Assembly (NCBI RefSeq): GCF_001427635.1
Contig: NZ_LMHA01000001.1
Location: forward strand, 1,448,319-1,512,318
Length of the DNA: 64,000 nt
Direction: 5' to 3'
Origin: Pseudoxanthomonas sp. Root65
Lineage (GTDB): Bacteria; Pseudomonadota; Gammaproteobacteria; Xanthomonadales; Xanthomonadaceae
Shown here: in pieces, positions 1 to 64,000 of the stretch
Layout of the letters: the number at the start of each line of letters is the position of its first letter
How positions within the stretch are numbered: position 1 is the stretch's first letter
Translations under genes and position numbers: made by a program
Notes under the pieces: model-generated
Database searches by the model: none
Told to the model about the DNA's origin: nothing
Seen by the model: only the letters and a program-made list of their open reading frames with translations

Positions 1-3000
1 AATGCCGGTGTGGTGAACAACAGTGCGACGGCGACGGGCACGCCGCCGACGGGTCCGTCGGTGACCTCGCCGCCGGACACGACGAGCACGCCGATCGCGC
101 AGACCCCGTCGCAGACCCTGGTGAAGGAACTGACCGGCGACAGCACGGGCGGTGAAGTCGCGGTGGGCGACGTGCTGACCTACACGGTGACGCTGAGCAA
201 CACCGGCAACACCACCCTGACCAACGTGACGGTGAACGATCCGCTGACCACGCCGAGCAGCGTTACCTGCGCGAGTGTGGCGTCGGGCGCGACCTGCCAG
301 CTGGTCGGCACGTATACCGTGACCCAGGCCGATGCCGACGCGGGCACCATCCGCAATACCGCGTTCGCGACGACTCCGATCTGCCCGGCGGGCAGCACGG
401 ATCCGGCGTGCATCACGACAATCGATACTCCGGTCGACAACCCTGTCGTGTCCTACAGCAAATCCGTCACCCTGCCGGTAGGCCAGACCGAAGTCTCGGT
501 GGGCGACACGCTGACCTACACGCTGCAGGTGGTGGTGGCCGATGCGGCGACGACGGCGCCGGTCACACTGACCGATACCATGGGTCAGGGGCTCACGCCG
601 GGTGCGGTGAACGCAGGCGCGTTCAGCTGTGGCGCGGGCAGTCCGCTGGTCTGCACGCTGCCGGCCGGTACGGTGCCGGGCACCTACGCGGTCACCTACA
701 CCGCGATCGTCAACGATCTGGCCACGGGCTTCGTGCGCAACACCGTGGTCGCGACGGGCGACGATGCGCCGACCTGCCAGGGCACCTGCCAGACCGACAC
801 CATCGTGACCGAGCCGCTGCCGGCGATCATCAGCTACGGCAAGTCCGTGACGTTACCGGCAGGTCGCACCCAGGTCGTGGCGGGCGATGTGCTGACCTAC
901 ACGCTGACCACGACGGTGGCGGCCGCGCCGACCTCGGGCGTGCTGACGCTGACCGACACGCTGGGCAACGGCCTGGTGCTGGGGGCAGTGACGAACGCAG
1001 GGGCCTATGCGTGCACGGGCACCCAGCCGCTGGTCTGCACGCTGCCGACGGGCACGGCACCGGGCGTCTACGAGGTGACCTATACCGCGACAGTGACGCC
1101 ACAGGCCTCCGGCGTGGTCCGTAACGCCGTGGTGGGCACCAGCGACGACAATCCGGTCTGTGCGACGGATTGCGATGTCGAGACGCCAGTCGCGGCGCCG
1201 ATCATCACGGTCAACAAGAGCGCCGATCCGGCCAATGGCACCACCGTCGAACCGGGCCAAGTGATCACCTACGTGCTGTCCGTCCAGGTTGGCCAGGCGG
1301 CCACCCGCGCGGCGGTAACGCTAGTCGATACTCCCGGCACGGGCCTGACGCTGGGCGCGATGCCTGCGGGCTGCGCGTACAGCGGCACCACGCTGACCTG
1401 CACCTTGCCGGCCGGTACTGCGGTGGGCATGCATACGTTCACCTACACCGCAACCGTCGATGCCTCGGCCAACGGTCGCGTGTCGAACGTGGTCGTGGCG
1501 AGCAGCGGTGACCCGACCGGCGATCCGCCGACCTGCCAGAGCTGCAGCACCGAGCACCAGGTCGACCTGCCCGAGATCCGCCTCAGCAAGACGGCGGGTG
1601 CGCGCGAAGTGAAGATCGGCGACCTCGTCCGCTACACGCTGACCGTCGAGAACGTGGGCAGTACCGACCTGGTCGGCGGCCGCATCACCGACACGCCGCC
1701 GGCAGGCTTCAGCTATGTCGAAGGCTCGCTGGTGGCCGGCGATGCCGACCGCATGGCGACGGTGTCGGGCAGCCAGCCGATCCGCATCGAAGGCGTGGAC
1801 GTGCGGGCGGGCGAAACCGCCACGCTGGTCTACGTGATGCGCGTCGGTGCCGGTGTCCGCCCGGGCACGCACGTCAACCAGGCGCAGGCGCGTTCGGGCA
1901 CTGATGATCCGGTCTCCAACGTGGCCACGGCGGAAGTCGTGCTGACGGCGGATTCGCTGATCGACGACAGCCTGCTGATGGGTACGGTCTTCAACGACCG
2001 CGATGGCGACGGTTGGCAGGACAGCGCTGCGTTGAGTGGCGTCAAGGTGCAGGGTGGCTTCGCGCCGGGCGCCTACATCGCCAACTCCACCACGGTGGAC
2101 CGTGGCGCCGGCCCGCAGCCGGAGCCGGATGCCAGCTCGCCGATGCTGCATGGCATCGCGGTGGGTGCGATTGCGGGCCGCCAGTCGGTGGCCGAGCCGG
2201 CCGACGCGCAGGACGTGGTGATCCGCCAGCGCCTGAGCGAGGCCAGCTTCACCGACGACTTCGTGCTGACCAGCGACCAGGGCGTCACCGTGCGCATGGA
2301 TGCGGCAGGCAATACCCGCGTCGAGCAGTCCGGCGATGCGGCCAAGGGCCTGAATGCCGCCACGCCGACGGTCGAGCGCCGCGTGTCGCAGGGTGAGGGT
2401 GGCTATGTGGTCGACTACATCATCCGCAACACCGGCATCGACGAGCGCGGCATCCCCGGCGTGCGCATCGCCTCGGTGGAAGGCCTGCTGATCGAAACCG
2501 ACCAGTACGGCCGCTACCACCTGGCCGGCATGTCGGGCGGCGCGTGGGAGCGCGGTCGCAACTTCATCCTGAAGGTCGATCCGTCCACGTTGCCGGCCGG
2601 TGCCGAGTTCACCACCGACAACCCGCTGCTGCGCCGGATCACCCCCGGTGTGCCGGTCCGCTTCGATTTCGGCGTGAAGTTGCCGGAGCAGGTGATCGAA
2701 GGCGGCGTCGAGCAGGTGGAGCTGGAGCTGGGCGACGTGTTCTTCGCCCCTGGCAGCGCCGAGGTGCGTGCGCAATACCTGCCGGTCATCGACGCGATGG
2801 CCGCGCAGGTGCGCAAGCACCGGGGCGGTGAAGTGGTGATCAACGCCAACGGCGACAGCGAAGGCCTGGCCTTCCAGCGTGCCGAAGCGGTCAAGACGGC
2901 GCTGCTGGCCAAGCTGGACGACCAGGCCGCGAAGGCGCTGGTGGTCAGTGCACGCGGCAACGTCGACGACCCGGGCTCGCTGGTCGTGGGCGTCGACGAG

Positions 3001-3297
3001 GGCGGTGCCCTGCTGGGCACCGTGCTGTTCGACACCGACAAGGCGGTGATCCGTCCCGAGTTCACGCCCCTCCTCGACAAGATCGCGGCGTCGCTCGAGA
3101 AGCGCGGTGGCGGCAGCATCGCCATCGTCGGCCACACCGACCTGCGTGGTTCCCACGCGTACAACACGGCGCTGGGCATGCGTCGCGCCAAGGCCGTCTA
3201 CGACGCCATCGCCACGCGTCTGAGCCCGGAGGTGCGCGCCAAGGTGCGCGTGGACGCCAGCAACGATCCGACCGCCCCTGTCGGCGTGCGCAAGTGA
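1..3297 (+). CDS. DUF11-repeat surface protein with two OmpA-like C-terminal domains (5' partial)
   Basis: The frame is open to the first base, so the true start and signal peptide lie outside the window. Three similar units of about 120 residues begin near bases 450, 828 and 1200; each has a K-S/A motif, a GDxLTYTL-like strand and a CTLPxGT motif. A more typical DUF11 unit follows at about 1570-1950. An SdrD-B-like stretch (NDRDGDGWQD at about 1993) comes next, with a carboxypeptidase-regulatory-like segment near 2460. Two OmpA-like domains end the protein: the first (about 2728-2935) has NANGDSEG where a peptidoglycan-binding motif is expected, the second (about 3010-3240) has the classical GHTDLRGS. 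This fits an envelope protein with a repetitive extracellular or periplasmic stalk and a peptidoglycan anchor. The next gene starts 11 bases downstream, so the two are probably co-transcribed. Ligand and exact role are unknown. Confidence 0.85.
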   Translation, partial: NAGVVNNSATATGTPPTGPSVTSPPDTTSTPIAQTPSQTLVKELTGDSTGGEVAVGDVLTYTVTLSNTGNTTLTNVTVNDPLTTPSSVTCASVASGATCQLVGTYTVTQADADAGTIRNTAFATTPICPAGSTDPACITTIDTPVDNPVVSYSKSVTLPVGQTEVSVGDTLTYTLQVVVADAATTAPVTLTDTMGQGLTPGAVNAGAFSCGAGSPLVCTLPAGTVPGTYAVTYTAIVNDLATGFVRNTVVATGDDAPTCQGTCQTDTIVTEPLPAIISYGKSVTLPAGRTQVVAGDVLTYTLTTTVAAAPTSGVLTLTDTLGNGLVLGAVTNAGAYACTGTQPLVCTLPTGTAPGVYEVTYTATVTPQASGVVRNAVVGTSDDNPVCATDCDVETPVAAPIITVNKSADPANGTTVEPGQVITYVLSVQVGQAATRAAVTLVDTPGTGLTLGAMPAGCAYSGTTLTCTLPAGTAVGMHTFTYTATVDASANGRVSNVVVASSGDPTGDPPTCQSCSTEHQVDLPEIRLSKTAGAREVKIGDLVRYTLTVENVGSTDLVGGRITDTPPAGFSYVEGSLVAGDADRMATVSGSQPIRIEGVDVRAGETATLVYVMRVGAGVRPGTHVNQAQARSGTDDPVSNVATAEVVLTADSLIDDSLLMGTVFNDRDGDGWQDSAALSGVKVQGGFAPGAYIANSTTVDRGAGPQPEPDASSPMLHGIAVGAIAGRQSVAEPADAQDVVIRQRLSEASFTDDFVLTSDQGVTVRMDAAGNTRVEQSGDAAKGLNAATPTVERRVSQGEGGYVVDYIIRNTGIDERGIPGVRIASVEGLLIETDQYGRYHLAGMSGGAWERGRNFILKVDPSTLPAGAEFTTDNPLLRRITPGVPVRFDFGVKLPEQVIEGGVEQVELELGDVFFAPGSAEVRAQYLPVIDAMAAQVRKHRGGEVVINANGDSEGLAFQRAEAVKTALLAKLDDQAAKALVVSARGNVDDPGSLVVGVDEGGALLGTVLFDTDKAVIRPEFTPLLDKIAASLEKRGGGSIAIVGHTDLRGSHAYNTALGMRRAKAVYDAIATRLSPEVRAKVRVDASNDPTAPVGVRK

Positions 3298-3308
3298 GGG
3301 GGCCGATC

Positions 3309-6300
3309 ATGAAGAAGCGTATGAAGATGAAGCTGCTGGACTACACGCTGATCGGCCTGCTTGCCGGTACCGCGCCCCTTGCCGCGGCGCAGACGTCGGC
3401 GCCGCCCGCGCAGGGCGGCGGCACTGCCGCAAAGTCGGTCGACTGCCAGGATGAGGGTTGCAGCAGCGCGGAAGGGCTGCTGTTCCGCCTGCGCACGCGC
3501 AGCTACGACAAACCGGTAACGCAGGGAACCGATGCGGGATCGTCTTCCGACGCCCTGCAGCCCGATCGTCGCGTGACCGTGGCGACCGAGCAGCCGGGCA
3601 AGGCGACGGCGATGGGCAAGTTCTCCATCGACCTGCCGGGCGGCGGTGTCATCTGGGCGACGGAAGATCCCACGCTGGGCCAGTCCGAGCTGTCGGTGTC
3701 CGCACCCACGATGGTCGCCTTCGATGGGCAGCGCATCACCAAGCCGGTGCAGTTCTATGTGCGCGGCAACTATCCGGCCTTCATCCAGCGCCTGGAGATC
3801 TCGCTCTACCGCAGCAGCGACGCCGACCTGATCGAGCCCATCGCCACCGTGCCGATGGACGTTGCGGCGGTCAGCCATGCGGACTGGGACGGTGCGCTGC
3901 CGTCGAAGTACCCGTTCCGCAAGGGCGATGAACTGGTCTACGTGCTGCGCGCCTATGGCGAAGGCGGCAGCTTCGACGAGACCTATCCGCGCACGCTGCA
4001 GTTGGTGTCGCCGGAAGAGGCCGAGCGCGGCACCGACCTGCTTCGTGGCAGCGTTGAGCGCTCGCTGGGCACCGCGCTGAGCGGTGAACAGGCACAGGCG
4101 CAGAGCCTGCTGGACAATGTGTTTGCCGACAACGGCCTGCGCCAGCAGAACATCCCGCTGTACGGCTCGCGCATCCGCATCCAGGGTCGCAACATTCCCG
4201 AGCGTGACCAGCTGACGATCAATGGCGAAAGCTATCCGGTCGACCTGGAGCGCAAGTTCGTGGCCGAGTATCTGGTCCCGGTCGGCCGGCACCGCTTCGA
4301 CATCGGCGTGGGCGGCGGCGAAGGTGCGCCGTCGGCCACGCCTGGGTACACGCTGGACGTCGACGTCACCGGGCGCTACTTCTTCGGCGTGGGCCTGGCC
4401 GACGTGACCATCGCGCAGAACAAGGTCAGCGGCTCGGGCGCCGCGTTCGCCAACGACACCCGGTACCAGGACGACGTCATCAGCGACGGCCGCCTGGCGT
4501 TCTACGGCAAGGCCAAGTACGCCGGCAAGTACCTGGTCACGGCCCAGGCCGACACCACCCAGCGCGACCTGGAGCGCCTGTTCGACGGCTTCACCGAGGC
4601 CGATCCGCAGGACATCTTCCGCCGCCTCGACCCGGATCTCTACTATCCGGTCTACGGCGACGATTCCACGACGTACCGCGACGTGGACACCATGGGTCGC
4701 TTCTACCTGCGCGTGGACTGGGACAAGAACCAGGCGCTGTGGGGCAATTACAGCACCGGCATCACCGGCACCGAGTACGCGCAGTACCAGCGCTCGCTGT
4801 ACGGTGCGGCGCTGAACTGGCGCTCCAATGCGACCAACCGCTGGGGCGATCCGGGCAGCGAGCTGCGCGTGTTCGGCTCGCAGGCGGAAACCGCACCGGG
4901 CCACAACGAGTTCATCGGCACCGGCGGCAGCCTGTACTACCTGCGCCATACCGACCTGCTGCCGGGCTCGGACGTGGTGACGCTGGAAATTCGTGACCTG
5001 ACCACTGGCCGCACCGAGAACCGCGTGGTCCTGCAGCGCGGTACGGATTACGAGATCGACGAGCTGCAGGGGCGTGTGCTGCTGACCCGTCCGCTGGCGC
5101 AGATCACCCGCGAGAACATCCCCACGCTGACGCGCGACGCGCCGCTGGACGGCTTCGAGCAGCGGCTGATCGTGGACTACGAATGGGTGCCGTCCGGCTT
5201 CGATGCCGACGATGTCAGCGCGGGCTTCCGCGGCAAGCACTGGTTCGGCAACCATGTCGGCGTCGGCGCGACCTACGTGCAGGAGAACCGCGCGGGCGAG
5301 GACTACACGCTGGCCGCCGGCGACCTGACGCTGCAGGCGGGCAAGGGCACCTACGTCAAGGCCGAATACGCGCAGACCGAATCGTTCGGCGCCCCGGTGT
5401 TCTTCTCCGACAACGGCGGCCTGAGCTTCATCCAGCAGAACGACACCGCGCTGTTCCGCGAGGGCGAGGCCAAGTCGCTGGAAGCGCGCGCCAACTTCAA
5501 GGAACTGGGCTGGACCGAGCAGGACTGGAGCGTGGGCGCCTGGTGGCGCAACACCAGCGCCGGCTATTCCATCTCCCGCTACGACACCGGCCGGCCGGTG
5601 ACCGAGTACGGCGCCGAGCTGCTGGGCCAGTTCACGCCCAACCTGGGCCTGTACACGCGTTACACCCGCGCCGAGAGCGGTGCGGAATCGCTGGCGCAGG
5701 CACAGGCCACGCTGGAGTGGCGCGTCAACGACGCCAGCACGTTCAGTGCCGAGCTGCGCCGTGTGGACCAGGAAGGCACCTTGGCCGATGCCGCCGGCAC
5801 GCTGGGCGCGCTGAAGTACCTGCACCGCTTCGGCAGCGCGCTGGAACTGTATGGCATCGGGCAGGTGACGCTGGACGACGACGGCGGCCAGTACGCCGAC
5901 AACAACGCGCTGACGCTCGGCGGCAAGTACTTGTATGGCAATCAGTCGTCGGTGGGTGCGGAAGTCACCACCGGCGATCGCGGCGAAGGCGCCACTGTCA
6001 ATGCCGAGCATCGCCTGACCGCGGAGCACTCGGTCTACGGCGCCTACACCTACTCCACCGACACCACCGATTACGAGTCGCTGTTCAACCGCAGCGCGCA
6101 GAACGGCTGGACGCTGGGCCAGCGCTGGCGCCTGTCCAACCAGGTCAACCTGTACAACGAAAGCCAGTTCCTGAAGGAGCGCAACGAGTCGGGGCTGGCG
6201 CACACGTTCGGCATGGATTTCTATCCCGCGCAGGGTTGGAACCTGGGCTTCACGCTGTCCGATGGCGAGCTCACCAACACCGCCGGCGGCACCATCGACC

Positions 6301-7016
6301 GGCGCGCGATCAGCATCTCCGGCGGCCGCACCTCACCGGACACCGACTGGCAGAGCAAGCTGGAATGGCGCGAAGACCAGGGCGCCGAGCAGCGCGAGCA
6401 GTGGGTCAGCACCCACCGCCTGACGCACAAGATCAACGAAAGCTGGCGCATCGCGGCGCGCCTGAATTACGCCGACACCGAGGACGAACTCGATCCGCTG
6501 GCCAGCGCGCGTTTCATCGAGGGCAACGTGGGCTTCGCCTACCGTCCCTGGAACAACCAGCGCTGGGGCCTGTACGGTCGCTACACCTATCTGTACGACC
6601 TGGCCACGCTGGGTCAGGTGGGCGGCGCGGATTACGACCAGAAGTCACAGATCCTCTCGTTCGAGGGCGTGTACAAGCTGGACCAGCGCTGGGAGTTCGC
6701 CGGCAAGCTGGCGCGTCGCGAAGGCGAAGTGCGCCTGGGGCGCGGCACCGGCGTGTGGCTGGATTCGGCCACCACCTTCGGTGCAGCCCAGGTGCGCTAC
6801 GACCTGCGCACGAAGTGGCACGCGCTGGCGGAATACCGCTGGCTCGATGTCGACGATGGCGGTACGCGCCAGGGTTTCCTGGTGGGCGTCGATCGCGACC
6901 TCGGCAAGAACTTCCGCATCGGCGTGGGCTACAACTTCACCGAGTTCAGCGACGACCTGACCGACTTCGATTACGACCACAAGGGCTGGTTCCTCAACCT
7001 GGTCGGCACCTACTGA
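3309..7016 (+). CDS. Large outer-membrane beta-barrel protein of unknown function
   Basis: 1235 residues starting at an ATG preceded by GAGGGG at suitable spacing; in-frame codons upstream overlap the previous gene. The N terminus is Lys-rich, then has a hydrophobic stretch ending in PLAAAQ, a good Sec signal peptide with cleavage near residue 27. Residues of about 30-350 look like beta-sandwich domains. From about 360 to the end there are many alternating aromatic and polar strands with Asp/Gly/Tyr turns, and the chain ends in an aromatic residue (VGTY), as in BAM substrates. No TonB box or plug is evident. Tight linkage to the DUF11/OmpA gene suggests the two work together, perhaps as a surface protein and its barrel partner; this is inference from context. 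The protein family is not recognised. Confidence 0.75.
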   Translation: MKKRMKMKLLDYTLIGLLAGTAPLAAAQTSAPPAQGGGTAAKSVDCQDEGCSSAEGLLFRLRTRSYDKPVTQGTDAGSSSDALQPDRRVTVATEQPGKATAMGKFSIDLPGGGVIWATEDPTLGQSELSVSAPTMVAFDGQRITKPVQFYVRGNYPAFIQRLEISLYRSSDADLIEPIATVPMDVAAVSHADWDGALPSKYPFRKGDELVYVLRAYGEGGSFDETYPRTLQLVSPEEAERGTDLLRGSVERSLGTALSGEQAQAQSLLDNVFADNGLRQQNIPLYGSRIRIQGRNIPERDQLTINGESYPVDLERKFVAEYLVPVGRHRFDIGVGGGEGAPSATPGYTLDVDVTGRYFFGVGLADVTIAQNKVSGSGAAFANDTRYQDDVISDGRLAFYGKAKYAGKYLVTAQADTTQRDLERLFDGFTEADPQDIFRRLDPDLYYPVYGDDSTTYRDVDTMGRFYLRVDWDKNQALWGNYSTGITGTEYAQYQRSLYGAALNWRSNATNRWGDPGSELRVFGSQAETAPGHNEFIGTGGSLYYLRHTDLLPGSDVVTLEIRDLTTGRTENRVVLQRGTDYEIDELQGRVLLTRPLAQITRENIPTLTRDAPLDGFEQRLIVDYEWVPSGFDADDVSAGFRGKHWFGNHVGVGATYVQENRAGEDYTLAAGDLTLQAGKGTYVKAEYAQTESFGAPVFFSDNGGLSFIQQNDTALFREGEAKSLEARANFKELGWTEQDWSVGAWWRNTSAGYSISRYDTGRPVTEYGAELLGQFTPNLGLYTRYTRAESGAESLAQAQATLEWRVNDASTFSAELRRVDQEGTLADAAGTLGALKYLHRFGSALELYGIGQVTLDDDGGQYADNNALTLGGKYLYGNQSSVGAEVTTGDRGEGATVNAEHRLTAEHSVYGAYTYSTDTTDYESLFNRSAQNGWTLGQRWRLSNQVNLYNESQFLKERNESGLAHTFGMDFYPAQGWNLGFTLSDGELTNTAGGTIDRRAISISGGRTSPDTDWQSKLEWREDQGAEQREQWVSTHRLTHKINESWRIAARLNYADTEDELDPLASARFIEGNVGFAYRPWNNQRWGLYGRYTYLYDLATLGQVGGADYDQKSQILSFEGVYKLDQRWEFAGKLARREGEVRLGRGTGVWLDSATTFGAAQVRYDLRTKWHALAEYRWLDVDDGGTRQGFLVGVDRDLGKNFRIGVGYNFTEFSDDLTDFDYDHKGWFLNLVGTY

Positions 7017-7027
7017 CAGGTTCACCG

Positions 7028-7047
7028 CGGGCGGGTAATCCCGCCCG
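7028..7047. terminator. Perfect 8-bp hairpin between convergent genes
   Basis: CGGGCGGG and CCCGCCCG flank a TAAT tetraloop in the short gap between the barrel gene and the convergent kinase gene. No U-run follows on either strand, so it would be an imperfect or bidirectional terminator. Confidence 0.45.
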
Positions 7048-7079
7048 TGTCGCGGCCGGCGCCGACGCCGGCCCTCGCG

Positions 7080-9743
7080 TCAGGACGATGAGGGCGGTGA
7101 TGCGCCTGGCGATGCTGTGGCCGGCGTCATTGCCGGCGGCTGGTAATGGCGGATCAGCGCGTCGCGGATCATCACGGTGGTGGCGTGCTCGGCACCCAAT
7201 TGGCGACGGGCTTCCACTAACGCGTCCTGCAGCAGGGTTTCCGCCTGGCGCCGGTCGGTAGCCGGAACGGATCCGGCGCGATCCAGCAACGCCAGCGCCA
7301 GCCAGAACCGGGCGCTGGGCGCGGGCCACTGGCGCTGCCGCGCGGCATGCACGGATTCCCGCAGCAGGCCGATGGCGTCCTCCCGCAATGCGCGTGCTCC
7401 ATCTGCCGTGGCCGTGTTGGCCAGGGCCAGCAGCGCGCGCGCCCGTGTTTCCTTGGCGCCGAGCGTGGCGGGATGGCGCGGGCCCAGCGTCCGCTCAAGC
7501 AGCGTGACCGCCTGCGTGGCCAGCGCGAGGCCCTCGCGTGCGTCGCGGCGCATGGCCATGCGAGCCTCCAGCCAAAGGTGCTGCGCGTATTCGGGGTGGC
7601 CGGTGCCGTAGGCCTGCGCGATGGTTTGGCGTGCCGCCTGCAGTGCGGCGTCGCTAACCGCTTCGGGGTCGGGTCCCAGCTCAGCGGCCTCCAGCTGCAG
7701 GCGCAGGCTGCGTGCGGTGTCGGGGTGCGTCGCGCCAAGGCGCTGGCGGCGGTCGGCGAGCAATGACGCGGCCAGGCGCGCGGCTTGCGGCGGTCGCTGC
7801 TGCAGGAGCAACAGCGACAGGCGTGCCTCGTCGATGTCGTCGGCCAGGAGGGACGCCTCCCGCGGCGCGGCGGCGGCGGCGTCCTGCAGGTCGCGCTCGG
7901 CGGCGGCCAGATCGAGCAGCTGCAGATGCCACTGGGCGCGCAGCAGGAGCAGCGTGGCGCGGGCTGCCAGCACGCTTTGCGACGACGCGCCGTCGGTGTT
8001 TTCCTGCGCGAAGGCGAGCGTGTTGAAGGCGGTGTCGTACTCGGCCAGCCCCCAGTGCGCGCGGGCCAGCTCGACCAGCAGGCCGAGCGTGGCCGGGTCG
8101 GCGGCCGATTGCGCTCCGGCCGACTGCGCCAGGCCGCGCGTGGCGATGTCGCGCGCCTCCGCATGCCGGGCCTGGAGGTTGAGCAGCACCGCCAGCATGG
8201 CCTGGGTTTCGGCGGATGCCGCGGGATCGTCCGCCAGCAGGCGATGGGCTTCGCCGGCCAGCGCGAGGGCATGGGCGTAGTCGCCGAGCGCCGCATAGCT
8301 GCGCGCCAGGGATGCCATCGCCCGTGCCTTGATCGCCGGGTTGGAGCGCAGCGGCAGGTCGCGCAGCTGCTGCTCGGTGAGTTGCAGCATGTGGCGCGAG
8401 GACGGGCGCGCATCGGCCAGGCCCGACAGCGTCACCGCACCCAGCGTCTGCTCGAACACGGCCGACACGGCCTGCATGTCGCGCAGCTCCTGGCGGTCGC
8501 GGACGTAGGACCAGCCGACCACGCTGGCGCCCCCGGTCGCCACCAGGACCACGCCACCGGCGAGCATGCAGGCCAGTGCATTGCGTTGCACGAAGCGCCC
8601 GGCCACGTAGGCACGACCGCCGCCGCGGGCCATCACCGGGCGTCGTGCCAGCCAGTGTTGGAGATCATCGATCAGCGCATCGACGCTGGCATAGCGGTCC
8701 GCAGGGGCATGCGCCACGGCCGTCAGCGCAATGGCGTCCAGGTCGCCGCGCAGGCGCGCCTGGAGCCGGCGCGGGCTGCGCAGGGCGCGTTGCCATGCAG
8801 TATCGGCCGAGGCCGTCGACGCCAGCGCCGAGGGTGCCCTGGCCAGTGCAGGGGCCGGGCGGCCGAGCAGGCCGGCATGCAGCGGTTGCAGCGGGCGCGG
8901 CCAGTCCCCGACCAGCAACTGGTACAGCACCACGCCGATCGAATAGATGTCGCTGGTGGCCGTGGCGATGCCGCCCGCGAGCACTTCAGGTGCCGTGTAG
9001 CCGTTGGTGATGGCGAGGCGCGGCACGTGCTCGCGATCCAGGCCATCGATCATCGCCGACAGCCCGAAGTCGATCAGGTGCACGCGGCCATCGGCGGACA
9101 CCAGCAGATTGCTTGGCTTGATGTCCTGGTGCAGCACGCGCCGGCCGTGCGCGTACTGCAGCGCCTGGCAGGCCTGCAACAGCAGGCGGACGCGCGCGGC
9201 CAGCGGGAGGCGCTGCTGGTTGGCATACGCGTCCATCGCCGTACCGTGCACCAGGCGCATGGCGAACCAGGGCCGGCCATCGTCCTCAATGCCGCCATCC
9301 AGCAGCGCGGCGATGTGCGGGTGGTCCAGCTGGGCCAGGTGGTGGCGCTCGCGGGTGAAGGCCTCGATCAGCGCCGGCGTGGACATCTCGGCGCGCATGC
9401 ACTTCAGCGCGACCTGTTTTTCGTACTGGCCATCGGCCCGGCTGGCCTCGTAAACCGTTCCCATGCCGCCGGACTCCAGCACGCGGACGATCCGCCATGG
9501 GCCGAGACGGTTGCCGATGCGGTCTGTCGCTGCGTCGGCGTCGGTCGGCGACTCCAGCAGCGCATCAAAGGCAACGTCCTCAAGCGGATGCGCCACGGCA
9601 TCCGCCGCCAGCAGCCTGAGCAGCGCGTCGTGGAGCGCGGGCTCGTGTGCCTGCAGGCGCTTGAGTGCGATGGATCGTTGCGGCGGCGCAAGCTCGGCGA
9701 ACTCGTCGAACAGCGCTAACGCACGGACTTCCAGTTCGGACAT
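7080..9743 (-). CDS. Membrane-anchored serine/threonine protein kinase with TPR-like C-terminal half
   Basis: 887 residues. A Hanks-type kinase domain covers about residues 80-350. It has a glycine loop (ESGGMGTVYEA, residues 90-100), the ATP-anchoring Lys114 in VALKCM, a catalytic loop HQDIKPSNLL near residue 205 (HQD instead of HRD) and a DFG motif in LIDFGLSAM. One hydrophobic segment (ACMLAGGVVLVATGG) near residue 390 is a probable single transmembrane helix. The remaining roughly 450 residues are Ala/Leu-rich helical repeats of TPR type. The plan (cytoplasmic N-terminal kinase, one helix, TPR sensor) is known for proteobacterial eukaryotic-like kinases. The HQD change means activation may not depend on the usual Arg-phosphate pocket. 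It is convergent with the upstream barrel gene and no cognate substrate is adjacent. Confidence 0.88.
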   Translation of the reverse strand: MSELEVRALALFDEFAELAPPQRSIALKRLQAHEPALHDALLRLLAADAVAHPLEDVAFDALLESPTDADAATDRIGNRLGPWRIVRVLESGGMGTVYEASRADGQYEKQVALKCMRAEMSTPALIEAFTRERHHLAQLDHPHIAALLDGGIEDDGRPWFAMRLVHGTAMDAYANQQRLPLAARVRLLLQACQALQYAHGRRVLHQDIKPSNLLVSADGRVHLIDFGLSAMIDGLDREHVPRLAITNGYTAPEVLAGGIATATSDIYSIGVVLYQLLVGDWPRPLQPLHAGLLGRPAPALARAPSALASTASADTAWQRALRSPRRLQARLRGDLDAIALTAVAHAPADRYASVDALIDDLQHWLARRPVMARGGGRAYVAGRFVQRNALACMLAGGVVLVATGGASVVGWSYVRDRQELRDMQAVSAVFEQTLGAVTLSGLADARPSSRHMLQLTEQQLRDLPLRSNPAIKARAMASLARSYAALGDYAHALALAGEAHRLLADDPAASAETQAMLAVLLNLQARHAEARDIATRGLAQSAGAQSAADPATLGLLVELARAHWGLAEYDTAFNTLAFAQENTDGASSQSVLAARATLLLLRAQWHLQLLDLAAAERDLQDAAAAAPREASLLADDIDEARLSLLLLQQRPPQAARLAASLLADRRQRLGATHPDTARSLRLQLEAAELGPDPEAVSDAALQAARQTIAQAYGTGHPEYAQHLWLEARMAMRRDAREGLALATQAVTLLERTLGPRHPATLGAKETRARALLALANTATADGARALREDAIGLLRESVHAARQRQWPAPSARFWLALALLDRAGSVPATDRRQAETLLQDALVEARRQLGAEHATTVMIRDALIRHYQPPAMTPATASPGASPPSSS

Positions 9744-9852
9744 CGTCGACGGTCGGTGGAAAGCGGGATGTCACACATGCCGGCAGCGAGGCCGCATGGC
9801 CTTGCGCCGTGAGGGTATCGCGCTTCGCGCCGTGGCGGAGATCGGGGAGGGG

Positions 9853-9929
9853 TGGCGCGCCTGGAGGGATTCGAACCCCCGACCAATGGCTTCGGAAGCC
9901 ACTACTCTATCCGGCTGAGCTACAGGCGC
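9853..9929 (-). tRNA. tRNA-Arg (anticodon CCG)
   Basis: On the minus strand the acceptor arms GCGCCUG and CAGGCGC pair perfectly, the D-arm has AGCUCAGC...GGAUAGAG, the anticodon stem-loop reads GGCUUCCGAAGCC with CCG at the anticodon positions, and the T-arm has GGGGGUUCGAAUCCCUC. The discriminator is G and CCA is encoded, giving 77 nt. Confidence 0.95.
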
Positions 9930-9940
9930 ACGGGACGGGC

Positions 9941-9946
9941 ATTCTA
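9941..9946 (-). promoter_or_regulatory. -10 element of the tRNA-Arg promoter
   Basis: TAGAAT on the minus strand lies 11 bases upstream of the mature tRNA 5' end, which predicts a start a few bases before the acceptor stem. No good -35 hexamer is visible at 16-18 bases. Confidence 0.55.
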
Positions 9947-10016
9947 GCCGCAAACCGGTGCGGATGGCCCAGTTCCACCCGCACGCACGAGGATCCGGGC
10001 CAGCGGACCGGCCTGC

Positions 10017-10022
10017 TACCCT
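10017..10022 (+). promoter_or_regulatory. -10-like hexamer 7 bases before the ubiA start
   Basis: TACCCT followed by 7 bases and the ATG. No Shine-Dalgarno sequence fits between them, so transcription may begin at or next to the start codon. Confidence 0.35.
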
Positions 10023-10029
10023 TTCCCGC

Positions 10030-10923
10030 ATGGACCTCGAGCGTTTTGAAGAGAAGGGTGCGCCGCGCTGGCGGGAGCGGCTGGGCCAGTACTGGAAGCT
10101 GGTGCGCGGCGACCGGCCGATCGGCGTGCTGCTGCTGCTGTGGCCCACGTGGTGGGCGTTGTGGTTGGCGGCCGATGGCGTGCCGCCGGCGTGGACGCTG
10201 TTCGTGTTCACCGCCGGCGTGTGGCTGACGCGATCGGCGGGATGCGTGATCAACGACTACGCGGATCGCTGGCTGGATCCGCAGGTGGAGCGCACGCGCG
10301 GGCGTCCGCTGGCGACCGGCGCTGTCTCCGGGCGCGAAGCATTGGCGGTGTTCGCGGTGTTGATGCTGGCGGCGTTCGCGCTGGTGCTGACGATGAACCG
10401 GCTGACCATGTGGCTGAGCGTCGTAGGCCTGTTCCTGGCGGCCAGCTACCCCTACCTGAAACGCCATACCTACCTGCCGCAGGTCTACCTGGGGCTGGCA
10501 TTCGGCTGGGGCATCCCGATGGCGTTCGCCGCCGTGCAGGGCGAGGTGCCGACGGTGGCCTGGGTGCTGTATGGCGCCAACATCCTGTGGGCGACCGCTT
10601 ACGACACCTGGTACGCGATGGTCGACCGCGAGGACGACATCCGCGCCGGGTCGAAATCCACCGCCATCCTGTTCGGCGATCTCGACCTGGCGATCCAGGG
10701 CGTGCTATACGCGCTGGTGCTGGTGGCGCTGTATCTGGTCGGCGATCAGGCCGGCCTGGGCGCGTACTACTGGGCGGGCCTGTGTGTGGCGGCGATGCTG
10801 GCCGCGTGGGAGTTCGTCATGGCGCGTCATCGCGAGCGTCAGGCGTGCTTCCGCGCCTTCCTGCACAACAACTGGATCGGTGCGGCGGTGTTCGCCGGAC
10901 TGGCGTGGGATCTCGCCCGCTGA
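10030..10923 (+). CDS. ubiA: 4-hydroxybenzoate polyprenyltransferase
   Basis: 297 residues, the normal size for UbiA. This inner-membrane enzyme prenylates 4-hydroxybenzoate in ubiquinone synthesis. The first Asp-rich motif, NDYADRWLD with N75, D76, D79 and D83, and the second, VDREDD near residue 203, bind the Mg-diphosphate of the prenyl donor. About eight hydrophobic helices are spread over the sequence. The ATG at 10030 is the only start that gives the usual short amphipathic N terminus ([15 protein letters not shown]). No ubiC is adjacent. The gene stands alone between the tRNA and a surface-protein gene. Confidence 0.95.
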
Positions 10924-10957
10924 GCGGTCGGCCGCGTTCATGGCGGCCGCGCAAGAG

Positions 10958-10973
10958 TGTGATACCGTTCACA
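10958..10973. promoter_or_regulatory. Perfect CRP/Clp-type operator TGTGA-N6-TCACA
   Basis: TGTGA TACCGT TCACA matches both half-sites of the CRP consensus with the right spacing. Its centre is 38 bases upstream of the ATG at 11004. In xanthomonads the CRP homologue Clp, controlled by cyclic di-GMP, binds this consensus. A TATCGC hexamer lies at 10993-10998. If it is the -10, the site would sit near -40, close to a class II activator position. Confidence 0.7.
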
Positions 10974-11003
10974 CTATTGATGTGACATCGCGTATCGCAC
11001 GGC

Positions 11004-12803
11004 ATGACAAAACAAGACAGGGGCGTGGGAATCGCCGTATTCCCTTCGATCGGGGGCGGCCGTTGGTGGATCGGCGCGATGCTGGCGATGTGCGTGCTCA
11101 ACGCGGCTGCCCAGACCGTGCGGTGGGAGGACTACCGGGGAGATAGCCGTGTCGGCGCGGTGTACACCGGCCCGGCAGGCGCGCCGACGTTCGCCAACAA
11201 CACCGGCACCGGCGCGGCACGGCTGGATGCCTTGCGGGCCATCGCCAGCAATCCGGCCAATGCCGTGCGGACCGGCACGGCGGCGGACATCAACTACCGG
11301 CAGGCCGCCAACCATCTCTGCAACATGGATTCGCCGGCCGCCAGCGTCGCGTCCTGCAGCCTGCAGGCGATGGGGCGCGTGTCGTATGCGCTGATCCAGT
11401 TCCCGCTCGCGGGCGCCTACAACGTCAGCATCGCCAACGACGACAATGTGGAAGTCGGCTTTTCCAGCGACTACGCCAACACCTCCTACCGCAGCGCGTC
11501 TTACGACGTACCCGTCGGCACGGTCAACGACTACACGGCGAACGAGAATACCTACGTCAGCCTCGGGAACTTCACCGCCGCCAATGCCAACAGCTGCGCG
11601 CTGGTGCGCGTGTACTGGCTGAACCACGGGGGCATCAACTTCGCCCGGTTGCGGTGGACGCCGCCCGGCAGCGCCACCCCGGTCATCATCCCGGCCAGCG
11701 CGTTCCGCGATCCCGCCGCCGCTGCCAGCGCCAACGGCTGCAACGGTTCCATCACCGGCAACGGCACCACCCTCACGCTGAACAAGGCGCTGGGCGCGCC
11801 GCGCGCCGCCGCCAGCGACCAGTTCACCGTACAGATCGGCACCACGACGACGGGCGGCACGCTGCGTGAAGCCACCACATCCGGCGCCGGCGTCGGCCAG
11901 CAGGCCAGCACGGGGGCCCTGGCGGTAACCACCGGGACGACCTACTACCTGCGCGACACCATGGCGACCGGCAGTGCGTCGACGCTGGCCGGTGCGTACA
12001 CCGCGTCGATCGGCTGCACGCGCAATGGCACGGCGTTCACGCCGGCCGGCGCATCGCCCACCTGGAGCGTCACGCCGGCCGCCAACGACCAGATCGTCTG
12101 CACCATCACCAATACCGCGCGCCCGATCCTGCGGCTCAGCAAGGAACTGCCCGACGGCCGCCTGCTGGCCACGGACCAGTTCACGCTCGCCATCGCCGGT
12201 AGCGGCGCAGGCGCCAGCGCTTCGGTGACGACCACGGGCGCCACCAACACGCCGACACAGACTGCCATCGTCAGCCCGGCGACGGCGGGCGCCAGCTATA
12301 CCTTTTCCGAAACCGGGGCCGGCGTCGCCAACCTGGCCGACTACACGACGACCTACACCTGCAGCAACGCGCGCACTGGCGGGTCCGCACCCAGCGGCAG
12401 CGCCACCTCCTTCACTTTTTCGCCGGTGGCGGGCGACCAGCTCAGCTGCGTCTTCCGCAACGTGCGCATTCCGCGCACCGACGTGTCCATCGTCAAGGCC
12501 GCCAGTCCCACGACGGCCCGGTCCGGCAGCGTGGTGACCTACACCCTCACTGCCAGCAATCCCGGCCCCAGCGCCGCCAACGGAACGATCATCCGCGACA
12601 CGCCGGGTACCGGCCTGGATTGCGCCGATCCCGCGACCACGGCGGTGTGTGCCGCCTCGGGCGGGGCGAGTTGCCCGGGGGCCACGGTCCCGGTGGCGAA
12701 TCTGACCGGATCCGCCGGCGTGGGCATTCCGACATTCCCCGCGGGCGGACAGGTCGTGCTGACGCTGCAGTGCCGGGTCACCGCGAGCGGTCTGACTCCC
12801 TGA
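11004..12803 (+). CDS. Secreted adhesin-like protein with SpaA-like and DUF11 domains
   Basis: 599 residues. An N-terminal hydrophobic stretch ending in LNAAAQ is a likely signal peptide of about 36 residues. The following roughly 200 residues include a PA14-like beta-sandwich (LIQFPLAGAYNVSIANDDNV). Two prealbumin-like, SpaA/Cna-B-type repeats start near LNKALGAP (about residue 252) and LSKELPDG (about 382). One DUF11 unit begins near TDVSIVKAASP (about 492). The chain stops inside what would normally be the last strands of the DUF11 fold, so either the domain is short or the gene has lost its 3' end. No sorting motif or barrel follows, so the export and anchoring route is unclear. The perfect Clp-type site immediately upstream suggests control with other surface and virulence-type functions. 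Confidence 0.75.
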   Translation: MTKQDRGVGIAVFPSIGGGRWWIGAMLAMCVLNAAAQTVRWEDYRGDSRVGAVYTGPAGAPTFANNTGTGAARLDALRAIASNPANAVRTGTAADINYRQAANHLCNMDSPAASVASCSLQAMGRVSYALIQFPLAGAYNVSIANDDNVEVGFSSDYANTSYRSASYDVPVGTVNDYTANENTYVSLGNFTAANANSCALVRVYWLNHGGINFARLRWTPPGSATPVIIPASAFRDPAAAASANGCNGSITGNGTTLTLNKALGAPRAAASDQFTVQIGTTTTGGTLREATTSGAGVGQQASTGALAVTTGTTYYLRDTMATGSASTLAGAYTASIGCTRNGTAFTPAGASPTWSVTPAANDQIVCTITNTARPILRLSKELPDGRLLATDQFTLAIAGSGAGASASVTTTGATNTPTQTAIVSPATAGASYTFSETGAGVANLADYTTTYTCSNARTGGSAPSGSATSFTFSPVAGDQLSCVFRNVRIPRTDVSIVKAASPTTARSGSVVTYTLTASNPGPSAANGTIIRDTPGTGLDCADPATTAVCAASGGASCPGATVPVANLTGSAGVGIPTFPAGGQVVLTLQCRVTASGLTP

Positions 12804-12817
12804 AGTAGTGCGTGCCC

Positions 12818-13522
12818 TCAGGGCACGCGCGCGCAGACCCAGGCATCCACGCGTGTCGCGCCCGCACCCAGCAAGGCGCGGGCAGCCGCGTGCAGGGTGG
12901 CGCCGGTGGTCATGACGTCGTCGAGTAGCACGATGTGGCCCGGCGGCGCGCTCTGCGGCGGGACCGCGAAAGCGCGAGCGACATTGCGTTGCCGCTGTAC
13001 GGCGTCGAGCTCGGACTGCGGCGCGGTCGGTTGCACGCGCTGCAGCAGCTCCGGCCGCAGCGGCAGGGCGAGCCGGGCCGCCAGCGGACGGGCCAGTTCC
13101 AGCGCCTGGTCGTAGCCTCGCTCGCGCACGCGGCGGGCGTGCAGTGGCACCGGCACGATCGCGTCCGGCCGCGGCGCCGAAGACAGCGTGCCCGCCATCA
13201 GTTCGGCCATCAGCCGCCCGGCGGCCAGGTCGCGATGGAACTTGAAGCGCGGCACCAGCCGGTCCAGCGGGAACCCGTAAACGAAGACCGCCTGCGTCCG
13301 CGTCAACACCGGGGGCTTGCGCAGGCAATCGCCGCAGTCGCCGGCGGCCGCCATCGGCACCCCGCAGCGCGGGCACGCACTCGCATTCCAGGGCAGCCGT
13401 TCGGTGCAGGAACGGCACAGATCGGCGCCGTTGCTGCCGGTTTCGCGGCAGATCAGGCAGCGGGGCGGGAACAGCAGGCGGATGGCACGACGCCATCCGC
13501 CGTCAACTCTCGATGCATCCAT
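12818..13522 (-). CDS. comF: ComF family phosphoribosyltransferase-like protein
   Basis: 234 residues. Two Cys pairs at the N terminus (CLIC, CRSC and CPRC, CGDC) form the double zinc ribbon typical of ComF. The C-terminal half is a type I phosphoribosyltransferase fold with the PRPP loop [13 protein letters not shown] and a [18 protein letters not shown] segment. ComF proteins support DNA uptake in competent bacteria; the biochemical reaction is not settled. The start at 13522 (MDASRVDGG) gives the normal length and leaves 61 bases to the divergent bioB. The 3' end is only 14 bases from the convergent surface-protein gene. In this family comF commonly neighbours biotin genes. Confidence 0.9.
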
Positions 13523-13583
13523 GCGGTTGACAGGGCAGGGCCCGGTTTCCAGACTTCCCCGACTGTATTCCGCCGAGGCCACG

Positions 13584-14660
13584 ATGTCCGCACACATTTC
13601 CACCGATCCGCCGGTCGTGCGCCATGACTGGCGGCGCGACGAGCTGCTGGCCTTGTTCGACCTGCCGTTTCCCGCGTTGCTGCATCGGGCCTCGACGGTG
13701 CATCGCGCCCATTTCGATCCGGCGGAGGTCCAGGTCTCGACCCTGCTGTCGGTCAAGACCGGCGGCTGCCCGGAAGACTGCGCCTACTGCCCGCAGGCGC
13801 AGCGCTACGACACCGGCGTGAATGCGCAGAAGCTGATGAATGCCGACGAGGTGCTGGCCAGGGCCGCTCAGGCCAAGGCCGCCGGCGCCTCACGCTTCTG
13901 CATGGGGGCGGCATGGCGTTCGCCGAAGGACCGCGACATCCCCAAGGTCGCCGAGATGATCCGCGGCGTCAAAGCGCTGGGGCTGGAAACCTGCGCCACG
14001 CTCGGCATGCTCAGCGGGCCGCAGGCGCAGGCGCTGAAGGACGCCGGGCTGGACTACTACAACCACAACCTGGACACGGCGCCGGAGTTCTACGGCGACG
14101 TGATCCGCACGCGCGAGTACCAGGATCGCCTGGACACGCTGTCGCGCGTGCGCGACGCCGGCATGAAGACCTGCTGCGGCGGCATCGTCGGCATGGGCGA
14201 ATCGCGCGACCAGCGCGCCGGCCTGCTGCAGGCGCTGGCCAACCTGCCCGCGCATCCGGATTCGGTGCCGATCAACCGGCTGGTGCAGGTGGCCGGTACG
14301 CCGCTGCACGGCACCGCCGAGCTGGACCCGTTCGAGTTCGTCCGCACCATCGCCGTCGCCCGCATCGTCATGCCGGCCTCGATGGTGCGGCTGTCCGCGG
14401 GCCGCGAGGCGATGAGCGACGAACTGCAGGCGCTGTGCTTCCTGGCCGGGGCCAACTCGATCTTCTACGGCGAGAAGCTGCTGACCACCGGCAACCCGGA
14501 TACCGCGCGCGACCAGGCGCTGTTCGCCCGCCTGGGGCTGCGGCCGATGGCGGTGCAGGTGGAAAACGTGCACGACCATCACAGAACCGATGCCCCGGGC
14601 AGCGGTACGGTGCATGCCGACATCACCCGTTCCGAGCCGTCCTGCGGCCGGGCGGCGTAA
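13584..14660 (+). CDS. bioB: Biotin synthase
   Basis: 358 residues. This radical-SAM enzyme inserts sulfur into dethiobiotin as the last step of biotin synthesis. The 4Fe-4S motif is C62, C66, C69 in [12 protein letters not shown]. The 2Fe-2S ligands are expected in [17 protein letters not shown] and KTCCGGI, all present. A C-terminal tail of about 20 residues ([13 protein letters not shown] and beyond) is slightly longer than in E. coli. The ATG at 13584 fits the alignment and the divergent gap with comF. bioF follows after 117 bases, then bioH and bioC; bioA and bioD are not in this window. Confidence 0.97.
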
Positions 14661-14777
14661 GTCGGGGCAACAGGGGGCAGTAGCGGACGCAGCACGCTGG
14701 CGCGGAAACGCGGGCCGGCGTGTCGTCGTCGCTGCCCGCCATGCGCCCCGGCGCCCTCCCATGCCAGGCCCGTCGAC

Positions 14778-15977
14778 ATGACCCGCACCGACCTGCACGA
14801 TCGCATCCTTGCCCAGCGCCAGCAGCGCATCGCGTTGGGCCGGCAGCGGACGCGCCGCACCATCACCCGCCGCGACGGCGTGCGCGTCGAGGTCAATGGC
14901 CGCTGGCTGACCGAGTTCAGCAGCAACGACTACCTGGGCCTGGCGCAGCAGTTCGAAGTGACCAATGCGCTGCAGGACGCGGCCGCGCGCGAAGGCGCCG
15001 GCGCCGGCGCGTCGCACCTGGTCAGCGGCCACCACGCGGCGCATGAAGCGTTGGAGCGCGACATCGCCGACTGGCTGGGCTACCCGCGCGCCCTGCTGTT
15101 CGGCAGCGGCTTCCTCGCCAACCTCGCCGTGCAGCAGGCGCTGCTGGAAGACGGCGACGTCTGCGTGCAGGACCGGCTCAATCACGCCAGCCTGCTCGAT
15201 GCCACCCGCCTGGCCGGTGCGAAGCTGCGCCGCTACCCGCACCTCGATCCCGAAGGCGCGTTGCGCCAGCTGAAGCTGCAGCCCGAAGGCGCGGCGATGC
15301 TGGCCACCGACGGTGTCTTCAGCATGGATGGCGACACCGCGCCGCTACGCGCGCTCAGCCTGGTGGCGCGCATGCAGCAGGCGCTGTTCTTCGTCGACGA
15401 CGCGCACGGCGTGGGCGTGCGCGGTCCCGAGGGCCGCGGCAGCGTGGCCGAAGCGCGCATGGGCGTGGCGGACGTGCCGCTGCAGCTGGTCACCCTGGGC
15501 AAGGCGCTGGGCGGCTACGGCGCCGTGGTGGTCGGCGACGACACGCTGATCCAGCACCTCACCGAAACCGCGCGGCCGTACATCTACACCACCGCCATGC
15601 CGCCCGCGCTCGCCACGGCCACGCGCACCGCCGTGAAGCATGCGCGTCGCGACCAGTGGCGCCGCGACAAGCTGCAATCGCTGGTGGACCGCTTCCGCAG
15701 CGGTGCCCAGCGCGCGGGCCTGCAGCTGATGGCGTCCGATTCGCCGATCCAGCCGGTGCTGTGCGGCAGCGATGCCACCGCGCTGGCGCTGTCCGCTGCG
15801 CTGGACAGCGCCGGTTACCTGGTGCCGGCGATCCGCCCGCCGACCGTGCCGGACGGCAAGGCGCGGTTGCGGGTGACGCTGTCGGCCCTGCATTCGCTGC
15901 AGGAGGTGGACGGACTGGTGACGACGCTGGCGTGCTCGTGGGAAGCGGTGCAGCGCGTGCATGGCGCCGTGGCCTGA
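14778..15977 (+). CDS. bioF: 8-amino-7-oxononanoate synthase
   Basis: 399 residues. This PLP enzyme condenses pimeloyl-ACP with L-alanine to give 8-amino-7-oxononanoate (KAPA). The Schiff-base lysine is K242 in [10 protein letters not shown]. The cofactor-site signatures [12 protein letters not shown] and [11 protein letters not shown] are intact. The fold type I N-terminal arm ([10 protein letters not shown]) is present. It lies between bioB and bioH in the same direction, with 50 bases to bioH. BioH and BioC supply its pimeloyl-ACP substrate. Confidence 0.97.
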
Positions 15978-16014
15978 GGGCGACGCCCGCGGTTCCGGAC
16001 CGCGCGGGATCGGC

Positions 16015-16020
16015 GACAAT
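16015..16020 (+). promoter_or_regulatory. -10-like hexamer 7 bases before bioH
   Basis: GACAAT followed by ACGCGGC and the ATG. The 11-base string ACAATACGCGG recurs just before hemH. The spacing would place the transcription start at the start codon, giving bioH-bioC a promoter inside the bio cluster. Confidence 0.4.
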
Positions 16021-16027
16021 ACGCGGC

Positions 16028-16804
16028 ATGCATATCGAAACCCTCGGCAGCGGCCCTTCCCTGGTGCTGCTGCATGGTTGGGCGCTGCATGGTGGCGTGT
16101 TCGCGCCGCTGGTACAGCGACTGTCCGACCGCTACACACTCCATCTCGTCGACCTGCCCGGGCATGGCCACAGCCGTGACAGCGCGGTCGCGCTGACCCT
16201 GGAGGCCACGGTCGGCGCCATCCTCGCGCGCACGCCGCCGGCCGCGTGGCTGGCCTGGTCGCTGGGTGGCCTGTTCGCCCTGCACGCGGCAGCCTCGTCG
16301 CCGCAGGTGCGCGGCCTGGCGATGATCGCCGCCACGCCGCGCTTCGTGCGCGACGCGGACTGGCCGCATGCCGTGGAGGCCCGCGTGTTCGCGCAGTTCG
16401 GCGACGATCTCCGCGACGACTACGCGGGCACGCTCGAGCGTTTCCTCGCCCTGGATACGATGGGGTCCGAACACGCCCGCAGCGAACTGCGCACGCTGAA
16501 GCACGACCTGTACGCGCGCGGCGAGCCCGCACCGGCCGCCCTGCAACGCGGCCTGCACCTGCTCGAACACACCGACCTGCGCGCGACGCTGTCCACGCTG
16601 CCGGTGCCGAGCCTCTGGCTGGGCGGACGCCGCGACCTGCTGGTGCCGTCGAAGGCGATGCGTGCGGCGGCAGAGATCGCGCCGCAGGCGAACTTCGTCG
16701 AGATCGCCGGCGGTGGCCATGCGCCGTTCCTCGGCCACGCCGATCGCGTGGCGGTGGACGTGGATCGCTTCCTGCAGTCGCTGCCGCAGGACGCGCTGGC
16801 ATGA
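16028..16804 (+). CDS. bioH: Pimeloyl-[ACP] methyl ester esterase
   Basis: 258 residues, alpha/beta-hydrolase fold. BioH removes the methyl group that BioC added to the growing acyl-ACP and so ends pimeloyl-ACP assembly. The catalytic triad is S78 in AWSLGG, D203 in GRRDLLVPS and H231 in GGGHAPF. The oxyanion-hole motif is LLHGWALHGG. The stop codon overlaps the bioC ATG by four bases (ATGA), so the two are translationally coupled. The ATG at 16028 has no Shine-Dalgarno but lies 7 bases after a -10-like hexamer. Confidence 0.95.
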   Translation: MHIETLGSGPSLVLLHGWALHGGVFAPLVQRLSDRYTLHLVDLPGHGHSRDSAVALTLEATVGAILARTPPAAWLAWSLGGLFALHAAASSPQVRGLAMIAATPRFVRDADWPHAVEARVFAQFGDDLRDDYAGTLERFLALDTMGSEHARSELRTLKHDLYARGEPAPAALQRGLHLLEHTDLRATLSTLPVPSLWLGGRRDLLVPSKAMRAAAEIAPQANFVEIAGGGHAPFLGHADRVAVDVDRFLQSLPQDALA

Positions 16805-17700
16805 GCACCTTCGACCAGCGCCATATCCGTCGCGCGTTCTCGCGTTCGGCAGCGGGCTACGACGCGGCGGCGGCGTTGCAGCACGAAGTGGAGAAACGCC
16901 TGCTGGAATCGCTGGATTACTTCCGCTTGCGGCAGGGCGATGACGCCGCCGATCCGAAGGTGGTGCTCGACGTCGGCTGCGGCCCCGCGCACGCCGCGGC
17001 CGCCATGCGCAAGCGCTGGCCGAAGGCGCAGGTGATCGCGCTGGACCTGGCGTTGCCAATGCTGCGCGAAGCGAAGAAGCAGGCCGGCTGGTGGAAACCG
17101 TTCCAGCGCGTCTGCGCCGACTTGCGTGCGTTGCCACTGACGGAAGCCAGCGTCGACGTGCTGTTCTGCAACCTGAGCCTGCAATGGGTGGATGACCTGC
17201 CCGCCGCGTTCAATGGCTTCCGCCGCGTGCTGAAGCCCGGCGGCCTGCTGGTGTGTTCGACCTTCGGCCCAGAGACGCTGCTGGAACTGCGCGAGGCCTT
17301 CGCACAGGCCGACGACACGCCACATGTCAGTCCGTTCCCCCCGATCGCCCAGTTCGGCGATGCGCTGATGCTGGCCGGCTTCCGCGACCCGGTACTCGAC
17401 CGCGACCGCTTCACCCTGACCTACGACGACCTGCCCGCGCTGATGCGCGAACTGCGCGCGATGGGCGCGACCAATGCACTGCAGCGACGCCGGCACACGC
17501 TGACCGGGCGGGCGCGCTTCGCCGCCGCGGCGGCCGCGTACGAGCCCCTGCGGCGCGCGGACGGCAAGCTGCCCAGCACGTGGGACGTCATCTACGCGCA
17601 CGCCTGGGCACCGCAGCCGGGGGCACCCATCCGCGGACAGGGCGAGGACATCGCGACCGTGCCGCTGGCGAAGATTCCGATCAGGCGGAAAGGCGAATAG
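16801..17700 (+). CDS. bioC: Malonyl-[ACP] O-methyltransferase
   Basis: 299 residues, class I SAM methyltransferase. It methylates the free carboxyl of malonyl-ACP so that fatty-acid synthesis enzymes can extend it to a pimeloyl chain. The SAM-binding motif is VVLDVGCGPA (residues about 54-63). The acidic strand IALDLALPML and the BioC-type LFCNLSLQWVDD segment are present. The N-terminal FDQRHIRRAFSRSAAGYD is typical of BioC. It overlaps bioH by four bases and is the last gene of the cluster, followed by a convergent gene. Confidence 0.95.
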   Translation: MSTFDQRHIRRAFSRSAAGYDAAAALQHEVEKRLLESLDYFRLRQGDDAADPKVVLDVGCGPAHAAAAMRKRWPKAQVIALDLALPMLREAKKQAGWWKPFQRVCADLRALPLTEASVDVLFCNLSLQWVDDLPAAFNGFRRVLKPGGLLVCSTFGPETLLELREAFAQADDTPHVSPFPPIAQFGDALMLAGFRDPVLDRDRFTLTYDDLPALMRELRAMGATNALQRRRHTLTGRARFAAAAAAYEPLRRADGKLPSTWDVIYAHAWAPQPGAPIRGQGEDIATVPLAKIPIRRKGE

Positions 17701-17758
17701 CGCAGAACAGGTTGTTCGCCACCCGGGCTCGCTGCGGCTCGTGATGCTTGGCGCCGGC

Positions 17759-18196
17759 TCAGGGACTATCGCGGCGCACCTGCCGCACCCAGTCCTGCAG
17801 GTTGTAGTAGTTGGTGACGCGCGCGATGCGGTCGTCGCGGATGTCGAAAAAGGCGCCGCCCGGCAGCACGTAGGTCTGGCCGTTCGCCGGCGGCAGGCCT
17901 TCGTCGGTGTGGTGGTATTCGCCCTGCACGATGTACTCGGCGGCCGCGTGCTGGCCATCCTGGGTGACCATGACGACGATGTCGCGGAGCTGTTCGCGGT
18001 AGCTGGCGTTCATGCGGCCGAGGAAGGCCGCGAAGGCCTCGCGTCCGGTTTCGCGCGCGCCCTGGTTCAGGTCGTGCACCACGTCGTCGGTCAGCATGGC
18101 CAGCATGCCTTCCCAGTCCCCGCGATTGAAGGCCGCGTAGTAGCTGAGGACGAGTTCGGTGGCGCGGTCCTGCCGGCGCGTGCCGTCGATCTTCAT
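17759..18196 (-). CDS. NTF2-like / SnoaL-type polyketide-cyclase-fold protein
   Basis: 145 residues. The small alpha+beta cone fold of the NTF2 superfamily is suggested by an N-terminal helix (ELVLSYYAAFNRGDWEGML), then DDVVHDLNQG, a long central strand and a C-terminal TNYYNLQDW strand. Homologues are usually called ketosteroid isomerase-like or nuclear transport factor 2 family; the reaction cannot be deduced. The start at 18196 is the only ATG giving the full fold. It follows ydcF by 47 bases on the same strand. A TATCAT hexamer in the gap may be its own -10. Confidence 0.8.
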   Translation of the reverse strand: MKIDGTRRQDRATELVLSYYAAFNRGDWEGMLAMLTDDVVHDLNQGARETGREAFAAFLGRMNASYREQLRDIVVMVTQDGQHAAAEYIVQGEYHHTDEGLPPANGQTYVLPGGAFFDIRDDRIARVTNYYNLQDWVRQVRRDSP

Positions 18197-18243
18197 GGTG
18201 GAATCCGGTGGGGTGGGTGGCAGGCGGATGATACGCCGCACCC

Positions 18244-18852
18244 TCAACGCGGAAGTCGATCCCGGTGGAAGAAATAGACTTCCTGCAGCAGGAAACGCCA
18301 GCGTGTGGCGAAACTGCGGAAGCGGCTGGTGGGCGTGGGCGAGCCGACCGAGCGGATGCCGAGGTCGCGGCTGATCCGCAGCGCGCGCGCCATGTGCAGC
18401 GGGTCGCTGACGATGATGACCGAGTGCAGCTGGTGCTGCTGCATCAGCGTGCGGGCCTGCCGCAGGTTGTCGTGGGTGTTGCGCGACAGCGATTCGATCA
18501 GGATCGCCTTCTCCGGCACGCCCTGGCGCAGCGCGTAGCGACGCGCCACCTGCGATTCGGAGAAGCGCGCGCCCACGCCGCCGTAGCCACCGGTGAAGAT
18601 CAGCGTCGGCGCCAGCCCGCGCTTGTACAGGTCGATGCCGTGGCGGATGCGCTCCTCGAACACCGGGGATGGCTTGGCGTCGTAGGCGGCGGCACCCAGC
18701 ACGATGATGGCGTCGGCCGGCGCGGCGTCGTCGCGCTGTCCCACCCAGATGATGTAGGCCGCCACGCCCACCAGCCAGACCAGCGCGAGCAGCAGCAGGC
18801 GCCAAGCCCAGCCGACCACGCCCCGCCCCGACTTCCGTCGCCGCGCGCTCAT
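18244..18852 (-). CDS. YdcF family membrane protein (DUF218)
   Basis: 202 residues. A positively charged N terminus (MSARRRKSGRG) leads into one transmembrane helix (LLLLALVWLVGVAAYIIW). The DUF218 domain follows, with ADAIIVLGAAAYDAKPSPV, FTGGYGGVG and ESLSRNTHDNL motifs. Members such as YdcF, SanA and ElyC are inner-membrane proteins linked to envelope integrity or SAM binding. The chosen ATG overlaps the stop of the dehydratase gene by four bases (ATGA), which supports it over more upstream codons. Confidence 0.88.
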   Translation of the reverse strand: MSARRRKSGRGVVGWAWRLLLLALVWLVGVAAYIIWVGQRDDAAPADAIIVLGAAAYDAKPSPVFEERIRHGIDLYKRGLAPTLIFTGGYGGVGARFSESQVARRYALRQGVPEKAILIESLSRNTHDNLRQARTLMQQHQLHSVIIVSDPLHMARALRISRDLGIRSVGSPTPTSRFRSFATRWRFLLQEVYFFHRDRLPR

Positions 18853-19811
18853 GCGGCGCGCTCCCATGGCAACGCCGCCAGATCGACATTGCCGCCGGAG
18901 AGCAGCACGCCGACCTGTTGCCCGGCGAAGCGTGCCGGCTGTTGCAGGATCGCCGCCAGCGCGATCGCCGAGGACGGCTCCACCAGCAACTTCAGGCATT
19001 GCCACAGCAGGCGCATGGCAGCCAGCGTGTCGGCGTCGGAGACGGTCACCACCTCCACGCCATGCGCACGCAGCAGGGCGAAGTTCGGTTCGCCCAGTGT
19101 GCCGCGCAGGCCGTCGCAGACAGTGTCGGGCACGAAGTCGATACGACGCTCGCCTGCCGCCAGGGAGTTGGCGGTGTCGGCAGCGCCCTCCGGCTCGGCA
19201 CCGACGATGCGGCAGCCCGGCGCGGTGGCCGCTGCGGCGATCGCGGTGCCCGACAGCAGGCCGCCGCCGCCGACCGGGGCGACGACGGTGTCGAGGGGGC
19301 CCTGCGCGTTCAGCAGTTCGAGCGCCGCCGTGCCCTGGCCGGCGATCACGTGCGGATGGGTGTACGGATGGATCAGGGTGGCACCGGTGTCGGCCTGCAC
19401 GCGGGCCGCGGCAGTCTCGCGGGCGTCGATGGTGGCGGCACAGGTATGCAGGTGGGCGCCGTAACGGGCGATGTTGGCGAGCTTGGCCGCATTCGCGCCC
19501 TCGGGCACGACCACGTGGCAGGCGATGCCCCGCGTCTGCGCGGCCAGCGCCAGGGCCGCACCATGGTTGCCCGAGGAGTGGGTCACCACGCCACGTGCGG
19601 CGAGGGCTTCATCCAGTGCCCACACCGCGTTGCAGGCCCCGCGGAATTTGAACGCGCCGGTCCGCTGCAGCGGCTCCGCCTTGAAGTGGAGCTGGCAGCC
19701 GGCCAGCGCGTCGAGGGCGCGGGAGCGCAGGACGGGCGTGGCATGGGCGTGCGGGGCGATACGGGCAGCGGCGGCGAGGACGTCGTCGAAGGTGGGCAGG
19801 AGCATCGGCAT
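18849..19811 (-). CDS. PLP-dependent serine/threonine dehydratase family protein
   Basis: 320 residues, fold type II PLP enzyme. The Schiff-base lysine is K55 in TGAFKFRGACNA. The substrate loop is HSSGNHG and the phosphate-binding loop is GGGGLLSG. The C terminus has VLLSGGNVDL. There is no regulatory ACT domain, so it resembles catabolic threonine dehydratase, serine racemase or threo-3-hydroxyaspartate dehydratase rather than IlvA. The exact substrate cannot be fixed from sequence. It is the first gene of a minus-strand run with ydcF-like and NTF2-like genes. Confidence 0.87.
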   Translation of the reverse strand: MPMLLPTFDDVLAAAARIAPHAHATPVLRSRALDALAGCQLHFKAEPLQRTGAFKFRGACNAVWALDEALAARGVVTHSSGNHGAALALAAQTRGIACHVVVPEGANAAKLANIARYGAHLHTCAATIDARETAAARVQADTGATLIHPYTHPHVIAGQGTAALELLNAQGPLDTVVAPVGGGGLLSGTAIAAAATAPGCRIVGAEPEGAADTANSLAAGERRIDFVPDTVCDGLRGTLGEPNFALLRAHGVEVVTVSDADTLAAMRLLWQCLKLLVEPSSAIALAAILQQPARFAGQQVGVLLSGGNVDLAALPWERAA

Positions 19812-19938
19812 GGGGAAAGGTTAGCGCATCGTCCCGCGATGAACCTCCGCTTGTGGTTGCGGCCCAGAGCGGCAGGGTTAAGCACGGATTCAAAGCAGCG
19901 GGCCGATGCTGCCTTAGCAAAGTAACCGGGGTTCCGCC

Positions 19939-20616
19939 ATGAAGCGCTCAGCTGTTCTGACCATCGCCTTCGCCAGCCTCACCCTGGGTGGTTGCGCCAC
20001 GTACGACTATGTCGGCGATACCGCGCCCGGCGGCTACTACCATGGCCGGCCCAGCACGCAGTACTACGATCCGTACGGCGGCTACTACGGTGGCAGCGTG
20101 TACGGCACGTATGGCGGCTACGGCGGTCCCTACCGCTATGACCGCTATTACGGTTATCCGTACTACGGGTACTACGGTTCGCACTATCCCTACTACCCAC
20201 CCCGTCCGCCGCGCCCGCCGCGTCCCGACGACCACAACCCGCCGCCCCGTCCGCCGCCGACCAGTGGCGGTGGCAATCGTCCGCCGCCGTGGCGCGACCC
20301 GACCGGTCGCTGGCGCGAGGGCGGGGCGCAGCCGATGATCCCCGGGCGCCCCGGCCAGGTCACGCCGTCGCCGAGCCAGCCCCGTGTGAGCGAAGGCGGG
20401 TATCGACCCCCGCGCGTGATGCCGTCCCCTTCGATGCCGCGCTCGGCCGAACGGCCGCGCAGCATGGAGCGGGCCGCCCCGCCGCCGCGCGTCGAACATC
20501 GCGCCCCGCCGCCGCGCGTCGAACATCGCGCCCCGCCGCCGCGGATGGAACGGCCCGCGCCGCCCTCCCGTCCGGCCCCGCGCGACGATGGCGGCACCCG
20601 CCAGCTGGAACGGTGA
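19939..20616 (+). CDS. Tyr/Gly- and Pro-rich lipoprotein
   Basis: 225 residues. A signal peptide ends in the lipobox LGGC (Cys near residue 19), so the mature protein is lipid-anchored. After it comes a Tyr/Gly-rich stretch (about residues 25-85) with repeated YYGG-like patterns. A low-complexity Pro/Arg tail follows and carries three near-exact copies of a nine-residue unit APPPRVEHR. No enzyme domain is visible. It is divergent from the dehydratase gene with 127 bases between. It is probably intrinsically disordered in the envelope; the function is unknown. Confidence 0.8.
   Translation: MKRSAVLTIAFASLTLGGCATYDYVGDTAPGGYYHGRPSTQYYDPYGGYYGGSVYGTYGGYGGPYRYDRYYGYPYYGYYGSHYPYYPPRPPRPPRPDDHNPPPRPPPTSGGGNRPPPWRDPTGRWREGGAQPMIPGRPGQVTPSPSQPRVSEGGYRPPRVMPSPSMPRSAERPRSMERAAPPPRVEHRAPPPRVEHRAPPPRMERPAPPSRPAPRDDGGTRQLER
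20476..20556 (+). repeat. Three tandem 27-bp units inside the lipoprotein gene
   Basis: Units at 20476, 20503 and 20530 encode APPPRVEHR, APPPRVEHR and APPPRMERP. The first two are nearly identical at the DNA level, which suggests recent slippage or unequal recombination. Confidence 0.8.
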
Positions 20617-20707
20617 TCCGGGCCCGCTGACCGCCGTCCGTCGCCTTTCCCCTGCCGTTGACGCGATTTCGAGCCTGAGTTGACCGGTAGCGTCGCTTTC
20701 TGACGTA

Positions 20708-20821
20708 AGCGGCAATTAAAGGTTCAATGTCGACGTCCGGTGGGGAAATCTGGATCCCCCCTGTTCCGGCCCCATCGGGCGTCGGCGCCTAACAAAAAGC
20801 CCGGCTTTGCCGGGCTTTTTT
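20708..20821 (+). ncRNA. Candidate small RNA ending at a strong terminator
   Basis: This roughly 115-base AT-to-GC-patterned segment lies between the lipoprotein stop and mnmG and holds no plausible coding frame. Two TTGAC boxes occur upstream (20658 and 20680), with no clear -10. The segment can fold: GTGGGG near 20739 pairs with CCCCC near 20755, and GTCGACG near 20729 pairs with CGTCGGC near 20779. C-rich unpaired stretches remain, and it ends in a textbook intrinsic terminator. Xanthomonads express abundant small RNAs with C-rich loops, so this is plausible. It could instead be the 3' UTR of the lipoprotein mRNA. Confidence 0.4.
20794..20821 (+). terminator. Intrinsic terminator (GCCCGG/CCGGGC with U-run)
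   Basis: AAAAAGCCCGG, loop CTTTG, then CCGGGCTTTTTT. The stem extends through A-U pairs, so it can work in both directions. It closes the lipoprotein transcript or the candidate small RNA. Confidence 0.9.
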
Positions 20822-20828
20822 CTTGCTC

Positions 20829-20844
20829 TGGTATCCTGCGCGCA
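20829..20844 (+). promoter_or_regulatory. Promoter motif GGTATCCTGCGCGCA upstream of the mnmG leader
   Basis: TATCCT at 20832-20837 within a 16-base string (GGTATCCTGCGCGCAT) that is also found directly at the tamA start. By analogy transcription would start near 20844, giving mnmG a 5' leader of about 217 bases that opens with a strong hairpin. Confidence 0.5.
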
Positions 20845-20845
20845 T

Positions 20846-20881
20846 AAAAAAGGGGCCGGCAGTCCCCCGACTACCGGCCCC
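20846..20881 (-). terminator. Strong hairpin with A-run: minus-strand terminator or mnmG leader stem
   Basis: AAAAAA at 20846-20851, then GGGGCCGG (20852) and CCGGCCCC (20874) with an inner AGTC/GACT stem. Read on the minus strand it is a textbook intrinsic terminator followed by TTTTTT. No minus-strand gene lies upstream of it, so it either ends an unannotated antisense transcript or serves as a stable stem at the 5' end of the mnmG mRNA. Confidence 0.6.
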
Positions 20882-21060
20882 TCGGCATCCCCGGCGTGCG
20901 CATGGCTGGCCCCTGTTCCAATTACCAGCCCGGCGCCCCTGGTCGCTTGCCACGACGGGTGCAGGGGGATACAGCAGGAAGCGTGCCAACTTCCCCGCCG
21001 CCGTGTGCGGGTGCCACCCCCGATCCCACGCCTTCCCGTCTTCGCCACCGAACCCGTCCC

Positions 21061-22950
21061 ATGAGCCCGAGCTTCCACCACTACGACGTCATCATCATCG
21101 GCGGCGGCCATGCCGGCACCGAGGCCGCGTTGGCGTCGGCGCGGGCCGGCGCGCGCACGCTGCTGCTGACGCACAACGTGGAGACGGTGGGCGCGATGAG
21201 CTGCAACCCCGCCATCGGCGGCATCGGCAAGGGGCATCTGGTGAAGGAGATCGACGCACTGGGCGGCGTGATGGCGTGGGCGGCCGACCGCGCCGGCATC
21301 CAGTGGCGCACGCTCAACGCCTCGAAGGGGCCGGCCGTGCGTGCGACGCGTTGCCAGGCCGACCGCGCGCTGTACCGCAGTGCGATCCGCCGCGCGGTGG
21401 AAGCGCAGCAGAACCTGACGCTGTTCCAGGCGGCGGTCGATGATCTGGTCATCGAGAACGGCACCGTGCGTGGCGCGGTCACGCAGACGGGACTGACCTT
21501 CCATGCGCCCGCGGTCGTGCTGACGGCGGGTACCTTCCTCGCCGGCAAGATCCATGTCGGCGAAACGCAGTACGCCGCCGGGCGCGCCGGCGATCCGCCG
21601 GCCACCGCGCTGGCGCAGCGGTTGCGCGAAGGCGCCTTCGTCGTCGATCGGCTGAAGACCGGCACGCCGCCGCGCATCGACGGCCGCTCGCTCGATTATT
21701 CCGTGATGGAAGAGCAGCCCGGCGACGATCCGCTGCCGGTGATGTCGTTCATGGGCCACGTCGCCGACCATCCGCGCCAGGTGTCGTGCTGGATCACCCA
21801 TACCAGCGAGCAGACGCACGAGATCATCCGCGGCGCGCTGCATCGCTCGCCCATGTACTCCGGCCAGATCGAAGGCATCGGTCCGCGCTACTGCCCGTCG
21901 ATCGAGGACAAGGTGGTGCGCTTCGCCGAGAAGGCCAGCCACCAGATCTTCGTCGAACCGGAAGGCCTCGACGTCGTCGAAATCTATCCGAACGGCATCT
22001 CCACCTCGCTGCCGTTCGACGTGCAGCTGGCGCTGGTGCGCAGCATCCGCGGCATGGAGCACGCGCACATCACGCGACCGGGCTACGCCATCGAATACGA
22101 TTTCTTCGATCCGCGCGGGCTGAAGGCTTCGCTGGAGACGAAGGCGGTCGCGGGCCTGTTCTTCGCCGGCCAGATCAACGGCACCACCGGCTACGAGGAA
22201 GCCGCGGCGCAGGGCCTGCTCGCCGGCCTCAATGCCGCGCGTTTCGTGCAACAGAAGGACGCCTGGTCGCCGCGCCGCGACGAGGCCTACCTGGGCGTGC
22301 TGGTCGACGACCTGATCACGCACGGCACCAAGGAGCCGTACCGCATGTTCACCAGCCGCGCCGAGTACCGGCTGCAGCTGCGCGAGGACAATGCCGACCT
22401 GCGCCTGACTGAAACCGGCCGCACGCTGGGCCTGGTCGACGATGCGCGCTGGCAGCGCTTCGAAGAAAAGCGTGAAGCCATCGCACGCGAAACCGGCCGC
22501 CTGCGCGCGCTGTGGGCCACGCCGGCGAATGCGCTGGGCCGCGAGGTCGCCGATACGCTCGGCGTGCAGGTCAGTCGCGAGACCAACGTGCTCGACCTGA
22601 TCAAGCGCCCGGAACTGGACTACGCCACGCTGGTCGCCGTGCCGTCGATCGGCCCTGGCGTGGACGATGCGCAGGTGGCCGAGCAGGTGGAAATCGGCGT
22701 GAAGTACGCCGGCTACCTCGACCGCCAGCGCGATGAGATCGAACGCCAGCAGCGCAACGAATCCACGCCCATCCCGGCCGGCTTCGATTTCGCCGGCGTG
22801 CGCGGCCTGTCGGCCGAAGTGCAGCAGAAGCTCGAACGCGTACAGCCCGAGACCATCGGCCAGGCCCAGCGCATCCCCGGCATGACCCCGGCCGCCATCT
22901 CGCTGCTGCTGGTGCATCTGGAGCGAGCGCGGCGTACGCGGGTGGCGTAA
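21061..22950 (+). CDS. mnmG: tRNA uridine-5-carboxymethylaminomethyl(34) synthesis enzyme MnmG
   Basis: 629 residues, normal for MnmG (GidA). With MnmE it adds the carboxymethylaminomethyl group at U34 of certain tRNAs, using FAD, NADH and methylene-THF. The N-terminal FAD-binding Rossmann motif is [13 protein letters not shown]. Other family signatures are [27 protein letters not shown] and [21 protein letters not shown]. The C-terminal helical domain that contacts MnmE and tRNA is intact. The ATG at 21061 lacks a clear Shine-Dalgarno; upstream in-frame codons fall in the long GC-rich leader. mnmE is not adjacent. Confidence 0.96.
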
Positions 22951-22962
22951 GCGCCGCGCTGT

Positions 22963-23060
22963 TGTGGGAGCGACGTAAGTCGCGAAGGGGAGTGTCAGCG
23001 TTCCGGCTATCGGGAGGCGGCTGCATGAGGCGGGTATCGCGACTCACGTCGCTCCCACAA
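22963..23060. repeat. Intergenic inverted repeat (TGTGGGAGCGACG family)
   Basis: The left arm at 22963-22985 (TGTGGGAGCGACGTAAGTCG and on) is mirrored by the right arm at 23037-23060 (TCGCGACTCACGTCGCTCCC and on). The 51-base middle is unrelated. This matches the REP-like palindromes frequent between genes in Xanthomonadaceae and pseudomonads. It lies between convergent mnmG and the small Cys-protein gene and may help termination. Confidence 0.85.
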
Positions 23061-23068
23061 GAGAGTGT

Positions 23069-23236
23069 TCACTCGGCGGATGGATGTCGTTGCTCCCACG
23101 CCGCCAGCTGTTCGCGGTAGTGCTGCAGCTGCTCCGCGTACAGGTCGTGCACGCAGATCGGGCAGCCGCTGTTGCAGCAGTCGCTGGGTAGCGGGGGCTC
23201 GGGGGCGAGGGGGCGCGGGTCGTCGTCGGGCGTCAC
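23069..23236 (-). CDS. Small oxidoreductase-like domain protein
   Basis: 55 residues. The core SDCCNSGCPICVHDLYAEQL matches the short oxidoreductase-like domain that recurs in bacterial and mitochondrial proteins. Four Cys (CC, C, C) could bind a metal or form disulfides. Its GTG start overlaps the stop of the S46 peptidase gene by four bases (GTGA), which supports this start over an ATG 60 bases further upstream. No signal peptide is present. The function is unknown; translational coupling to the peptidase is the main context. Confidence 0.75.
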   Translation of the reverse strand: MTPDDDPRPLAPEPPLPSDCCNSGCPICVHDLYAEQLQHYREQLAAWEQRHPSAE

Positions 23237-25374
23237 GGTGCGCCCATCTCCTTCAAGAGGTGCGGCGCCGGATAGACCTTGCCCATGAGCCAGCACAGGT
23301 AGCGCATGTCGACGTGCACGGCGCGCTTGTAGCGCGGGTCGAACATCCAGCTGGCGCTGACCGATTCCCAGTTGCTGTCGAAATTCAGGCCGATCAGCTC
23401 GCCGCGCGCGTTGAGCACGGGCGAACCGGAGTTGCCGCCGGTGGTATCGAGGTTGGTGAGGAAGTTGACGGTCTGCGTCTTCAGCGCCGGATCTTCGGTA
23501 CCGGCGAAGTCGCCGCGGGCGATGGCGTCGAGCAAGGGCGTGGGCGCATCGTACGGCACCGTGCCGGTGTTCTTCTCGACGATGCCGGCCACCGTCGTCA
23601 CCGGCGTGTAGCGCACGCCGTCGCGCGGGGAGAAGCCGTCGACCTTGCCGAAGCTGACGCGCAGCGTGCCGTTGGCATCGGGATAGAGGGCGCGCCCCTG
23701 CTGCGTGCGCCAGGCGAACAAGGCGCGCATGTAGGCCGGGCGCAGGCGCAGCTGCTCGCCTTCGCGGGTCTTGCGCTCCTGTTCCAGCGCCAGTTGTTCG
23801 GGCACCAGCGTCACCGCCAGGTCGATCAGGGGATCGGCGGCGAGCGGCTTGCCCTCGCGTGCGGCAGCGAAGCGCGACAGGCGTTCGGCTTCGTCGCCCA
23901 GCTTCGTGCCGCCGTACAGGGTGTCGAGGGCCTGCTTCAGTGCCGCGGGCGTACGACCGAACGCGGCATCGAAGCCAGGCAGGCGCTGCGCGTCCGGCAA
24001 CTGCTGGTAGCGGACCAGCAGCGCGGTGAGCAGGGCTTTCTCCACCTCCGGCGCATAGCGGCGCTGCACCTGCTTCAGCACGCCTTCGATCAGCGCGTGG
24101 TCGCGCGCCTGATAGCCGCTCTCGCGCTCCGCATCCGGCTTGGCCGATTCCAGGCGCAGCCGTTCCAGCGTGATCGCCGCGCGCATCAGCTGGGACTGCG
24201 CACCTAACAACGACAGCAGAAGCTCGCGCTCGCGTACCGCCGTGCCGCTGGCGATCGAGGCGGCGAGCGCGTCGATTTCGGCGCGTTCCCTGGCCGCCGC
24301 ATCGGTGGCCAGCATGCCGCGCTCGTCATCGGCACGCACGCGCACCGCATCGCTGCGGCGCAGGCCTTCCAGTTCGCCGGCGGCGCGCTTGCGGTTGTTC
24401 TTCAGCGACTGCAGCTGCGCGGCGTAGCGGGTTTTCGCATCGGCATCCTTCGCGCCGGCGGCCTCCACCACATCGATCAGTTCGTCGAACACCGCCACGC
24501 GCGTGGGCAGGGTCCAGTTGACCTGCCCGTCGAACTCGGCGGCGGTGCGGTGGCGGAAGGTGATGCCCGGATAGCCGGCGAGCATGGCGTAGTCGCCGGC
24601 CTTCGGCCCGTCCTTGGCCAGCCTCAGGTGCGCGGGCGCCGTGTACGGCACGTTGTCGGGACTGTAGGCGGCCGGCTTGCCGTCCTTGCCGACATACGCG
24701 CGCAGCAGGGTGAAGTCGCCGGTGTGGCGCGGCCACATGAAGTTGTCGATCTCGTCGCCGTAGTTCCCGATCGCACGCGGCGGTGCGTAGGCCAGGCGGA
24801 TGTCGCGCAGTTCCAGCTGGGTGATGCGGTAGAAGTCGGTGCCGTAGTACATGTTGGCGACGCTGCAGCGCACGCCGCCGCCGGCTTCGCATTCGGCGAC
24901 GATGGCCTTGCTGGCGCGGTCCACCGCATCGAAGTAGTCGCGTCCGGTCTTGCCGGCCGTCTCCTTCAGCACGGTGTCGGTGACCTTGTCGTAGCCCACC
25001 GTCACCAGCACGCGGAAATCCGGGTTCGCCGGCAGTTCGCCTGCGCGGTCGGCGGCGATGAAACCGTCGTCGATCAGGTTGTGCCCGGGCTTGCTGTTGT
25101 ACTGGATCACGCCGTAGGCGACGTGGTGGTTGGTCAGGATCAGGCCGTCAGGCGACACGAACGCGCCGGTACCGCCGCCCGCGCGCACGACGGCGCTCAG
25201 CGGCGCGGCAGTGACGTCGGCCAGCGTCTTCGGATCGCCCTTGAAGCCGGCCTCGCGCAACGTCTTCGACAGCGCAGGCAATTGCGACGGCATCCACATG
25301 CCTTCGTCGGCGTGGGCGGGCAGGGACAGGGCGATGCCCAGGGCGAGGGCGGTCGTCGAGCGTCGGTGGCGCAT
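23233..25374 (-). CDS. S46 family dipeptidyl-peptidase (DPP7/DPP11 type)
   Basis: 713 residues. The signal peptide is MRHRRSTTALALGIALSLPAHA, so it acts in the periplasm and releases N-terminal dipeptides for nutrition. The chymotrypsin-like fold is split by a helical domain (about residues 270-550). The catalytic His lies in LTNHHVAYG (residue 83 or 84), and the catalytic Ser is S649 in GGNSGSPVLN. Eighteen residues after it, at the S1-specificity position, is S667 in LNFDSNWES. Arg at this position is typical of Asp/Glu-specific DPP11 and Gly of broad DPP7, so preference is unclear, though some gammaproteobacterial DPP11 enzymes are reported with Ser. The winged-helix gene ends 76 bases upstream. 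Confidence 0.92.
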   Translation of the reverse strand: MRHRRSTTALALGIALSLPAHADEGMWMPSQLPALSKTLREAGFKGDPKTLADVTAAPLSAVVRAGGGTGAFVSPDGLILTNHHVAYGVIQYNSKPGHNLIDDGFIAADRAGELPANPDFRVLVTVGYDKVTDTVLKETAGKTGRDYFDAVDRASKAIVAECEAGGGVRCSVANMYYGTDFYRITQLELRDIRLAYAPPRAIGNYGDEIDNFMWPRHTGDFTLLRAYVGKDGKPAAYSPDNVPYTAPAHLRLAKDGPKAGDYAMLAGYPGITFRHRTAAEFDGQVNWTLPTRVAVFDELIDVVEAAGAKDADAKTRYAAQLQSLKNNRKRAAGELEGLRRSDAVRVRADDERGMLATDAAARERAEIDALAASIASGTAVRERELLLSLLGAQSQLMRAAITLERLRLESAKPDAERESGYQARDHALIEGVLKQVQRRYAPEVEKALLTALLVRYQQLPDAQRLPGFDAAFGRTPAALKQALDTLYGGTKLGDEAERLSRFAAAREGKPLAADPLIDLAVTLVPEQLALEQERKTREGEQLRLRPAYMRALFAWRTQQGRALYPDANGTLRVSFGKVDGFSPRDGVRYTPVTTVAGIVEKNTGTVPYDAPTPLLDAIARGDFAGTEDPALKTQTVNFLTNLDTTGGNSGSPVLNARGELIGLNFDSNWESVSASWMFDPRYKRAVHVDMRYLCWLMGKVYPAPHLLKEMGAP

Positions 25375-25450
25375 GGTCGGGATCCTGCGAGGAAGACGGA
25401 AACGATATCGGTCCGGTCGCGGTGCGGCAATGACGGTCCGTGTCGTGTCG

Positions 25451-26497
25451 TCAGCCGGCGAGGAAGCGTTGCCAGCGCTGCGCCGCGCGCTGGATGCCCG
25501 CATGCTCGGCATCTTCCAGTGTGCGCAAGGGGTCGAGTGCCACGCCGCCGTCGGCCTCGCGCTTCCAGGTCGCCGCCACGCGGCCCCTGACGATCGCCGT
25601 GGCGGCGACGAGCCCGTTGACGCCGAACACGCGCCGGGTGTGCGCGGCATCCAGCACCGGGGTGCGGTTGCGGTAACCGATCAGGTATTCGTCGAATGCC
25701 GGCAGCAGGTGGAAGGCGCGCGAGCGCGACTTGGCCGGTGCATCGGCCCGCCACCACCATGTCGCGCCGTCCCGGATCTCGTGTCCCAGCTCCGGTGCGG
25801 CCAGATTCAACGCATGCAATGCATCCTTCTGCGTCAGTCCGGACCACCATGCCAGGTCGGCCACGGTCGCGGGCCCGTGGCCCTGCAGATAGCGCAGCGC
25901 GAGCCGGTGCAGCGCTTCGTCGCGGCCGAGCGGTGCGCTGGGCGGCACCCACGCATCCATCAGCACGAATGTGGGCTGCTTGCCGTGGCGGGGTCCCTGG
26001 CAGAGGACGCTTTCGTGCGCCAGCCAGTTCAGCAGGTGCAGGCCGCGCTGGTTGCCGCTGGCGATGCCGGCGGCGTCCAGGCGGGCGTACAGCTCGGATC
26101 GGGCCACGGGCACGCCGTCCCGGAGCGCCTGTTCCATCACCTGCCGGCCGTGCGCAAGTGCAGGCGCATCGAAGCCGACGTCGCGCGCGATACGTGCGGC
26201 ATTGGCGGCCTGCACACGCGGCGCGAGCAGCGCCACCATCCAGCGCACGTCCTCGCGCGCCAGCAGGTGCAGCGTGCCGCGCATCGGCCAGGTACGCACG
26301 ATCTCGCCACGCACGATCGCATCCTCGACCTGGGTCAGCGTCGCATCCGCCATACGAAGGCCCACGGCCCACAAGGCTGCGTGGTAGTCCTGCGCCTGCA
26401 TTGCCGCCATGTGCCGCACGGCATCGGCGGGCGAGGCGGCGACAGGCGTGGCGATCCGCTGTGCCTGCAGGCGTCGCGCCGTCAGTGACGGCAACAC
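25451..26497 (-). CDS. Winged-helix DNA-binding protein of the HTH_42 / AlkZ-like family
   Basis: 348 residues. It has the family pattern of tandem winged-helix units: LTARRLQAQRIATP at the N terminus, VRTWPMRGTLHLLAREDVRW near residue 70, an AWWSGLTQKDALHAL helix, and LLPAFDEYLIGYRNRT near residue 270. Relatives include Streptomyces AlkZ and E. coli YcaQ, monofunctional glycosylases that unhook interstrand crosslinks. The GTG start lies two bases after the tamB stop, and a strong AAGGAGAAG Shine-Dalgarno is embedded in the end of tamB, so it is clearly cotranslated in that operon. A repair role is inferred from family. Confidence 0.85.
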   Translation of the reverse strand: MLPSLTARRLQAQRIATPVAASPADAVRHMAAMQAQDYHAALWAVGLRMADATLTQVEDAIVRGEIVRTWPMRGTLHLLAREDVRWMVALLAPRVQAANAARIARDVGFDAPALAHGRQVMEQALRDGVPVARSELYARLDAAGIASGNQRGLHLLNWLAHESVLCQGPRHGKQPTFVLMDAWVPPSAPLGRDEALHRLALRYLQGHGPATVADLAWWSGLTQKDALHALNLAAPELGHEIRDGATWWWRADAPAKSRSRAFHLLPAFDEYLIGYRNRTPVLDAAHTRRVFGVNGLVAATAIVRGRVAATWKREADGGVALDPLRTLEDAEHAGIQRAAQRWQRFLAG

Positions 26498-26499
26498 GC

Positions 26500-29400
26500 T
26501 TACTTCTCCTTGCGCCAGTTGACCGAGCCGCGCGTTTCGATGGTGCTGGATTCGATTTCCACGTCGAAGCCCTTGCGCAGCAGGTACTTCAACGTCACCG
26601 CCGAGCCGGAGCCGACCATCGAGACGCCATAGCTGACGTACAGTTTCGGCGACAGGTACTTGCCCACGCCGAACACCGAGCCGCCCAGCGTGCGCGATTC
26701 CAGCACGCCGGCATCGTCCAGGCCGATCCTGGCGCCGAGCTGCGAGGCGAGCAGGCCGGCGCCGGCGCCCAGCGCGGACGAGGCCGCGTTGATGCGCTGG
26801 CTTTCGTCGCTGCTGGCCGTGTTGAGCGAGCGTCCCAGCACGAGGTAGGCGAGCGCTTCGGATTCGGCCATCGCCGGATTCGACCATACCCGCGCACGCG
26901 GCTGGCTGGCGCGACCGGTGACGTCGATGCCGGCGGTGACGCTGGCGCTGACCACTTCGCGTTCCGCGCGGATGTTGATGCGCGGATCGGAGACGGCGTT
27001 GTTGCTCCAGGTCAGCTCGCCGCGGGTGATGCGCAACTTCTGGCCGTAGGCTTCGTAGCGGCCATCGACGTCCAGGCGGCCGGTCGCCAGCATTTCGCGG
27101 CCCGGCTGCGAGCGCACGTGCATCGTGCCGGCCAGCGTGCCTTCCAGGCCGTAGCCCTTGAGTTCGACCTGGTCGCCGACCTTCAGGGCGAGATCCAGGT
27201 CCAGCCGTGAACTCGGCGCGCGCTCGGGATCGGCCGGATCGAGGACGACCACGTCCTCCGAGGCCGATACGCCGTCGTCCAGCTTCTCCACGTCGATGGT
27301 GGCGGAGGGAATGCCGACCTCGCCGCGCACCTGGATGGTGTTGTCGGCGAAGCCGACCTGCAGGTTCGGCGATGCGACCGCGCGCAGGTCGGTGGTGTCG
27401 GCCACCAGCACGTTGTCGCCGCGCACCTGGAACTGCAGCGGCGTGGTGTCGTTGTTCCAGCCCAGCGTGCCCGACACGTTGAGCACGCCGCCGGTGCCGG
27501 TGCCGCCGGTGGACGAGACCGTCTTCATGCTGCCGTCGATGCGCGCGCTGCCGTCGGACAGGGCGACCAGTTCTGCGCCGCCTTCGACCAGCGACACGCC
27601 GAGCGCGGGCAGTTCGCCGGTGAACTCGGTGAGCGTCGCCTCGCCGCTGAGCAGCGGACGCCCACGCGTGCCGGCGAGGCCGATGTGTCCGGCCAGCGTA
27701 CCGCGCGGACGCACCAGGTCCGGCGAGAACAGCTCCATCCAGAACAGGCGCGAATTGTTGAAGTAGAGATCGCCCTTCAGCGGAGCGAACGCGTCCCAGC
27801 CGGTAGTGAAGGTCGCATCGACATAACCGTCGCCCTTGAAGCCGGTGCCCAGGCGCCCCTGGATGCGCTGCGGGGTGAAGTCGACGTCGAGGGTGAAGTT
27901 GTCGTAGCGGATGATTTCGCCACGCGCGGTGGTGCCCATCTTCAGGCCGCCATCGAGTGAGGCCAGGTGCACCTCGCCCTGCCATGCATTGCCGGCGGGA
28001 CGCAGGGTCGCGTCGAGCGTGAACTCGCCGCGCAGCGTCAGCGGACGGCCATCGGCCGGCGGCAGCCACGGTTGCACCAGTGCCAGCGAGAGCGCCTCGC
28101 CGCGCACGTCCAGCCCCTGCCGCGGCCAGTTGGCGCTGGCGCACAGCGCGCCGCCGATGTCGGAGCCCAGGCAGCTCTCCGACAGCGTCCAGTTGGCGCC
28201 GTTCTGCGCGAAGCGCGCCGGCTGCCGCAGCGTCCACGGGTTGCCCTTCGACGGCGCGATGCGCAAGGCATCGAGTGTGCCCTGCCAGTTGGCGCCGCGT
28301 TTCTGTGCGGTGCCCGACAGCGCGACGGCGCCCATCGCGTTGCGTGCATCGCCCTCGATGCGCAGGTCTTCCACCGCACCACGCGCGTTGAGGCTGACGG
28401 TGTCCAGCACGGTGCCGACATCCACGGCACTGCCCTGCAGCGCGAGGTCGCCGCTGCCGCTGCGCCACGGGAGTCGACCGCGCAGGCTGAGCGCGCCGGC
28501 ACTCCAGTCGTTCCAGCGCAGGTTCTCGCCACCGAGGTCGGCGTCGATGTTCGGCGCAGTGCGCGCGCCGGTGAGGTTGACGGTGCCGGACAGCGTGCCG
28601 CTGGCGTCGGGCAGCAGATCGGCCAGGTTGAGCGGGCGGAACGCGGCGTCGATGGCCAGCGTGTCGCCCACCTTGCCCTTGGCGGTGACGCGGCTGCCGC
28701 CCAGCGACAGCGCCAGGTCGCCTTCGCCGTTATGGCCGTCCAGCGCGAAGGTGCCGCGCGCGTCGAGCGGACGGTCGCGCAGGCGGCCACTGAGTTTCGG
28801 TACCTCCAGCGTGCCCTGGAACAGGCCGTCCTCGCGCTGACGGCCCTTCGAGGCGAGGTTGCCGGAGACGTTGCCGTTCCAGCCCGCGGCGAAATAGCCG
28901 GGATCGAAGCCGGCCAGCGTGGCGCTGACGTCCCAGTCCAGCACCGGCGCCCAGCCGACCGTGCCGGTCGCATCAAGCGTGCCGGTGGGCATGGTGGCGC
29001 GCAGCGTTTCCAGCTGCACGCGCTCGGCATTGCCGCGGCCGTCGAATTCCAGCAGCGCGCTGTCGTCGCCGCGCGTCAGCGTGGCCTTGCCGATAGCCGC
29101 CCACGCTTCCAGCTTGCCGGCCAGGCCGAAGTCGCCTTCGGCGCCGATCATGCTGTCGGCTTCCGTGCCCCAGCGCAGGCCGCGCGCATTGACCGCGAAG
29201 CGGAACTCGGGATTCTCCGGCACCGTGAAGTCGGCGCGCCCGCGCAGCGAGGCATAGCCATCGAATGCGCGGATCGCCAGCGGTTCCACGGTCAGCACTT
29301 CGCCGTCGATGCGGGCATGCGAGGGCTCGATCACGACGGCGATGTCGCCCTGCTGCACCGTGCCCTGCAGGTCGGCCGCGCCGCCGGCGCCCTTGGCCAC

Positions 29401-30333
29401 CAGGTCGAACGCCACCGGCGTGCTGTCGTCCATCACGCCGAGCAGCGAGAGGTCCAAGGCTTCCGTCTTCGCGGCGAAGCTCCAGGTCGGCTTCGTCTCG
29501 CCACGCAGCGTGAGTGTGGCGCGCACGGGGGCCGGCGCGGCGCCCGACACGCCGACATTCATGCGTGCACGGTTGCCGCGTGCCACCAGGCCGATGCGCG
29601 CCGGCGTACGACCCAGCGACGCGGGGAACACGCCCGTGGCCGTGAGGTCGGTGGCATAGCCATCGCGCGGCGCGTAGCCGCCGTGCACGCCGAACGCGCC
29701 ACGGTCGCTGGCGATGGCCAGCTTCTCGGCATGCACGTAGCCGTTGCCGATGTCGATGGCGCCGGTGGCGCGTGCGATGTCGATGAGGCGCTGGCCGCTC
29801 TGGCGGACCAGGAAGCGGTCGATCTCCAGCACGTCCGCCTGGATCGCCAGCGGCATTTCGATCTGCGGCAGTACATCGGGCCAATGCGGCAGTTCGAACG
29901 GCTCGTCGCTCTTCGGCACGTCGAGCATCGCGCCGCGCAGTTTCAGCACGTCCAGGCGCAGGCGCTTGCCGAGCAGCGGACGCAGGTCCGGCTCCAGGTA
30001 CACCTCGTCGGCAGTGAAACGGATCGTGTCCCAGCGGAAGTCCACGCCGCGCAGCGTCAGCGGGCCGGCGATCGGGCCTTCGACGTCCCGATACTCCAGC
30101 GACGCGTCCGCCGGCAGCCGCGCCTTGATCTGCGCCAGCAGCACGTCGCGGCCGGCGACGGTCTGCAACAGCCAGTACAAGCCGACGCACAGCAGCACGG
30201 TGAGCACGCCGGTGCCGATCGCGCTGCGGATCGCCAGCGTGCGCATGCGCGCCTTGCGGCGCGCGCGCAGTTCGGCGATGCGCGCTTCGCGCTCTTCCGG
30301 GGTCAGGTTGTCGGGGAGCCGGTGCTTCCTCAC
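26500..30333 (-). CDS. tamB: Translocation and assembly module subunit TamB
   Basis: 1277 residues. The N terminus has a basic region (RARRKARMRTLA) then one signal-anchor helix (GVLTVLLCVGLYWLLQTV). The rest is a long beta-rich, repetitive periplasmic bridge ending in the DUF490 domain (about residues 930-1277), with SEALAYLVLGRSLNT and ending in VEIESSTIETRGSVNWRKEK. TamB spans the periplasm to TamA and is implicated in outer-membrane protein assembly and phospholipid transport. The GTG start overlaps the tamA stop (GTGA). A winged-helix gene follows after two bases. Confidence 0.95.
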   Translation of the reverse strand: MRKHRLPDNLTPEEREARIAELRARRKARMRTLAIRSAIGTGVLTVLLCVGLYWLLQTVAGRDVLLAQIKARLPADASLEYRDVEGPIAGPLTLRGVDFRWDTIRFTADEVYLEPDLRPLLGKRLRLDVLKLRGAMLDVPKSDEPFELPHWPDVLPQIEMPLAIQADVLEIDRFLVRQSGQRLIDIARATGAIDIGNGYVHAEKLAIASDRGAFGVHGGYAPRDGYATDLTATGVFPASLGRTPARIGLVARGNRARMNVGVSGAAPAPVRATLTLRGETKPTWSFAAKTEALDLSLLGVMDDSTPVAFDLVAKGAGGAADLQGTVQQGDIAVVIEPSHARIDGEVLTVEPLAIRAFDGYASLRGRADFTVPENPEFRFAVNARGLRWGTEADSMIGAEGDFGLAGKLEAWAAIGKATLTRGDDSALLEFDGRGNAERVQLETLRATMPTGTLDATGTVGWAPVLDWDVSATLAGFDPGYFAAGWNGNVSGNLASKGRQREDGLFQGTLEVPKLSGRLRDRPLDARGTFALDGHNGEGDLALSLGGSRVTAKGKVGDTLAIDAAFRPLNLADLLPDASGTLSGTVNLTGARTAPNIDADLGGENLRWNDWSAGALSLRGRLPWRSGSGDLALQGSAVDVGTVLDTVSLNARGAVEDLRIEGDARNAMGAVALSGTAQKRGANWQGTLDALRIAPSKGNPWTLRQPARFAQNGANWTLSESCLGSDIGGALCASANWPRQGLDVRGEALSLALVQPWLPPADGRPLTLRGEFTLDATLRPAGNAWQGEVHLASLDGGLKMGTTARGEIIRYDNFTLDVDFTPQRIQGRLGTGFKGDGYVDATFTTGWDAFAPLKGDLYFNNSRLFWMELFSPDLVRPRGTLAGHIGLAGTRGRPLLSGEATLTEFTGELPALGVSLVEGGAELVALSDGSARIDGSMKTVSSTGGTGTGGVLNVSGTLGWNNDTTPLQFQVRGDNVLVADTTDLRAVASPNLQVGFADNTIQVRGEVGIPSATIDVEKLDDGVSASEDVVVLDPADPERAPSSRLDLDLALKVGDQVELKGYGLEGTLAGTMHVRSQPGREMLATGRLDVDGRYEAYGQKLRITRGELTWSNNAVSDPRINIRAEREVVSASVTAGIDVTGRASQPRARVWSNPAMAESEALAYLVLGRSLNTASSDESQRINAASSALGAGAGLLASQLGARIGLDDAGVLESRTLGGSVFGVGKYLSPKLYVSYGVSMVGSGSAVTLKYLLRKGFDVEIESSTIETRGSVNWRKEK

Positions 30334-32114
30334 AGGTCCGTCCCGATGTTGAGGTAGATCTGGACGCCGGAATCCGGATCGTTCAGGCCATGCGCCAGAT
30401 CCAGCCGCACCGGTCCTACCGGCGAGCGCCAGCGCAGGCCGATGCCGACGCCGGTGCTCAGGTCCGGACGGGTGCCGTCGAATGCGCTGCCGGTATCGAC
30501 GAACACCGCGCCGCCGTACGGTCCGCCCTTGGGATAGAACTCGTATTCCACGCTGCCGGTGACCACGTTCTTGGCGCCCAGTGCGTAGTCGCCGCGGCGT
30601 GGGCCCACTTCGCGCCAGGAATAGCCGCGGATGCTGCGGTCGCCACCGGCGAAGAAGCGCAGCGACGGCGGCATCGCCACCAGCGAGCTGGTGAACGTGT
30701 GGCCGTACTCACCGCGCACGATCAGCGCACTGTTGGTCTTGTACCGCTGAGACCAGCGCGCGCGCAGGTGGAACTGCAGGAAGTTGGCGTCGGACCCTGC
30801 ACCGTCCACGCCGCCGCGCAGCAGGATCGAGCCGGCCAGCTGGTCAGGCCGGTTCGAGCCGACCGGCGAGTTGGTGTAGTCGGCGCGAAGCGACGGGTAA
30901 GTGAACGTGGCGTACTGCACGGTGGTGTCGGGCAGGCCGGTGAGCGGATCGTCCTCGACATAACGCCAGCGCTCGCGCAGCGCGTGGATCGACGCCACCG
31001 CCGTCCAGTCCTCGCTGACCTGGCCGCTGCGGCTGCCGGTGAACTCGACATGGCGCAGGTCGATGTAGTCGGTCTGTTCGTCGCTGGCCTGCACGCCCAC
31101 GGTGTACCAGCCATCCAGCCACTTGAAGGCGGGAATGCGGTACTGGGTCAGCAGCGTCTTGCGCTTCTGCGCATAGTCCAGGTGCGTGGACAGCTTGTGC
31201 CCACGCGAATTCACGTAGCGGCGATCTAGGCCCAGGCGGATACCCGGGCCGCTTTCGGTGCCGTAGCTGACGCCGGCGGTGTAGATGTCGCGCTTGGCCA
31301 GTTCCAGGTTCACGTCCACCGGCACGCGGCCTTCGACGGCCTTGTCGGGGTTGGCCTGGATGTCGATGCTGGAAAAATAGTCGAGCCCCACCAGCGATTC
31401 GCGCAGGCGGTCCAGCTTGCCCTGGTGGAAGTAGCTGCCTTCTTCCCAGTACACCAGCTTCTCCAGCAGTCCCGGCTCGAACTTGTCCTGGTGGAAGGTG
31501 GTGGCGCCCATGTCATAGCGGATGCCGCTGACCCAGCCCAGCGCGATGTCGGCGGCATGGTCGGCGCGCGTGACTTCCACGCGGCGATGGGTGAAGTCGG
31601 CATCGAAATAACCGCGATCCGCCAGCCGCCGCACGATGACCAGCTTGCTGGCTTCGTACGTGGTGTGGTCGAACACCTCGCCGATGTTGGGTGCGAAGGC
31701 GGCCAGGTCTTCCTTCAGGTAACGGTCTTCGCCGCCTTCGCCTTCGATGGACAGGTCGCGCTTGCGCACGCGCACCGGCTCGCCCAACTGCACGCGCACA
31801 GTGACGGTCAGCCGCTCGTCCTGCGCACCCTCGACGCGCGGTGCATCGACGGTGACGGTGGGCGAGTAGTAACCGAACGGCTCCAGCGCTTCGCGCGTTT
31901 CGGCGACGGCTTCGCCAAGCAGGTATTCCAGTCGCGACTCGCCCAGCCGCTTGCCCAGCGAGTCGTTCAGCGACAGCGCGGTATTGATGTTTTCCACCAT
32001 CAATTCGTCGTCGAGCCCCTCGATCTGCACCTTGTCGACGATGGCCGCAGCCCAGGCATGGCCCATGGCGGCGAACAGGACGACGGCGGTGGCGAGGCGG
32101 GGAAATCGACGCAT
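30330..32114 (-). CDS. tamA: Translocation and assembly module subunit TamA
   Basis: 594 residues. The signal peptide is MRRFPRLATAVVLFAAMGHAWA. Three POTRA domains occupy about residues 24-270. The Omp85 16-strand barrel follows and includes the lid-loop motif GGDRSIRGYSWREVG. The chain ends in IYLNIGTDL. TamA is an outer-membrane member of the Omp85 family that works with TamB. The ATG at 32114 has no Shine-Dalgarno but stands exactly 6 bases after a TATCCT hexamer, which suggests a leaderless mRNA. It is the first gene of a run tamA-tamB-winged helix. Confidence 0.95.
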   Translation of the reverse strand: MRRFPRLATAVVLFAAMGHAWAAAIVDKVQIEGLDDELMVENINTALSLNDSLGKRLGESRLEYLLGEAVAETREALEPFGYYSPTVTVDAPRVEGAQDERLTVTVRVQLGEPVRVRKRDLSIEGEGGEDRYLKEDLAAFAPNIGEVFDHTTYEASKLVIVRRLADRGYFDADFTHRRVEVTRADHAADIALGWVSGIRYDMGATTFHQDKFEPGLLEKLVYWEEGSYFHQGKLDRLRESLVGLDYFSSIDIQANPDKAVEGRVPVDVNLELAKRDIYTAGVSYGTESGPGIRLGLDRRYVNSRGHKLSTHLDYAQKRKTLLTQYRIPAFKWLDGWYTVGVQASDEQTDYIDLRHVEFTGSRSGQVSEDWTAVASIHALRERWRYVEDDPLTGLPDTTVQYATFTYPSLRADYTNSPVGSNRPDQLAGSILLRGGVDGAGSDANFLQFHLRARWSQRYKTNSALIVRGEYGHTFTSSLVAMPPSLRFFAGGDRSIRGYSWREVGPRRGDYALGAKNVVTGSVEYEFYPKGGPYGGAVFVDTGSAFDGTRPDLSTGVGIGLRWRSPVGPVRLDLAHGLNDPDSGVQIYLNIGTDL

Positions 32115-32128
32115 GCGCGCAGGATACC
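32115..32128 (-). promoter_or_regulatory. Promoter motif GGTATCCTGCGCGC abutting the tamA start
   Basis: On the minus strand TATCCT (32126-32121) is followed by GCGCGC and the ATG. The same 16-base string occurs upstream of mnmG. The spacing puts the predicted transcription start on the start codon. Confidence 0.55.
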
Positions 32129-32210
32129 CGGTGCGGGTTAAGGGGGGTGAAGGGGTGGCGCAATCACGCAGCGCATCGTTCACGGAAACATGCGATCGCC
32201 GTGATGCGCT

Positions 32211-32341
32211 CCTTCCCCCGCATGCGGGGGAAGGCCGGGATGGGGGCGAGAGAAACATGACGCGAGTGATGTCCATCCAAGCGATCCATGCATCGCGCTT
32301 GCCCCCACCCCAGCCCTCCCCCGCAAGCAGGGGAGGGGGCG
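32211..32341. repeat. Pair of inverted GC-rich palindromes (CCTCCCCCGC family)
   Basis: A perfect 24-bp palindrome at 32211-32234 (CCTTCCCCCGCA and its complement) continues into GCCGGGATGGGGG. An inverted, slightly diverged copy lies at 32299-32341 with CCCTCCCCCGC and GCAGGGGAGGGGGC. Together they form a roughly 130-base inverted repeat unit between tamA and glyS, a typical xanthomonad intergenic element. Confidence 0.85.
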
Positions 32342-32354
32342 CATGGCGAGGACG

Positions 32355-34532
32355 TCAGCCCGACAGATGCTCGATCGCCGCCACCGCGCGGAAGCGGTCG
32401 GCCAGACGCTTGAGCAGGGCCAGGCGGTTGGCGCGCACGGCCGGGTCGTCGGCGTTGACCATCACGCTGTCGAAGAACGCATCGACCTGCGGGCGCAGGC
32501 GGGCGAGGTGGTTCAGTACGGTCACGTAGTCATGGTGGTGCAGGGCTTCGTCGGTCTCGCCGATCACCGCTTCCACCGCTTCGGCCAGCGCGCTTTCGGC
32601 CGGGTCTTTCAGCAGCGCGCGGTCGATCGCATGCGGGATGGCGATGTCGGCTTTCTTCAGGATGTTGCCGATGCGCTTGTTGGCCGCGGCCAGTGCGTCG
32701 GCCTCCGGCAGCGTGGCGAAGGTGCCGATGGCGTCCAGGCGGGTGTCGAAGTCGTAGAGCGAGGCCGGGACGGGATCCAACTCTGCAACCGCACTGAAGT
32801 GAGCAGCAGGCACCCCCTTCTCTGCATAGTAGCTACGCAGGCGATCAAGAATGAAGGGATAGATTTCCTGGAAATTGGTTTCTACCAACGACCTCTGCTG
32901 ACTATGCGTTGTGGGTGCATCGACTCCCTTCTCGCGGGCGGAGTCTGCAGCAGCGACTTTTGCACGAAGAGAGACATCAGACATTGCGAACATGACGAGT
33001 TCTGCAGCCTTCTGGATCAGCGAGCGGACATCAAGATTTAATCCACTCTCGATCACCGTGCGCGCCAGCCCCAATGCATTCCGCCGCAGCGCAAACGGAT
33101 CCTTGTTGCCGGTCGGCTTCAGCCCGGCGGCGAACCCGCCCGCCAGCGTATCGAGGCGTTCGGCGATGGCCAGCACCTTGCCCAGCGGCGACAGCGCGAT
33201 GTCGTCGCCTGCGAAGCGCGGCTGGTAGGCCTCGTCGATGGCCAGCGCGATCTCCTTCGGCTCGCCCGCCGCGAGCGCGTAGTGGCGGCCGGCGATGCCC
33301 TGCAGTTCGGGGAACTCGTTGACCATGCGCGACTGCAGGTCGTTCTTCGCCAGTTCCGCGGCGCGACGCGCCTGCACCGGATCGGCGCCGACCTGCGCGG
33401 CGATGGTTTCCGCCAGCGCCGCTACGCGCGCGACCTTGTCGGCGACGCTGCCCAGCTTGGCCTGGTAGGTGACGGTCTTCAGGCCGTCGCCCATCGACAC
33501 CAGTCCCTGCTTCAGGTCCTCGTCGAAGAAGAACTTCGCGTCGGAGAAGCGCGGACGGATCACGCGCTCGTAGCCCTTGCGGACTTCGTCGACGTCCTGC
33601 GATTCGATGTTGGCGATGCCGATGAAGTGCTCGGTCAGCTTGCCGCCATCGCTCAGCACCGGGAAGAACTTCTGGTTGATCTCCATCGTCTCGATCAGCG
33701 CTTCCTGCGGCACGGCGAGGAACGCGGACTCGAAGCTGCACAGCACCGCCGACGGCCACTCGGTCAGGCAGACCACCTGTTCCAGGTTGTCGTCGGTGAT
33801 GCGCGCACTGCCGCCGGCCCGGGCTGCGGCCTGCTGCACTTCCTCGACGATGCGCGTGCGGCGTGCGTCGGCATCGACCAGCACCCTGGCAGCGCGCAGC
33901 GCATCCACATAGTCGTCAGGCTGGCCGATCCACACCGGCTTGTCGTGCTCGAAGCGATGGCCGCGGCTCATGCGGTCGGAGGTCACGCCCAGCACCTGCG
34001 CGTCCACCACGTCCTGGCCCAGCAGCAGCACCAGCCAGTGCACCGGCCGCGCGAAGGCGTAGTCGTGGTCGCCCCAGCGCATCGGCTTGGGGATCGGCAT
34101 GCCGGCCAGCGCCTCGCGCACGATGTCGGCCAGCAGGTCGGCGGTCCTCGCGCCGGGCTTCACCGCGCGATGCACGAAGCGTTCGCCCTTGCCGTCGGTG
34201 GTGCGCTCCAACTGCGTCCAGTCGATGCCGGCCTTGGCGGCGAAGCCTTCCAGCGCCTTGGTCGGCGCACCGTTCGCATCCAGCGCGATGTTGAGGTACG
34301 GGCCCAGCACTTCGGACTTCTGCTCGGGCTGCTCCACCTCGACCGCCGGCAGCAGCACCGCCAGGCGGCGCGGCGTGTACAGCGGCTTGGCGTCGCCGCG
34401 CTCGAACCCGATGCCGCGCTTTTCCAGCGCCGCGATCACGCCGTCGAAGAAAGCCTGCGCCAGGCCCGGCAGCGCCTTGACCGGCAGCTCTTCGGTGCCC
34501 AGTTCGATCAGCAGGGATGTTTGTTCGCTCAT
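32355..34532 (-). CDS. glyS: Glycyl-tRNA synthetase beta subunit
   Basis: 725 residues against about 690 in E. coli. With GlyQ it forms the heterotetrameric bacterial GlyRS; the beta subunit binds the tRNA. The N terminus [15 protein letters not shown] and the FLNV-like tRNA-binding region are normal. The C-terminal [17 protein letters not shown] and [13 protein letters not shown] blocks are intact. Residues of about 492-585 are encoded by DNA of clearly lower GC and less biased codons than the rest, and contain an extra segment ([20 protein letters not shown]). The frame stays open across this patch, so the gene should be functional. It follows glyQ after 169 bases that carry an intergenic repeat. 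Confidence 0.95.
32778..33058 (-). other. Low-GC tract inside glyS
   Basis: About 280 bases with roughly half GC, AT-ending codons and A/T-rich words such as AGATTTCCTGGAAATTGG, bounded by normal high-GC sequence. It encodes the stretch from the GLNLDVRSL region to just before [13 protein letters not shown]. This looks like a recombination tract or an insertion-linked patch rather than sequencing error, since the reading frame is preserved. Confidence 0.65.
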
Positions 34533-34550
34533 GTGCATGCAACCTTGAGT

Positions 34551-34699
34551 TGTTCCCTTCTCCCTGCGGGAAAAGGTGCCCGAAGGGCGGATGAGGGTGC
34601 GGCGGAGTCGTTGGGGGTGAACGATCCGGATGTCGCCGTACCCTCTCCCCAACCCCTCTCTCCCACAGGGACTTCCTGCGGTCGCCGACGGGAGAGGGG
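34551..34699. repeat. Intergenic inverted repeat between glyQ and glyS
   Basis: The left part has CCCTTCTCCCTGCGGGAAAA followed by GGTGCCCGAAGGGCGGATGA. The right part has CCCTCTCCCCAACCCCTCTC and CGACGGGAGAGGGGC. Read in inverted orientation the two parts resemble each other, as in a widespread xanthomonad element. It separates two subunit genes that are normally tightly linked. Confidence 0.75.
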
Positions 34700-34701
34700 C
34701 T

Positions 34702-35634
<933 letters not shown>

Positions 35635-35664
35635 CGCGTTATCGTGCACTGCGGAAAAGCGGGC

Positions 35665-35671
35665 TAGTATA
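35665..35671. promoter_or_regulatory. Overlapping divergent -10 elements (glyQ / amidotransferase)
   Basis: TAGTATA reads as TAGTAT on the plus strand and TATACT on the minus strand. Both face their gene at 10-60 bases from the start, so the two promoters cannot easily be occupied at the same time. Confidence 0.55.
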
Positions 35672-35730
35672 CGGGCAAGCCCTTGTCCTTCCGCCCTTTT
35701 CGCCCGTTCGCCGCCGTCGTGGATACCTCC

Positions 35731-36456
35731 GTGAAAGCCCCGTTCCTCATCGTTGAAACCGGCCAGCCGGTGCGCTCGATGCGGCGTTATGGCGGCTTCC
35801 CGCACTGGATCCGCGTGGCCGCCGGACTGGAGGCCGACGAGACGGTGGTGGCGAACGTGGAGCGTGGCGACGTGCTGCCGTCGCGCGAGGGCTTCGCCGG
35901 CGTCATCGTCAGCGGCTCCGCCGCGATGGTCACCGACCGCGCCGACTGGAGCGAGCGCAGTGCCGACTGGCTGCGCGACGCCGCCCACGGAGGCCTGCCG
36001 CTGCTCGGCATCTGCTACGGCCACCAGCTGCTGGCGCATGCGCTGGGCGGCGAGGTGGCCTACAACCCGGCCGGGCGCGAATCCGGCACCGTCCACATCG
36101 ACCTGCATCCGCAGGCGCAGGACGATCCGCTGTTCGCCGCGCTGCCGCTGAAATTCACCGCGCATGCGACCCACGTGCAGACTGTGGCCCGTCCGCCGGA
36201 GGGCGCCACCGTGCTGGCGCGCTCCGAGCAGGACGACTGCCATGCGTTCCGCTGGCGCGACCGCGCCTGGGGCGTGCAGTTCCACCCCGAATTCGCCACC
36301 CACCACATGCGCGGTTACGTGCATGCCCGCGCCGACCATCTGCGCAGCGAAGGGCGCTGCCCGGGCACCATCGCCCGCAGCGTGACGGCGGCGCCGCAAG
36401 CCCGCAAACTGTTGCGGCGGTTCGTCCGCCATGCGCGTGGCCTGCACGCGCGCTGA
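35731..36456 (+). CDS. Class I glutamine amidotransferase (GMP synthase-like)
   Basis: About 241 residues. The triad-type glutaminase fold has the nucleophile Cys in [17 protein letters not shown] and the His-Glu pair in WGVQFHPEF. There is no synthetase domain, so it is a stand-alone member of the GuaA-like amidotransferase family, whose members act on gamma-glutamyl compounds or unknown partners. Start choice is uncertain: a GTG at 35731 begins directly before [12 protein letters not shown]; a GTG at 35719 and a TTG at 35683 are also open. None has a clear Shine-Dalgarno. A membrane protein gene follows after 34 bases. Confidence 0.85.
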
Positions 36457-36490
36457 GTCTCCTCGTTCCATACCTCCCCCGAGATCCCCG

Positions 36491-37372
36491 ATGTCGACGA
36501 TCAACAAGGTGCCGGCCAGTGCCGGCGCGGAATGGCTGCTGGCGGGCTTCGCGCTGCTGAAGCGGGCGCCGGTGCCGCTGGCCACGCTGGCCGTGCTGTG
36601 GGGCCTGTTGTCGATGGTCGTGATGCTGGTGGCGGTGACGCTGCCGGCGATGACGCTGGCGATGCAGTTCCTGCTGGTGCTGGCGGGGCCGCTGTTCTTC
36701 GCCGGCATGCTGTGGGCCGTGCGCGAAGTCGACCAGGGACGCGCCGCGCAGCCGTCGCACCTGCTGCAGCCGGTCCGCGACGGCCATGCGCCGGCCTTGC
36801 TGGCCACCTTGCTGCCGCAATTGCTGGCCGCGCTGGTGATGGGGGCGTTGTTGTTCGTGCTGGTGGGCACCGAACAGCTGCAGCACCTGGCCGAGGTCTA
36901 CCAGCAGATGCAGACCATCGCGGCCGCCGGCGGCCAGCCCGATCCCTCGCTGGTGGAAGGCCTGCCGGCCGGCCGCCTGCTGTTGTGGCTGCTGCTGGTG
37001 GCGATCGTCTTCGTGGCGGTGAAGTGGATGACGTTCGTCGCCTCGCCGCAGATCCTGTTCTCCGGCGCCCACGTCATGGACGCCATGCGCAACAGCCTTC
37101 GCGCCTGCCTGCACAACTGGACGGCCATGCTGGTGTTCTACCTGCTGGCGGGCATCGCGATCTTCGCCGTCGGCATGGGCTCGCTGCTGGTGGCGTCGAT
37201 CCTGGCGCTGGCGGTCGGTGCGACCATCGCGATGGGCCTGTGGCAGTTCGCGCTGCTGGCGCTGGTGATGCCGGTGCTGGCCGGTGCGGCGTATGCGGCG
37301 TGGCGGCAGATGCTGGGCAAGGGCGACGCGGTTCCCGGTGCGCCCACGGCGCCGGCGCGGATCGAGGTCTGA
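36491..37372 (+). CDS. BPSS1780-type multi-pass membrane protein
   Basis: 293 residues, about six hydrophobic helices: around residues 28-65, 65-85, 110-130, 160-180, 215-245 and 245-270. The N-terminal [20 protein letters not shown] and the [19 protein letters not shown] segment fit the conserved proteobacterial membrane family named after BPSS1780. No catalytic motif is visible. The ATG lies after a purine-rich GAGATCC stretch. It likely shares a transcript with the amidotransferase; role unknown. Confidence 0.8.
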
Positions 37373-37390
37373 GCCTCAGGCACCGCGAGT

Positions 37391-37408
37391 GGTGGGCCAA
37401 GGCCCACC
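37391..37408. repeat. Short perfect palindrome GGTGGGCC-AA-GGCCCACC
   Basis: Eight-base arms with an AA centre, followed by CTACG. This is a common xanthomonad REP-like word, here between convergent genes, and it may act as a bidirectional terminator stem without a U-run. Confidence 0.75.
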
Positions 37409-37486
37409 CTACGAGGCGACCAGATTGAGGGAGCGTGATGGATTATCCGTCCGGGCGCGCTGCGGTGCGTTCGGCAGCGTGACGGC

Positions 37487-38245
37487 TCAAGCGCTGTCGG
37501 GGCGCGGGCGCGGCTTCAGCCAGCCCGCGGCGATGATGCCCAGCTCGTACAGCAGGCACATCGGGATGGCGAGCATCAGCTGCGACACCACATCGGGCGG
37601 GGTGATCAGCGCGGCGATGACGAACACGCCGACGATGGCATAGCCCCGGCCTTCGCGCAGCTGCTGCGGCGTCACCCAGCCCAGCAGCACCATGATCACC
37701 AGCGCCACCGGCAGCTCGAAGCTGACGCCGAAGGCCAGGAAGATCACCATCACGAAGTCCAGGTACTTTGCCGGGTCCGGCGCCAGCGTCACGATGTCCG
37801 GCGTGAACACCGTCAATGCGTGGAACACGCTGGGCAGCACCAGGAAGTAGGCGAACGCGCAGCCGGCATAGAACAGCGCGATGGACGAGACCAGCAGTGG
37901 CACCGCCAGCCGCTTCTCGTGCTTGTACAGGCCGGGTGCGACGAAGCTCCATGCCTGGTACAGCAGCCAGGGCGAGGAGAGGAACAGGGCGAGGAAGAAC
38001 GCCAGCTTGATCGGCGCGAAGAACCCGGACGTGGGATCGCTGGCGATCATCTGCGTCGCCTGGCCGGCGGGCAGTTGGGAAATGAGCGGTTGCGCCAGGC
38101 GGTCGTACAGCTGGCGCACGAACGGCAGCAGCGCCAGCAGGATCACGCCGGTCCCCGCCAGCCCGCGCATCAGCCGCGTGCGCAGTTCCAGCAGGTGTTC
38201 CATCAGGCTGCTTTCGGCCTCCTGGCCCCCGAATTCGCGGTTCAT
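37487..38245 (-). CDS. tatC: Sec-independent protein translocase TatC
   Basis: 252 residues with six transmembrane helices. TatC is the receptor for twin-arginine signal peptides in the inner membrane. Family signatures present are LMEHLLELRTRLMRG at the N terminus, PLISQLP, FFAPIKLAFFLALFLSSPWLLYQ (split here into helix 2) and FGVSFELPV with the conserved Glu. The ATG overlaps the tatB stop by four bases (ATGA). It is the last gene of tatABC. Confidence 0.97.
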   Translation of the reverse strand: MNREFGGQEAESSLMEHLLELRTRLMRGLAGTGVILLALLPFVRQLYDRLAQPLISQLPAGQATQMIASDPTSGFFAPIKLAFFLALFLSSPWLLYQAWSFVAPGLYKHEKRLAVPLLVSSIALFYAGCAFAYFLVLPSVFHALTVFTPDIVTLAPDPAKYLDFVMVIFLAFGVSFELPVALVIMVLLGWVTPQQLREGRGYAIVGVFVIAALITPPDVVSQLMLAIPMCLLYELGIIAAGWLKPRPRPDSA

Positions 38246-38754
38246 CGCGATTCCTTCGGCGGAAACAGGTCGGCGGTGGTGCCGGTTGCGGGTTCGGCGG
38301 CCTGGTCCTGCGGCGCATCGACAGGCGCATCGGCCGTCGAGGCGGCACGTACCTCGTGTTCGATCAACGGGTCGGGGTCCGCGGCCGCAGGCGCGGCGGG
38401 CGGTCTCGCCAGCGCGGGGGGCGTGATGGCGGACTCGACGTCGTCGCGCAGCGCCTTGGCATCGTCCCGCGCGGCCTGGCGGACGTCCTCGAACTGGCGT
38501 TCGGTCTCTTTCGCGCTGTCGCGGATGCGCTGTTCGGTGTCGCGCAGCGCGTCCTGGGCATCCTTGAGGTTGCGCTTGAGTTCTTCCGAGGCGAGTTCGC
38601 GCTCCAGCTCGTCCTTCACCGAATACCACTGCGCGCGCGCCCGGCGCACCCACAGGCCGGCGAAGCGCGCCGCCTTGGGCAGGCGCTCGGGACCCAGCAC
38701 GATCAACGCGACGACCGCGACGACCAGCAGTTCACTGAAGCCGATATCGAACAT
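38242..38754 (-). CDS. tatB: Sec-independent protein translocase TatB
   Basis: 170 residues. The N-terminal helix MFDIGFSELLVVAVVALIVL with the conserved Glu8 and the GPERLP hinge identify TatB. An amphipathic helix and a long charged coiled stretch (about residues 40-105) follow. A Pro/Ala-rich tail ends the protein. TatB binds the substrate together with TatC. It overlaps tatC and lies 21 bases after tatA. Confidence 0.96.
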   Translation of the reverse strand: MFDIGFSELLVVAVVALIVLGPERLPKAARFAGLWVRRARAQWYSVKDELERELASEELKRNLKDAQDALRDTEQRIRDSAKETERQFEDVRQAARDDAKALRDDVESAITPPALARPPAAPAAADPDPLIEHEVRAASTADAPVDAPQDQAAEPATGTTADLFPPKESR

Positions 38755-38775
38755 GGCGGCTGCGATGCCGCGCGA

Positions 38776-38997
38776 TCAGCTGGCGTCGCGGTCGCGCTCT
38801 TTGGCGGCGCTGGACTCGTCGGTGCGCGACTGGTCGTTCAACTGCCCGGCCGGCTTGTCGTCGTCCTTCATGCCCTTCTTGAAGCCCTTGACCGCTTCGC
38901 CCAGGTCCTGGCCGGCATTGCGCAGGCGCTTGGTGCCGAAGACGAGCAACACGACCACCAGCACGATGATCCAATGCCAGATGCTCAAACTGCCCAT
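38776..38997 (-). CDS. tatA: Sec-independent protein translocase TatA
   Basis: 73 residues. The short N-terminal helix [20 protein letters not shown] is followed by the conserved [10 protein letters not shown] hinge and the amphipathic helix [12 protein letters not shown]. The acidic tail is normal. TatA oligomers form the transport path. It is the first gene of tatABC; a TATCCT -10-like hexamer lies about 30 bases upstream. Confidence 0.96.
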
Positions 38998-39026
38998 GGT
39001 GTGCTCGCAGGAAAGTTGGGGCGCTC

Positions 39027-39032
39027 AGGATA
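39027..39032 (-). promoter_or_regulatory. -10-like hexamer of the tatABC promoter
   Basis: TATCCT on the minus strand, within GCTATCCTGAGCGC, 30 bases before the tatA ATG. It resembles the motifs at tamA and upstream of mnmG. Confidence 0.4.
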
Positions 39033-39078
39033 GCGCAGGCGGGCCGCCGGGATGGCGACCCATCGCCCATTACTTCCG

Positions 39079-39933
39079 TCAGGGTGTGGTGTCGAGCGGC
39101 TCGGTGCGCACTTCGCCGTCCTGCACGGGCTCGAATCCCTGCGTCTGGGCGGGCGCCTCGACCACCACCGGCGCCACCGCCGGTGCGGGCGCCTGTGCCG
39201 TCGCGGGGGCGGCACCGGTGGTACCGCGATTGCCGCGGGCCAGCTCGGTGACTTCTTCCAGTTCGTCGCGGAAGCCGACCACGGCATCCGACGGCTGGCC
39301 GGCGCGACTCTCGAAGATGGCGCGCGGCGTGGCGGCGCTGCCGTAGACGGCGGTGTTGGCGTCATCGTCGATCTGCAGCACTGCGCCATCCAGCGCCACG
39401 CCGGCGAACAGGCCACGCGCGCGAGACCACGACCAGATCTCGGCCTTCAGCTGGCCATCGGTGGACGCGCTGGCATTGCGGCCGACCGGACCGGCGGCGA
39501 CGCCGGCATCGGCGCCGAGGGTGAACTTGCCGTTGACGATGGAGTCGAGCGAGCGGTCGTTGCGGAACACCAGCACCACGTCGGAGGACTGCACGCCGGC
39601 CTGGAAGCCGATGCTGCCGCCGGTGAGCTTGATGAACACCGGCTGCGACCAGCTGCCGTCGGCATTCTTCACCGACATCAGGCCATGGCCGCGACGGCCG
39701 CCGATTACCAGGCCGGCCTTCAGGGTGTCGGGGATGACGATGATCGCCTTGCCCTCGTCGAGCAGCTTGTCGGGGATGCCGTTCTCGGGGATGCGCTGGA
39801 TCTCGTTGAGCACGCGCACCGCATTGGTGGCGCGCTCGTCTTCCTTGGGACCCGCGATGGCCTGGCCGGCGAACAGGGCGGCGGCCAGCGCAAGCGCGGT
39901 GGGCGGCAGCAGGCGACGGGAGGTGCGGTTCAT
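39079..39933 (-). CDS. Exported SYLF (Ysc84-type) lipid-binding domain protein
   Basis: 284 residues. The signal peptide ends in AAALFAGQAIA. A SYLF domain covers about residues 40-220, with AIIVIPDTLKAGLVIGGRRGHGLM, GGSIGFQAGVQSSDVVLVF and SWSRARGLFAGVALDGAVL blocks. SYLF proteins bind phosphoinositides in eukaryotes; bacterial members are periplasmic and of uncertain role. A Pro/Ala-rich tail of about 55 residues ends the protein. It is divergent from hemH with 118 bases between. The ATG at 39933 gives the full signal peptide. Confidence 0.87.
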   Translation of the reverse strand: MNRTSRRLLPPTALALAAALFAGQAIAGPKEDERATNAVRVLNEIQRIPENGIPDKLLDEGKAIIVIPDTLKAGLVIGGRRGHGLMSVKNADGSWSQPVFIKLTGGSIGFQAGVQSSDVVLVFRNDRSLDSIVNGKFTLGADAGVAAGPVGRNASASTDGQLKAEIWSWSRARGLFAGVALDGAVLQIDDDANTAVYGSAATPRAIFESRAGQPSDAVVGFRDELEEVTELARGNRGTTGAAPATAQAPAPAVAPVVVEAPAQTQGFEPVQDGEVRTEPLDTTP

Positions 39934-40039
39934 GGCGGCTCCATACAGGGGTTTCGCAGCAGAGGGCTGCAACCGCCTGAAACTAGGCGGGGGCGGATGA
40001 ATCGGCGCTGACAGCGACGGCGCCGGGCGCATGCTCTGC

Positions 40040-40045
40040 CACAAT
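40040..40045 (+). promoter_or_regulatory. -10-like hexamer 6 bases before hemH
   Basis: CACAAT followed by ACGCGG and the ATG at 40052. The string ACAATACGCGG also precedes bioH. It supports the ATG at 40052 over the one at 40031, which lies upstream of the motif. Confidence 0.4.
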
Positions 40046-40051
40046 ACGCGG

Positions 40052-41014
40052 ATGCACGACACGCCCCCCACCGCCCTGCTCGTCGTCAACCTCGGCACGC
40101 CCGAGGCACCGACGCCACGCGCCGTCCGCCGCTACCTGGCCGAGTTCCTGCACGACCATCGCGTGGTGCAGCTGACGCGCTGGCTGTGGTGTCCGCTGCT
40201 GCATTTCATCATCCTGCCGCTGCGCGGACCGAAGGCGGCGGCGAAGTACGCCAGCATCTGGCTGCCCGAGGGCTCGCCGCTGGCGGTCTACACGCGGCGG
40301 CTGGCCGAGGCCCTGCAGGCGCGGTTGCCGGACTGGCGCGTGCACGACGCGATGCGCTACGGCGCGCCCTCCGTGGCCACGCGCCTGCGCGCGCTGCGTG
40401 CCGACGGCGTGCAGCGCGTGGTGGTGCTGCCGCTGTATCCGCAGTACTCCACCACGACCACCGAATCGGTGCGCGATGTGGTGGTGCGCGAAGCGGCGGG
40501 GCTGGACGTGCGCTTCATCGACGACTACTCGGTCGATGCCGGCTGGGTGGCCGCGGTGGTGGACTCGATCCGGCAGTGGCGCGATGGCCAGGGCGCAGGC
40601 GAACACCTGCTGTTCTCGTACCACGGCCTGCCGCAGCGGCTGGCCCGCAACGGCGATCCGTACCCGCAGCGCTGCGAGGCCAGCACGCGCGCCATCGTGC
40701 AGGCGCTGGGCCTGCGTGACGACGAATGGACGCTGACCTACCAGTCCCGCTTCGGCAAGGAGCGCTGGCTGGAGCCGGCCACCGACACCACGCTGCAGGC
40801 CCTGGCTGCGCGCGGTGTGCGCAAGGTCGACGTGGTCTGCCCCGGCTTTGCGGTGGACTGCCTGGAAACCCTGGAGGAAGTCGGCATCGGCTTTGCCGAG
40901 GAGTTCGCCCACGCCGGCGGCGCGCTGCGCTACATCCCCTGCCTCAACGACGATGCCCGCCATGTGGAAGCGCTGGCCGCCTTGGCCTGCCGGGCGGGCG
41001 ACGCGGACGCATGA
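40052..41014 (+). CDS. hemH: Ferrochelatase
   Basis: 320 residues, normal for HemH. It inserts ferrous iron into protoporphyrin IX. Signatures present are [12 protein letters not shown] at the N terminus, [16 protein letters not shown], the active-site His in [12 protein letters not shown] and the C-terminal [14 protein letters not shown]. Two Cys lie in these and similar blocks, but the 2Fe-2S-binding tail of some ferrochelatases is absent. The stop overlaps the next ATG (ATGA). Confidence 0.96.
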
Positions 41015-41859
41015 GGCTGCGCGAGTTCGCCGTCGACATTCCGCTCGGGCGCATCACCGGCCTGCGGGGCGGCGGCGAGGGCCCGCGGGTACTGGCGCTG
41101 CACGGCTGGCTGGACAACGCGGCGAGCTTCGTGCCGCTGGCCGCGCATCTGCCGGGGGTGCACCTGGTGGCGCCCGACCTGCCGGGCCATGGCCGCAGCG
41201 CGCATCTCGCGCCGGGCGCGGAGTACACCAGCGGCGTGGCGGTCAACGCGGTGCTGGACATCGCCGATGCGCTGGGCTGGGAGACGTTTTCGCTGCTGGG
41301 GCACTCGATGGGCGCCGGCATTGCCAGCCTGATGGCGGCGGCCGTGCCGCAGCGGGTGCAGCGGCTGGTGGCGATCGAAGCATTGGGCGGCCTGGCGGAA
41401 ACCGTCGAGCGCACCGCCGATCGCTGGCGCGAGGCGATCGCGGCCGCGCGTGCGCTGCCGGGCAAGCAGTTGCGCGTGTTCGCCGATCTCGCCGCGCCGG
41501 TGCGCGCGCGGATGCTGGCCAACCAGTTGAGCGAACCGGCGGCGCGGCTGCTGGTGGAGCGCGGCGTGCGGCCGGTGGAGGGCGGTTTCGTCTGGAGCAG
41601 CGACCCGCGGCTGACCCTGCCCACGCCGCAGCGGCTGGATGAGGCGCAGCTGGCGGCGCTGGTGGCCGGCATCGCCTGCCCGGCCACGGTGGTCTATGCG
41701 GACCCGCCGCAGGTCTACTTCCCCGAGCCGCTGCGCTCGCAGCGCGCGGCGCTGCTGCCCGACGGCCGCCTGCACGTGCTGGCCGGCACGCATCACCTGC
41801 ACATGGAAGATCCGGCCGCGGTGGCGGCGCGGATTTCAGCGTTTCTGCGCGAGACCTGA
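41011..41859 (+). CDS. Alpha/beta-fold hydrolase
   Basis: 282 residues. The oxyanion region is [13 protein letters not shown], the nucleophile Ser lies in [12 protein letters not shown], and a late His occurs in [13 protein letters not shown] conserved DLPGHGRS motif is present. The substrate is unknown. It is translationally coupled to hemH. Its last 24 bases overlap the end of the convergent membrane protein gene. Confidence 0.88.
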
Positions 41860-42468
41860 TCCCGCGCGCTTGGCGTGGGAGAACTCCAGCGCCAGGCGCA
41901 CGTCGCCCTTGCGGATCGGCGCGGTGCTGCGCCACCACGCGGCGGTGGCGGCATCCAGTTCGCTGTCCTCCTGCGCCAGGCGGCGCAGCAGGGTGATGTC
42001 CTCGGCGCTGGCCAGTTGCTCGTCCGGCAGGTAGTAGCGCTCCAACGGCAGGCGTGCGGCCTCGGGGGTGCGCGTGACCCGGGCGATCAGCGCCGCGGCC
42101 GACAGTCCCAGCAGGACATAGCCGGTCAGCAGCACCGGAACGGAGTCGCGCGCGCTGCCCAGCCAGGCGACCACGCCGGCGATGACCAACAGCATGAGCA
42201 GCAGCCGGGCGAGGCGGTCGAAGCGCTCGATCTTGCTGGCGGCGCGCCGCCGCTCCCGCGCGCGCGTACCGACTTCCTCCACCGACACGCTCTTGCGGCT
42301 CATCAACGCGCGCCGGGCACCGAGGCTGGCGGCCGTTTCAGAAGGCGGGATGGCATACAGGGAGAACCCGCGCAGCGAAGGCGTACGGGGGGTGGCGACC
42401 GGGTTGCCGGCAGCCGACGGGTCGACAGGCGGGACGGAGGACAGCGGGAAAATCGGGCGACGGTCCAT
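41836..42468 (-). CDS. Membrane protein with two central helices
   Basis: 210 residues. The N terminus (about 95 residues) is polar and has a basic region (RARERRRAASK). Two adjacent transmembrane helices, LARLLLMLLVIAGVVAWLG and VPVLLTGYVLLGLSAAALIA, form a hairpin. A helical C-terminal region follows (LPDEQLASAEDITLLRRLAQ). No family is recognised. The 3' end overlaps the hydrolase gene by 24 bases in convergent orientation. Confidence 0.75.
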   Translation of the reverse strand: MDRRPIFPLSSVPPVDPSAAGNPVATPRTPSLRGFSLYAIPPSETAASLGARRALMSRKSVSVEEVGTRARERRRAASKIERFDRLARLLLMLLVIAGVVAWLGSARDSVPVLLTGYVLLGLSAAALIARVTRTPEAARLPLERYYLPDEQLASAEDITLLRRLAQEDSELDAATAAWWRSTAPIRKGDVRLALEFSHAKRAGSGLAQKR

Positions 42469-42553
42469 GGGCGGTTTCGAAGGGAAAGGAGGGCCGCGTG
42501 GCCGGGTCCCCCAGAGACCTGCCGGCATCGGCTTGCCCCTCAAATCGTGATGC

Positions 42554-42578
42554 ACATCTCATTCCGGACATGAGATGT
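42554..42578. promoter_or_regulatory. Unassigned dyad upstream of the membrane protein gene
   Basis: ACATCTCAT and ATGAGATGT are perfect inverted 9-base arms with a 7-base spacer, flanked by GTGATG and CATCAC. The minus strand also contains TGTGA-N6-TCATG, half of a CRP-type site. It lies 86-110 bases upstream of the gene starting at 42468, with no U-run, so an operator is more likely than a terminator. Confidence 0.5.
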
Positions 42579-42599
42579 CTCACATCACGTTCCGCGCCC

Positions 42600-43388
42600 T
42601 CAGTCCGCCGCCAGCAGCCGGTGCAGCCGGGCCTTCAGTCGCCGCCCCTCGGCGTGGAACCATGCCCGCTCGTCCCGCCAGTCGGGGAAACGCGCCTCGA
42701 CTTCCTGCCAGAAGGCCGGCGAATGGTTGGCCTGCAGCAGGTGGCACAGCTCGTGGACCAGCACGTACTCGAAGGCCGAGGGCCGGCCCAGCACCAGTGC
42801 CAGGTCCAGCGTCAGGGCCCCATCCGGCGCCAGCGAGCCCCATTGCGAAGACATCACCTTCAGCCGGATCTGGCGCGGCGCGCGCGGCAGTCCTGCGAGG
42901 TAGGCCGGCAGCCAGCGGCCGATGTCGGCCCGCGCCTCGGCTTCGTAGAACGCGCGCAAGGTCCGCCGCAAGGTGGCCTCGCTGACGCGGGCGGGCAGGT
43001 GCACGTGGATGCCGTCCGCGTGCCGTTCGATGCGGGCGAAGCGGCCCTCGAGCCAGTGCAGCGGCACGTCCTCGCCGCGCAGCGGCAGGTGCGTGGAGAC
43101 GCCCGGCACGAACGCCGAGGCGTCTTCGTCCGGCGCATGGCGGGCGATCTGGTCGGCCAGCCAGCCGCGGTGCTGCTGCAGGAAGCGGTCGCCGGCCACC
43201 AGGCTGGCGCGCCAGGGCAGCGTCAGCCGCGCGCCGCGTTCGTCGATGCTCAGCTTCAGCCGCTTGGCGCGCGGATCGCGCACCCGCTGGACCTCCAGGT
43301 CGCGGCCGTCCTCCAGTTGCAGCGTCACCGTGTCGCGTTCGACGCTGCGGGGCGTGCGGGTGGTCAGGCGCTGGAGCAGGGACGGCAT
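42600..43388 (-). CDS. YgjP-type SprT-like metallopeptidase
   Basis: 262 residues. The zinc site is HELCH near residue 211 with a following HSPAFWQEV. An N-terminal beta region (LQLEDGRDLEVQRVRDPRAK) precedes the M48-like core. Family members such as E. coli YgjP are putative metal-dependent hydrolases of unknown substrate. The ATG at 43388 gives the full family length. It follows rdgC by 77 bases on the same strand. Confidence 0.88.
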   Translation of the reverse strand: MPSLLQRLTTRTPRSVERDTVTLQLEDGRDLEVQRVRDPRAKRLKLSIDERGARLTLPWRASLVAGDRFLQQHRGWLADQIARHAPDEDASAFVPGVSTHLPLRGEDVPLHWLEGRFARIERHADGIHVHLPARVSEATLRRTLRAFYEAEARADIGRWLPAYLAGLPRAPRQIRLKVMSSQWGSLAPDGALTLDLALVLGRPSAFEYVLVHELCHLLQANHSPAFWQEVEARFPDWRDERAWFHAEGRRLKARLHRLLAAD

Positions 43389-43465
43389 GGCGCGATGGTA
43401 GCGGAAGCGGCGTGCTGCGAAGGCATCGCGCAGAGCGGAGCATGCTCCGCGCCACGCAGCGGCGG

Positions 43466-44368
43466 TCACTCCGCCTTGCTGAGCTTCAGCGCGTGCTCCA
43501 GTACCAGGAACAGCCGCTTCAGTTCGCCGGCCATCAGCGCGAAGCGGGCATCGAGCTCGGCGCGCAGGTCGTCGTGTTCGGCGTTCTCCAACTGGTCGAC
43601 GGCCCCGTCGAGGAACTTCAGCTTGCGCACGATCAGGTCTTCGCCGAGGACGAACGACACGTGATCGTCCAGCACCAGCGCCAGCTTGGTGACCTGCTTG
43701 CCGGCTTCCAGATGCTTGGCGATCTCGTCGCTCTGCAGTTCCTGGTTCTGGCACTTCACCACCGCACCGCCTTCCATCGCGTCCTTCAGCTCGCACTCCT
43801 CGCCCAGCGACAGGCCTTCCGGCAGCGGCTCACCGGCGATCCAGCCGGTCAACACGCTGCGCGGCGCGACTTCGGCATTCAGGGGCAGCGCGGGGAAACT
43901 GCCCAGCGCGCGGCGGACTTCCGACATCACGTTCTCGCCGGTCTTGCGCGAGGACGCATCGACGGCGATGAAGCCGTGCTCCAGGTCGATCAGCGCATCG
44001 GTGCGCGACGGTTTGACGAAGGCACGCGGCAGCAGCTCGTGCAGCAGGTCGTCCTTCAGCCGCTTGCGGGTCTTGCCGCCGGGCTTGCGGCCTTCCTTCG
44101 CCTCGATCTCCAGCAGCTTCTTCTGCAGCAGGTCGTTGACCACCGCGCCGGGCAGGATCTTGTCCTCGCCGCCGACGCTCAGCCAGATGGCGTCGCTGAT
44201 GCGGTGGGACAGCGCCTCTTCGCCACGACCGAACGGCGAGATGAAGCCGCGCGAGGACAGCTCCAGCGGGCCGACCGGCTTCAATGCGGCTTCCGGAAGC
44301 AGCTCATCGAGCTGGGAGAAATCGAGGGAGGTGGGGAAGCGGAACAGCGTCAGGTTGCGAAAGAACAT
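43466..44368 (-). CDS. rdgC: Recombination-associated protein RdgC
   Basis: 300 residues, the family norm. RdgC is a ring-forming nucleoid-associated DNA-binding protein that restrains RecA. The conserved N terminus MFFRNLTLFRF and the GFISPFGRGEEAL, KLLEIEAKEGRKPGGKTRK and ARFALMAGELKRLF blocks are present. It starts 50 bases after an intergenic inverted repeat. The YgjP-like gene follows. Confidence 0.95.
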   Translation of the reverse strand: MFFRNLTLFRFPTSLDFSQLDELLPEAALKPVGPLELSSRGFISPFGRGEEALSHRISDAIWLSVGGEDKILPGAVVNDLLQKKLLEIEAKEGRKPGGKTRKRLKDDLLHELLPRAFVKPSRTDALIDLEHGFIAVDASSRKTGENVMSEVRRALGSFPALPLNAEVAPRSVLTGWIAGEPLPEGLSLGEECELKDAMEGGAVVKCQNQELQSDEIAKHLEAGKQVTKLALVLDDHVSFVLGEDLIVRKLKFLDGAVDQLENAEHDDLRAELDARFALMAGELKRLFLVLEHALKLSKAE

Positions 44369-44418
44369 CGGGGAATCAGGGTCCGGTAAATGAGGGGAAT
44401 GCGTGCGGTTGTTTTGCC

Positions 44419-44517
44419 CGTCATCCCGGCGAAAGCCGGGATCCATTCTGCTTCTGCTGTCCGCCAGCCCGCTGAAGCACAAGCGCGATAGGGATCCCGG
44501 CTTTCGCCGGGATGACG
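44419..44517. repeat. Inverted repeat pair (CGTCATCCCGGCGAAAGCCG family)
   Basis: The left copy at 44419-44444 is repeated in inverted orientation at 44492-44517 (GGATCCCGGCTTTCGCCGGG then ATGACG). Each copy is itself a hairpin. Together they are a REP doublet of the type found in Stenotrophomonas and Xanthomonas, between ttcA and rdgC. Confidence 0.9.
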
Positions 44518-44533
44518 GCGGGGTGTGGCGAGG

Positions 44534-45448
44534 TCAGGTGTCTTCGTCCGCCAAGGCGGGGTGCGGCTCGCCGACCAGCCACGCGTGAGCGTCCGGCAGC
44601 GTAGCGCCATCGCGGTGACCCAGCGAGAGGAAATCGAACAGCTTCGGATCGCTCAGCTGCGACGGGCGGATGTCGCCCAGCGCGCGCGCGATGGTTTCGA
44701 TGCGGCCGGGCGTCTCGCGTTCCCATCCGTCCATCATCTTCTTGACCTGCTTGCGCTGCAGGTTCTCCTGGCTGCCGCACAGATTGCACGGAATGATCGG
44801 GAAGCCCTTGGCTCCGGCGTACGCGGCGATGTCATCCTCGCGCACGTAGGCCAGCGGGCGGATCACCACGTGCTTGCCGTTGTCGGACAGCAGCTTGGGC
44901 GGCATGCCCGAGAGCTTGGCGTGGAAGAACAGGTTGAGGAAGAACGTCGCCACCAGGTCGTCGCGGTGGTGGCCCAGCGCGATCTTGGTGAAACCGTTCT
45001 CCTCGGCATAGCTGTACAGCGAACCGCGACGCAGGCGCGAGCACAGCGAGCACATCGTCTTGCCTTCCGGGATCACCCGGCTGACCACCGAATAGGTGTC
45101 CTGCTCGATGATGTGGAACGGCACGCCGACGCGTTCCAGGTACTCGGGCAGCACGTGCTCGGGAAAGCCGGGCTGCTTCTGGTCCAGGTTCACCGCTACC
45201 AGCTCGAAGCGCACCGGCGCCTTTTTCTGCAGCTGCAGCAGGACGTCCAGCATCGTGTAGCTGTCCTTGCCGCCGGACAGGCACACCATCACCTTGTCGC
45301 CCTCCTCGATCATGCCGAAGTCGGCGATCGCCTGGCCGACCTGGCGGCGCAGGCGCCTGGCCAGCTTGCCCTGCTCGTGCGCGACCCGGCGCGGATTGGC
45401 AGCGGGACGGCGCAGGACGGGATCGGGCAAGGGCAGGACGGTGCTCAT
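44534..45448 (-). CDS. ttcA: tRNA 2-thiocytidine(32) synthetase TtcA
   Basis: 304 residues. TtcA thiolates C32 of certain tRNAs with ATP and an iron-sulfur cluster. The PP-loop is SGGKDS (residues 58-63). The cluster ligands lie in MCSLCSR (about 132-136) and PCNLCGS (about 224-228). The ALGHHRDD and [11 protein letters not shown] blocks are typical. The ATG at 45448 has no Shine-Dalgarno but sits 6 bases after TACAAT, the best -10 of this kind in the window. Confidence 0.96.
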
Positions 45449-45460
45449 GGCGCCATTGTA
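45449..45460 (-). promoter_or_regulatory. Promoter TACAAT abutting the ttcA start
   Basis: On the minus strand TACAAT (45460-45455, 5 of 6 matches to TATAAT) is followed by GGCGCC and the ATG, so the predicted start of transcription is the start codon. Confidence 0.6.
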
Positions 45461-45505
45461 CCGGGCCGTCCCAGGACGGCCGTCGGGTGCCCGGCAGCCG
45501 GCCCG

Positions 45506-46669
45506 TCAATCCGCGGCGGAAGCGTCCTGCGGCGCGCCGTCCCCTGCGGGCGCATCGGACGCCGGCGCCTCGTCCTCCGGCATCCAGGCGGAGGAGGGAT
45601 ACCGGCCTGGCATGGTCCCGCCTTCCGGCCATGCCAGCCACGCCATCGGTCCGGAGGTGCGGATGGTCATGCCGTCACGGGTTTCTTCCGGGATCGTCGG
45701 CATTTTCCAGAAGCCGGGCTTGGGGAAGGGCTGCAGGTCTTGGGCGTACACGCGTGGCAGCAGCGCAGCGGCCTTTGCCGCATTGCCTTCGATGGCCTGC
45801 CGCAACGGCGCGCAGTCGTCAGCCACCCAGGTCCGTGCCCGCTCGGTGGAGGCGTGGCGCAACGACCATTCCGCCGAGCGTGCTTCCTCGAGGCGGTGCT
45901 GGTGGCTGGTGTACTTGCTGGCGACCCGGCGCCGCGCCTCGACATCGCCACGGTTGGCGGCTTCGACCAGGGCGTCGCCGCCGCTGGCGACCCAGTCCGC
46001 TTTCGCTTCTTCCACCAGTCGCTGGATGTCTTCGGGTGTCTTCGCAGGCAAGGGCGCGGCGGGGCTCGCGACGGTGATCTGGCCGTCCCAGCTGACCCGT
46101 GAATCCTTGCCGCGCTCGCCCTTGTGGGCGTACATCACGTGCGCCGTGGTCAGCAGGTAGTCCAGGTCCGCCGTGAGCGCGTAGCTGACCAGCAGCATGT
46201 GGCGCTCGTCCTTGGCGGACACCACGTCGTCCAGGGTCTGCTTTCCGGTCAGCACGTGGCGGGCAACGACCGGCCGGGCGTCGTGCGAGGCCACCGGTTC
46301 CAGCGCATCCATGAAGGTCGCGCTGCCGTCGAGCAGGCAGCCATGCTGTCGCAGCACGTCGTAGGCCGGTTGCACGGTGGCACGCGCTTCCTTCAGGCGC
46401 TGGTGCTCGATGCCGGCGACGACCAGGCCGCCGATCAGGTTGCCGGCCAGCAGCGCACCCGCCGGGATGGAGTTGGACACGACCGTGGGTGCGCCGGCCG
46501 TACCGAAGTACGGCGCCTGCATGCGGGTGCGGTCGTTCAACGTGACCAGATGCAGCGGCGCGGCGCGCAAGGTATCCAGCGGAGGAGGTTGACGGTCGGC
46601 GGCGCCGACCGCAGGCGACAGGGCGCACGACAACAGCGCCGCGCAACCGCAACGTGAAAGCATGGACAT
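45506..46669 (-). CDS. Exported protein of unknown function
   Basis: 387 residues. A signal peptide (MSMLSRCGCAALLSCALSPAVGA) is followed by a hydrophobic Gly-rich segment (AGALLAGNLIGGLVVAG, about residues 75-92) that could insert in a membrane. The central region is mixed alpha/beta with few Cys, and the last 50 residues are Pro/Ala/Asp-rich. No family recognised. It lies 57 bases upstream of ttcA in the reverse direction of reading, but with ttcA having its own promoter they are probably separate. It is divergent from the DUF465 gene. Confidence 0.7.
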   Translation of the reverse strand: MSMLSRCGCAALLSCALSPAVGAADRQPPPLDTLRAAPLHLVTLNDRTRMQAPYFGTAGAPTVVSNSIPAGALLAGNLIGGLVVAGIEHQRLKEARATVQPAYDVLRQHGCLLDGSATFMDALEPVASHDARPVVARHVLTGKQTLDDVVSAKDERHMLLVSYALTADLDYLLTTAHVMYAHKGERGKDSRVSWDGQITVASPAAPLPAKTPEDIQRLVEEAKADWVASGGDALVEAANRGDVEARRRVASKYTSHQHRLEEARSAEWSLRHASTERARTWVADDCAPLRQAIEGNAAKAAALLPRVYAQDLQPFPKPGFWKMPTIPEETRDGMTIRTSGPMAWLAWPEGGTMPGRYPSSAWMPEDEAPASDAPAGDGAPQDASAAD

Positions 46670-46770
46670 CGATTCGCCCCTGGATGTGATGTGGCCGGCC
46701 CCCTTGCCGGCGGCCGATCCTAGCACCGCGCGGAACGACGCATGCGATGACGGTGTGGAGCGGGACGGTG

Positions 46771-46776
46771 TACGCT
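46771..46776 (+). promoter_or_regulatory. -10-like hexamer 6 bases before the DUF465 GTG
   Basis: TACGCT followed by CGCCGC and the GTG start; the same spacing as at tamA, ttcA and hemH. Confidence 0.3.
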
Positions 46777-46782
46777 CGCCGC

Positions 46783-46989
46783 GTGGAAATCGACAACCCC
46801 GCCGACATCGCCGAGAAGATCGCCGCACTCAGGACCGAGCACCGTGACCTGGACGACGCCATCGTGCGCCTGGTGGAGGACGGGGATGCCGACGAGGTGG
46901 CCATCAAGCGGCTGAAGAAGCGCAAGCTGTGGCTGAAGGACTGCATCGCGCGGCTGGAGAGCGCGCTGATCCCGGACGAACCGGCCTGA
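46783..46989 (+). CDS. YdcH-like DUF465 protein
   Basis: 68 residues, a typical DUF465 length. It is a predicted helical hairpin: one helix ADIAEKIAALRTEHRDLDDA, a short acidic loop (EDGDADE), then IKRLKKRKLWLKDCIARLE. These small basic-ended coiled-coil proteins are widespread and uncharacterised. The GTG at 46783 is preferred because it begins the conserved helix; an ATG 36 bases upstream would add a non-conserved tail. Confidence 0.82.
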   Translation: MEIDNPADIAEKIAALRTEHRDLDDAIVRLVEDGDADEVAIKRLKKRKLWLKDCIARLESALIPDEPA

Positions 46990-47140
46990 CGCCACGGCGT
47001 CGCTCCGGCCGGACGGTCGAAGCTCGAATCTGACGCTGGGCGTCACCCGCGGCGGTGCGATTGCCGTCCATCGCGCCCATCGCGAGCGTCGGAACGCCGC
47101 ATGGCGGCCGTTTCCGGCCCGCACGCGGTCTTGCGCGCAG

Positions 47141-47157
47141 TTGGCCCGATGCTTGCT
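47141..47157 (+). promoter_or_regulatory. Sigma-54 (RpoN) -24/-12 promoter
   Basis: TTGGCCCG-ATGC-TTGCT matches the RpoN consensus TTGGCACG-N4-TTGCT at all but one position, with GG at 47143 and GC at 47155, the required 12-base step. The predicted start is near 47168, about 100 bases before the acyltransferase ATG. GC-rich inverted words upstream (around 47090-47120) could hold an activator site. Confidence 0.65.
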
Positions 47158-47268
47158 TCATAGCCGGGTGTGGGGATTTCCCCGACCGACTGACCGTCTG
47201 CCGTCCTGCCGGCGCCGCGGTTCCCAACGACAAGCCGTTGCGCTGACGCGCGGTGGCGAGGGAGTGGC

Positions 47269-47988
47269 ATGGAGCAGGACAAGCCGTTCAACCACCGGAT
47301 GCCGGTGTCCGCCCGCGAGGCGCGGATCGCCTCGGCGTCGGCCGACGCGGCGCTGGCCGGCATTGGGCTGCGGATGCTGCGCATCCTGCCAGGCGAGCCG
47401 CTCGGCGATGTGCCGCGCCTGCGTCGTGAAGTGTATTTCTACGAACAGGGCCAGTTCGGCGACCGCAGCCGGCGCGTCACCGACGGCCTGGATGCGTGCG
47501 GCACCACGCTGGCGGTGGAGAAGGGCACGCAGGCGATCGCCACGCTGCGGCTGCACGACTTCTCGTCGCTGGCGGTGCAGGTGGAGTACGGCAGCCTGTT
47601 CCAGATCGACGACTTCGCACGCACCTGGCCGCTGTCGCAGGTGGCGGTGGGCACGCGCTTCGCCGTGCAGGCCGACCAGCGCAACAAGCCGGTGGTGGAC
47701 CGGCTGATGGAAGAGGTCTACCGCTGGGCGCAGGAATCGCGCATCCAGTTCTGCCTGATCGCCTGCGAGCCGTTCCTGCATGGCGTGTTCGAGCACTACG
47801 GCTTCCGCGAATACCTGCCGCCGGCGATCCTGCCCGGCGGCGTGGACCTGCTGCGCATGGTGCTGGTGATGGAGGACGAGCCCTACCTGTCCGAATGCGG
47901 CTCGCCGCTGCACCGACTGATCCGCGAGCCCGCGCGCGCGCTGCCTGCGAAAGCGTGGTTGACGCGGTCGTTCCACGCCATGACCTGA
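47269..47988 (+). CDS. GNAT-fold N-acyltransferase, autoinducer-synthase/FeeM-like
   Basis: 239 residues. The core (about residues 40-205) resembles the acyltransferases related to N-acyl amino acid synthase FeeM and LuxI: RLRREVYFYEQGQFGD, then VTDGLDACGTTLAVEKG, the WPLSQVAVGTRFAV strand, and EVYRWAQESRIQFCLIACEP with FEHYGFREYLPP. LuxI-type Arg/Phe/Trp signatures are not clearly conserved, so it is more likely an N-acyl amino acid or acyl-transfer enzyme than a homoserine lactone synthase. GGGAGTGG before the ATG is a Shine-Dalgarno. A sigma-54 promoter lies upstream, and a LuxR-type regulator gene faces it 13 bases away. Confidence 0.75.
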   Translation: MEQDKPFNHRMPVSAREARIASASADAALAGIGLRMLRILPGEPLGDVPRLRREVYFYEQGQFGDRSRRVTDGLDACGTTLAVEKGTQAIATLRLHDFSSLAVQVEYGSLFQIDDFARTWPLSQVAVGTRFAVQADQRNKPVVDRLMEEVYRWAQESRIQFCLIACEPFLHGVFEHYGFREYLPPAILPGGVDLLRMVLVMEDEPYLSECGSPLHRLIREPARALPAKAWLTRSFHAMT

Positions 47989-48000
47989 GCCGGAACGGCC

Positions 48001-49119
48001 TCAGCAGACCGCGTTGAGGGCGCCCAGCAGGCGGACCAGTGCGGGCTGACTGCGTTCGCCGGTCTTGTCGAACACCACTTTCAGCCGCGTCTGCGCGGTG
48101 GATATCGCCACGCCGCAATCCTGTGCCGCCAGACCCAGGTCAGCGTGCTGCAGTAGCGCCACTGCCAGCCGGCGTTCGGACTCTGTCAGGCCGAACAGAT
48201 GCTGCAGGGCGTGCTCCATGCGTGCCGGGTTGGCCGCAGCGCCGGGTTGCGCGAAGACCAGCAGCGCCGCATCGCCAGCGAGCAGCGGCGGAGCAAGCGG
48301 ATGCGCGGTGATCGCCAGCGCACCGATGCCGGGCGCCTGCACTACCAGCTTCTCCACATCCCCAACGCGGCCATCCGTTCGCGCCAGCGTGGCGCGCGCG
48401 AGCAACTGCTGCAAGGCGGCGTCCTGCCAACCAGGTGCTGACAGTCGGCCCGACACGCGATGCAGCACGCCCAGGCCGAGCAGGCGTTCCCCGGCGGCAT
48501 TGGCCCGCAACACCTGGCGATTGGCGGACAGGGTGAACACCGCCATCGGCGCCTGTTCCAGTGCCACCTCCAGCGAGTCCACGCGCTGCTGCAGCAGGTC
48601 GAGGCGCCGCATGATGGCGTAGGCATTCACCCAGTGGGGCACCACACGCTTGAACAAGCCGAGTTCATCCTCGTTGAACAGGCGATGGCGGTCGTCGCGG
48701 CAGATCGACAGGGTGATGGAGTTGGCGCCGTCGTAGTGACCCACCGCCGCCACCTGCTGCTCCACGCCGAACTGCCGGTAATAGGCGTTGTAGACGTCGG
48801 TGCGGCGCATCTGCGCGTTGGGCAACAGGTCTTCGGTATTGAACACGCGGCCGGTGGCGAGGTGCGGTGTCGCACGGCTGATCCAGGGGTCGATGTTGAG
48901 GTCGAGCGACTGCAGCTCCATTGCCACCTGCCGGGGATCGACGCCGGCCACGCGCGCCACGCTGCCGCGACCACATTGCACGTCGTGCCCCAGAATGGCG
49001 GTGATGTGGCTGCCCGTGGACTGCCCGAGCAGGAGGTTGAAGTCGTCCAGCCGGTCCGGGTCCAGGATCGACTCGTACAGCGGCTCGAGCACGCGCGCGA
49101 GGGCGTGGTCGTCGTTCAT
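48001..49119 (-). CDS. LuxR-type transcriptional regulator with PAS-like sensor
   Basis: 372 residues. The C-terminal HTH (about residues 310-370) follows the LuxR pattern: LTESERRLAVALLQHADLGL, a recognition helix STAQTRLKVVFDKTG, then ALVRLLGAL. The sensor half includes a PAS-like segment (about residues 185-300, APMAVFTLSANRQVLRANAA) and an N-terminal segment lacking autoinducer-binding Trp/Tyr signatures. AGGGGG stands before the ATG at 49119. It is tail-to-tail with the acyltransferase. Its target is unknown. Confidence 0.85.
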   Translation of the reverse strand: MNDDHALARVLEPLYESILDPDRLDDFNLLLGQSTGSHITAILGHDVQCGRGSVARVAGVDPRQVAMELQSLDLNIDPWISRATPHLATGRVFNTEDLLPNAQMRRTDVYNAYYRQFGVEQQVAAVGHYDGANSITLSICRDDRHRLFNEDELGLFKRVVPHWVNAYAIMRRLDLLQQRVDSLEVALEQAPMAVFTLSANRQVLRANAAGERLLGLGVLHRVSGRLSAPGWQDAALQQLLARATLARTDGRVGDVEKLVVQAPGIGALAITAHPLAPPLLAGDAALLVFAQPGAAANPARMEHALQHLFGLTESERRLAVALLQHADLGLAAQDCGVAISTAQTRLKVVFDKTGERSQPALVRLLGALNAVC

Positions 49120-49442
49120 CGGATGCCCCCTGTGGTGGTGCGCGGATCGCGTCCGGCCCATCTTCACCGCAGTTAATTACGAAATGCGCCCGAACACAAG
49201 CCGAATCGCGCCCTTGCGTCAAGTCCGGAACGGGAGTGCGCGCTTCTGTCGCAGGTCGCTATCGTTCCCCGAAGGGGCGTGATCGCCGCATGCGGCGGAT
49301 CGCACGGAGCCATGGGGAGATGGCGACCGGGGGATGCGCGGACTCAAGGAAGACGAGGGAAGTGCCGATAAGGCTGCGAGGGAATGCGCCATGGCACCGC
49401 GTGGCGCCAATGCACCCCGACCGTCCCGTCCGGAATCCGATC
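49120..49442. other. 323-bp divergent intergenic region
   Basis: This lies between the LuxR-type gene and the exported-protein cluster. On the minus strand TAATTA near 49175 could be the regulator's -10. No clear promoter for the plus-strand cluster, no terminator and no convincing small gene was seen. Upstream ATGs at 49311 and 49391 give no conserved-looking peptide. Confidence 0.5.
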
Positions 49443-51416
49443 ATGCCGCTGCTCCGCGCCCTCGTCGTCCTCGCCTGCCTGACCATCGGCCTGCCCTTCG
49501 CTCACGCGCAGGACGGGGCGCCGGATATACCCGCTGTCGACGCCGCCGCATGGGGCCCCTACGCTCGGCTGCTGGAGCGCAGCTGGCAACTCGGCGAAGG
49601 CTATCGCGTGACTTGGGAATGGTTGTCGCCTGGCCAGGAACTCCGCGAGCAGTGGATCAATCCGCACGACGGCAAGGTGGTCCAGACCAACGTCATCCGA
49701 CCGGGCGACACGCCAGGCCGACTCCAGCTGACCTCGTCGTTGCTCGGCATGAATCTGAAGTGGCAGGGGCGCGTCGCTTCAGCGGATGAAGTGGTCTGGG
49801 CGCGCGAGGGCATGGTCAAGCTGCCGTACCGACTGCGCTTCGCTGACGACGGCCAGGTGCTGTACGAGGGCGTCAAGCTCAAGGACGAGCTGGTGACGGA
49901 CGTGAAGTACATGCACGTGATGAAGCCGATGGCGCTGGACGCCGCGGCTCCGGCGGTCGTGGCGGTCGCGATGACCGCCGACGCTCCGCTTGGCACCACG
50001 GACGCGCCGGTGACCGCAGCAGGCGTCGAAGCGCCCGCGTCCCCCACCACATTCGCGCAGGCGGACGCGCCGCTGCAGACGCCTATGCTGGCTTCAGAGC
50101 AGATCATCACCGGCCTGGGACCGCTGTCGGCGTTTGCGGGACAAACGTTCACGTGGTGCACCCCCTCCCAGGTCGGCGGCAAGAACTGCTACATCCGCTT
50201 CATCGAAACAGGCGACGGCCTCCAGATCTGCTTCTTCCCGGCGGACTTCAGCACCAGCTGCGAATTCACTTACGCGGCCATGCCTTCCGACAAGAAACCG
50301 GGCGAACTGAAGCTGACGAACGTGACCTCCCGGAAAGGGGAGTACTACGTCAGCACGGGTGCGCGCTGGAAGGAGAGCGGTCAGGTGCTCGAGTTCACTA
50401 CGCGCAAGAAGTACTACGAGAGCCTGCTGACGGAAGCCATCAAGCTGACCATGGCGCCGCACACAGGCTGGGTGAGCAACGCCGATTTCTGGGTGGCGCG
50501 CGACGGGACACTGAGGTGGCGCAGCTACGGCTGGACGGCAGGCATGCTGGGCGGCAAGTCCGACGCCTACGACACGACCTACGAGCTGAAGCCGGTGACA
50601 CCGGCGCTTGTACAGGAGTACAGCACCATCTACGCCAGTTGGAAGGTCCAGGGTGACTACCAGCGCCAGATCGATGCCCAGCGCCGTCGTGAAGAGGAGG
50701 CGCAGCGCGAGGCGAACTTCGCCGCGTTCATGGGCGGTCTCAATGCGGTGGCGACTACCGTCCAGCAGGACATGGCCGAGGTCGACCGCGCCAACCAACG
50801 TGTCGCCGATGCACGCCGCGCGATGGAAGAAGCGCAGGCGCGGGAGCAGGCGCGCCAGCAGGCCGAGCAGGCGGAACAGCTGCGCGCGCGACAGCAAGCG
50901 CAGCAGAGCGCCCTCGCACAGCAGCAGACCAATGCGCAGGTCGCCGAGCAGGCGCGACAACAGGCGGCGCGCGAGGCCGAGCAGCGGCGCGTAGCGCAAC
51001 AGCAGGTTGCCGACCAGGCACGCAGGAAGCAGAAGGAAGAAGCCGAGCGCAAGCGCCAGGCCGCCGCGCAGAAGCTGGCCGAAGACCAGGCGCGGCAGCG
51101 CCAGCAACAGGAATGGCAACAGAGCCTGCTGCAGGCCCGCAACAGCCTGCGCCTGCGCGCCGACATCTGCCTCGGCGGCAGCGGCCGCTATTACGTCATC
51201 GGCCCGAAGACCAGCGTCAAAGGCTGCGCGACCGTGCATTACGAGGCCCGCTGCACGGGAACCCCCCAGGGCGCCGGCGTGCAGGGCACCCAGCACAACT
51301 ACATCGGCGGCAGCTGCATGGGCGTGGGTGACGCGATCGCCATCCCCGGTTCGCCGTTGTCGTGCCCGGTCGAGCAGGTGATCGTGCGCGTGACAGACGT
51401 GACGGGGTGCCAGTGA
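49443..51416 (+). CDS. Exported protein with beta-rich halves, Gln/Ala coiled coil and Cys-rich C terminus
   Basis: 657 residues. The signal peptide is MPLLRALVVLACLTIGLPFAHA. Two similar beta-rich regions (about residues 30-155 and 220-400) carry GYRVTWEWLSPGQELREQW-like and GKNCYIRFIETGDGLQICFF-like blocks. A long Gln/Arg/Glu/Ala coiled coil runs from about 410 to 570. The last 90 residues contain six Cys and look like a small disulfide-bonded domain (ADICLGGSGRYYVIGPKTSV). The protein is not recognised. It is first in a run of six co-directional exported genes. Confidence 0.75.
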   Translation: MPLLRALVVLACLTIGLPFAHAQDGAPDIPAVDAAAWGPYARLLERSWQLGEGYRVTWEWLSPGQELREQWINPHDGKVVQTNVIRPGDTPGRLQLTSSLLGMNLKWQGRVASADEVVWAREGMVKLPYRLRFADDGQVLYEGVKLKDELVTDVKYMHVMKPMALDAAAPAVVAVAMTADAPLGTTDAPVTAAGVEAPASPTTFAQADAPLQTPMLASEQIITGLGPLSAFAGQTFTWCTPSQVGGKNCYIRFIETGDGLQICFFPADFSTSCEFTYAAMPSDKKPGELKLTNVTSRKGEYYVSTGARWKESGQVLEFTTRKKYYESLLTEAIKLTMAPHTGWVSNADFWVARDGTLRWRSYGWTAGMLGGKSDAYDTTYELKPVTPALVQEYSTIYASWKVQGDYQRQIDAQRRREEEAQREANFAAFMGGLNAVATTVQQDMAEVDRANQRVADARRAMEEAQAREQARQQAEQAEQLRARQQAQQSALAQQQTNAQVAEQARQQAAREAEQRRVAQQQVADQARRKQKEEAERKRQAAAQKLAEDQARQRQQQEWQQSLLQARNSLRLRADICLGGSGRYYVIGPKTSVKGCATVHYEARCTGTPQGAGVQGTQHNYIGGSCMGVGDAIAIPGSPLSCPVEQVIVRVTDVTGCQ

Positions 51417-51501
51417 GGACGACCACCGGCAACCCGTTTCGCGCATCCTCTTCGCCGTAGACCCACGTTCGCCACCGCCTTCAGCAAGGACTTTGCCCGT
51501 G

Positions 51502-52575
51502 ATGCCATTTCGCTGCGCCACCCGATCCCGCTCGAAAAGCGCGGGCGTGATACTGCTTGTCGTGCTGGCCGCCGCCGGTCGGACCGCAGATGCAGAGGAG
51601 AAGCCGCAATGGCTCCGTGCGGTCGAGGCGGCGAACGAACTAACGTACAAATGCTTCGGCGAAGAGAACGACGCCGACTGCAAGGCGATGATCGGCCATT
51701 ACGACAAAGCGATGGCCGCGCCGGACGCGGACAACGCGATCCGTCATGAGGTGTTCAAGCATCGGATGAATGCCATCGCCGCGCGTGGCGGCAACCTCGT
51801 CGAGGCGGGCGACATCGCACAAGCGCTGCCGCTGCTCCACGCAGGACACGCCGAGATGCGGACGCACCTCGACGGCGGAAAGCATGCGCACACGGTGATC
51901 GACAACCTGCGCCTGCAAGGCTGGTTCCTGGAGGCGTTGGTCGCGTCCGGCGACCTGGAGAATGCGGAAACGGTGGTGGACCTGCCACGACAGCTGGTGC
52001 CCCAGTACTACGAGCTGCTCGCCAAATCCAGCGGCAACGAAAGAACGATGTCGCTGATCACCGAAGGCGTGGTACGCAGCGAGGAACTGGAGACCAAGTA
52101 CGGCAACGCGCTGGCAGCACGCGCCGATGCATGGGGGAGCGACGCTCGCGCGAAGGTGGCGCGCGGCCGCGCCATCGTGGCGTACCGCAATGCACTGAAG
52201 TGGCTGGAGCGTGGCGATGCGGAGGGCTGGACCATGCCGTTCCAGGGTACCAACGCGATCCGTTTCGCGGAACTCAACAACGCGCTCGGCAAGGCATTGT
52301 TCGCGTCCGGTGATCGCAAGGGCGCGGTCGAGGCGCACAAACTCGCGTTTGTCGCCGCCAGCTGCAAGGGGTTCGACGACGGCTCGCTTCATGACTTCGA
52401 CAAGATCACCGCGGCCAGGCCGTGTCGGGAAGCGGTGGCCGGCTACATGGCGGCATCCGGCGAGACGCAGCGCCTCGCCAAGGACGCGGCGGAGACGATG
52501 TACCGGCAGCAGATGGAGTTGTACGGAAAAGACATCAGCGATCTGCTGCGCGCAGCGCCGAAGCAGGTGGATTGA
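51502..52575 (+). CDS. Exported helical-repeat protein
   Basis: 357 residues. A signal-like N terminus (SAGVILLVVLAAAGRTADA) is followed by helical, TPR-like repeats (AGDIAQALPLLHAGHAEMRT, NALGKALFASGDRKGAVEAH). Two Cys pairs are scattered. The start is uncertain: AAGGA lies 11 bases before the ATG at 51502, and a GTG directly precedes it. Function unknown; it probably belongs to the exported-protein run, 85 bases after the first member. Confidence 0.7.
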   Translation: MPFRCATRSRSKSAGVILLVVLAAAGRTADAEEKPQWLRAVEAANELTYKCFGEENDADCKAMIGHYDKAMAAPDADNAIRHEVFKHRMNAIAARGGNLVEAGDIAQALPLLHAGHAEMRTHLDGGKHAHTVIDNLRLQGWFLEALVASGDLENAETVVDLPRQLVPQYYELLAKSSGNERTMSLITEGVVRSEELETKYGNALAARADAWGSDARAKVARGRAIVAYRNALKWLERGDAEGWTMPFQGTNAIRFAELNNALGKALFASGDRKGAVEAHKLAFVAASCKGFDDGSLHDFDKITAARPCREAVAGYMAASGETQRLAKDAAETMYRQQMELYGKDISDLLRAAPKQVD

Positions 52576-52756
52576 GCGGGGTCGATCGGCGAGGCGTGCT
52601 CGCCGGATACCGCGTCTTCCAGGTAGACCTGTTCACTGGTGTGGCGCGATCAATGGCCAACGACGGATCTGGCGTCTGGCGCGACTTGCCCGGCGTTCGC
52701 AGAACATCAGCAAATATCAAGACGAGACAGCGCCCCAAGGGCGATAGGAAAACCGA

Positions 52757-53350
52757 ATGAGCATCGCCAAGAAGATCTGCGCTCTCGCCCTGCTGGTTGC
52801 CCCGTTCCAGGCCCATGCGCAACAGCAGACGGTGGAAGGCGCCCACCTGTTCCTCTCGAAAGTGGTCGAACAGGGCGCCACCACCTTCGAGATCGACAGC
52901 GGGAACGGCTGGAACAACATGAGCGCGGACAAGTCGTACTGCCGCTACTACAACTACGACACCGCATCCGGCATCAGGGCCGGCGAGTATGGCTGCAGTG
53001 ACTACAAGACGTCGACTCATATGGTTGCGGACTTCAAACTGACGTCGATCATCAAGTTGACGCGATGCGCCTCGCAGATCTCGACGCCTGAAGTCCACGC
53101 AAAGGAGATCGAAGTCAACGACGGCCCGAAGAACTACTGGGCCGTGCGTCTGCCTTACCGCAAGCCTTCGTACGGCATCGACTGGGACAAGGTGGCCGAG
53201 GTCAAGCAGGAAGGCAGCCGTGTGGTCGTACGCGGCATCAAGCCGGACATCCGCCTCGGCCTCGCTTCCGAAGCCCTGGCTATACGTGTGGCCTACGCGA
53301 TGGAGTTCCTTCGCACGGAATGCGACGCCACGTCGGGGACGGGGTTCTGA
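52757..53350 (+). CDS. Exported protein, paralogue A
   Basis: 197 residues with signal peptide MSIAKKICALALLVAPFQAHA. The mature part starts HLFLSKVVEQGATTFEIDSG and ends RVAYAMEFLRTECDATSGTG. The same layout and nearly the same ending occur in the gene at 54219, so they are paralogues. AGGA precedes the ATG. The stop and the next ATG overlap by one base (TGATG). No known family recognised. A 181-base gap with no clear promoter precedes it. Confidence 0.72.
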   Translation: MSIAKKICALALLVAPFQAHAQQQTVEGAHLFLSKVVEQGATTFEIDSGNGWNNMSADKSYCRYYNYDTASGIRAGEYGCSDYKTSTHMVADFKLTSIIKLTRCASQISTPEVHAKEIEVNDGPKNYWAVRLPYRKPSYGIDWDKVAEVKQEGSRVVVRGIKPDIRLGLASEALAIRVAYAMEFLRTECDATSGTGF

Positions 53351-54222
53351 TGCGCAAGGCTCTTTCCCGCGCATCTGCCAGGAACGGCGCATGGCTTGCG
53401 CTTGCGCTGTTGATGGCGCCGTGTTTGGCGCAGGCCCAGATTTCCATCGATGCTTCCTGTTTCACCAGCTCCCTTCGCGCCGAGGGGAGGACTGTCGACT
53501 TGGTGCGACACGGCGCCCCCGTCAGCTATCCGATCCCGACCGAAGAGTACAACGCGCGATATTGCGTCACCCGAGAGAAGTGCGTTGCCCTGGGCTACTG
53601 CAAACCTGCCTCGCCTGCAGAACAGGCAGCCGCCGACAAGCTCAACCCAGGCGCCGCAGCCGAGCGTGCGCGGCTTGAGCGAGAGCGCCGTCAAAAGGAG
53701 GCGCAGGCCGAACGCCAGCGCCAGGCCGCCGAGGCCGAGCGCAATCGCAAGGCGGCCGAAGTCGCCCGCGAAACCCGGCGCCTCGGCAGCCATCGCGAAG
53801 CGGAGGCGCGGCGGCTGGTGGAGATGCGCGAAGCGGCGGCGAAGGCACGCGGTGGTCCCGCGTCGCGTGCACGCCCTCCTGAAATCGCAGGGGAGCCGCG
53901 CAAGGTCTGCACCAGTGCGCCCCTCCGGACCACACTCACCTCAAGGTTCAAGGTGGCCGAAGGTGATGCCCGCGCAGACCTGGCGCGGGATGCGGCCAGC
54001 TTGTGCAGGAACAGCACGGGAGATGCCGCTTACAGCACGGAAGCGGTCTCCTGCGTGCGCGAGGACAGGTCGGCCTGGGCGCAGATGCCCGTCGCGCAGC
54101 TGGCCAAGCGACCGGCCAACGACCCGCCCAGGGTGGAGTTCAAGTGCTCAGCGCCCATCGTGTGCACCGCACCCAAGGAGACCTGCAAGACCGTGGGTAC
54201 CGTCCATAGCTCAGGCCAATGA
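53350..54222 (+). CDS. Exported protein with charged coiled coil, between the paralogues
   Basis: 290 residues starting at MRKALSRASARNGAWLALAL with a signal peptide ending in PCLAQA. Residues of about 100-175 form a strongly charged Arg/Glu/Ala coiled coil. The N-terminal and C-terminal parts each carry several Cys pairs (for example KCVALGYC and KVCTSAP). The 1-base and 4-base overlaps on both sides tie it to its neighbours. Function unknown. Confidence 0.72.
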   Translation: MRKALSRASARNGAWLALALLMAPCLAQAQISIDASCFTSSLRAEGRTVDLVRHGAPVSYPIPTEEYNARYCVTREKCVALGYCKPASPAEQAAADKLNPGAAAERARLERERRQKEAQAERQRQAAEAERNRKAAEVARETRRLGSHREAEARRLVEMREAAAKARGGPASRARPPEIAGEPRKVCTSAPLRTTLTSRFKVAEGDARADLARDAASLCRNSTGDAAYSTEAVSCVREDRSAWAQMPVAQLAKRPANDPPRVEFKCSAPIVCTAPKETCKTVGTVHSSGQ

Positions 54223-54920
54223 GGGGCCATGTCATGAAACGGGAAAACATCACCCAACCCGATCCGTCCGCATCGAACAGGCGGTTTGTCCGCGGCGGCA
54301 TGCTGCTTGCGATGTTGTGCTCGCCGCTTGCGGTGCATGCACAGGCCGAGCAGACACCCGCAGGTGCGCAGGATTTTCTCGGCAAGGTGCTGGCACAGGG
54401 CACATCATCGTTGAACGTCAATACCAGCAAGGGATGGAACCGTGTGGGTGCCGCAGAGGCCGAACGCTGCATGTGGCAGGAGGAGTTTGGCGGCTTCTTT
54501 GCAGGGATGCAGCGCGTGTGGAAATGTACCGGCAGAACCATGCCGGGCTTCCTGTCCGACGACGACGCCACCATGTGGGTCGCCATTGGCGCGTGGACGC
54601 CACGTGGTGCGAGCGCGGACGGCGAGTGCAGGACACGCGTGCAGGTGGACAAGAAGGGTTCGGTGATGCGCCAGTTCAAGGGGCGCTATGACCGGAAGGC
54701 GGCTGAATTCACCGCATGGTCGGGTCCCCAGAGCGGTCCTTTCGTCATCGACTGGACGAAGGCGGCGGGTACGACCTCCACTGGCCGTGAGGTCCACTTG
54801 AAGGGCGTCACCCCGGGCATGTCCTTCGTGTTGCCGTCCGAGGACATGGCGGTGCGCGTGGCGTATGCGATGGAGTTCCTGCGCATGCACTGCGACGCGA
54901 CCGCGAGCACCGGATTCTGA
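54219..54920 (+). CDS. Exported protein, paralogue B
   Basis: 233 residues. A longer N terminus with KRENITQPDPSASNRR precedes a signal-like helix (GGMLLAMLCSPLAVHAQ). The mature part has DFLGKVLAQGTSSLNVNTSK and ends RVAYAMEFLRMHCDATASTG, matching paralogue A at both ends. The middle has a CMWQEEFGG motif absent from A. The ATG overlaps the previous stop (ATGA); an ATG at 54234 is also possible. Function unknown. Confidence 0.72.
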   Translation: MRGHVMKRENITQPDPSASNRRFVRGGMLLAMLCSPLAVHAQAEQTPAGAQDFLGKVLAQGTSSLNVNTSKGWNRVGAAEAERCMWQEEFGGFFAGMQRVWKCTGRTMPGFLSDDDATMWVAIGAWTPRGASADGECRTRVQVDKKGSVMRQFKGRYDRKAAEFTAWSGPQSGPFVIDWTKAAGTTSTGREVHLKGVTPGMSFVLPSEDMAVRVAYAMEFLRMHCDATASTGF

Positions 54921-54925
54921 CGCCA

Positions 54926-55489
54926 ATGATAAACCGCGCGCGCGTCGCCTTCGTCGTTGCTCTCACCTGCGCGAGCGGCATCGTCCGTGCCGACTCGTGG
55001 GTGCCGCCCAGCGTGAGGGTTGAAGCCAGCGAATCCGGCGAATACCTAGTGCGCATGGAACCTGGCCGGCGTGGACAGCAAGGGTCACGCGCGGTGATCT
55101 ATCGCCACGATACCGCGGCCGACAGCTACCAGAAGCGACTGGTATACGCACTCCCCCATCCGGTATCGCCGGTCGACATCCTGCTGACGGACGACGGCAT
55201 GCTGGTGACCCTCGACGAATGGGCGCAGATGGGACGCGGTACCGTCATCACCGTGCACGGTGCCGACGGCAAGACGACACATCGCTACACGTTGCCGAAG
55301 CTGCTGGGCGACAAGGCCGCCGCTGCCGCACCTTCCACCGTCAGTTCCACCTGGTGGCGCTGTGGCAAGCCTTCACTGATCGGCGGAGGGCACGTGTTGC
55401 GCGTGATCACCTACGACGAAGGCGAATTGCGCGTGGACCTGCGCGACGGCACCGTCGACCACGAGCCCGGCAACGGCCGCTGCCAGTAG
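54926..55489 (+). CDS. Exported beta-rich protein
   Basis: 187 residues with signal peptide MINRARVAFVVALTCASGIVRA. The mature part alternates short strands (GEYLVRMEPGRRG, VDILLTDDGMLVTLDEW) reminiscent of one or two beta-propeller blades. Two Cys occur near the C terminus. It starts 5 bases after paralogue B and ends 18 bases before the convergent plsB. Not recognised. Confidence 0.68.
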   Translation: MINRARVAFVVALTCASGIVRADSWVPPSVRVEASESGEYLVRMEPGRRGQQGSRAVIYRHDTAADSYQKRLVYALPHPVSPVDILLTDDGMLVTLDEWAQMGRGTVITVHGADGKTTHRYTLPKLLGDKAAAAAPSTVSSTWWRCGKPSLIGGGHVLRVITYDEGELRVDLRDGTVDHEPGNGRCQ

Positions 55490-55507
55490 GCAGCGACACG
55501 CGGCGAC

Positions 55508-58201
55508 TCAGTCCTGCGTGGCAGCAGGCTCGGTGGGCTCGGCAGCCTTGACCGCTTCCGGGCTGACCTTCTCGATGGTGTGGCGCAGTTCGCGGCCGAG
55601 GATGGCCTTGGCGTCGCGCGCCCAGGCATCCAGGCGGTCGTCGAACAGCAGCTTGCTGTTCTCGTCGGGCCATACCAGCTTGAGTTCGCGCAGCTTCTGG
55701 ATGAAACCGCGGAACAGGGTCTTGTCGAAGAACTCCGGCGCGGCCGGTGCGTACAGCAGGCTCAGGCGCTGCGCGGCCTGCTGGCACAGGCTTTCCAGTT
55801 CCGCCGCACCCAGCGTGCCGGGGCCGTTCTTCACCAGCACCGAAATGGCGATGTAGTAGCGCTCGAACGCCTGCTGCAGCGAGTGGCCGATCGCACGCAG
55901 GCGGAACACCTCGTCGGTCTGGCCGGCGCTGCGCGCCAGGATGCCGCCGTCGTCGTCGTTGACCTGCTGCAGCAGGCCTTCGCGGACGAACACCTCGATC
56001 GTGCGTTCCATGCGTTCGGCGAACTCGTCCTCGCTCCACGGCAGGAACAGCTCGGCCTGCAGGAACGGATAGAGCGTGCGGCCCAGCCGCAGCACGCCGG
56101 CGCGGCTCATGCGGCGGTTGTTCTGGAAGCAGCAGGCGATCCACGACGACGCCGTGAACAGGTGCAGCACGTTGTTGCGGTAGTAGCTGAGCAGCACCGC
56201 GGTGTCGTCGTCCACGCTCAGCACGTCGCCCAGCGGATGCTTGATCCGCTGCAGCATGTTGATTTCTTCGGCGTGGGAGATGATGCGGTCGGGCGAGTGC
56301 GGGGTGACGGTGACGCGGTCGGAGTAGGGCAGTTCGGCCAGCAGCACCTTCGACAGCTCGATCTGTGCGATCAGGTCGGCTTCGCCCATCGCGTGCTTGG
56401 GCGTGGACAGCAGCGCCAGCGCCAGCAGGTTGATCGGATTCACGTCGGCGGCGCGGTTGATGTTGACCTGGATCTGCTGCGCCAGCGCGTCGACGATGTC
56501 GGACAGCCACGCGGGCTTTTCCTCTTCGCCCACCGGCGTGCCATCCCATTCGGGCGCATACGTCGCAAGCGCGTCGTTGAGCGGGATCGGCTCGCCGAAA
56601 TTCACCACCACCTGGCCATAGTTCTGCCGCAGCACCTTGGGGATGCCCCACAGCACGGCCCAGATGGATTCCTTCTCCTTCGGCCGGCCGCTCAGTTCGT
56701 CCAGATAGCTGGTGCCTTCCAGCAGCTTTTCGTAACCGATGTAGACCGGCTGGAACAGCACCGGCTTGCGCGGCTGGCGCAGGAACGCGCGCAGCGTCAT
56801 CGAGATCATGCCGCCCTTCGGCGGCAGCAGCCGGCCGGTGCGCGAGCGCCCGCCTTCGATGAAGTACTCCAGCGAATAGCCGCCGGAGACCAGCTGCGCC
56901 ACGTACTCGGTGAACACCGCCGAGTACAGCGGGTTGCCGCGGAAGCTGCGGCGCATGAAGAACGCGCCGCCCTTGCGCAGCAGCGTGCCCACCACCGGCA
57001 GGTTGAGGTTGATGCCGGCGGCGATGTGGGGCGGCACGATGCCGCGTTCGTACAGCAGGTACGACAGCAGCAGGTAGTCCATGTGGCTGCGGTGGCAGGG
57101 CACGTAGACGACTTCGTGGCCCGGCGCGGCTTCCTTGAATTTGTCCAGGTGGTGGACCAGCACGCCGTCGTAGATCTGGTTCCACACGTGGCTGAGCAGG
57201 AAGCTGGCCGAGCGCACCACCGGGTTGGAGTAGTCGGCGGCGATTTCCCAGGCGTAGGCGTGCGCCTTCTTCCACGCGTCCTCGGGCTTGGACTTGTCGC
57301 GACGCGCCTGTTCGGCGATCGCGTCCTTCACCGGCTCGGCGGCCAGCACCTGGTCGACCAGCAGCCGGCGCGTGGACAGGTCGGGGCCGATGACGGCTTC
57401 GCGGATGCGGTGGAAGTGCGTGCGCAGTACGCGCGAGAGTTTGCGGACCGTGCGTTCCGGTTCCAGGCCTTCATCGACCGTGCCGCGCAGCGACACCGGC
57501 GGCGCGAATCGCACGATGGTGCCGCGGCCGTTGAGCAGGATCGCCAGCAGGCGACGGAAGCGGCCGACGATGGCCCAGTTTTCGGAGAACAGCACCGAGA
57601 ACCAGCCGCTCTGCTTGTCCGGCGCGCGACCGACGAAGATCGACACCGGCACCAGCTGCACATCCAGCGCGGGGTTGGCGCGATGCGCCTGCAGCAGCTT
57701 GGCCAGCGAGCCGGAATGGGTCTTGGCGCTGACCTGGTCGGGGATCAGCGTGCTGGCGTTGCGACGCGACAGCGCCACGTAGGCGCGCTTGCGGCCGAGC
57801 GGATTGCCGCCCACCGGCAACGGCATCAGCGGTGAGGGCAGGCCGGCGTCGCGGCAGGCGCGGTCGAGGATCAGCGCGTTCGACAGGCCGTAGTCTTCCA
57901 GCACGTAGCAGACCGGGCGGCCGTCCAGCAGGTCGGCCGGCACGCCGGGTTCGATGTTCAACGCCAGCCACGGATCGGCCAGGCGGCCCAGCAGGCGCGC
58001 CCACAGCGGGCGCTTGGCTTGCTTGGCGGTGCTGTAGGGCGCCATCGGCAGGCCCGCGGTCACTGGCGCATCGTCAGCGATCGCGGCCTCAGGCGAGGCA
58101 TCGTGCGCAGGTGCGTTCGCCGCCGCGGACTTCTTCTCGGGCGGCGTCGGCGTCGGGCCGTCCGGAAACGGCAGGGAGTTCTGTTCAGGCATCGGCCGCA
58201 T
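55508..58201 (-). CDS. plsB: Glycerol-3-phosphate 1-O-acyltransferase PlsB
   Basis: 897 residues, longer than the 807 of E. coli because of an Ala/Pro-rich N terminus. PlsB adds the first acyl chain to glycerol-3-phosphate at the inner membrane. The acyltransferase motifs are VPCHRSHMDYLLLSY near residue 368 and FIEGGRSRTGRLLPPKGG near 455. The long N- and C-terminal helical regions are typical. Starts at 58201 and 58192 (ATG both) are equivalent. A 9-bp hairpin lies 65 bases upstream. Confidence 0.95.
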   Translation of the reverse strand: MRPMPEQNSLPFPDGPTPTPPEKKSAAANAPAHDASPEAAIADDAPVTAGLPMAPYSTAKQAKRPLWARLLGRLADPWLALNIEPGVPADLLDGRPVCYVLEDYGLSNALILDRACRDAGLPSPLMPLPVGGNPLGRKRAYVALSRRNASTLIPDQVSAKTHSGSLAKLLQAHRANPALDVQLVPVSIFVGRAPDKQSGWFSVLFSENWAIVGRFRRLLAILLNGRGTIVRFAPPVSLRGTVDEGLEPERTVRKLSRVLRTHFHRIREAVIGPDLSTRRLLVDQVLAAEPVKDAIAEQARRDKSKPEDAWKKAHAYAWEIAADYSNPVVRSASFLLSHVWNQIYDGVLVHHLDKFKEAAPGHEVVYVPCHRSHMDYLLLSYLLYERGIVPPHIAAGINLNLPVVGTLLRKGGAFFMRRSFRGNPLYSAVFTEYVAQLVSGGYSLEYFIEGGRSRTGRLLPPKGGMISMTLRAFLRQPRKPVLFQPVYIGYEKLLEGTSYLDELSGRPKEKESIWAVLWGIPKVLRQNYGQVVVNFGEPIPLNDALATYAPEWDGTPVGEEEKPAWLSDIVDALAQQIQVNINRAADVNPINLLALALLSTPKHAMGEADLIAQIELSKVLLAELPYSDRVTVTPHSPDRIISHAEEINMLQRIKHPLGDVLSVDDDTAVLLSYYRNNVLHLFTASSWIACCFQNNRRMSRAGVLRLGRTLYPFLQAELFLPWSEDEFAERMERTIEVFVREGLLQQVNDDDGGILARSAGQTDEVFRLRAIGHSLQQAFERYYIAISVLVKNGPGTLGAAELESLCQQAAQRLSLLYAPAAPEFFDKTLFRGFIQKLRELKLVWPDENSKLLFDDRLDAWARDAKAILGRELRHTIEKVSPEAVKAAEPTEPAATQD

Positions 58202-58265
58202 TATGGCTCACGCCCATGGCCGGCTGGAAAGCGGTTACAGCGCCCGGCCCGTGTCATTCATCCGG

Positions 58266-58287
58266 CGGGGCCGGGGCTCCGGCCCCG
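58266..58287. repeat. Perfect 9-bp stem with GGCT loop upstream of plsB
   Basis: CGGGGCCGG and CCGGCCCCG around GGCT, between the plsB start and the end of the lipoprotein gene. It may end the lipoprotein transcript, though no U-run follows. Confidence 0.6.
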
Positions 58288-58338
58288 CAGGGAAGGGCGC
58301 AAGTCGTTGAAAACAGGGCGTTCGGTGCCTGCAGGCCG

Positions 58339-59271
58339 TCATGGCGGGGTGGGCGGCTCGCCGTCGGCCGCGGGTGCAGGCGGCAAGGTGTCGGGTGCGG
58401 GCACTGCCGCCAGCACCGCGTCGGCATGCCGGAGGTAGTCGGTGAGGTACCACCGGCCGTCGCGCCGGGTCAGGCTGACCACGGTGTCGATCTCGCGTTC
58501 GCCCAGCGGGTAGTGGATGCGAACGGTCGCGGTATCGCCCTTCTCTTCGACGAGGCCGGTGCGCAGGTCGGTGAAGGTCGTATCCAGTGGCAGGCCGTAG
58601 CGGGCGAACGTGGCCTTGGCTTCGATGAAGACCGGCGTCAGCCGCTGCAGGCTGGCCACCATGCCCGCCTCATTCAGCGCCTGCTCGTTCGTGAGACCGC
58701 TGCGGCGCGCCGCCGGTGCCAGCCGTGCGAGCGTGGCGCGCGCAAGCGCCGGATCCCCAAGTGGCGCGCGCTGCGCCCAGTCGCCCAGCGCGGCGATCAC
58801 CTGCGCGTAGTGGTCGCGTTCTTCCTGGGTGTAGTCGCCCTCGTTCTTCACGTATTGCACGCCGAACAGGCCCAGCGTGCGCGCGGCTTCCTTCAGGTCG
58901 CGGTCCTGGCGGGCGAACTGGCGGTCGAAGCTGCGCTGCAGGGTCTTTTCCGCCTCCTTTGCGGACAGCGCGGCCAGCATCTGCACCAGCTTGTCGTCCA
59001 GCGGCAGCTCGGTCAGCGGCCAGCGGCTGTGGCCGGCACGCCAGGCGCTGTCCAGCCGTGCGTGGACATCGGGCGGAAGGGCATCGCGTGCGAAGCCGAC
59101 CAGATCGTTGTTCTGCAGATGGGTCGCCAGCTGGCGCACGCTGGCGGCGGGCTCGCTGGCCGCACCGGCCAACTCCTCCGGCGCCTGCTTCCTGCAGGCG
59201 GCCAGCAGCAGCAGCGACAGCCCGGCGGCTGCCAGCACGCGCAGGACGGACGCGGACGGCTTCGGCTTCAT
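58339..59271 (-). CDS. Lipoprotein of unknown function
   Basis: 310 residues with the lipobox LLLAAC (Cys near residue 26). The mature part is largely helical with ATHLQNNDLVGFARDALPPD and a KDRDLKEAARTLGLF-like segment; the last third is an NTF2-like or DUF-type strand set (TATVRIHYPLGEREIDTVV). Pro-rich tail. Not recognised. It lies 137 bases upstream of plsB on the same strand. Confidence 0.75.
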   Translation of the reverse strand: MKPKPSASVLRVLAAAGLSLLLLAACRKQAPEELAGAASEPAASVRQLATHLQNNDLVGFARDALPPDVHARLDSAWRAGHSRWPLTELPLDDKLVQMLAALSAKEAEKTLQRSFDRQFARQDRDLKEAARTLGLFGVQYVKNEGDYTQEERDHYAQVIAALGDWAQRAPLGDPALARATLARLAPAARRSGLTNEQALNEAGMVASLQRLTPVFIEAKATFARYGLPLDTTFTDLRTGLVEEKGDTATVRIHYPLGEREIDTVVSLTRRDGRWYLTDYLRHADAVLAAVPAPDTLPPAPAADGEPPTPP

Positions 59272-59352
59272 GCGGTGTGACTCCCCAGTCGCGTTGCATC
59301 TTCGCGGGCGCCGGCCGACGCAGCAAGGATGGCGGTCGCAGTTGGGAGGTCG

Positions 59353-59440
59353 GGAATGGGGAGGAGGGATTGGGGGAATGGTAGGCAGGGAACAGGAATG
59401 CCGCTGGTGTTCCCATTCCCTGTTCCCCATTCCCGCCCAA
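59353..59440. repeat. Imperfect GGGAATGGGG inverted repeat
   Basis: GGGAATGGGGA and GGGAACAGGAAT on the left are mirrored by TTCCCATTCCCTGTTCCCCA and TTCCC on the right. This resembles low-complexity elements often seen between genes in Stenotrophomonas relatives. Confidence 0.6.
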
Positions 59441-59481
59441 TAAAAAAGGAGGCCGGGCGTCTTGCGACGTCGCGGACCTCC
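59441..59481 (-). terminator. Intrinsic terminator downstream of pyrF
   Basis: On the minus strand GGAGGTCCGCGACG pairs with CGTC and CCGGCCTCC, followed by TTTTTTA. It is 130 bases after the pyrF stop and oriented to end its transcript. Confidence 0.75.
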
Positions 59482-59610
59482 TGAAGTCCGGCCGAAACCG
59501 GAGGACGAAGTGTTGTGGCACATCTCCGGTCCAAGGACCGGATGCGCACAGCCTACCTGCGCCCGAATGCTAAGGCAATACCTGAAGTAACTTGCTTCAA
59601 GCTATTGATT

Positions 59611-60336
59611 TTATTTGACAGCACCGGCGATTTCCGCCTGAATGGCCTCGGCCGCCACGCGTGGATCGGCCGCCTTGCTGATCGGGCGGCCCACCACGAT
59701 GGCGTCCGCACCCAGCGCGAAGGCCTCGGCCACGCCGACGGTGCGCTTCTGGTCGTCGCCCACCGGACCGCCGGGGCGGATGCCGGGGCAGACGATCGAG
59801 AAGCCGGCCCCGGTCGCGGCGCGGATCATCCCCGCCTCCTGCCCGGAACAGATCACGCCGTCGATGCCGGCCGACTGCGCCGCCAGCGCGCGCTGGACGA
59901 CGATGTCCGCCGGTTCGCCGCTGTTGATGCCCATGGCGCGAAGATCGTCGCCGTCCATCGACGTCAACACGGTCACCGCCAGCAACCGCAACTCGCCGGC
60001 CCGCGCCTCGGCGGCGGCTTCCATCATCCCGGCGTGCCAGCCGTGGATGGTGGCGTAGGTCACCGGCCAGCGCGACAGGCCACGGATCACCCCGGCCACG
60101 GTGGCGGGGATGTCGAAGAACTTCAGGTCGACGAACACGCGCTTGTCGCGCCGTGCCAGCTCGTCCAGCACGGTGAAGTAGTCGCCGCTGGCCAGCAGCT
60201 CCATGCCGATCTTGTAGAACTGCACCGCATCGCCCAGCCGGTCGACCCAGGCCAGCGCGTCGGCGCCGGACGGCGCGTCCAGCGCGAAGATCAGCCGCTC
60301 GCGCGCGCTGAGTGCAACGGGACCCGCTGCGCTCAC
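59611..60336 (-). CDS. pyrF: Orotidine 5'-phosphate decarboxylase
   Basis: 241 residues, last step of UMP synthesis. The active-site set is D20 (FALDAPSG), K42 (FYKIGMEL), D70, K72 and D75 ([11 protein letters not shown]). The phosphate-binding C-terminal region is [12 protein letters not shown]. The GTG start overlaps the stop of the acid phosphatase gene by four bases (GTGA). A terminator lies 130 bases downstream. Confidence 0.96.
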
Positions 60337-61247
60337 GGCGCGTAGTCCAGCGCGTCGCGCTTGGCCTGCGTGCGGGCGGCGGGCGGCTGGTCCCAGGCGT
60401 TGTTGAACAGCGCAGGCTCCCACGAGCCGTAGGTCGGGTTGGGCAGCATCCACCAGCGTTCGCCGAACCAGTCGTCGTACTCGTCGAACAAGGCCTGGCG
60501 GCCGTCGCGGGTGTTGGCTTCCACCTGCACGAAATCGCCGATCTGGTCGCCGAACTGCATCAGCACGCGGTACTGCTGGCCGGCGAGGCGGCGACGGCAG
60601 TTCTTCTCGCTGCCGTTCTGCTCGCAGCCTTCCAGCACGGTGCCCAGGCCGAGGAACACGCTGTCGTCGGCGACCGGCAGGCCGGCCTCGCGCAGGTTGG
60701 CCAGGGTGGCTTCCTTCAGATGCACGGCGCGGTTGGAGATGTAGAGGATGGTCACGCCCTTCTCGGCGGCGGCCCTGGCGAAATCGACCACGCCCGGCAG
60801 CGGTTTGGCCTTCTTCTCGGCGACCCACTGGTCCCAGCTGATCTCGTCGTACTCCTTGCCGTCGCGGATCAGGCGCGCCTGGTAGGGCGAGTTGTCCAGC
60901 ACGGTTTCGTCCACATCCATCACCACGGCCGGCTTCAGGCCGGCGGCGGCGTTGCCGCGCTCGCCGGGGACCAGCGCGTCCCAGTTCTTTTCCTTCAACG
61001 CGACATCCAGGTGGTCGGCGGCGGCACGGAACGTCTGCGTGGTGATCGCGCGGTACTCGACCGAGGTCTGCACCCACGCCACGGCGTTGAGGTTGTCGTG
61101 CGTGCCGGCTGGCTTGGTCGCCGTCACGGCGGGCGCGGCGGCATCGGCCGGTACGGCCGCGGGCTCGGTGCGCTTGCAGGCGGCCAGGGTCAGCAACGAA
61201 GCCGCCAGGCCGGCGGCGAGCAGGGAAACGCGCATGGAAGATCCCAT
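60333..61247 (-). CDS. Lipoprotein e(P4)-type acid phosphatase / 5'-nucleotidase
   Basis: 304 residues. The signal peptide ends in the lipobox LTLAAC, so it is an outer-membrane or periplasm-facing lipoprotein. The HAD motif is [15 protein letters not shown] near residue 112 (class C acid phosphatase), with a later [20 protein letters not shown] block. Relatives dephosphorylate nucleotides outside the cytoplasm. Coupling to pyrF suggests a pyrimidine supply pair (uptake of nucleosides and de novo UMP). Starts at 61247 and 61235 are both possible; a TAGAAT hexamer is at 61263-61268. Confidence 0.9.
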
Positions 61248-61262
61248 TTCGAATGTGCGGGA

Positions 61263-61268
61263 ATTCTA
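61263..61268 (-). promoter_or_regulatory. -10 element upstream of the acid phosphatase-pyrF pair
   Basis: TAGAAT on the minus strand, 15 bases before the first ATG, giving a leader of about 8 bases to the ATG at 61247. Confidence 0.5.
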
Positions 61269-61313
61269 GCCGACCGCTGTTACACCCGTCGGTCGGTGCC
61301 GCTGCGCGCGGGT

Positions 61314-61319
61314 TATCCT
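61314..61319 (+). promoter_or_regulatory. -10-like hexamer before yceH
   Basis: TATCCT in GGTTATCCTGCC, about 29 bases before the ATG at 61349. Same word as at tamA and tatA. Confidence 0.4.
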
Positions 61320-61348
61320 GCCGGCCCGTTCCTGCTGCCGATGCCTCC

Positions 61349-61999
61349 ATGGAAGACACCGCACTCGTCCTGAATGCCACCGAGGCCCGCCTGCTCGGCT
61401 GCCTGATCGAGAAGGAAGCCACCACGCCGGAGACCTATCCGCTGACGGTCAACGCCGCGCAGTCCGCCGCCAACCAGAAGACCGCGCGCGATCCGGTCAT
61501 GGCGCTGGACCCGGGCGCGGTGAACCACGCGCTGCGCCAGTTGGAGCAGAAGGGCTTGGCCAAGCAGGTGTTCTCGTCGCGCGCCGAGCGCTACGAGCAT
61601 CGTACCGCGGCGTTCTTCGGCATTCCGCAGCAGCAGGCCGTGCTGCTGGGCCTGTTGCTGCTGCGCGGCGCGCAGACCACGCACGAACTGCTCGCGCGCA
61701 GCGAGCGTTTGTTCAAGTTCGCCGACGCCGACGACGTGCGCCACCACCTCGACCGCCTGATCCAGCGCGAACCTGCGCTGGTCGTGCAGATCCCGCGCGG
61801 TCCGGGACAGCGCGAGGATCGCTACATGCACCTGCTGACGGGACCGGTGGATGTGGCCGCGATCGCGGCGCGGCTGCCGTCGTCGTCCGCAGGCGAGCCC
61901 GCGAATGTGGAACTCGAAGCGCGCGTTGCGGCGCTGGAGGGCGAGGTGACCGCGTTGCGTGAACAGATCGCCCGTTTGCTGGAGACGCACGGAGGCTGA
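61349..61999 (+). CDS. yceH: YceH family protein (DUF480)
   Basis: 216 residues, the normal size. Two winged-helix units: one with [20 protein letters not shown] and [10 protein letters not shown], the second with [20 protein letters not shown] and [10 protein letters not shown]. The C-terminal coiled helix ([20 protein letters not shown]) is typical. The role is not established. It is divergent from the phosphatase and convergent with a small VOC gene. Confidence 0.92.
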
Positions 62000-62033
62000 G
62001 CGCCCGCCTTCGCGATGATCTTCCGCTCGCGCC

Positions 62034-62408
62034 TCAGCGCTTCTCTTCCATCAGTCCCACCAGGTTGCCGTCCGGATCACGCAGGAAGCCCGTCCATAGT
62101 TCATGGTCCGTCATGCGCGCGGCGAGTTGCGGAGGCCGCTCCTCGTTAGCGCCACGCGCGACGAGGGCAGCCTGCGTGGCGACGATGTCGTCCACGGTGA
62201 AGTAGAGGATCGAGTTCGCACCGACCGCACTGGCGCCCTGCGGCGTGGTCAGCATCAGTCGCACATCGCCGGCCTGCAGAAAGGCCAGGGTCGGCGCAGG
62301 CTGGAACAGCAACGCCAAGCCAAGCATGTCGCGGTAGAACGCCAGCGCGACATCGACGTCGCTGACGGTGATGGCGATCTGGCGGATGTGGGAAAGGCGT
62401 GCGGTCAT
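62034..62408 (-). CDS. VOC family (glyoxalase-like) protein
   Basis: 124 residues. The paired beta-alpha-beta-beta-beta units of the vicinal oxygen chelate fold are seen: HIRQIAITVSDVDVALAFYR and the second half from SILYFTVDDIVATQAALVAR, ending FLRDPDGNLVGLMEE. Likely metal ligands are His and Glu at the expected strand ends. Specific reaction unknown. The ATG at 62408 is the natural start. Confidence 0.87.
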   Translation of the reverse strand: MTARLSHIRQIAITVSDVDVALAFYRDMLGLALLFQPAPTLAFLQAGDVRLMLTTPQGASAVGANSILYFTVDDIVATQAALVARGANEERPPQLAARMTDHELWTGFLRDPDGNLVGLMEEKR

Positions 62409-62465
62409 CGTCTTGTCCGGTCGACAGGGGGAGGGTCGGGCATGAGCCCTGAGGATCGCTCGGAC

Positions 62466-62939
62466 CTAGGACACCCAGCCAGGCAAGATCTCGGCAACAT
62501 GCCACGCTCCATCCTTCCGCTCGAGGCGAAGAGTGTTGCCGGAGCCCCAAAGTCCATGGTGGTAGGTCTCCAACGTAACGGTGGCAGAGGTTGGACCCTC
62601 CATCTTGAGATCGAGCAGGTAGTAGAAGATGGCGGGCTGCCCGGTTGTCGCATGGATACTGCCTTCACGGGGATTCGCCACCACCTTGCACGCCGATGCC
62701 TTGAATAGCGGCAATCCCATGCGTTGCAGGCGATCGAAGGTGGCGGGGGACGCGTCCTGCCCGTTGACTCCGAGGCAGTAGACGAAGCGCTCCCGCGCTT
62801 TCGGAAGCGTGTGTTCGAATACGGCGGCCTGGATGTCGTCCGGGATTGCCGCGAGTGCCGCCTGCGGCATCAGTGCCACGAAGGGCAGCAGCGAGGCTAG
62901 CCACGTTTTCGTACCCATGGCGGAGTTTCGCAGGCTCAC
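62466..62939 (-). CDS. Small exported protein of unknown function
   Basis: 157 residues from a GTG that overlaps the previous stop (GTGA), or 150 from an ATG at 62918 that begins the signal peptide MGTKTWLASLLPFVALMPQA. The mature part has two Cys (VYCLGVNG, SACKVV) and a strand-rich end (SATVTLETYHHGLWG, TLRLERKDGAWHVAEI). The ending resembles an NTF2-like or lipocalin-type barrel edge. Not recognised. Confidence 0.7.
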   Translation of the reverse strand: MSLRNSAMGTKTWLASLLPFVALMPQAALAAIPDDIQAAVFEHTLPKARERFVYCLGVNGQDASPATFDRLQRMGLPLFKASACKVVANPREGSIHATTGQPAIFYYLLDLKMEGPTSATVTLETYHHGLWGSGNTLRLERKDGAWHVAEILPGWVS

Positions 62940-63316
62940 TGCGGCCGCCGACTGCTGCGCAGCAGGAACAGGCTGCCGATGAGCGTGCCCGCCAACGATG
63001 CCGCCAGTCCGATTGCCGAAGCGATCAGCAGTTCACGCGGCCACGAGACAGGCATCCCGGCGCTGTCGCCAACAAGCATCCGTAGTATCACGGCCGTTGG
63101 CGCGGCGGCGGCGACCAGCAGCACCAGCGGTACGAAGCGTCCGGTACCGAACGCACGCAACATCATCGCAACGACCACCAGTGCCGCCAGGCCGGGGCCG
63201 TAGAACGCACCGGGCAGCGCCGTCATCGCCGAAGGCGCCCGCCAGTACGGGAACCCGACGCCGACCAGGGCGATCAGGAAACCCACCAGCCACCAGATCC
63301 GGCTGTTGCGCGTCAT
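62936..63316 (-). CDS. Small multi-pass membrane protein
   Basis: 126 residues with about four hydrophobic helices: WWLVGFLIALVGVGFPYW, GPGLAALVVVAMMLRAF, FVPLVLLVAAAAPTAVILRM and LIASAIGLAASLAGTLIGSL. No family recognised. Coupled by a 4-base overlap to the exported-protein gene downstream. Confidence 0.75.
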   Translation of the reverse strand: MTRNSRIWWLVGFLIALVGVGFPYWRAPSAMTALPGAFYGPGLAALVVVAMMLRAFGTGRFVPLVLLVAAAAPTAVILRMLVGDSAGMPVSWPRELLIASAIGLAASLAGTLIGSLFLLRSSRRPQ

Positions 63317-63369
63317 GGTCCGTGCTCCCGTGGATACGGGCCAAGCGTACCGCGTCGTGCGGGCGATCC

Positions 63370-64000
63370 CTAGTCGAACATCGCCTGGATCGCCGCCAGA
63401 CCCGCGCTGGCGCGTTCCTTCTTGCGTTCGGCATCGGCGACCGGGTCGGCGCCGTCGCGCTGCAGTTCATCGGCCGGGAGCTCGTCGATGAAGCGGCTGG
63501 GCTGCAGGCGCAGGCGTTCGCCGAAGCGGCGCGTCTCGCGGTTGTGGCTGAGCCACAGCTGCTCCTTGGCGCGGGTGATGCCCACGTACATCAGGCGCCG
63601 CTCTTCCTGCAGGTTGCCTTCCTCCACGCTGGTCTCGTGCGGCAGCGTGCCGTCTTCGCAACCCACGATGAAGACGTAGCGGAACTCGAGCCCCTTCGCG
63701 GCATGCAGGCTCATCAGACGCACCTGGTTGCCGCCGTCATCCTTGTCGTTGCGCGACAGCAGCGCGAGTTGCGCGGCCAGGTCGCCGGCGGAACTGCCAC
63801 GCGGTCCGCCCTCAAACCAGTCGGCCAGTTCATCCAGGTTGGCGCGGCGACGATGGAACGAGGCTTCGTCCTTGCACTGCGAGCGCAGGTCGGGCAACAG
63901 GCCCGAGCGTTCGCTCAGGCGGCGCACCAGATCGGCTGGCGGCAGTTCCTCGGCATGCCGGCGCAGGTCGCGCACAATGTCGACGAAGGCGCTGAGGCCA
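63370..64000 (-). CDS. rep: ATP-dependent DNA helicase Rep/UvrD family, C-terminal part (5' partial)
   Basis: Only the last 210 residues are in the window; the frame stays open to the window edge. UvrD-family motif V is VRLMSLHAAKGLEFRYVFIV with the following GCEDGTLPHE, and motif VI is ERRLMYVGITRAKEQL. The short C-terminal tail (no Tudor-like UvrD end) and the KDEASFHRRRANLDELADWF block suggest Rep more than UvrD. It acts in replication restart by 3'-5' unwinding. Confidence 0.88.
   Translation of the reverse strand, partial: GLSAFVDIVRDLRRHAEELPPADLVRRLSERSGLLPDLRSQCKDEASFHRRRANLDELADWFEGGPRGSSAGDLAAQLALLSRNDKDDGGNQVRLMSLHAAKGLEFRYVFIVGCEDGTLPHETSVEEGNLQEERRLMYVGITRAKEQLWLSHNRETRRFGERLRLQPSRFIDELPADELQRDGADPVADAERKKERASAGLAAIQAMFD

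Follow-up and report, generated by a model that had tools for sequence, protein, structure and literature searches.

A palindrome common with pilA suggests PilR control of a FeeM-type N-acyltransferase gene with a sigma-54 promoter in Pseudoxanthomonas

Within the 64-kb stretch of DNA that was analyzed (the window), an N-acyltransferase gene is found in the following setting:

46783..46989, plus strand: conserved upstream gene encoding a DUF465 protein (PF04325), keeping this place ahead of the acyltransferase gene in all 18 named loci
47031..47045, no strand assigned: palindromic enhancer TGACGCTGGGCGTCA (TGAC-N7-GTCA), probable PilR site
47141..47157, plus strand: sigma-54 promoter TTGGCCCG-ATGC-TTGCT, a -24/-12 element
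47269..47988, plus strand: FeeM-type N-acyltransferase, 239 aa
48001..49119, minus strand: convergent regulator with an N-terminal sensory domain, a PAS domain and a probable LuxR-type HTH (domains from model and fold search); a patchy neighbor
49236..55489, plus strand: block of secreted-looking ORFs between the regulator gene and plsB, with four ORFs that lack a Pfam match at E <= 0.01
55508..58201, minus strand: plsB, glycerol-3-phosphate acyltransferase (PF19277 and PF01553), the usual convergent neighbor in relatives

About 7.5 kb, the regulator gene included, lie between the acyltransferase gene and plsB in this genome. Among 30 ortholog loci, plsB is located within 1.5 kb downstream in 23 and the regulator gene takes that place in four, three being undecided. 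ORFs of the secreted-looking block were matched in only two of 18 named loci (L047 and L048), and cross matches on L047 revealed a mutual similarity between the ORFs at 52757 and 54219.

The acyltransferase matched the Pfam FeeM family (PF21926; 31.3 bits, cut-off 27), and the best Foldseek match of its structure model was FeeM (2g0b; E = 9.5e-9, TMt 0.69). A relation to both FeeM and LuxI had been claimed by an earlier, sequence-only reading of this DNA. The first part is confirmed by the HMM search and by the fold; as to the second, no LuxI family model was among the Pfam or NCBIfam matches at E <= 1. In a second structure alignment, FeeM, AHL synthases and small GNAT enzymes obtained similar scores (a tie in Z), and the substrate class is therefore not fixed, with an N-acyl amino acid or a similar amide as the most likely product. 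A PDB sequence search gave no useful result, and the absence of a substrate-specific relative from the VIA-align listing was not counted as evidence. The placement of the gene outside an exosortase system, also part of that reading, held as well: exosortase (PF09721) was found in none of the 38 Pseudoxanthomonas genomes, the control search being positive in one of 14 named genomes.

The gene is present in 34 of these 38 genomes, with the closest relative (G172) at 96% identity. It is missing from G151, G157, G165 (2.6 Mb) and G168 (2.0 Mb), and for the latter two genome reduction is the simpler reading of the loss. A stricter protein search across 149 genomes of the family recovered the gene in six, every one Pseudoxanthomonas. 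Matches to PF21926 occurred in 21 of 198 Xanthomonadaceae genomes, 13 of them outside Pseudoxanthomonas, but on inspection these 13 loci were rejected as orthologs and encode other GNAT-like proteins. No convincing sigma-54 site precedes the gene in any of the 13, one locus (L086) having a weak one.

The sigma-54 promoter ends 111 bases before the ATG at 47269, in line with the distance of about 110 bases given earlier. By itself, a single match to the motif is weak evidence: TGGCNCG-N4-TTGCW with at most one mismatch occurs four times in the window vs. 5.2 expected, and exact TGGCMCG-N4-TTGCW seven times in the genome vs. three for the reversed control. We consider the promoter real because it is conserved across orthologs, where a lone match would mean little. 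GG and GC at sigma-54 spacing are kept before 34 of 34 orthologs (30 aligned and four more); in the 30 aligned promoters TTGGC, G and TTGC are invariant, and the spacer is ATGC or ATGT in 27. The flanking DNA has diverged, with a mean information of 1.79 bits per column in the promoter vs. 0.76 in the remaining aligned region of these 30 orthologs and 1.42 in the best non-promoter stretch of 16 columns. The exact pattern TTGGCCCGATGYTTGC was detected in six of 198 Xanthomonadaceae genomes, all Pseudoxanthomonas and with one copy each. In the group closest to the window, the mRNA leader (47165-47200) contains a GTGGGG-TTTCCCC-like stretch, of which none was seen in the other clades displayed.

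Subclade alignments revealed an additional conserved element, a palindrome at 47031-47045 in the form TGACGC-N3-GCGTCA, 111 bp upstream of the promoter. It is an enhancer that the sequence-only reading had missed, and TGAC-N7-GTCA occurs a single time in the window. When all 4-base dyads with gaps of 0-16 bases were counted within 240 bp ahead of the promoters, without a preset motif, TGAC-N7-GTCA was the top dyad before the acyltransferase gene (27 of 30 vs. 0.06 expected) and also before pilA (25 of 25 vs. 0.08 expected), where the expectations assume independent sequences and the compared genomes are relatives. Its presence in four of four additional orthologs makes it exact in 31 of 34 overall, the exceptions being L032 (one mismatch), L034 and L036. 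The acyltransferase gene has one copy, at -78 to -141. Across 18 named loci (217,724 bases), which overlap with the 38 genomes and are not an independent sample, the dyad was found once in each of 16 loci, always a short way ahead of the acyltransferase gene, and was absent from L060 and L061. A matrix derived from the pilA sites ranked 47031 first of 63,985 window positions, although these sites had been chosen by their likeness to the palindrome and the dyad count is the cleaner test.

The palindrome sequence alone is not diagnostic, since exact TGACGC-N3-GCGTCAC was no commoner than the reversed control in 149 genomes of the family. Within the genus it was present in 27 of 38 genomes, with 58 matches vs. 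30 for the reversed control by our tally. With one mismatch allowed, 28 matches vs. 27 for the control were counted per strand in this genome, and thus only the position of the palindrome is informative.

In this genome, pilR is located directly upstream of the type IV pilin gene pilA, which is preceded by a sigma-54 promoter of its own. For the comparison of pilA promoters, 36 pilR-side regions were taken (none for G165 and G168), of which 25 were counted and 11 dropped. Eight of the latter had no pilin in 1.7 kb (L099, L111, L116, L118, L124, L126, L128 and L132), and three pilin regions had no promoter by the pattern used (L109, L113 and L125), L113 carrying the dyad. By our reading, two exact palindromes 20 bp apart precede pilA in 15 of the 25 genomes, and, relative to the -24 element, pilA palindromes mostly lie near -98/-118 or -208/-228. 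The dyad was found neither at glnA, which was named by eye, nor at the remaining five exact sigma-54-like sites of this genome. For P. aeruginosa, different hallmarks are reported for the sites of PilR (PMC6058289).

Two further sigma-54-like sites were observed. Just downstream of pilA, a second type IV pilin-like gene (L097:3300-3720, minus strand) has a sigma-54-like site of its own, TGGCCCACTACTTGCT. In the window, the Rfam sRNA asX1 (RF02235, 97.9 bits; 20846-20990, minus strand) starts about 13 bases past the end of a sigma-54-like element, TTGGCACGCTTCCTGCT, similar to the promoter and leader of pilA in this genome; TGAC-N7-GTCA is absent from the 300 bp upstream.

From the 58 matches in the genus, 30 palindrome loci were kept for inspection. 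By our reading, 20 of them combine a sigma-54-like site within about 300 bp with a recognizable gene, namely the acyltransferase (13 loci), pilA (4), an MHYT protein (2) or a glycosyltransferase (1); L150 has a site without such a gene, and nine loci have no site. Pfam assigned the gene of L153 to MHYT-GGDEF and that of L163 to family-2 glycosyltransferases, and L158 resembles L153 by appearance. The genes of L153, L158 and L163 are possible further PilR targets, and the set of palindrome-bearing genes suggests a regulon for surfaces and biofilms. Of 30 loci kept from the search of 149 family genomes, two outside the genus (L181 and L193) have the palindrome together with a sigma-54 site and a pilin gene. 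The palindrome is a candidate motif for PilR binding in Pseudoxanthomonas and in at least two further genera of Xanthomonadaceae. L185 and L187, from another genus of this family, have palindrome and sigma-54-like site before a gene whose product, of about 190-220 aa, looks secreted.

The genome encodes four strong and four weak matches to sigma-54 activators. The strong ones comprise one FleQ (Pfam FleQ), one NtrC (NCBIfam, above cut-off), a response regulator that we take as PilR because its gene is directly followed by the type IV pilin gene with a sigma-54 promoter, and a further response regulator (L065) encoded beside an apparent ABC-type permease gene. The name PilR is given by gene position, and no family model names it. 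Since the palindrome is common to pilA, next to pilR, and to the acyltransferase gene, the activator of the latter is likely PilR. The switching by a sigma-54 activator that had been proposed from the sequence is thus supported, and its activator can now be given a probable name.

It appears improbable that another sigma-54 activator (FleQ, NtrC or the L065 regulator) drives the gene and that the palindrome is common with pilA by chance or cross-binding. The palindrome is absent at glnA, which argues against NtrC, and from the L065 region. FleQ control was suggested by a half-similar box upstream in one subclade. Judged by score and frame length, a FleQ-like activator is missing in 10 of 38 genomes; the acyltransferase gene is present in 28 of 28 genomes with this activator vs. 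six of 10 without, and all four gene-less genomes also seem to lack it. In addition, four of the six FleQ-less genomes with the gene have the weaker promoter end TTGCG (L012, L013, L030 and L031), which was also found in two FleQ-bearing ones (L029 and L036). However, these six genomes keep both gene and promoter, which disfavors FleQ, and genome reduction may explain the link, as two of the gene-less genomes measure just 2.0 and 2.6 Mb. In G063, which keeps gene and promoter, no more than three strong activators were counted. Control by PEP-CTERM/PrsR was rejected, given that there is no exosortase and that all four activators stay below the cut-off of the model for the PEP-CTERM response regulator. 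For Xylella, NtrC and PilR are named as the only such activators in excerpts of one study (PMC3224663).

The gene on the other side of the acyltransferase was confirmed to be convergent, with a gap of 12 instead of the 13 bases stated earlier. Its product matches PAS_8 above cut-off, so that the PAS-like domain of the sequence-only reading stands; as the whole sensory part it does not, because the structure model also resembles the ligand-binding domain of VqsR (TMt 0.77) and, in part, VqmA. The top-ranked Foldseek rows were phytochromes with low TM-scores. The LuxR HTH (PF00196) had no match to the protein itself; it is carried by four distant relatives (P0190, P0191, P0193 and P0195), and a helical domain, with helices at 297-370, forms the end of the model. 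By inference, the VqsR-like part would be the N-terminal third. We read the predicted structure as a GAF-like domain followed by PAS and HTH, a protein that may sense a small molecule.

The regulator gene adjoins the acyltransferase gene in four of 38 genomes (G000, G153, G162 and G163), with 84-87% identity of the regulator in the three relatives with the pair, while G149 has only relatives of 30% identity on another contig. Relatives of the two proteins on contigs of equal length suggest that the pair also occurs in P. putridarboris (P0014 and P0144) and on a 9.5-kb contig (P0036 and P0143). The acyltransferase-LuxR pair as a functional unit, as envisaged from the sequence, was not supported by this synteny comparison: gene and promoter persist without the regulator, neither the conserved gene nor its enhancer depends on it, and the LuxR pairing is mostly incidental. 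A two-gene signaling unit, with the acyltransferase as the source of a small acyl molecule and the convergent LuxR-type protein as its sensor, would fit the likeness to VqsR and VqmA and the recurrence of the pair in these genomes and, probably, on the two additional contigs. We nevertheless consider it unlikely, since plsB is what most ortholog loci have in that place, the closest relative included, and since the two genes converge and have no common promoter. The regulator may or may not respond to the acyltransferase product.

We propose that the acyltransferase gene is probably a member of the PilS/PilR regulon, in which PilR, via the palindrome and sigma-54, would drive a FeeM-type N-acyltransferase together with pilA and an amide would be made for life on surfaces. 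The gene family, the conserved promoter and the conserved palindrome common with pilA were observed here. From these we infer PilR as the binder, co-expression, the acyl chemistry and the surface role. PilS would activate PilR, and phosphorylated PilR would bind the palindrome at 47031-47045 and contact sigma-54 RNA polymerase at 47141-47157, switching on the acyltransferase gene when pilA is on. The enzyme would then use ACP- or CoA-bound fatty acids to acylate an amine, with an amino acid as the most likely acceptor, and the resulting amphiphilic amide would serve life on surfaces. More tentatively, PilS/PilR, a system responsive to the amount of pilin and perhaps to contact with a surface, might directly drive an undescribed N-acyl amide synthesis across the genus; the product could be a contact-triggered lipid signal or surfactant made with pili, in some species sensed by the adjacent LuxR-type receptor.

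There is a small chance that the enzyme instead catalyzes the first step of a membrane aminolipid pathway unrelated to surfaces. The frequent position of plsB next to the gene would fit, and excerpts of one study assign the first step of aminolipid synthesis to GNAT enzymes (PMC11631085). On the other hand, plsB is convergent and not in one operon with the gene, an O-acyltransferase for the second step was not recognized beside it, and one would not expect a lipid with a housekeeping role to be controlled in the manner of pili. Acylation of a protein (pilin or another pilus component) and not of a free amino acid is the least probable alternative: the enhancer common with pilA and the close scores of FeeM and of protein and peptide GNAT enzymes would allow for it, but FeeM is both the best match in Foldseek and the family assigned by Pfam, and of the four genomes without the gene one (G151) has pilR-pilA.

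Excerpts of the literature describe the function of N-acyl amino acids in living bacteria as poorly understood (PMC11631085), PilR of P. aeruginosa as controlling genes besides pilA (PMC6058289), and pilAB of Azoarcus as responding to cell density via a small hydrophilic factor that is said not to be an AHL (PMC3262810). In the literature searched, with subscription papers mostly outside it, there was no report of PilR control of such an acyltransferase gene and no paper that brings together PilR, type IV pili and N-acyl amino acids. The enhancer common with pilA gives one N-acyltransferase a likely regulator and a physiological setting. If PilR control is true, it would tie a putative fatty signal or lipid to life on surfaces.

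Compared with known systems, the enzyme is closest to the FeeM/Nas N-acyl amino acid synthases (2g0b; PF21926), with which it has the HMM family and the best fold match in common, at 15% identity to FeeM over the structure. It differs from LuxI-type AHL synthases (LasI, EsaI, TofI and BjaI) in lacking a LuxI model match at the threshold used. Related N-acyl amino acid synthases are reportedly linked to PEP-CTERM/exosortase systems (Craig 2011, by its title), whereas here a pilus-type enhancer is found and no exosortase. The PilR-dependent sigma-54 promoter of pilA has the same TGAC-N7-GTCA upstream of its -24/-12 element, often as two exact copies in place of the one at the acyltransferase gene. 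In Lysobacter, a related genus, PilR is said to control type IV pili and an antifungal antibiotic with c-di-GMP (Xu 2021, by its title). PilR is likewise tied to the output of a specialized metabolite there; by that title, control in Lysobacter goes with c-di-GMP, whereas in Pseudoxanthomonas the enzyme gene would itself be under direct control of the enhancer.
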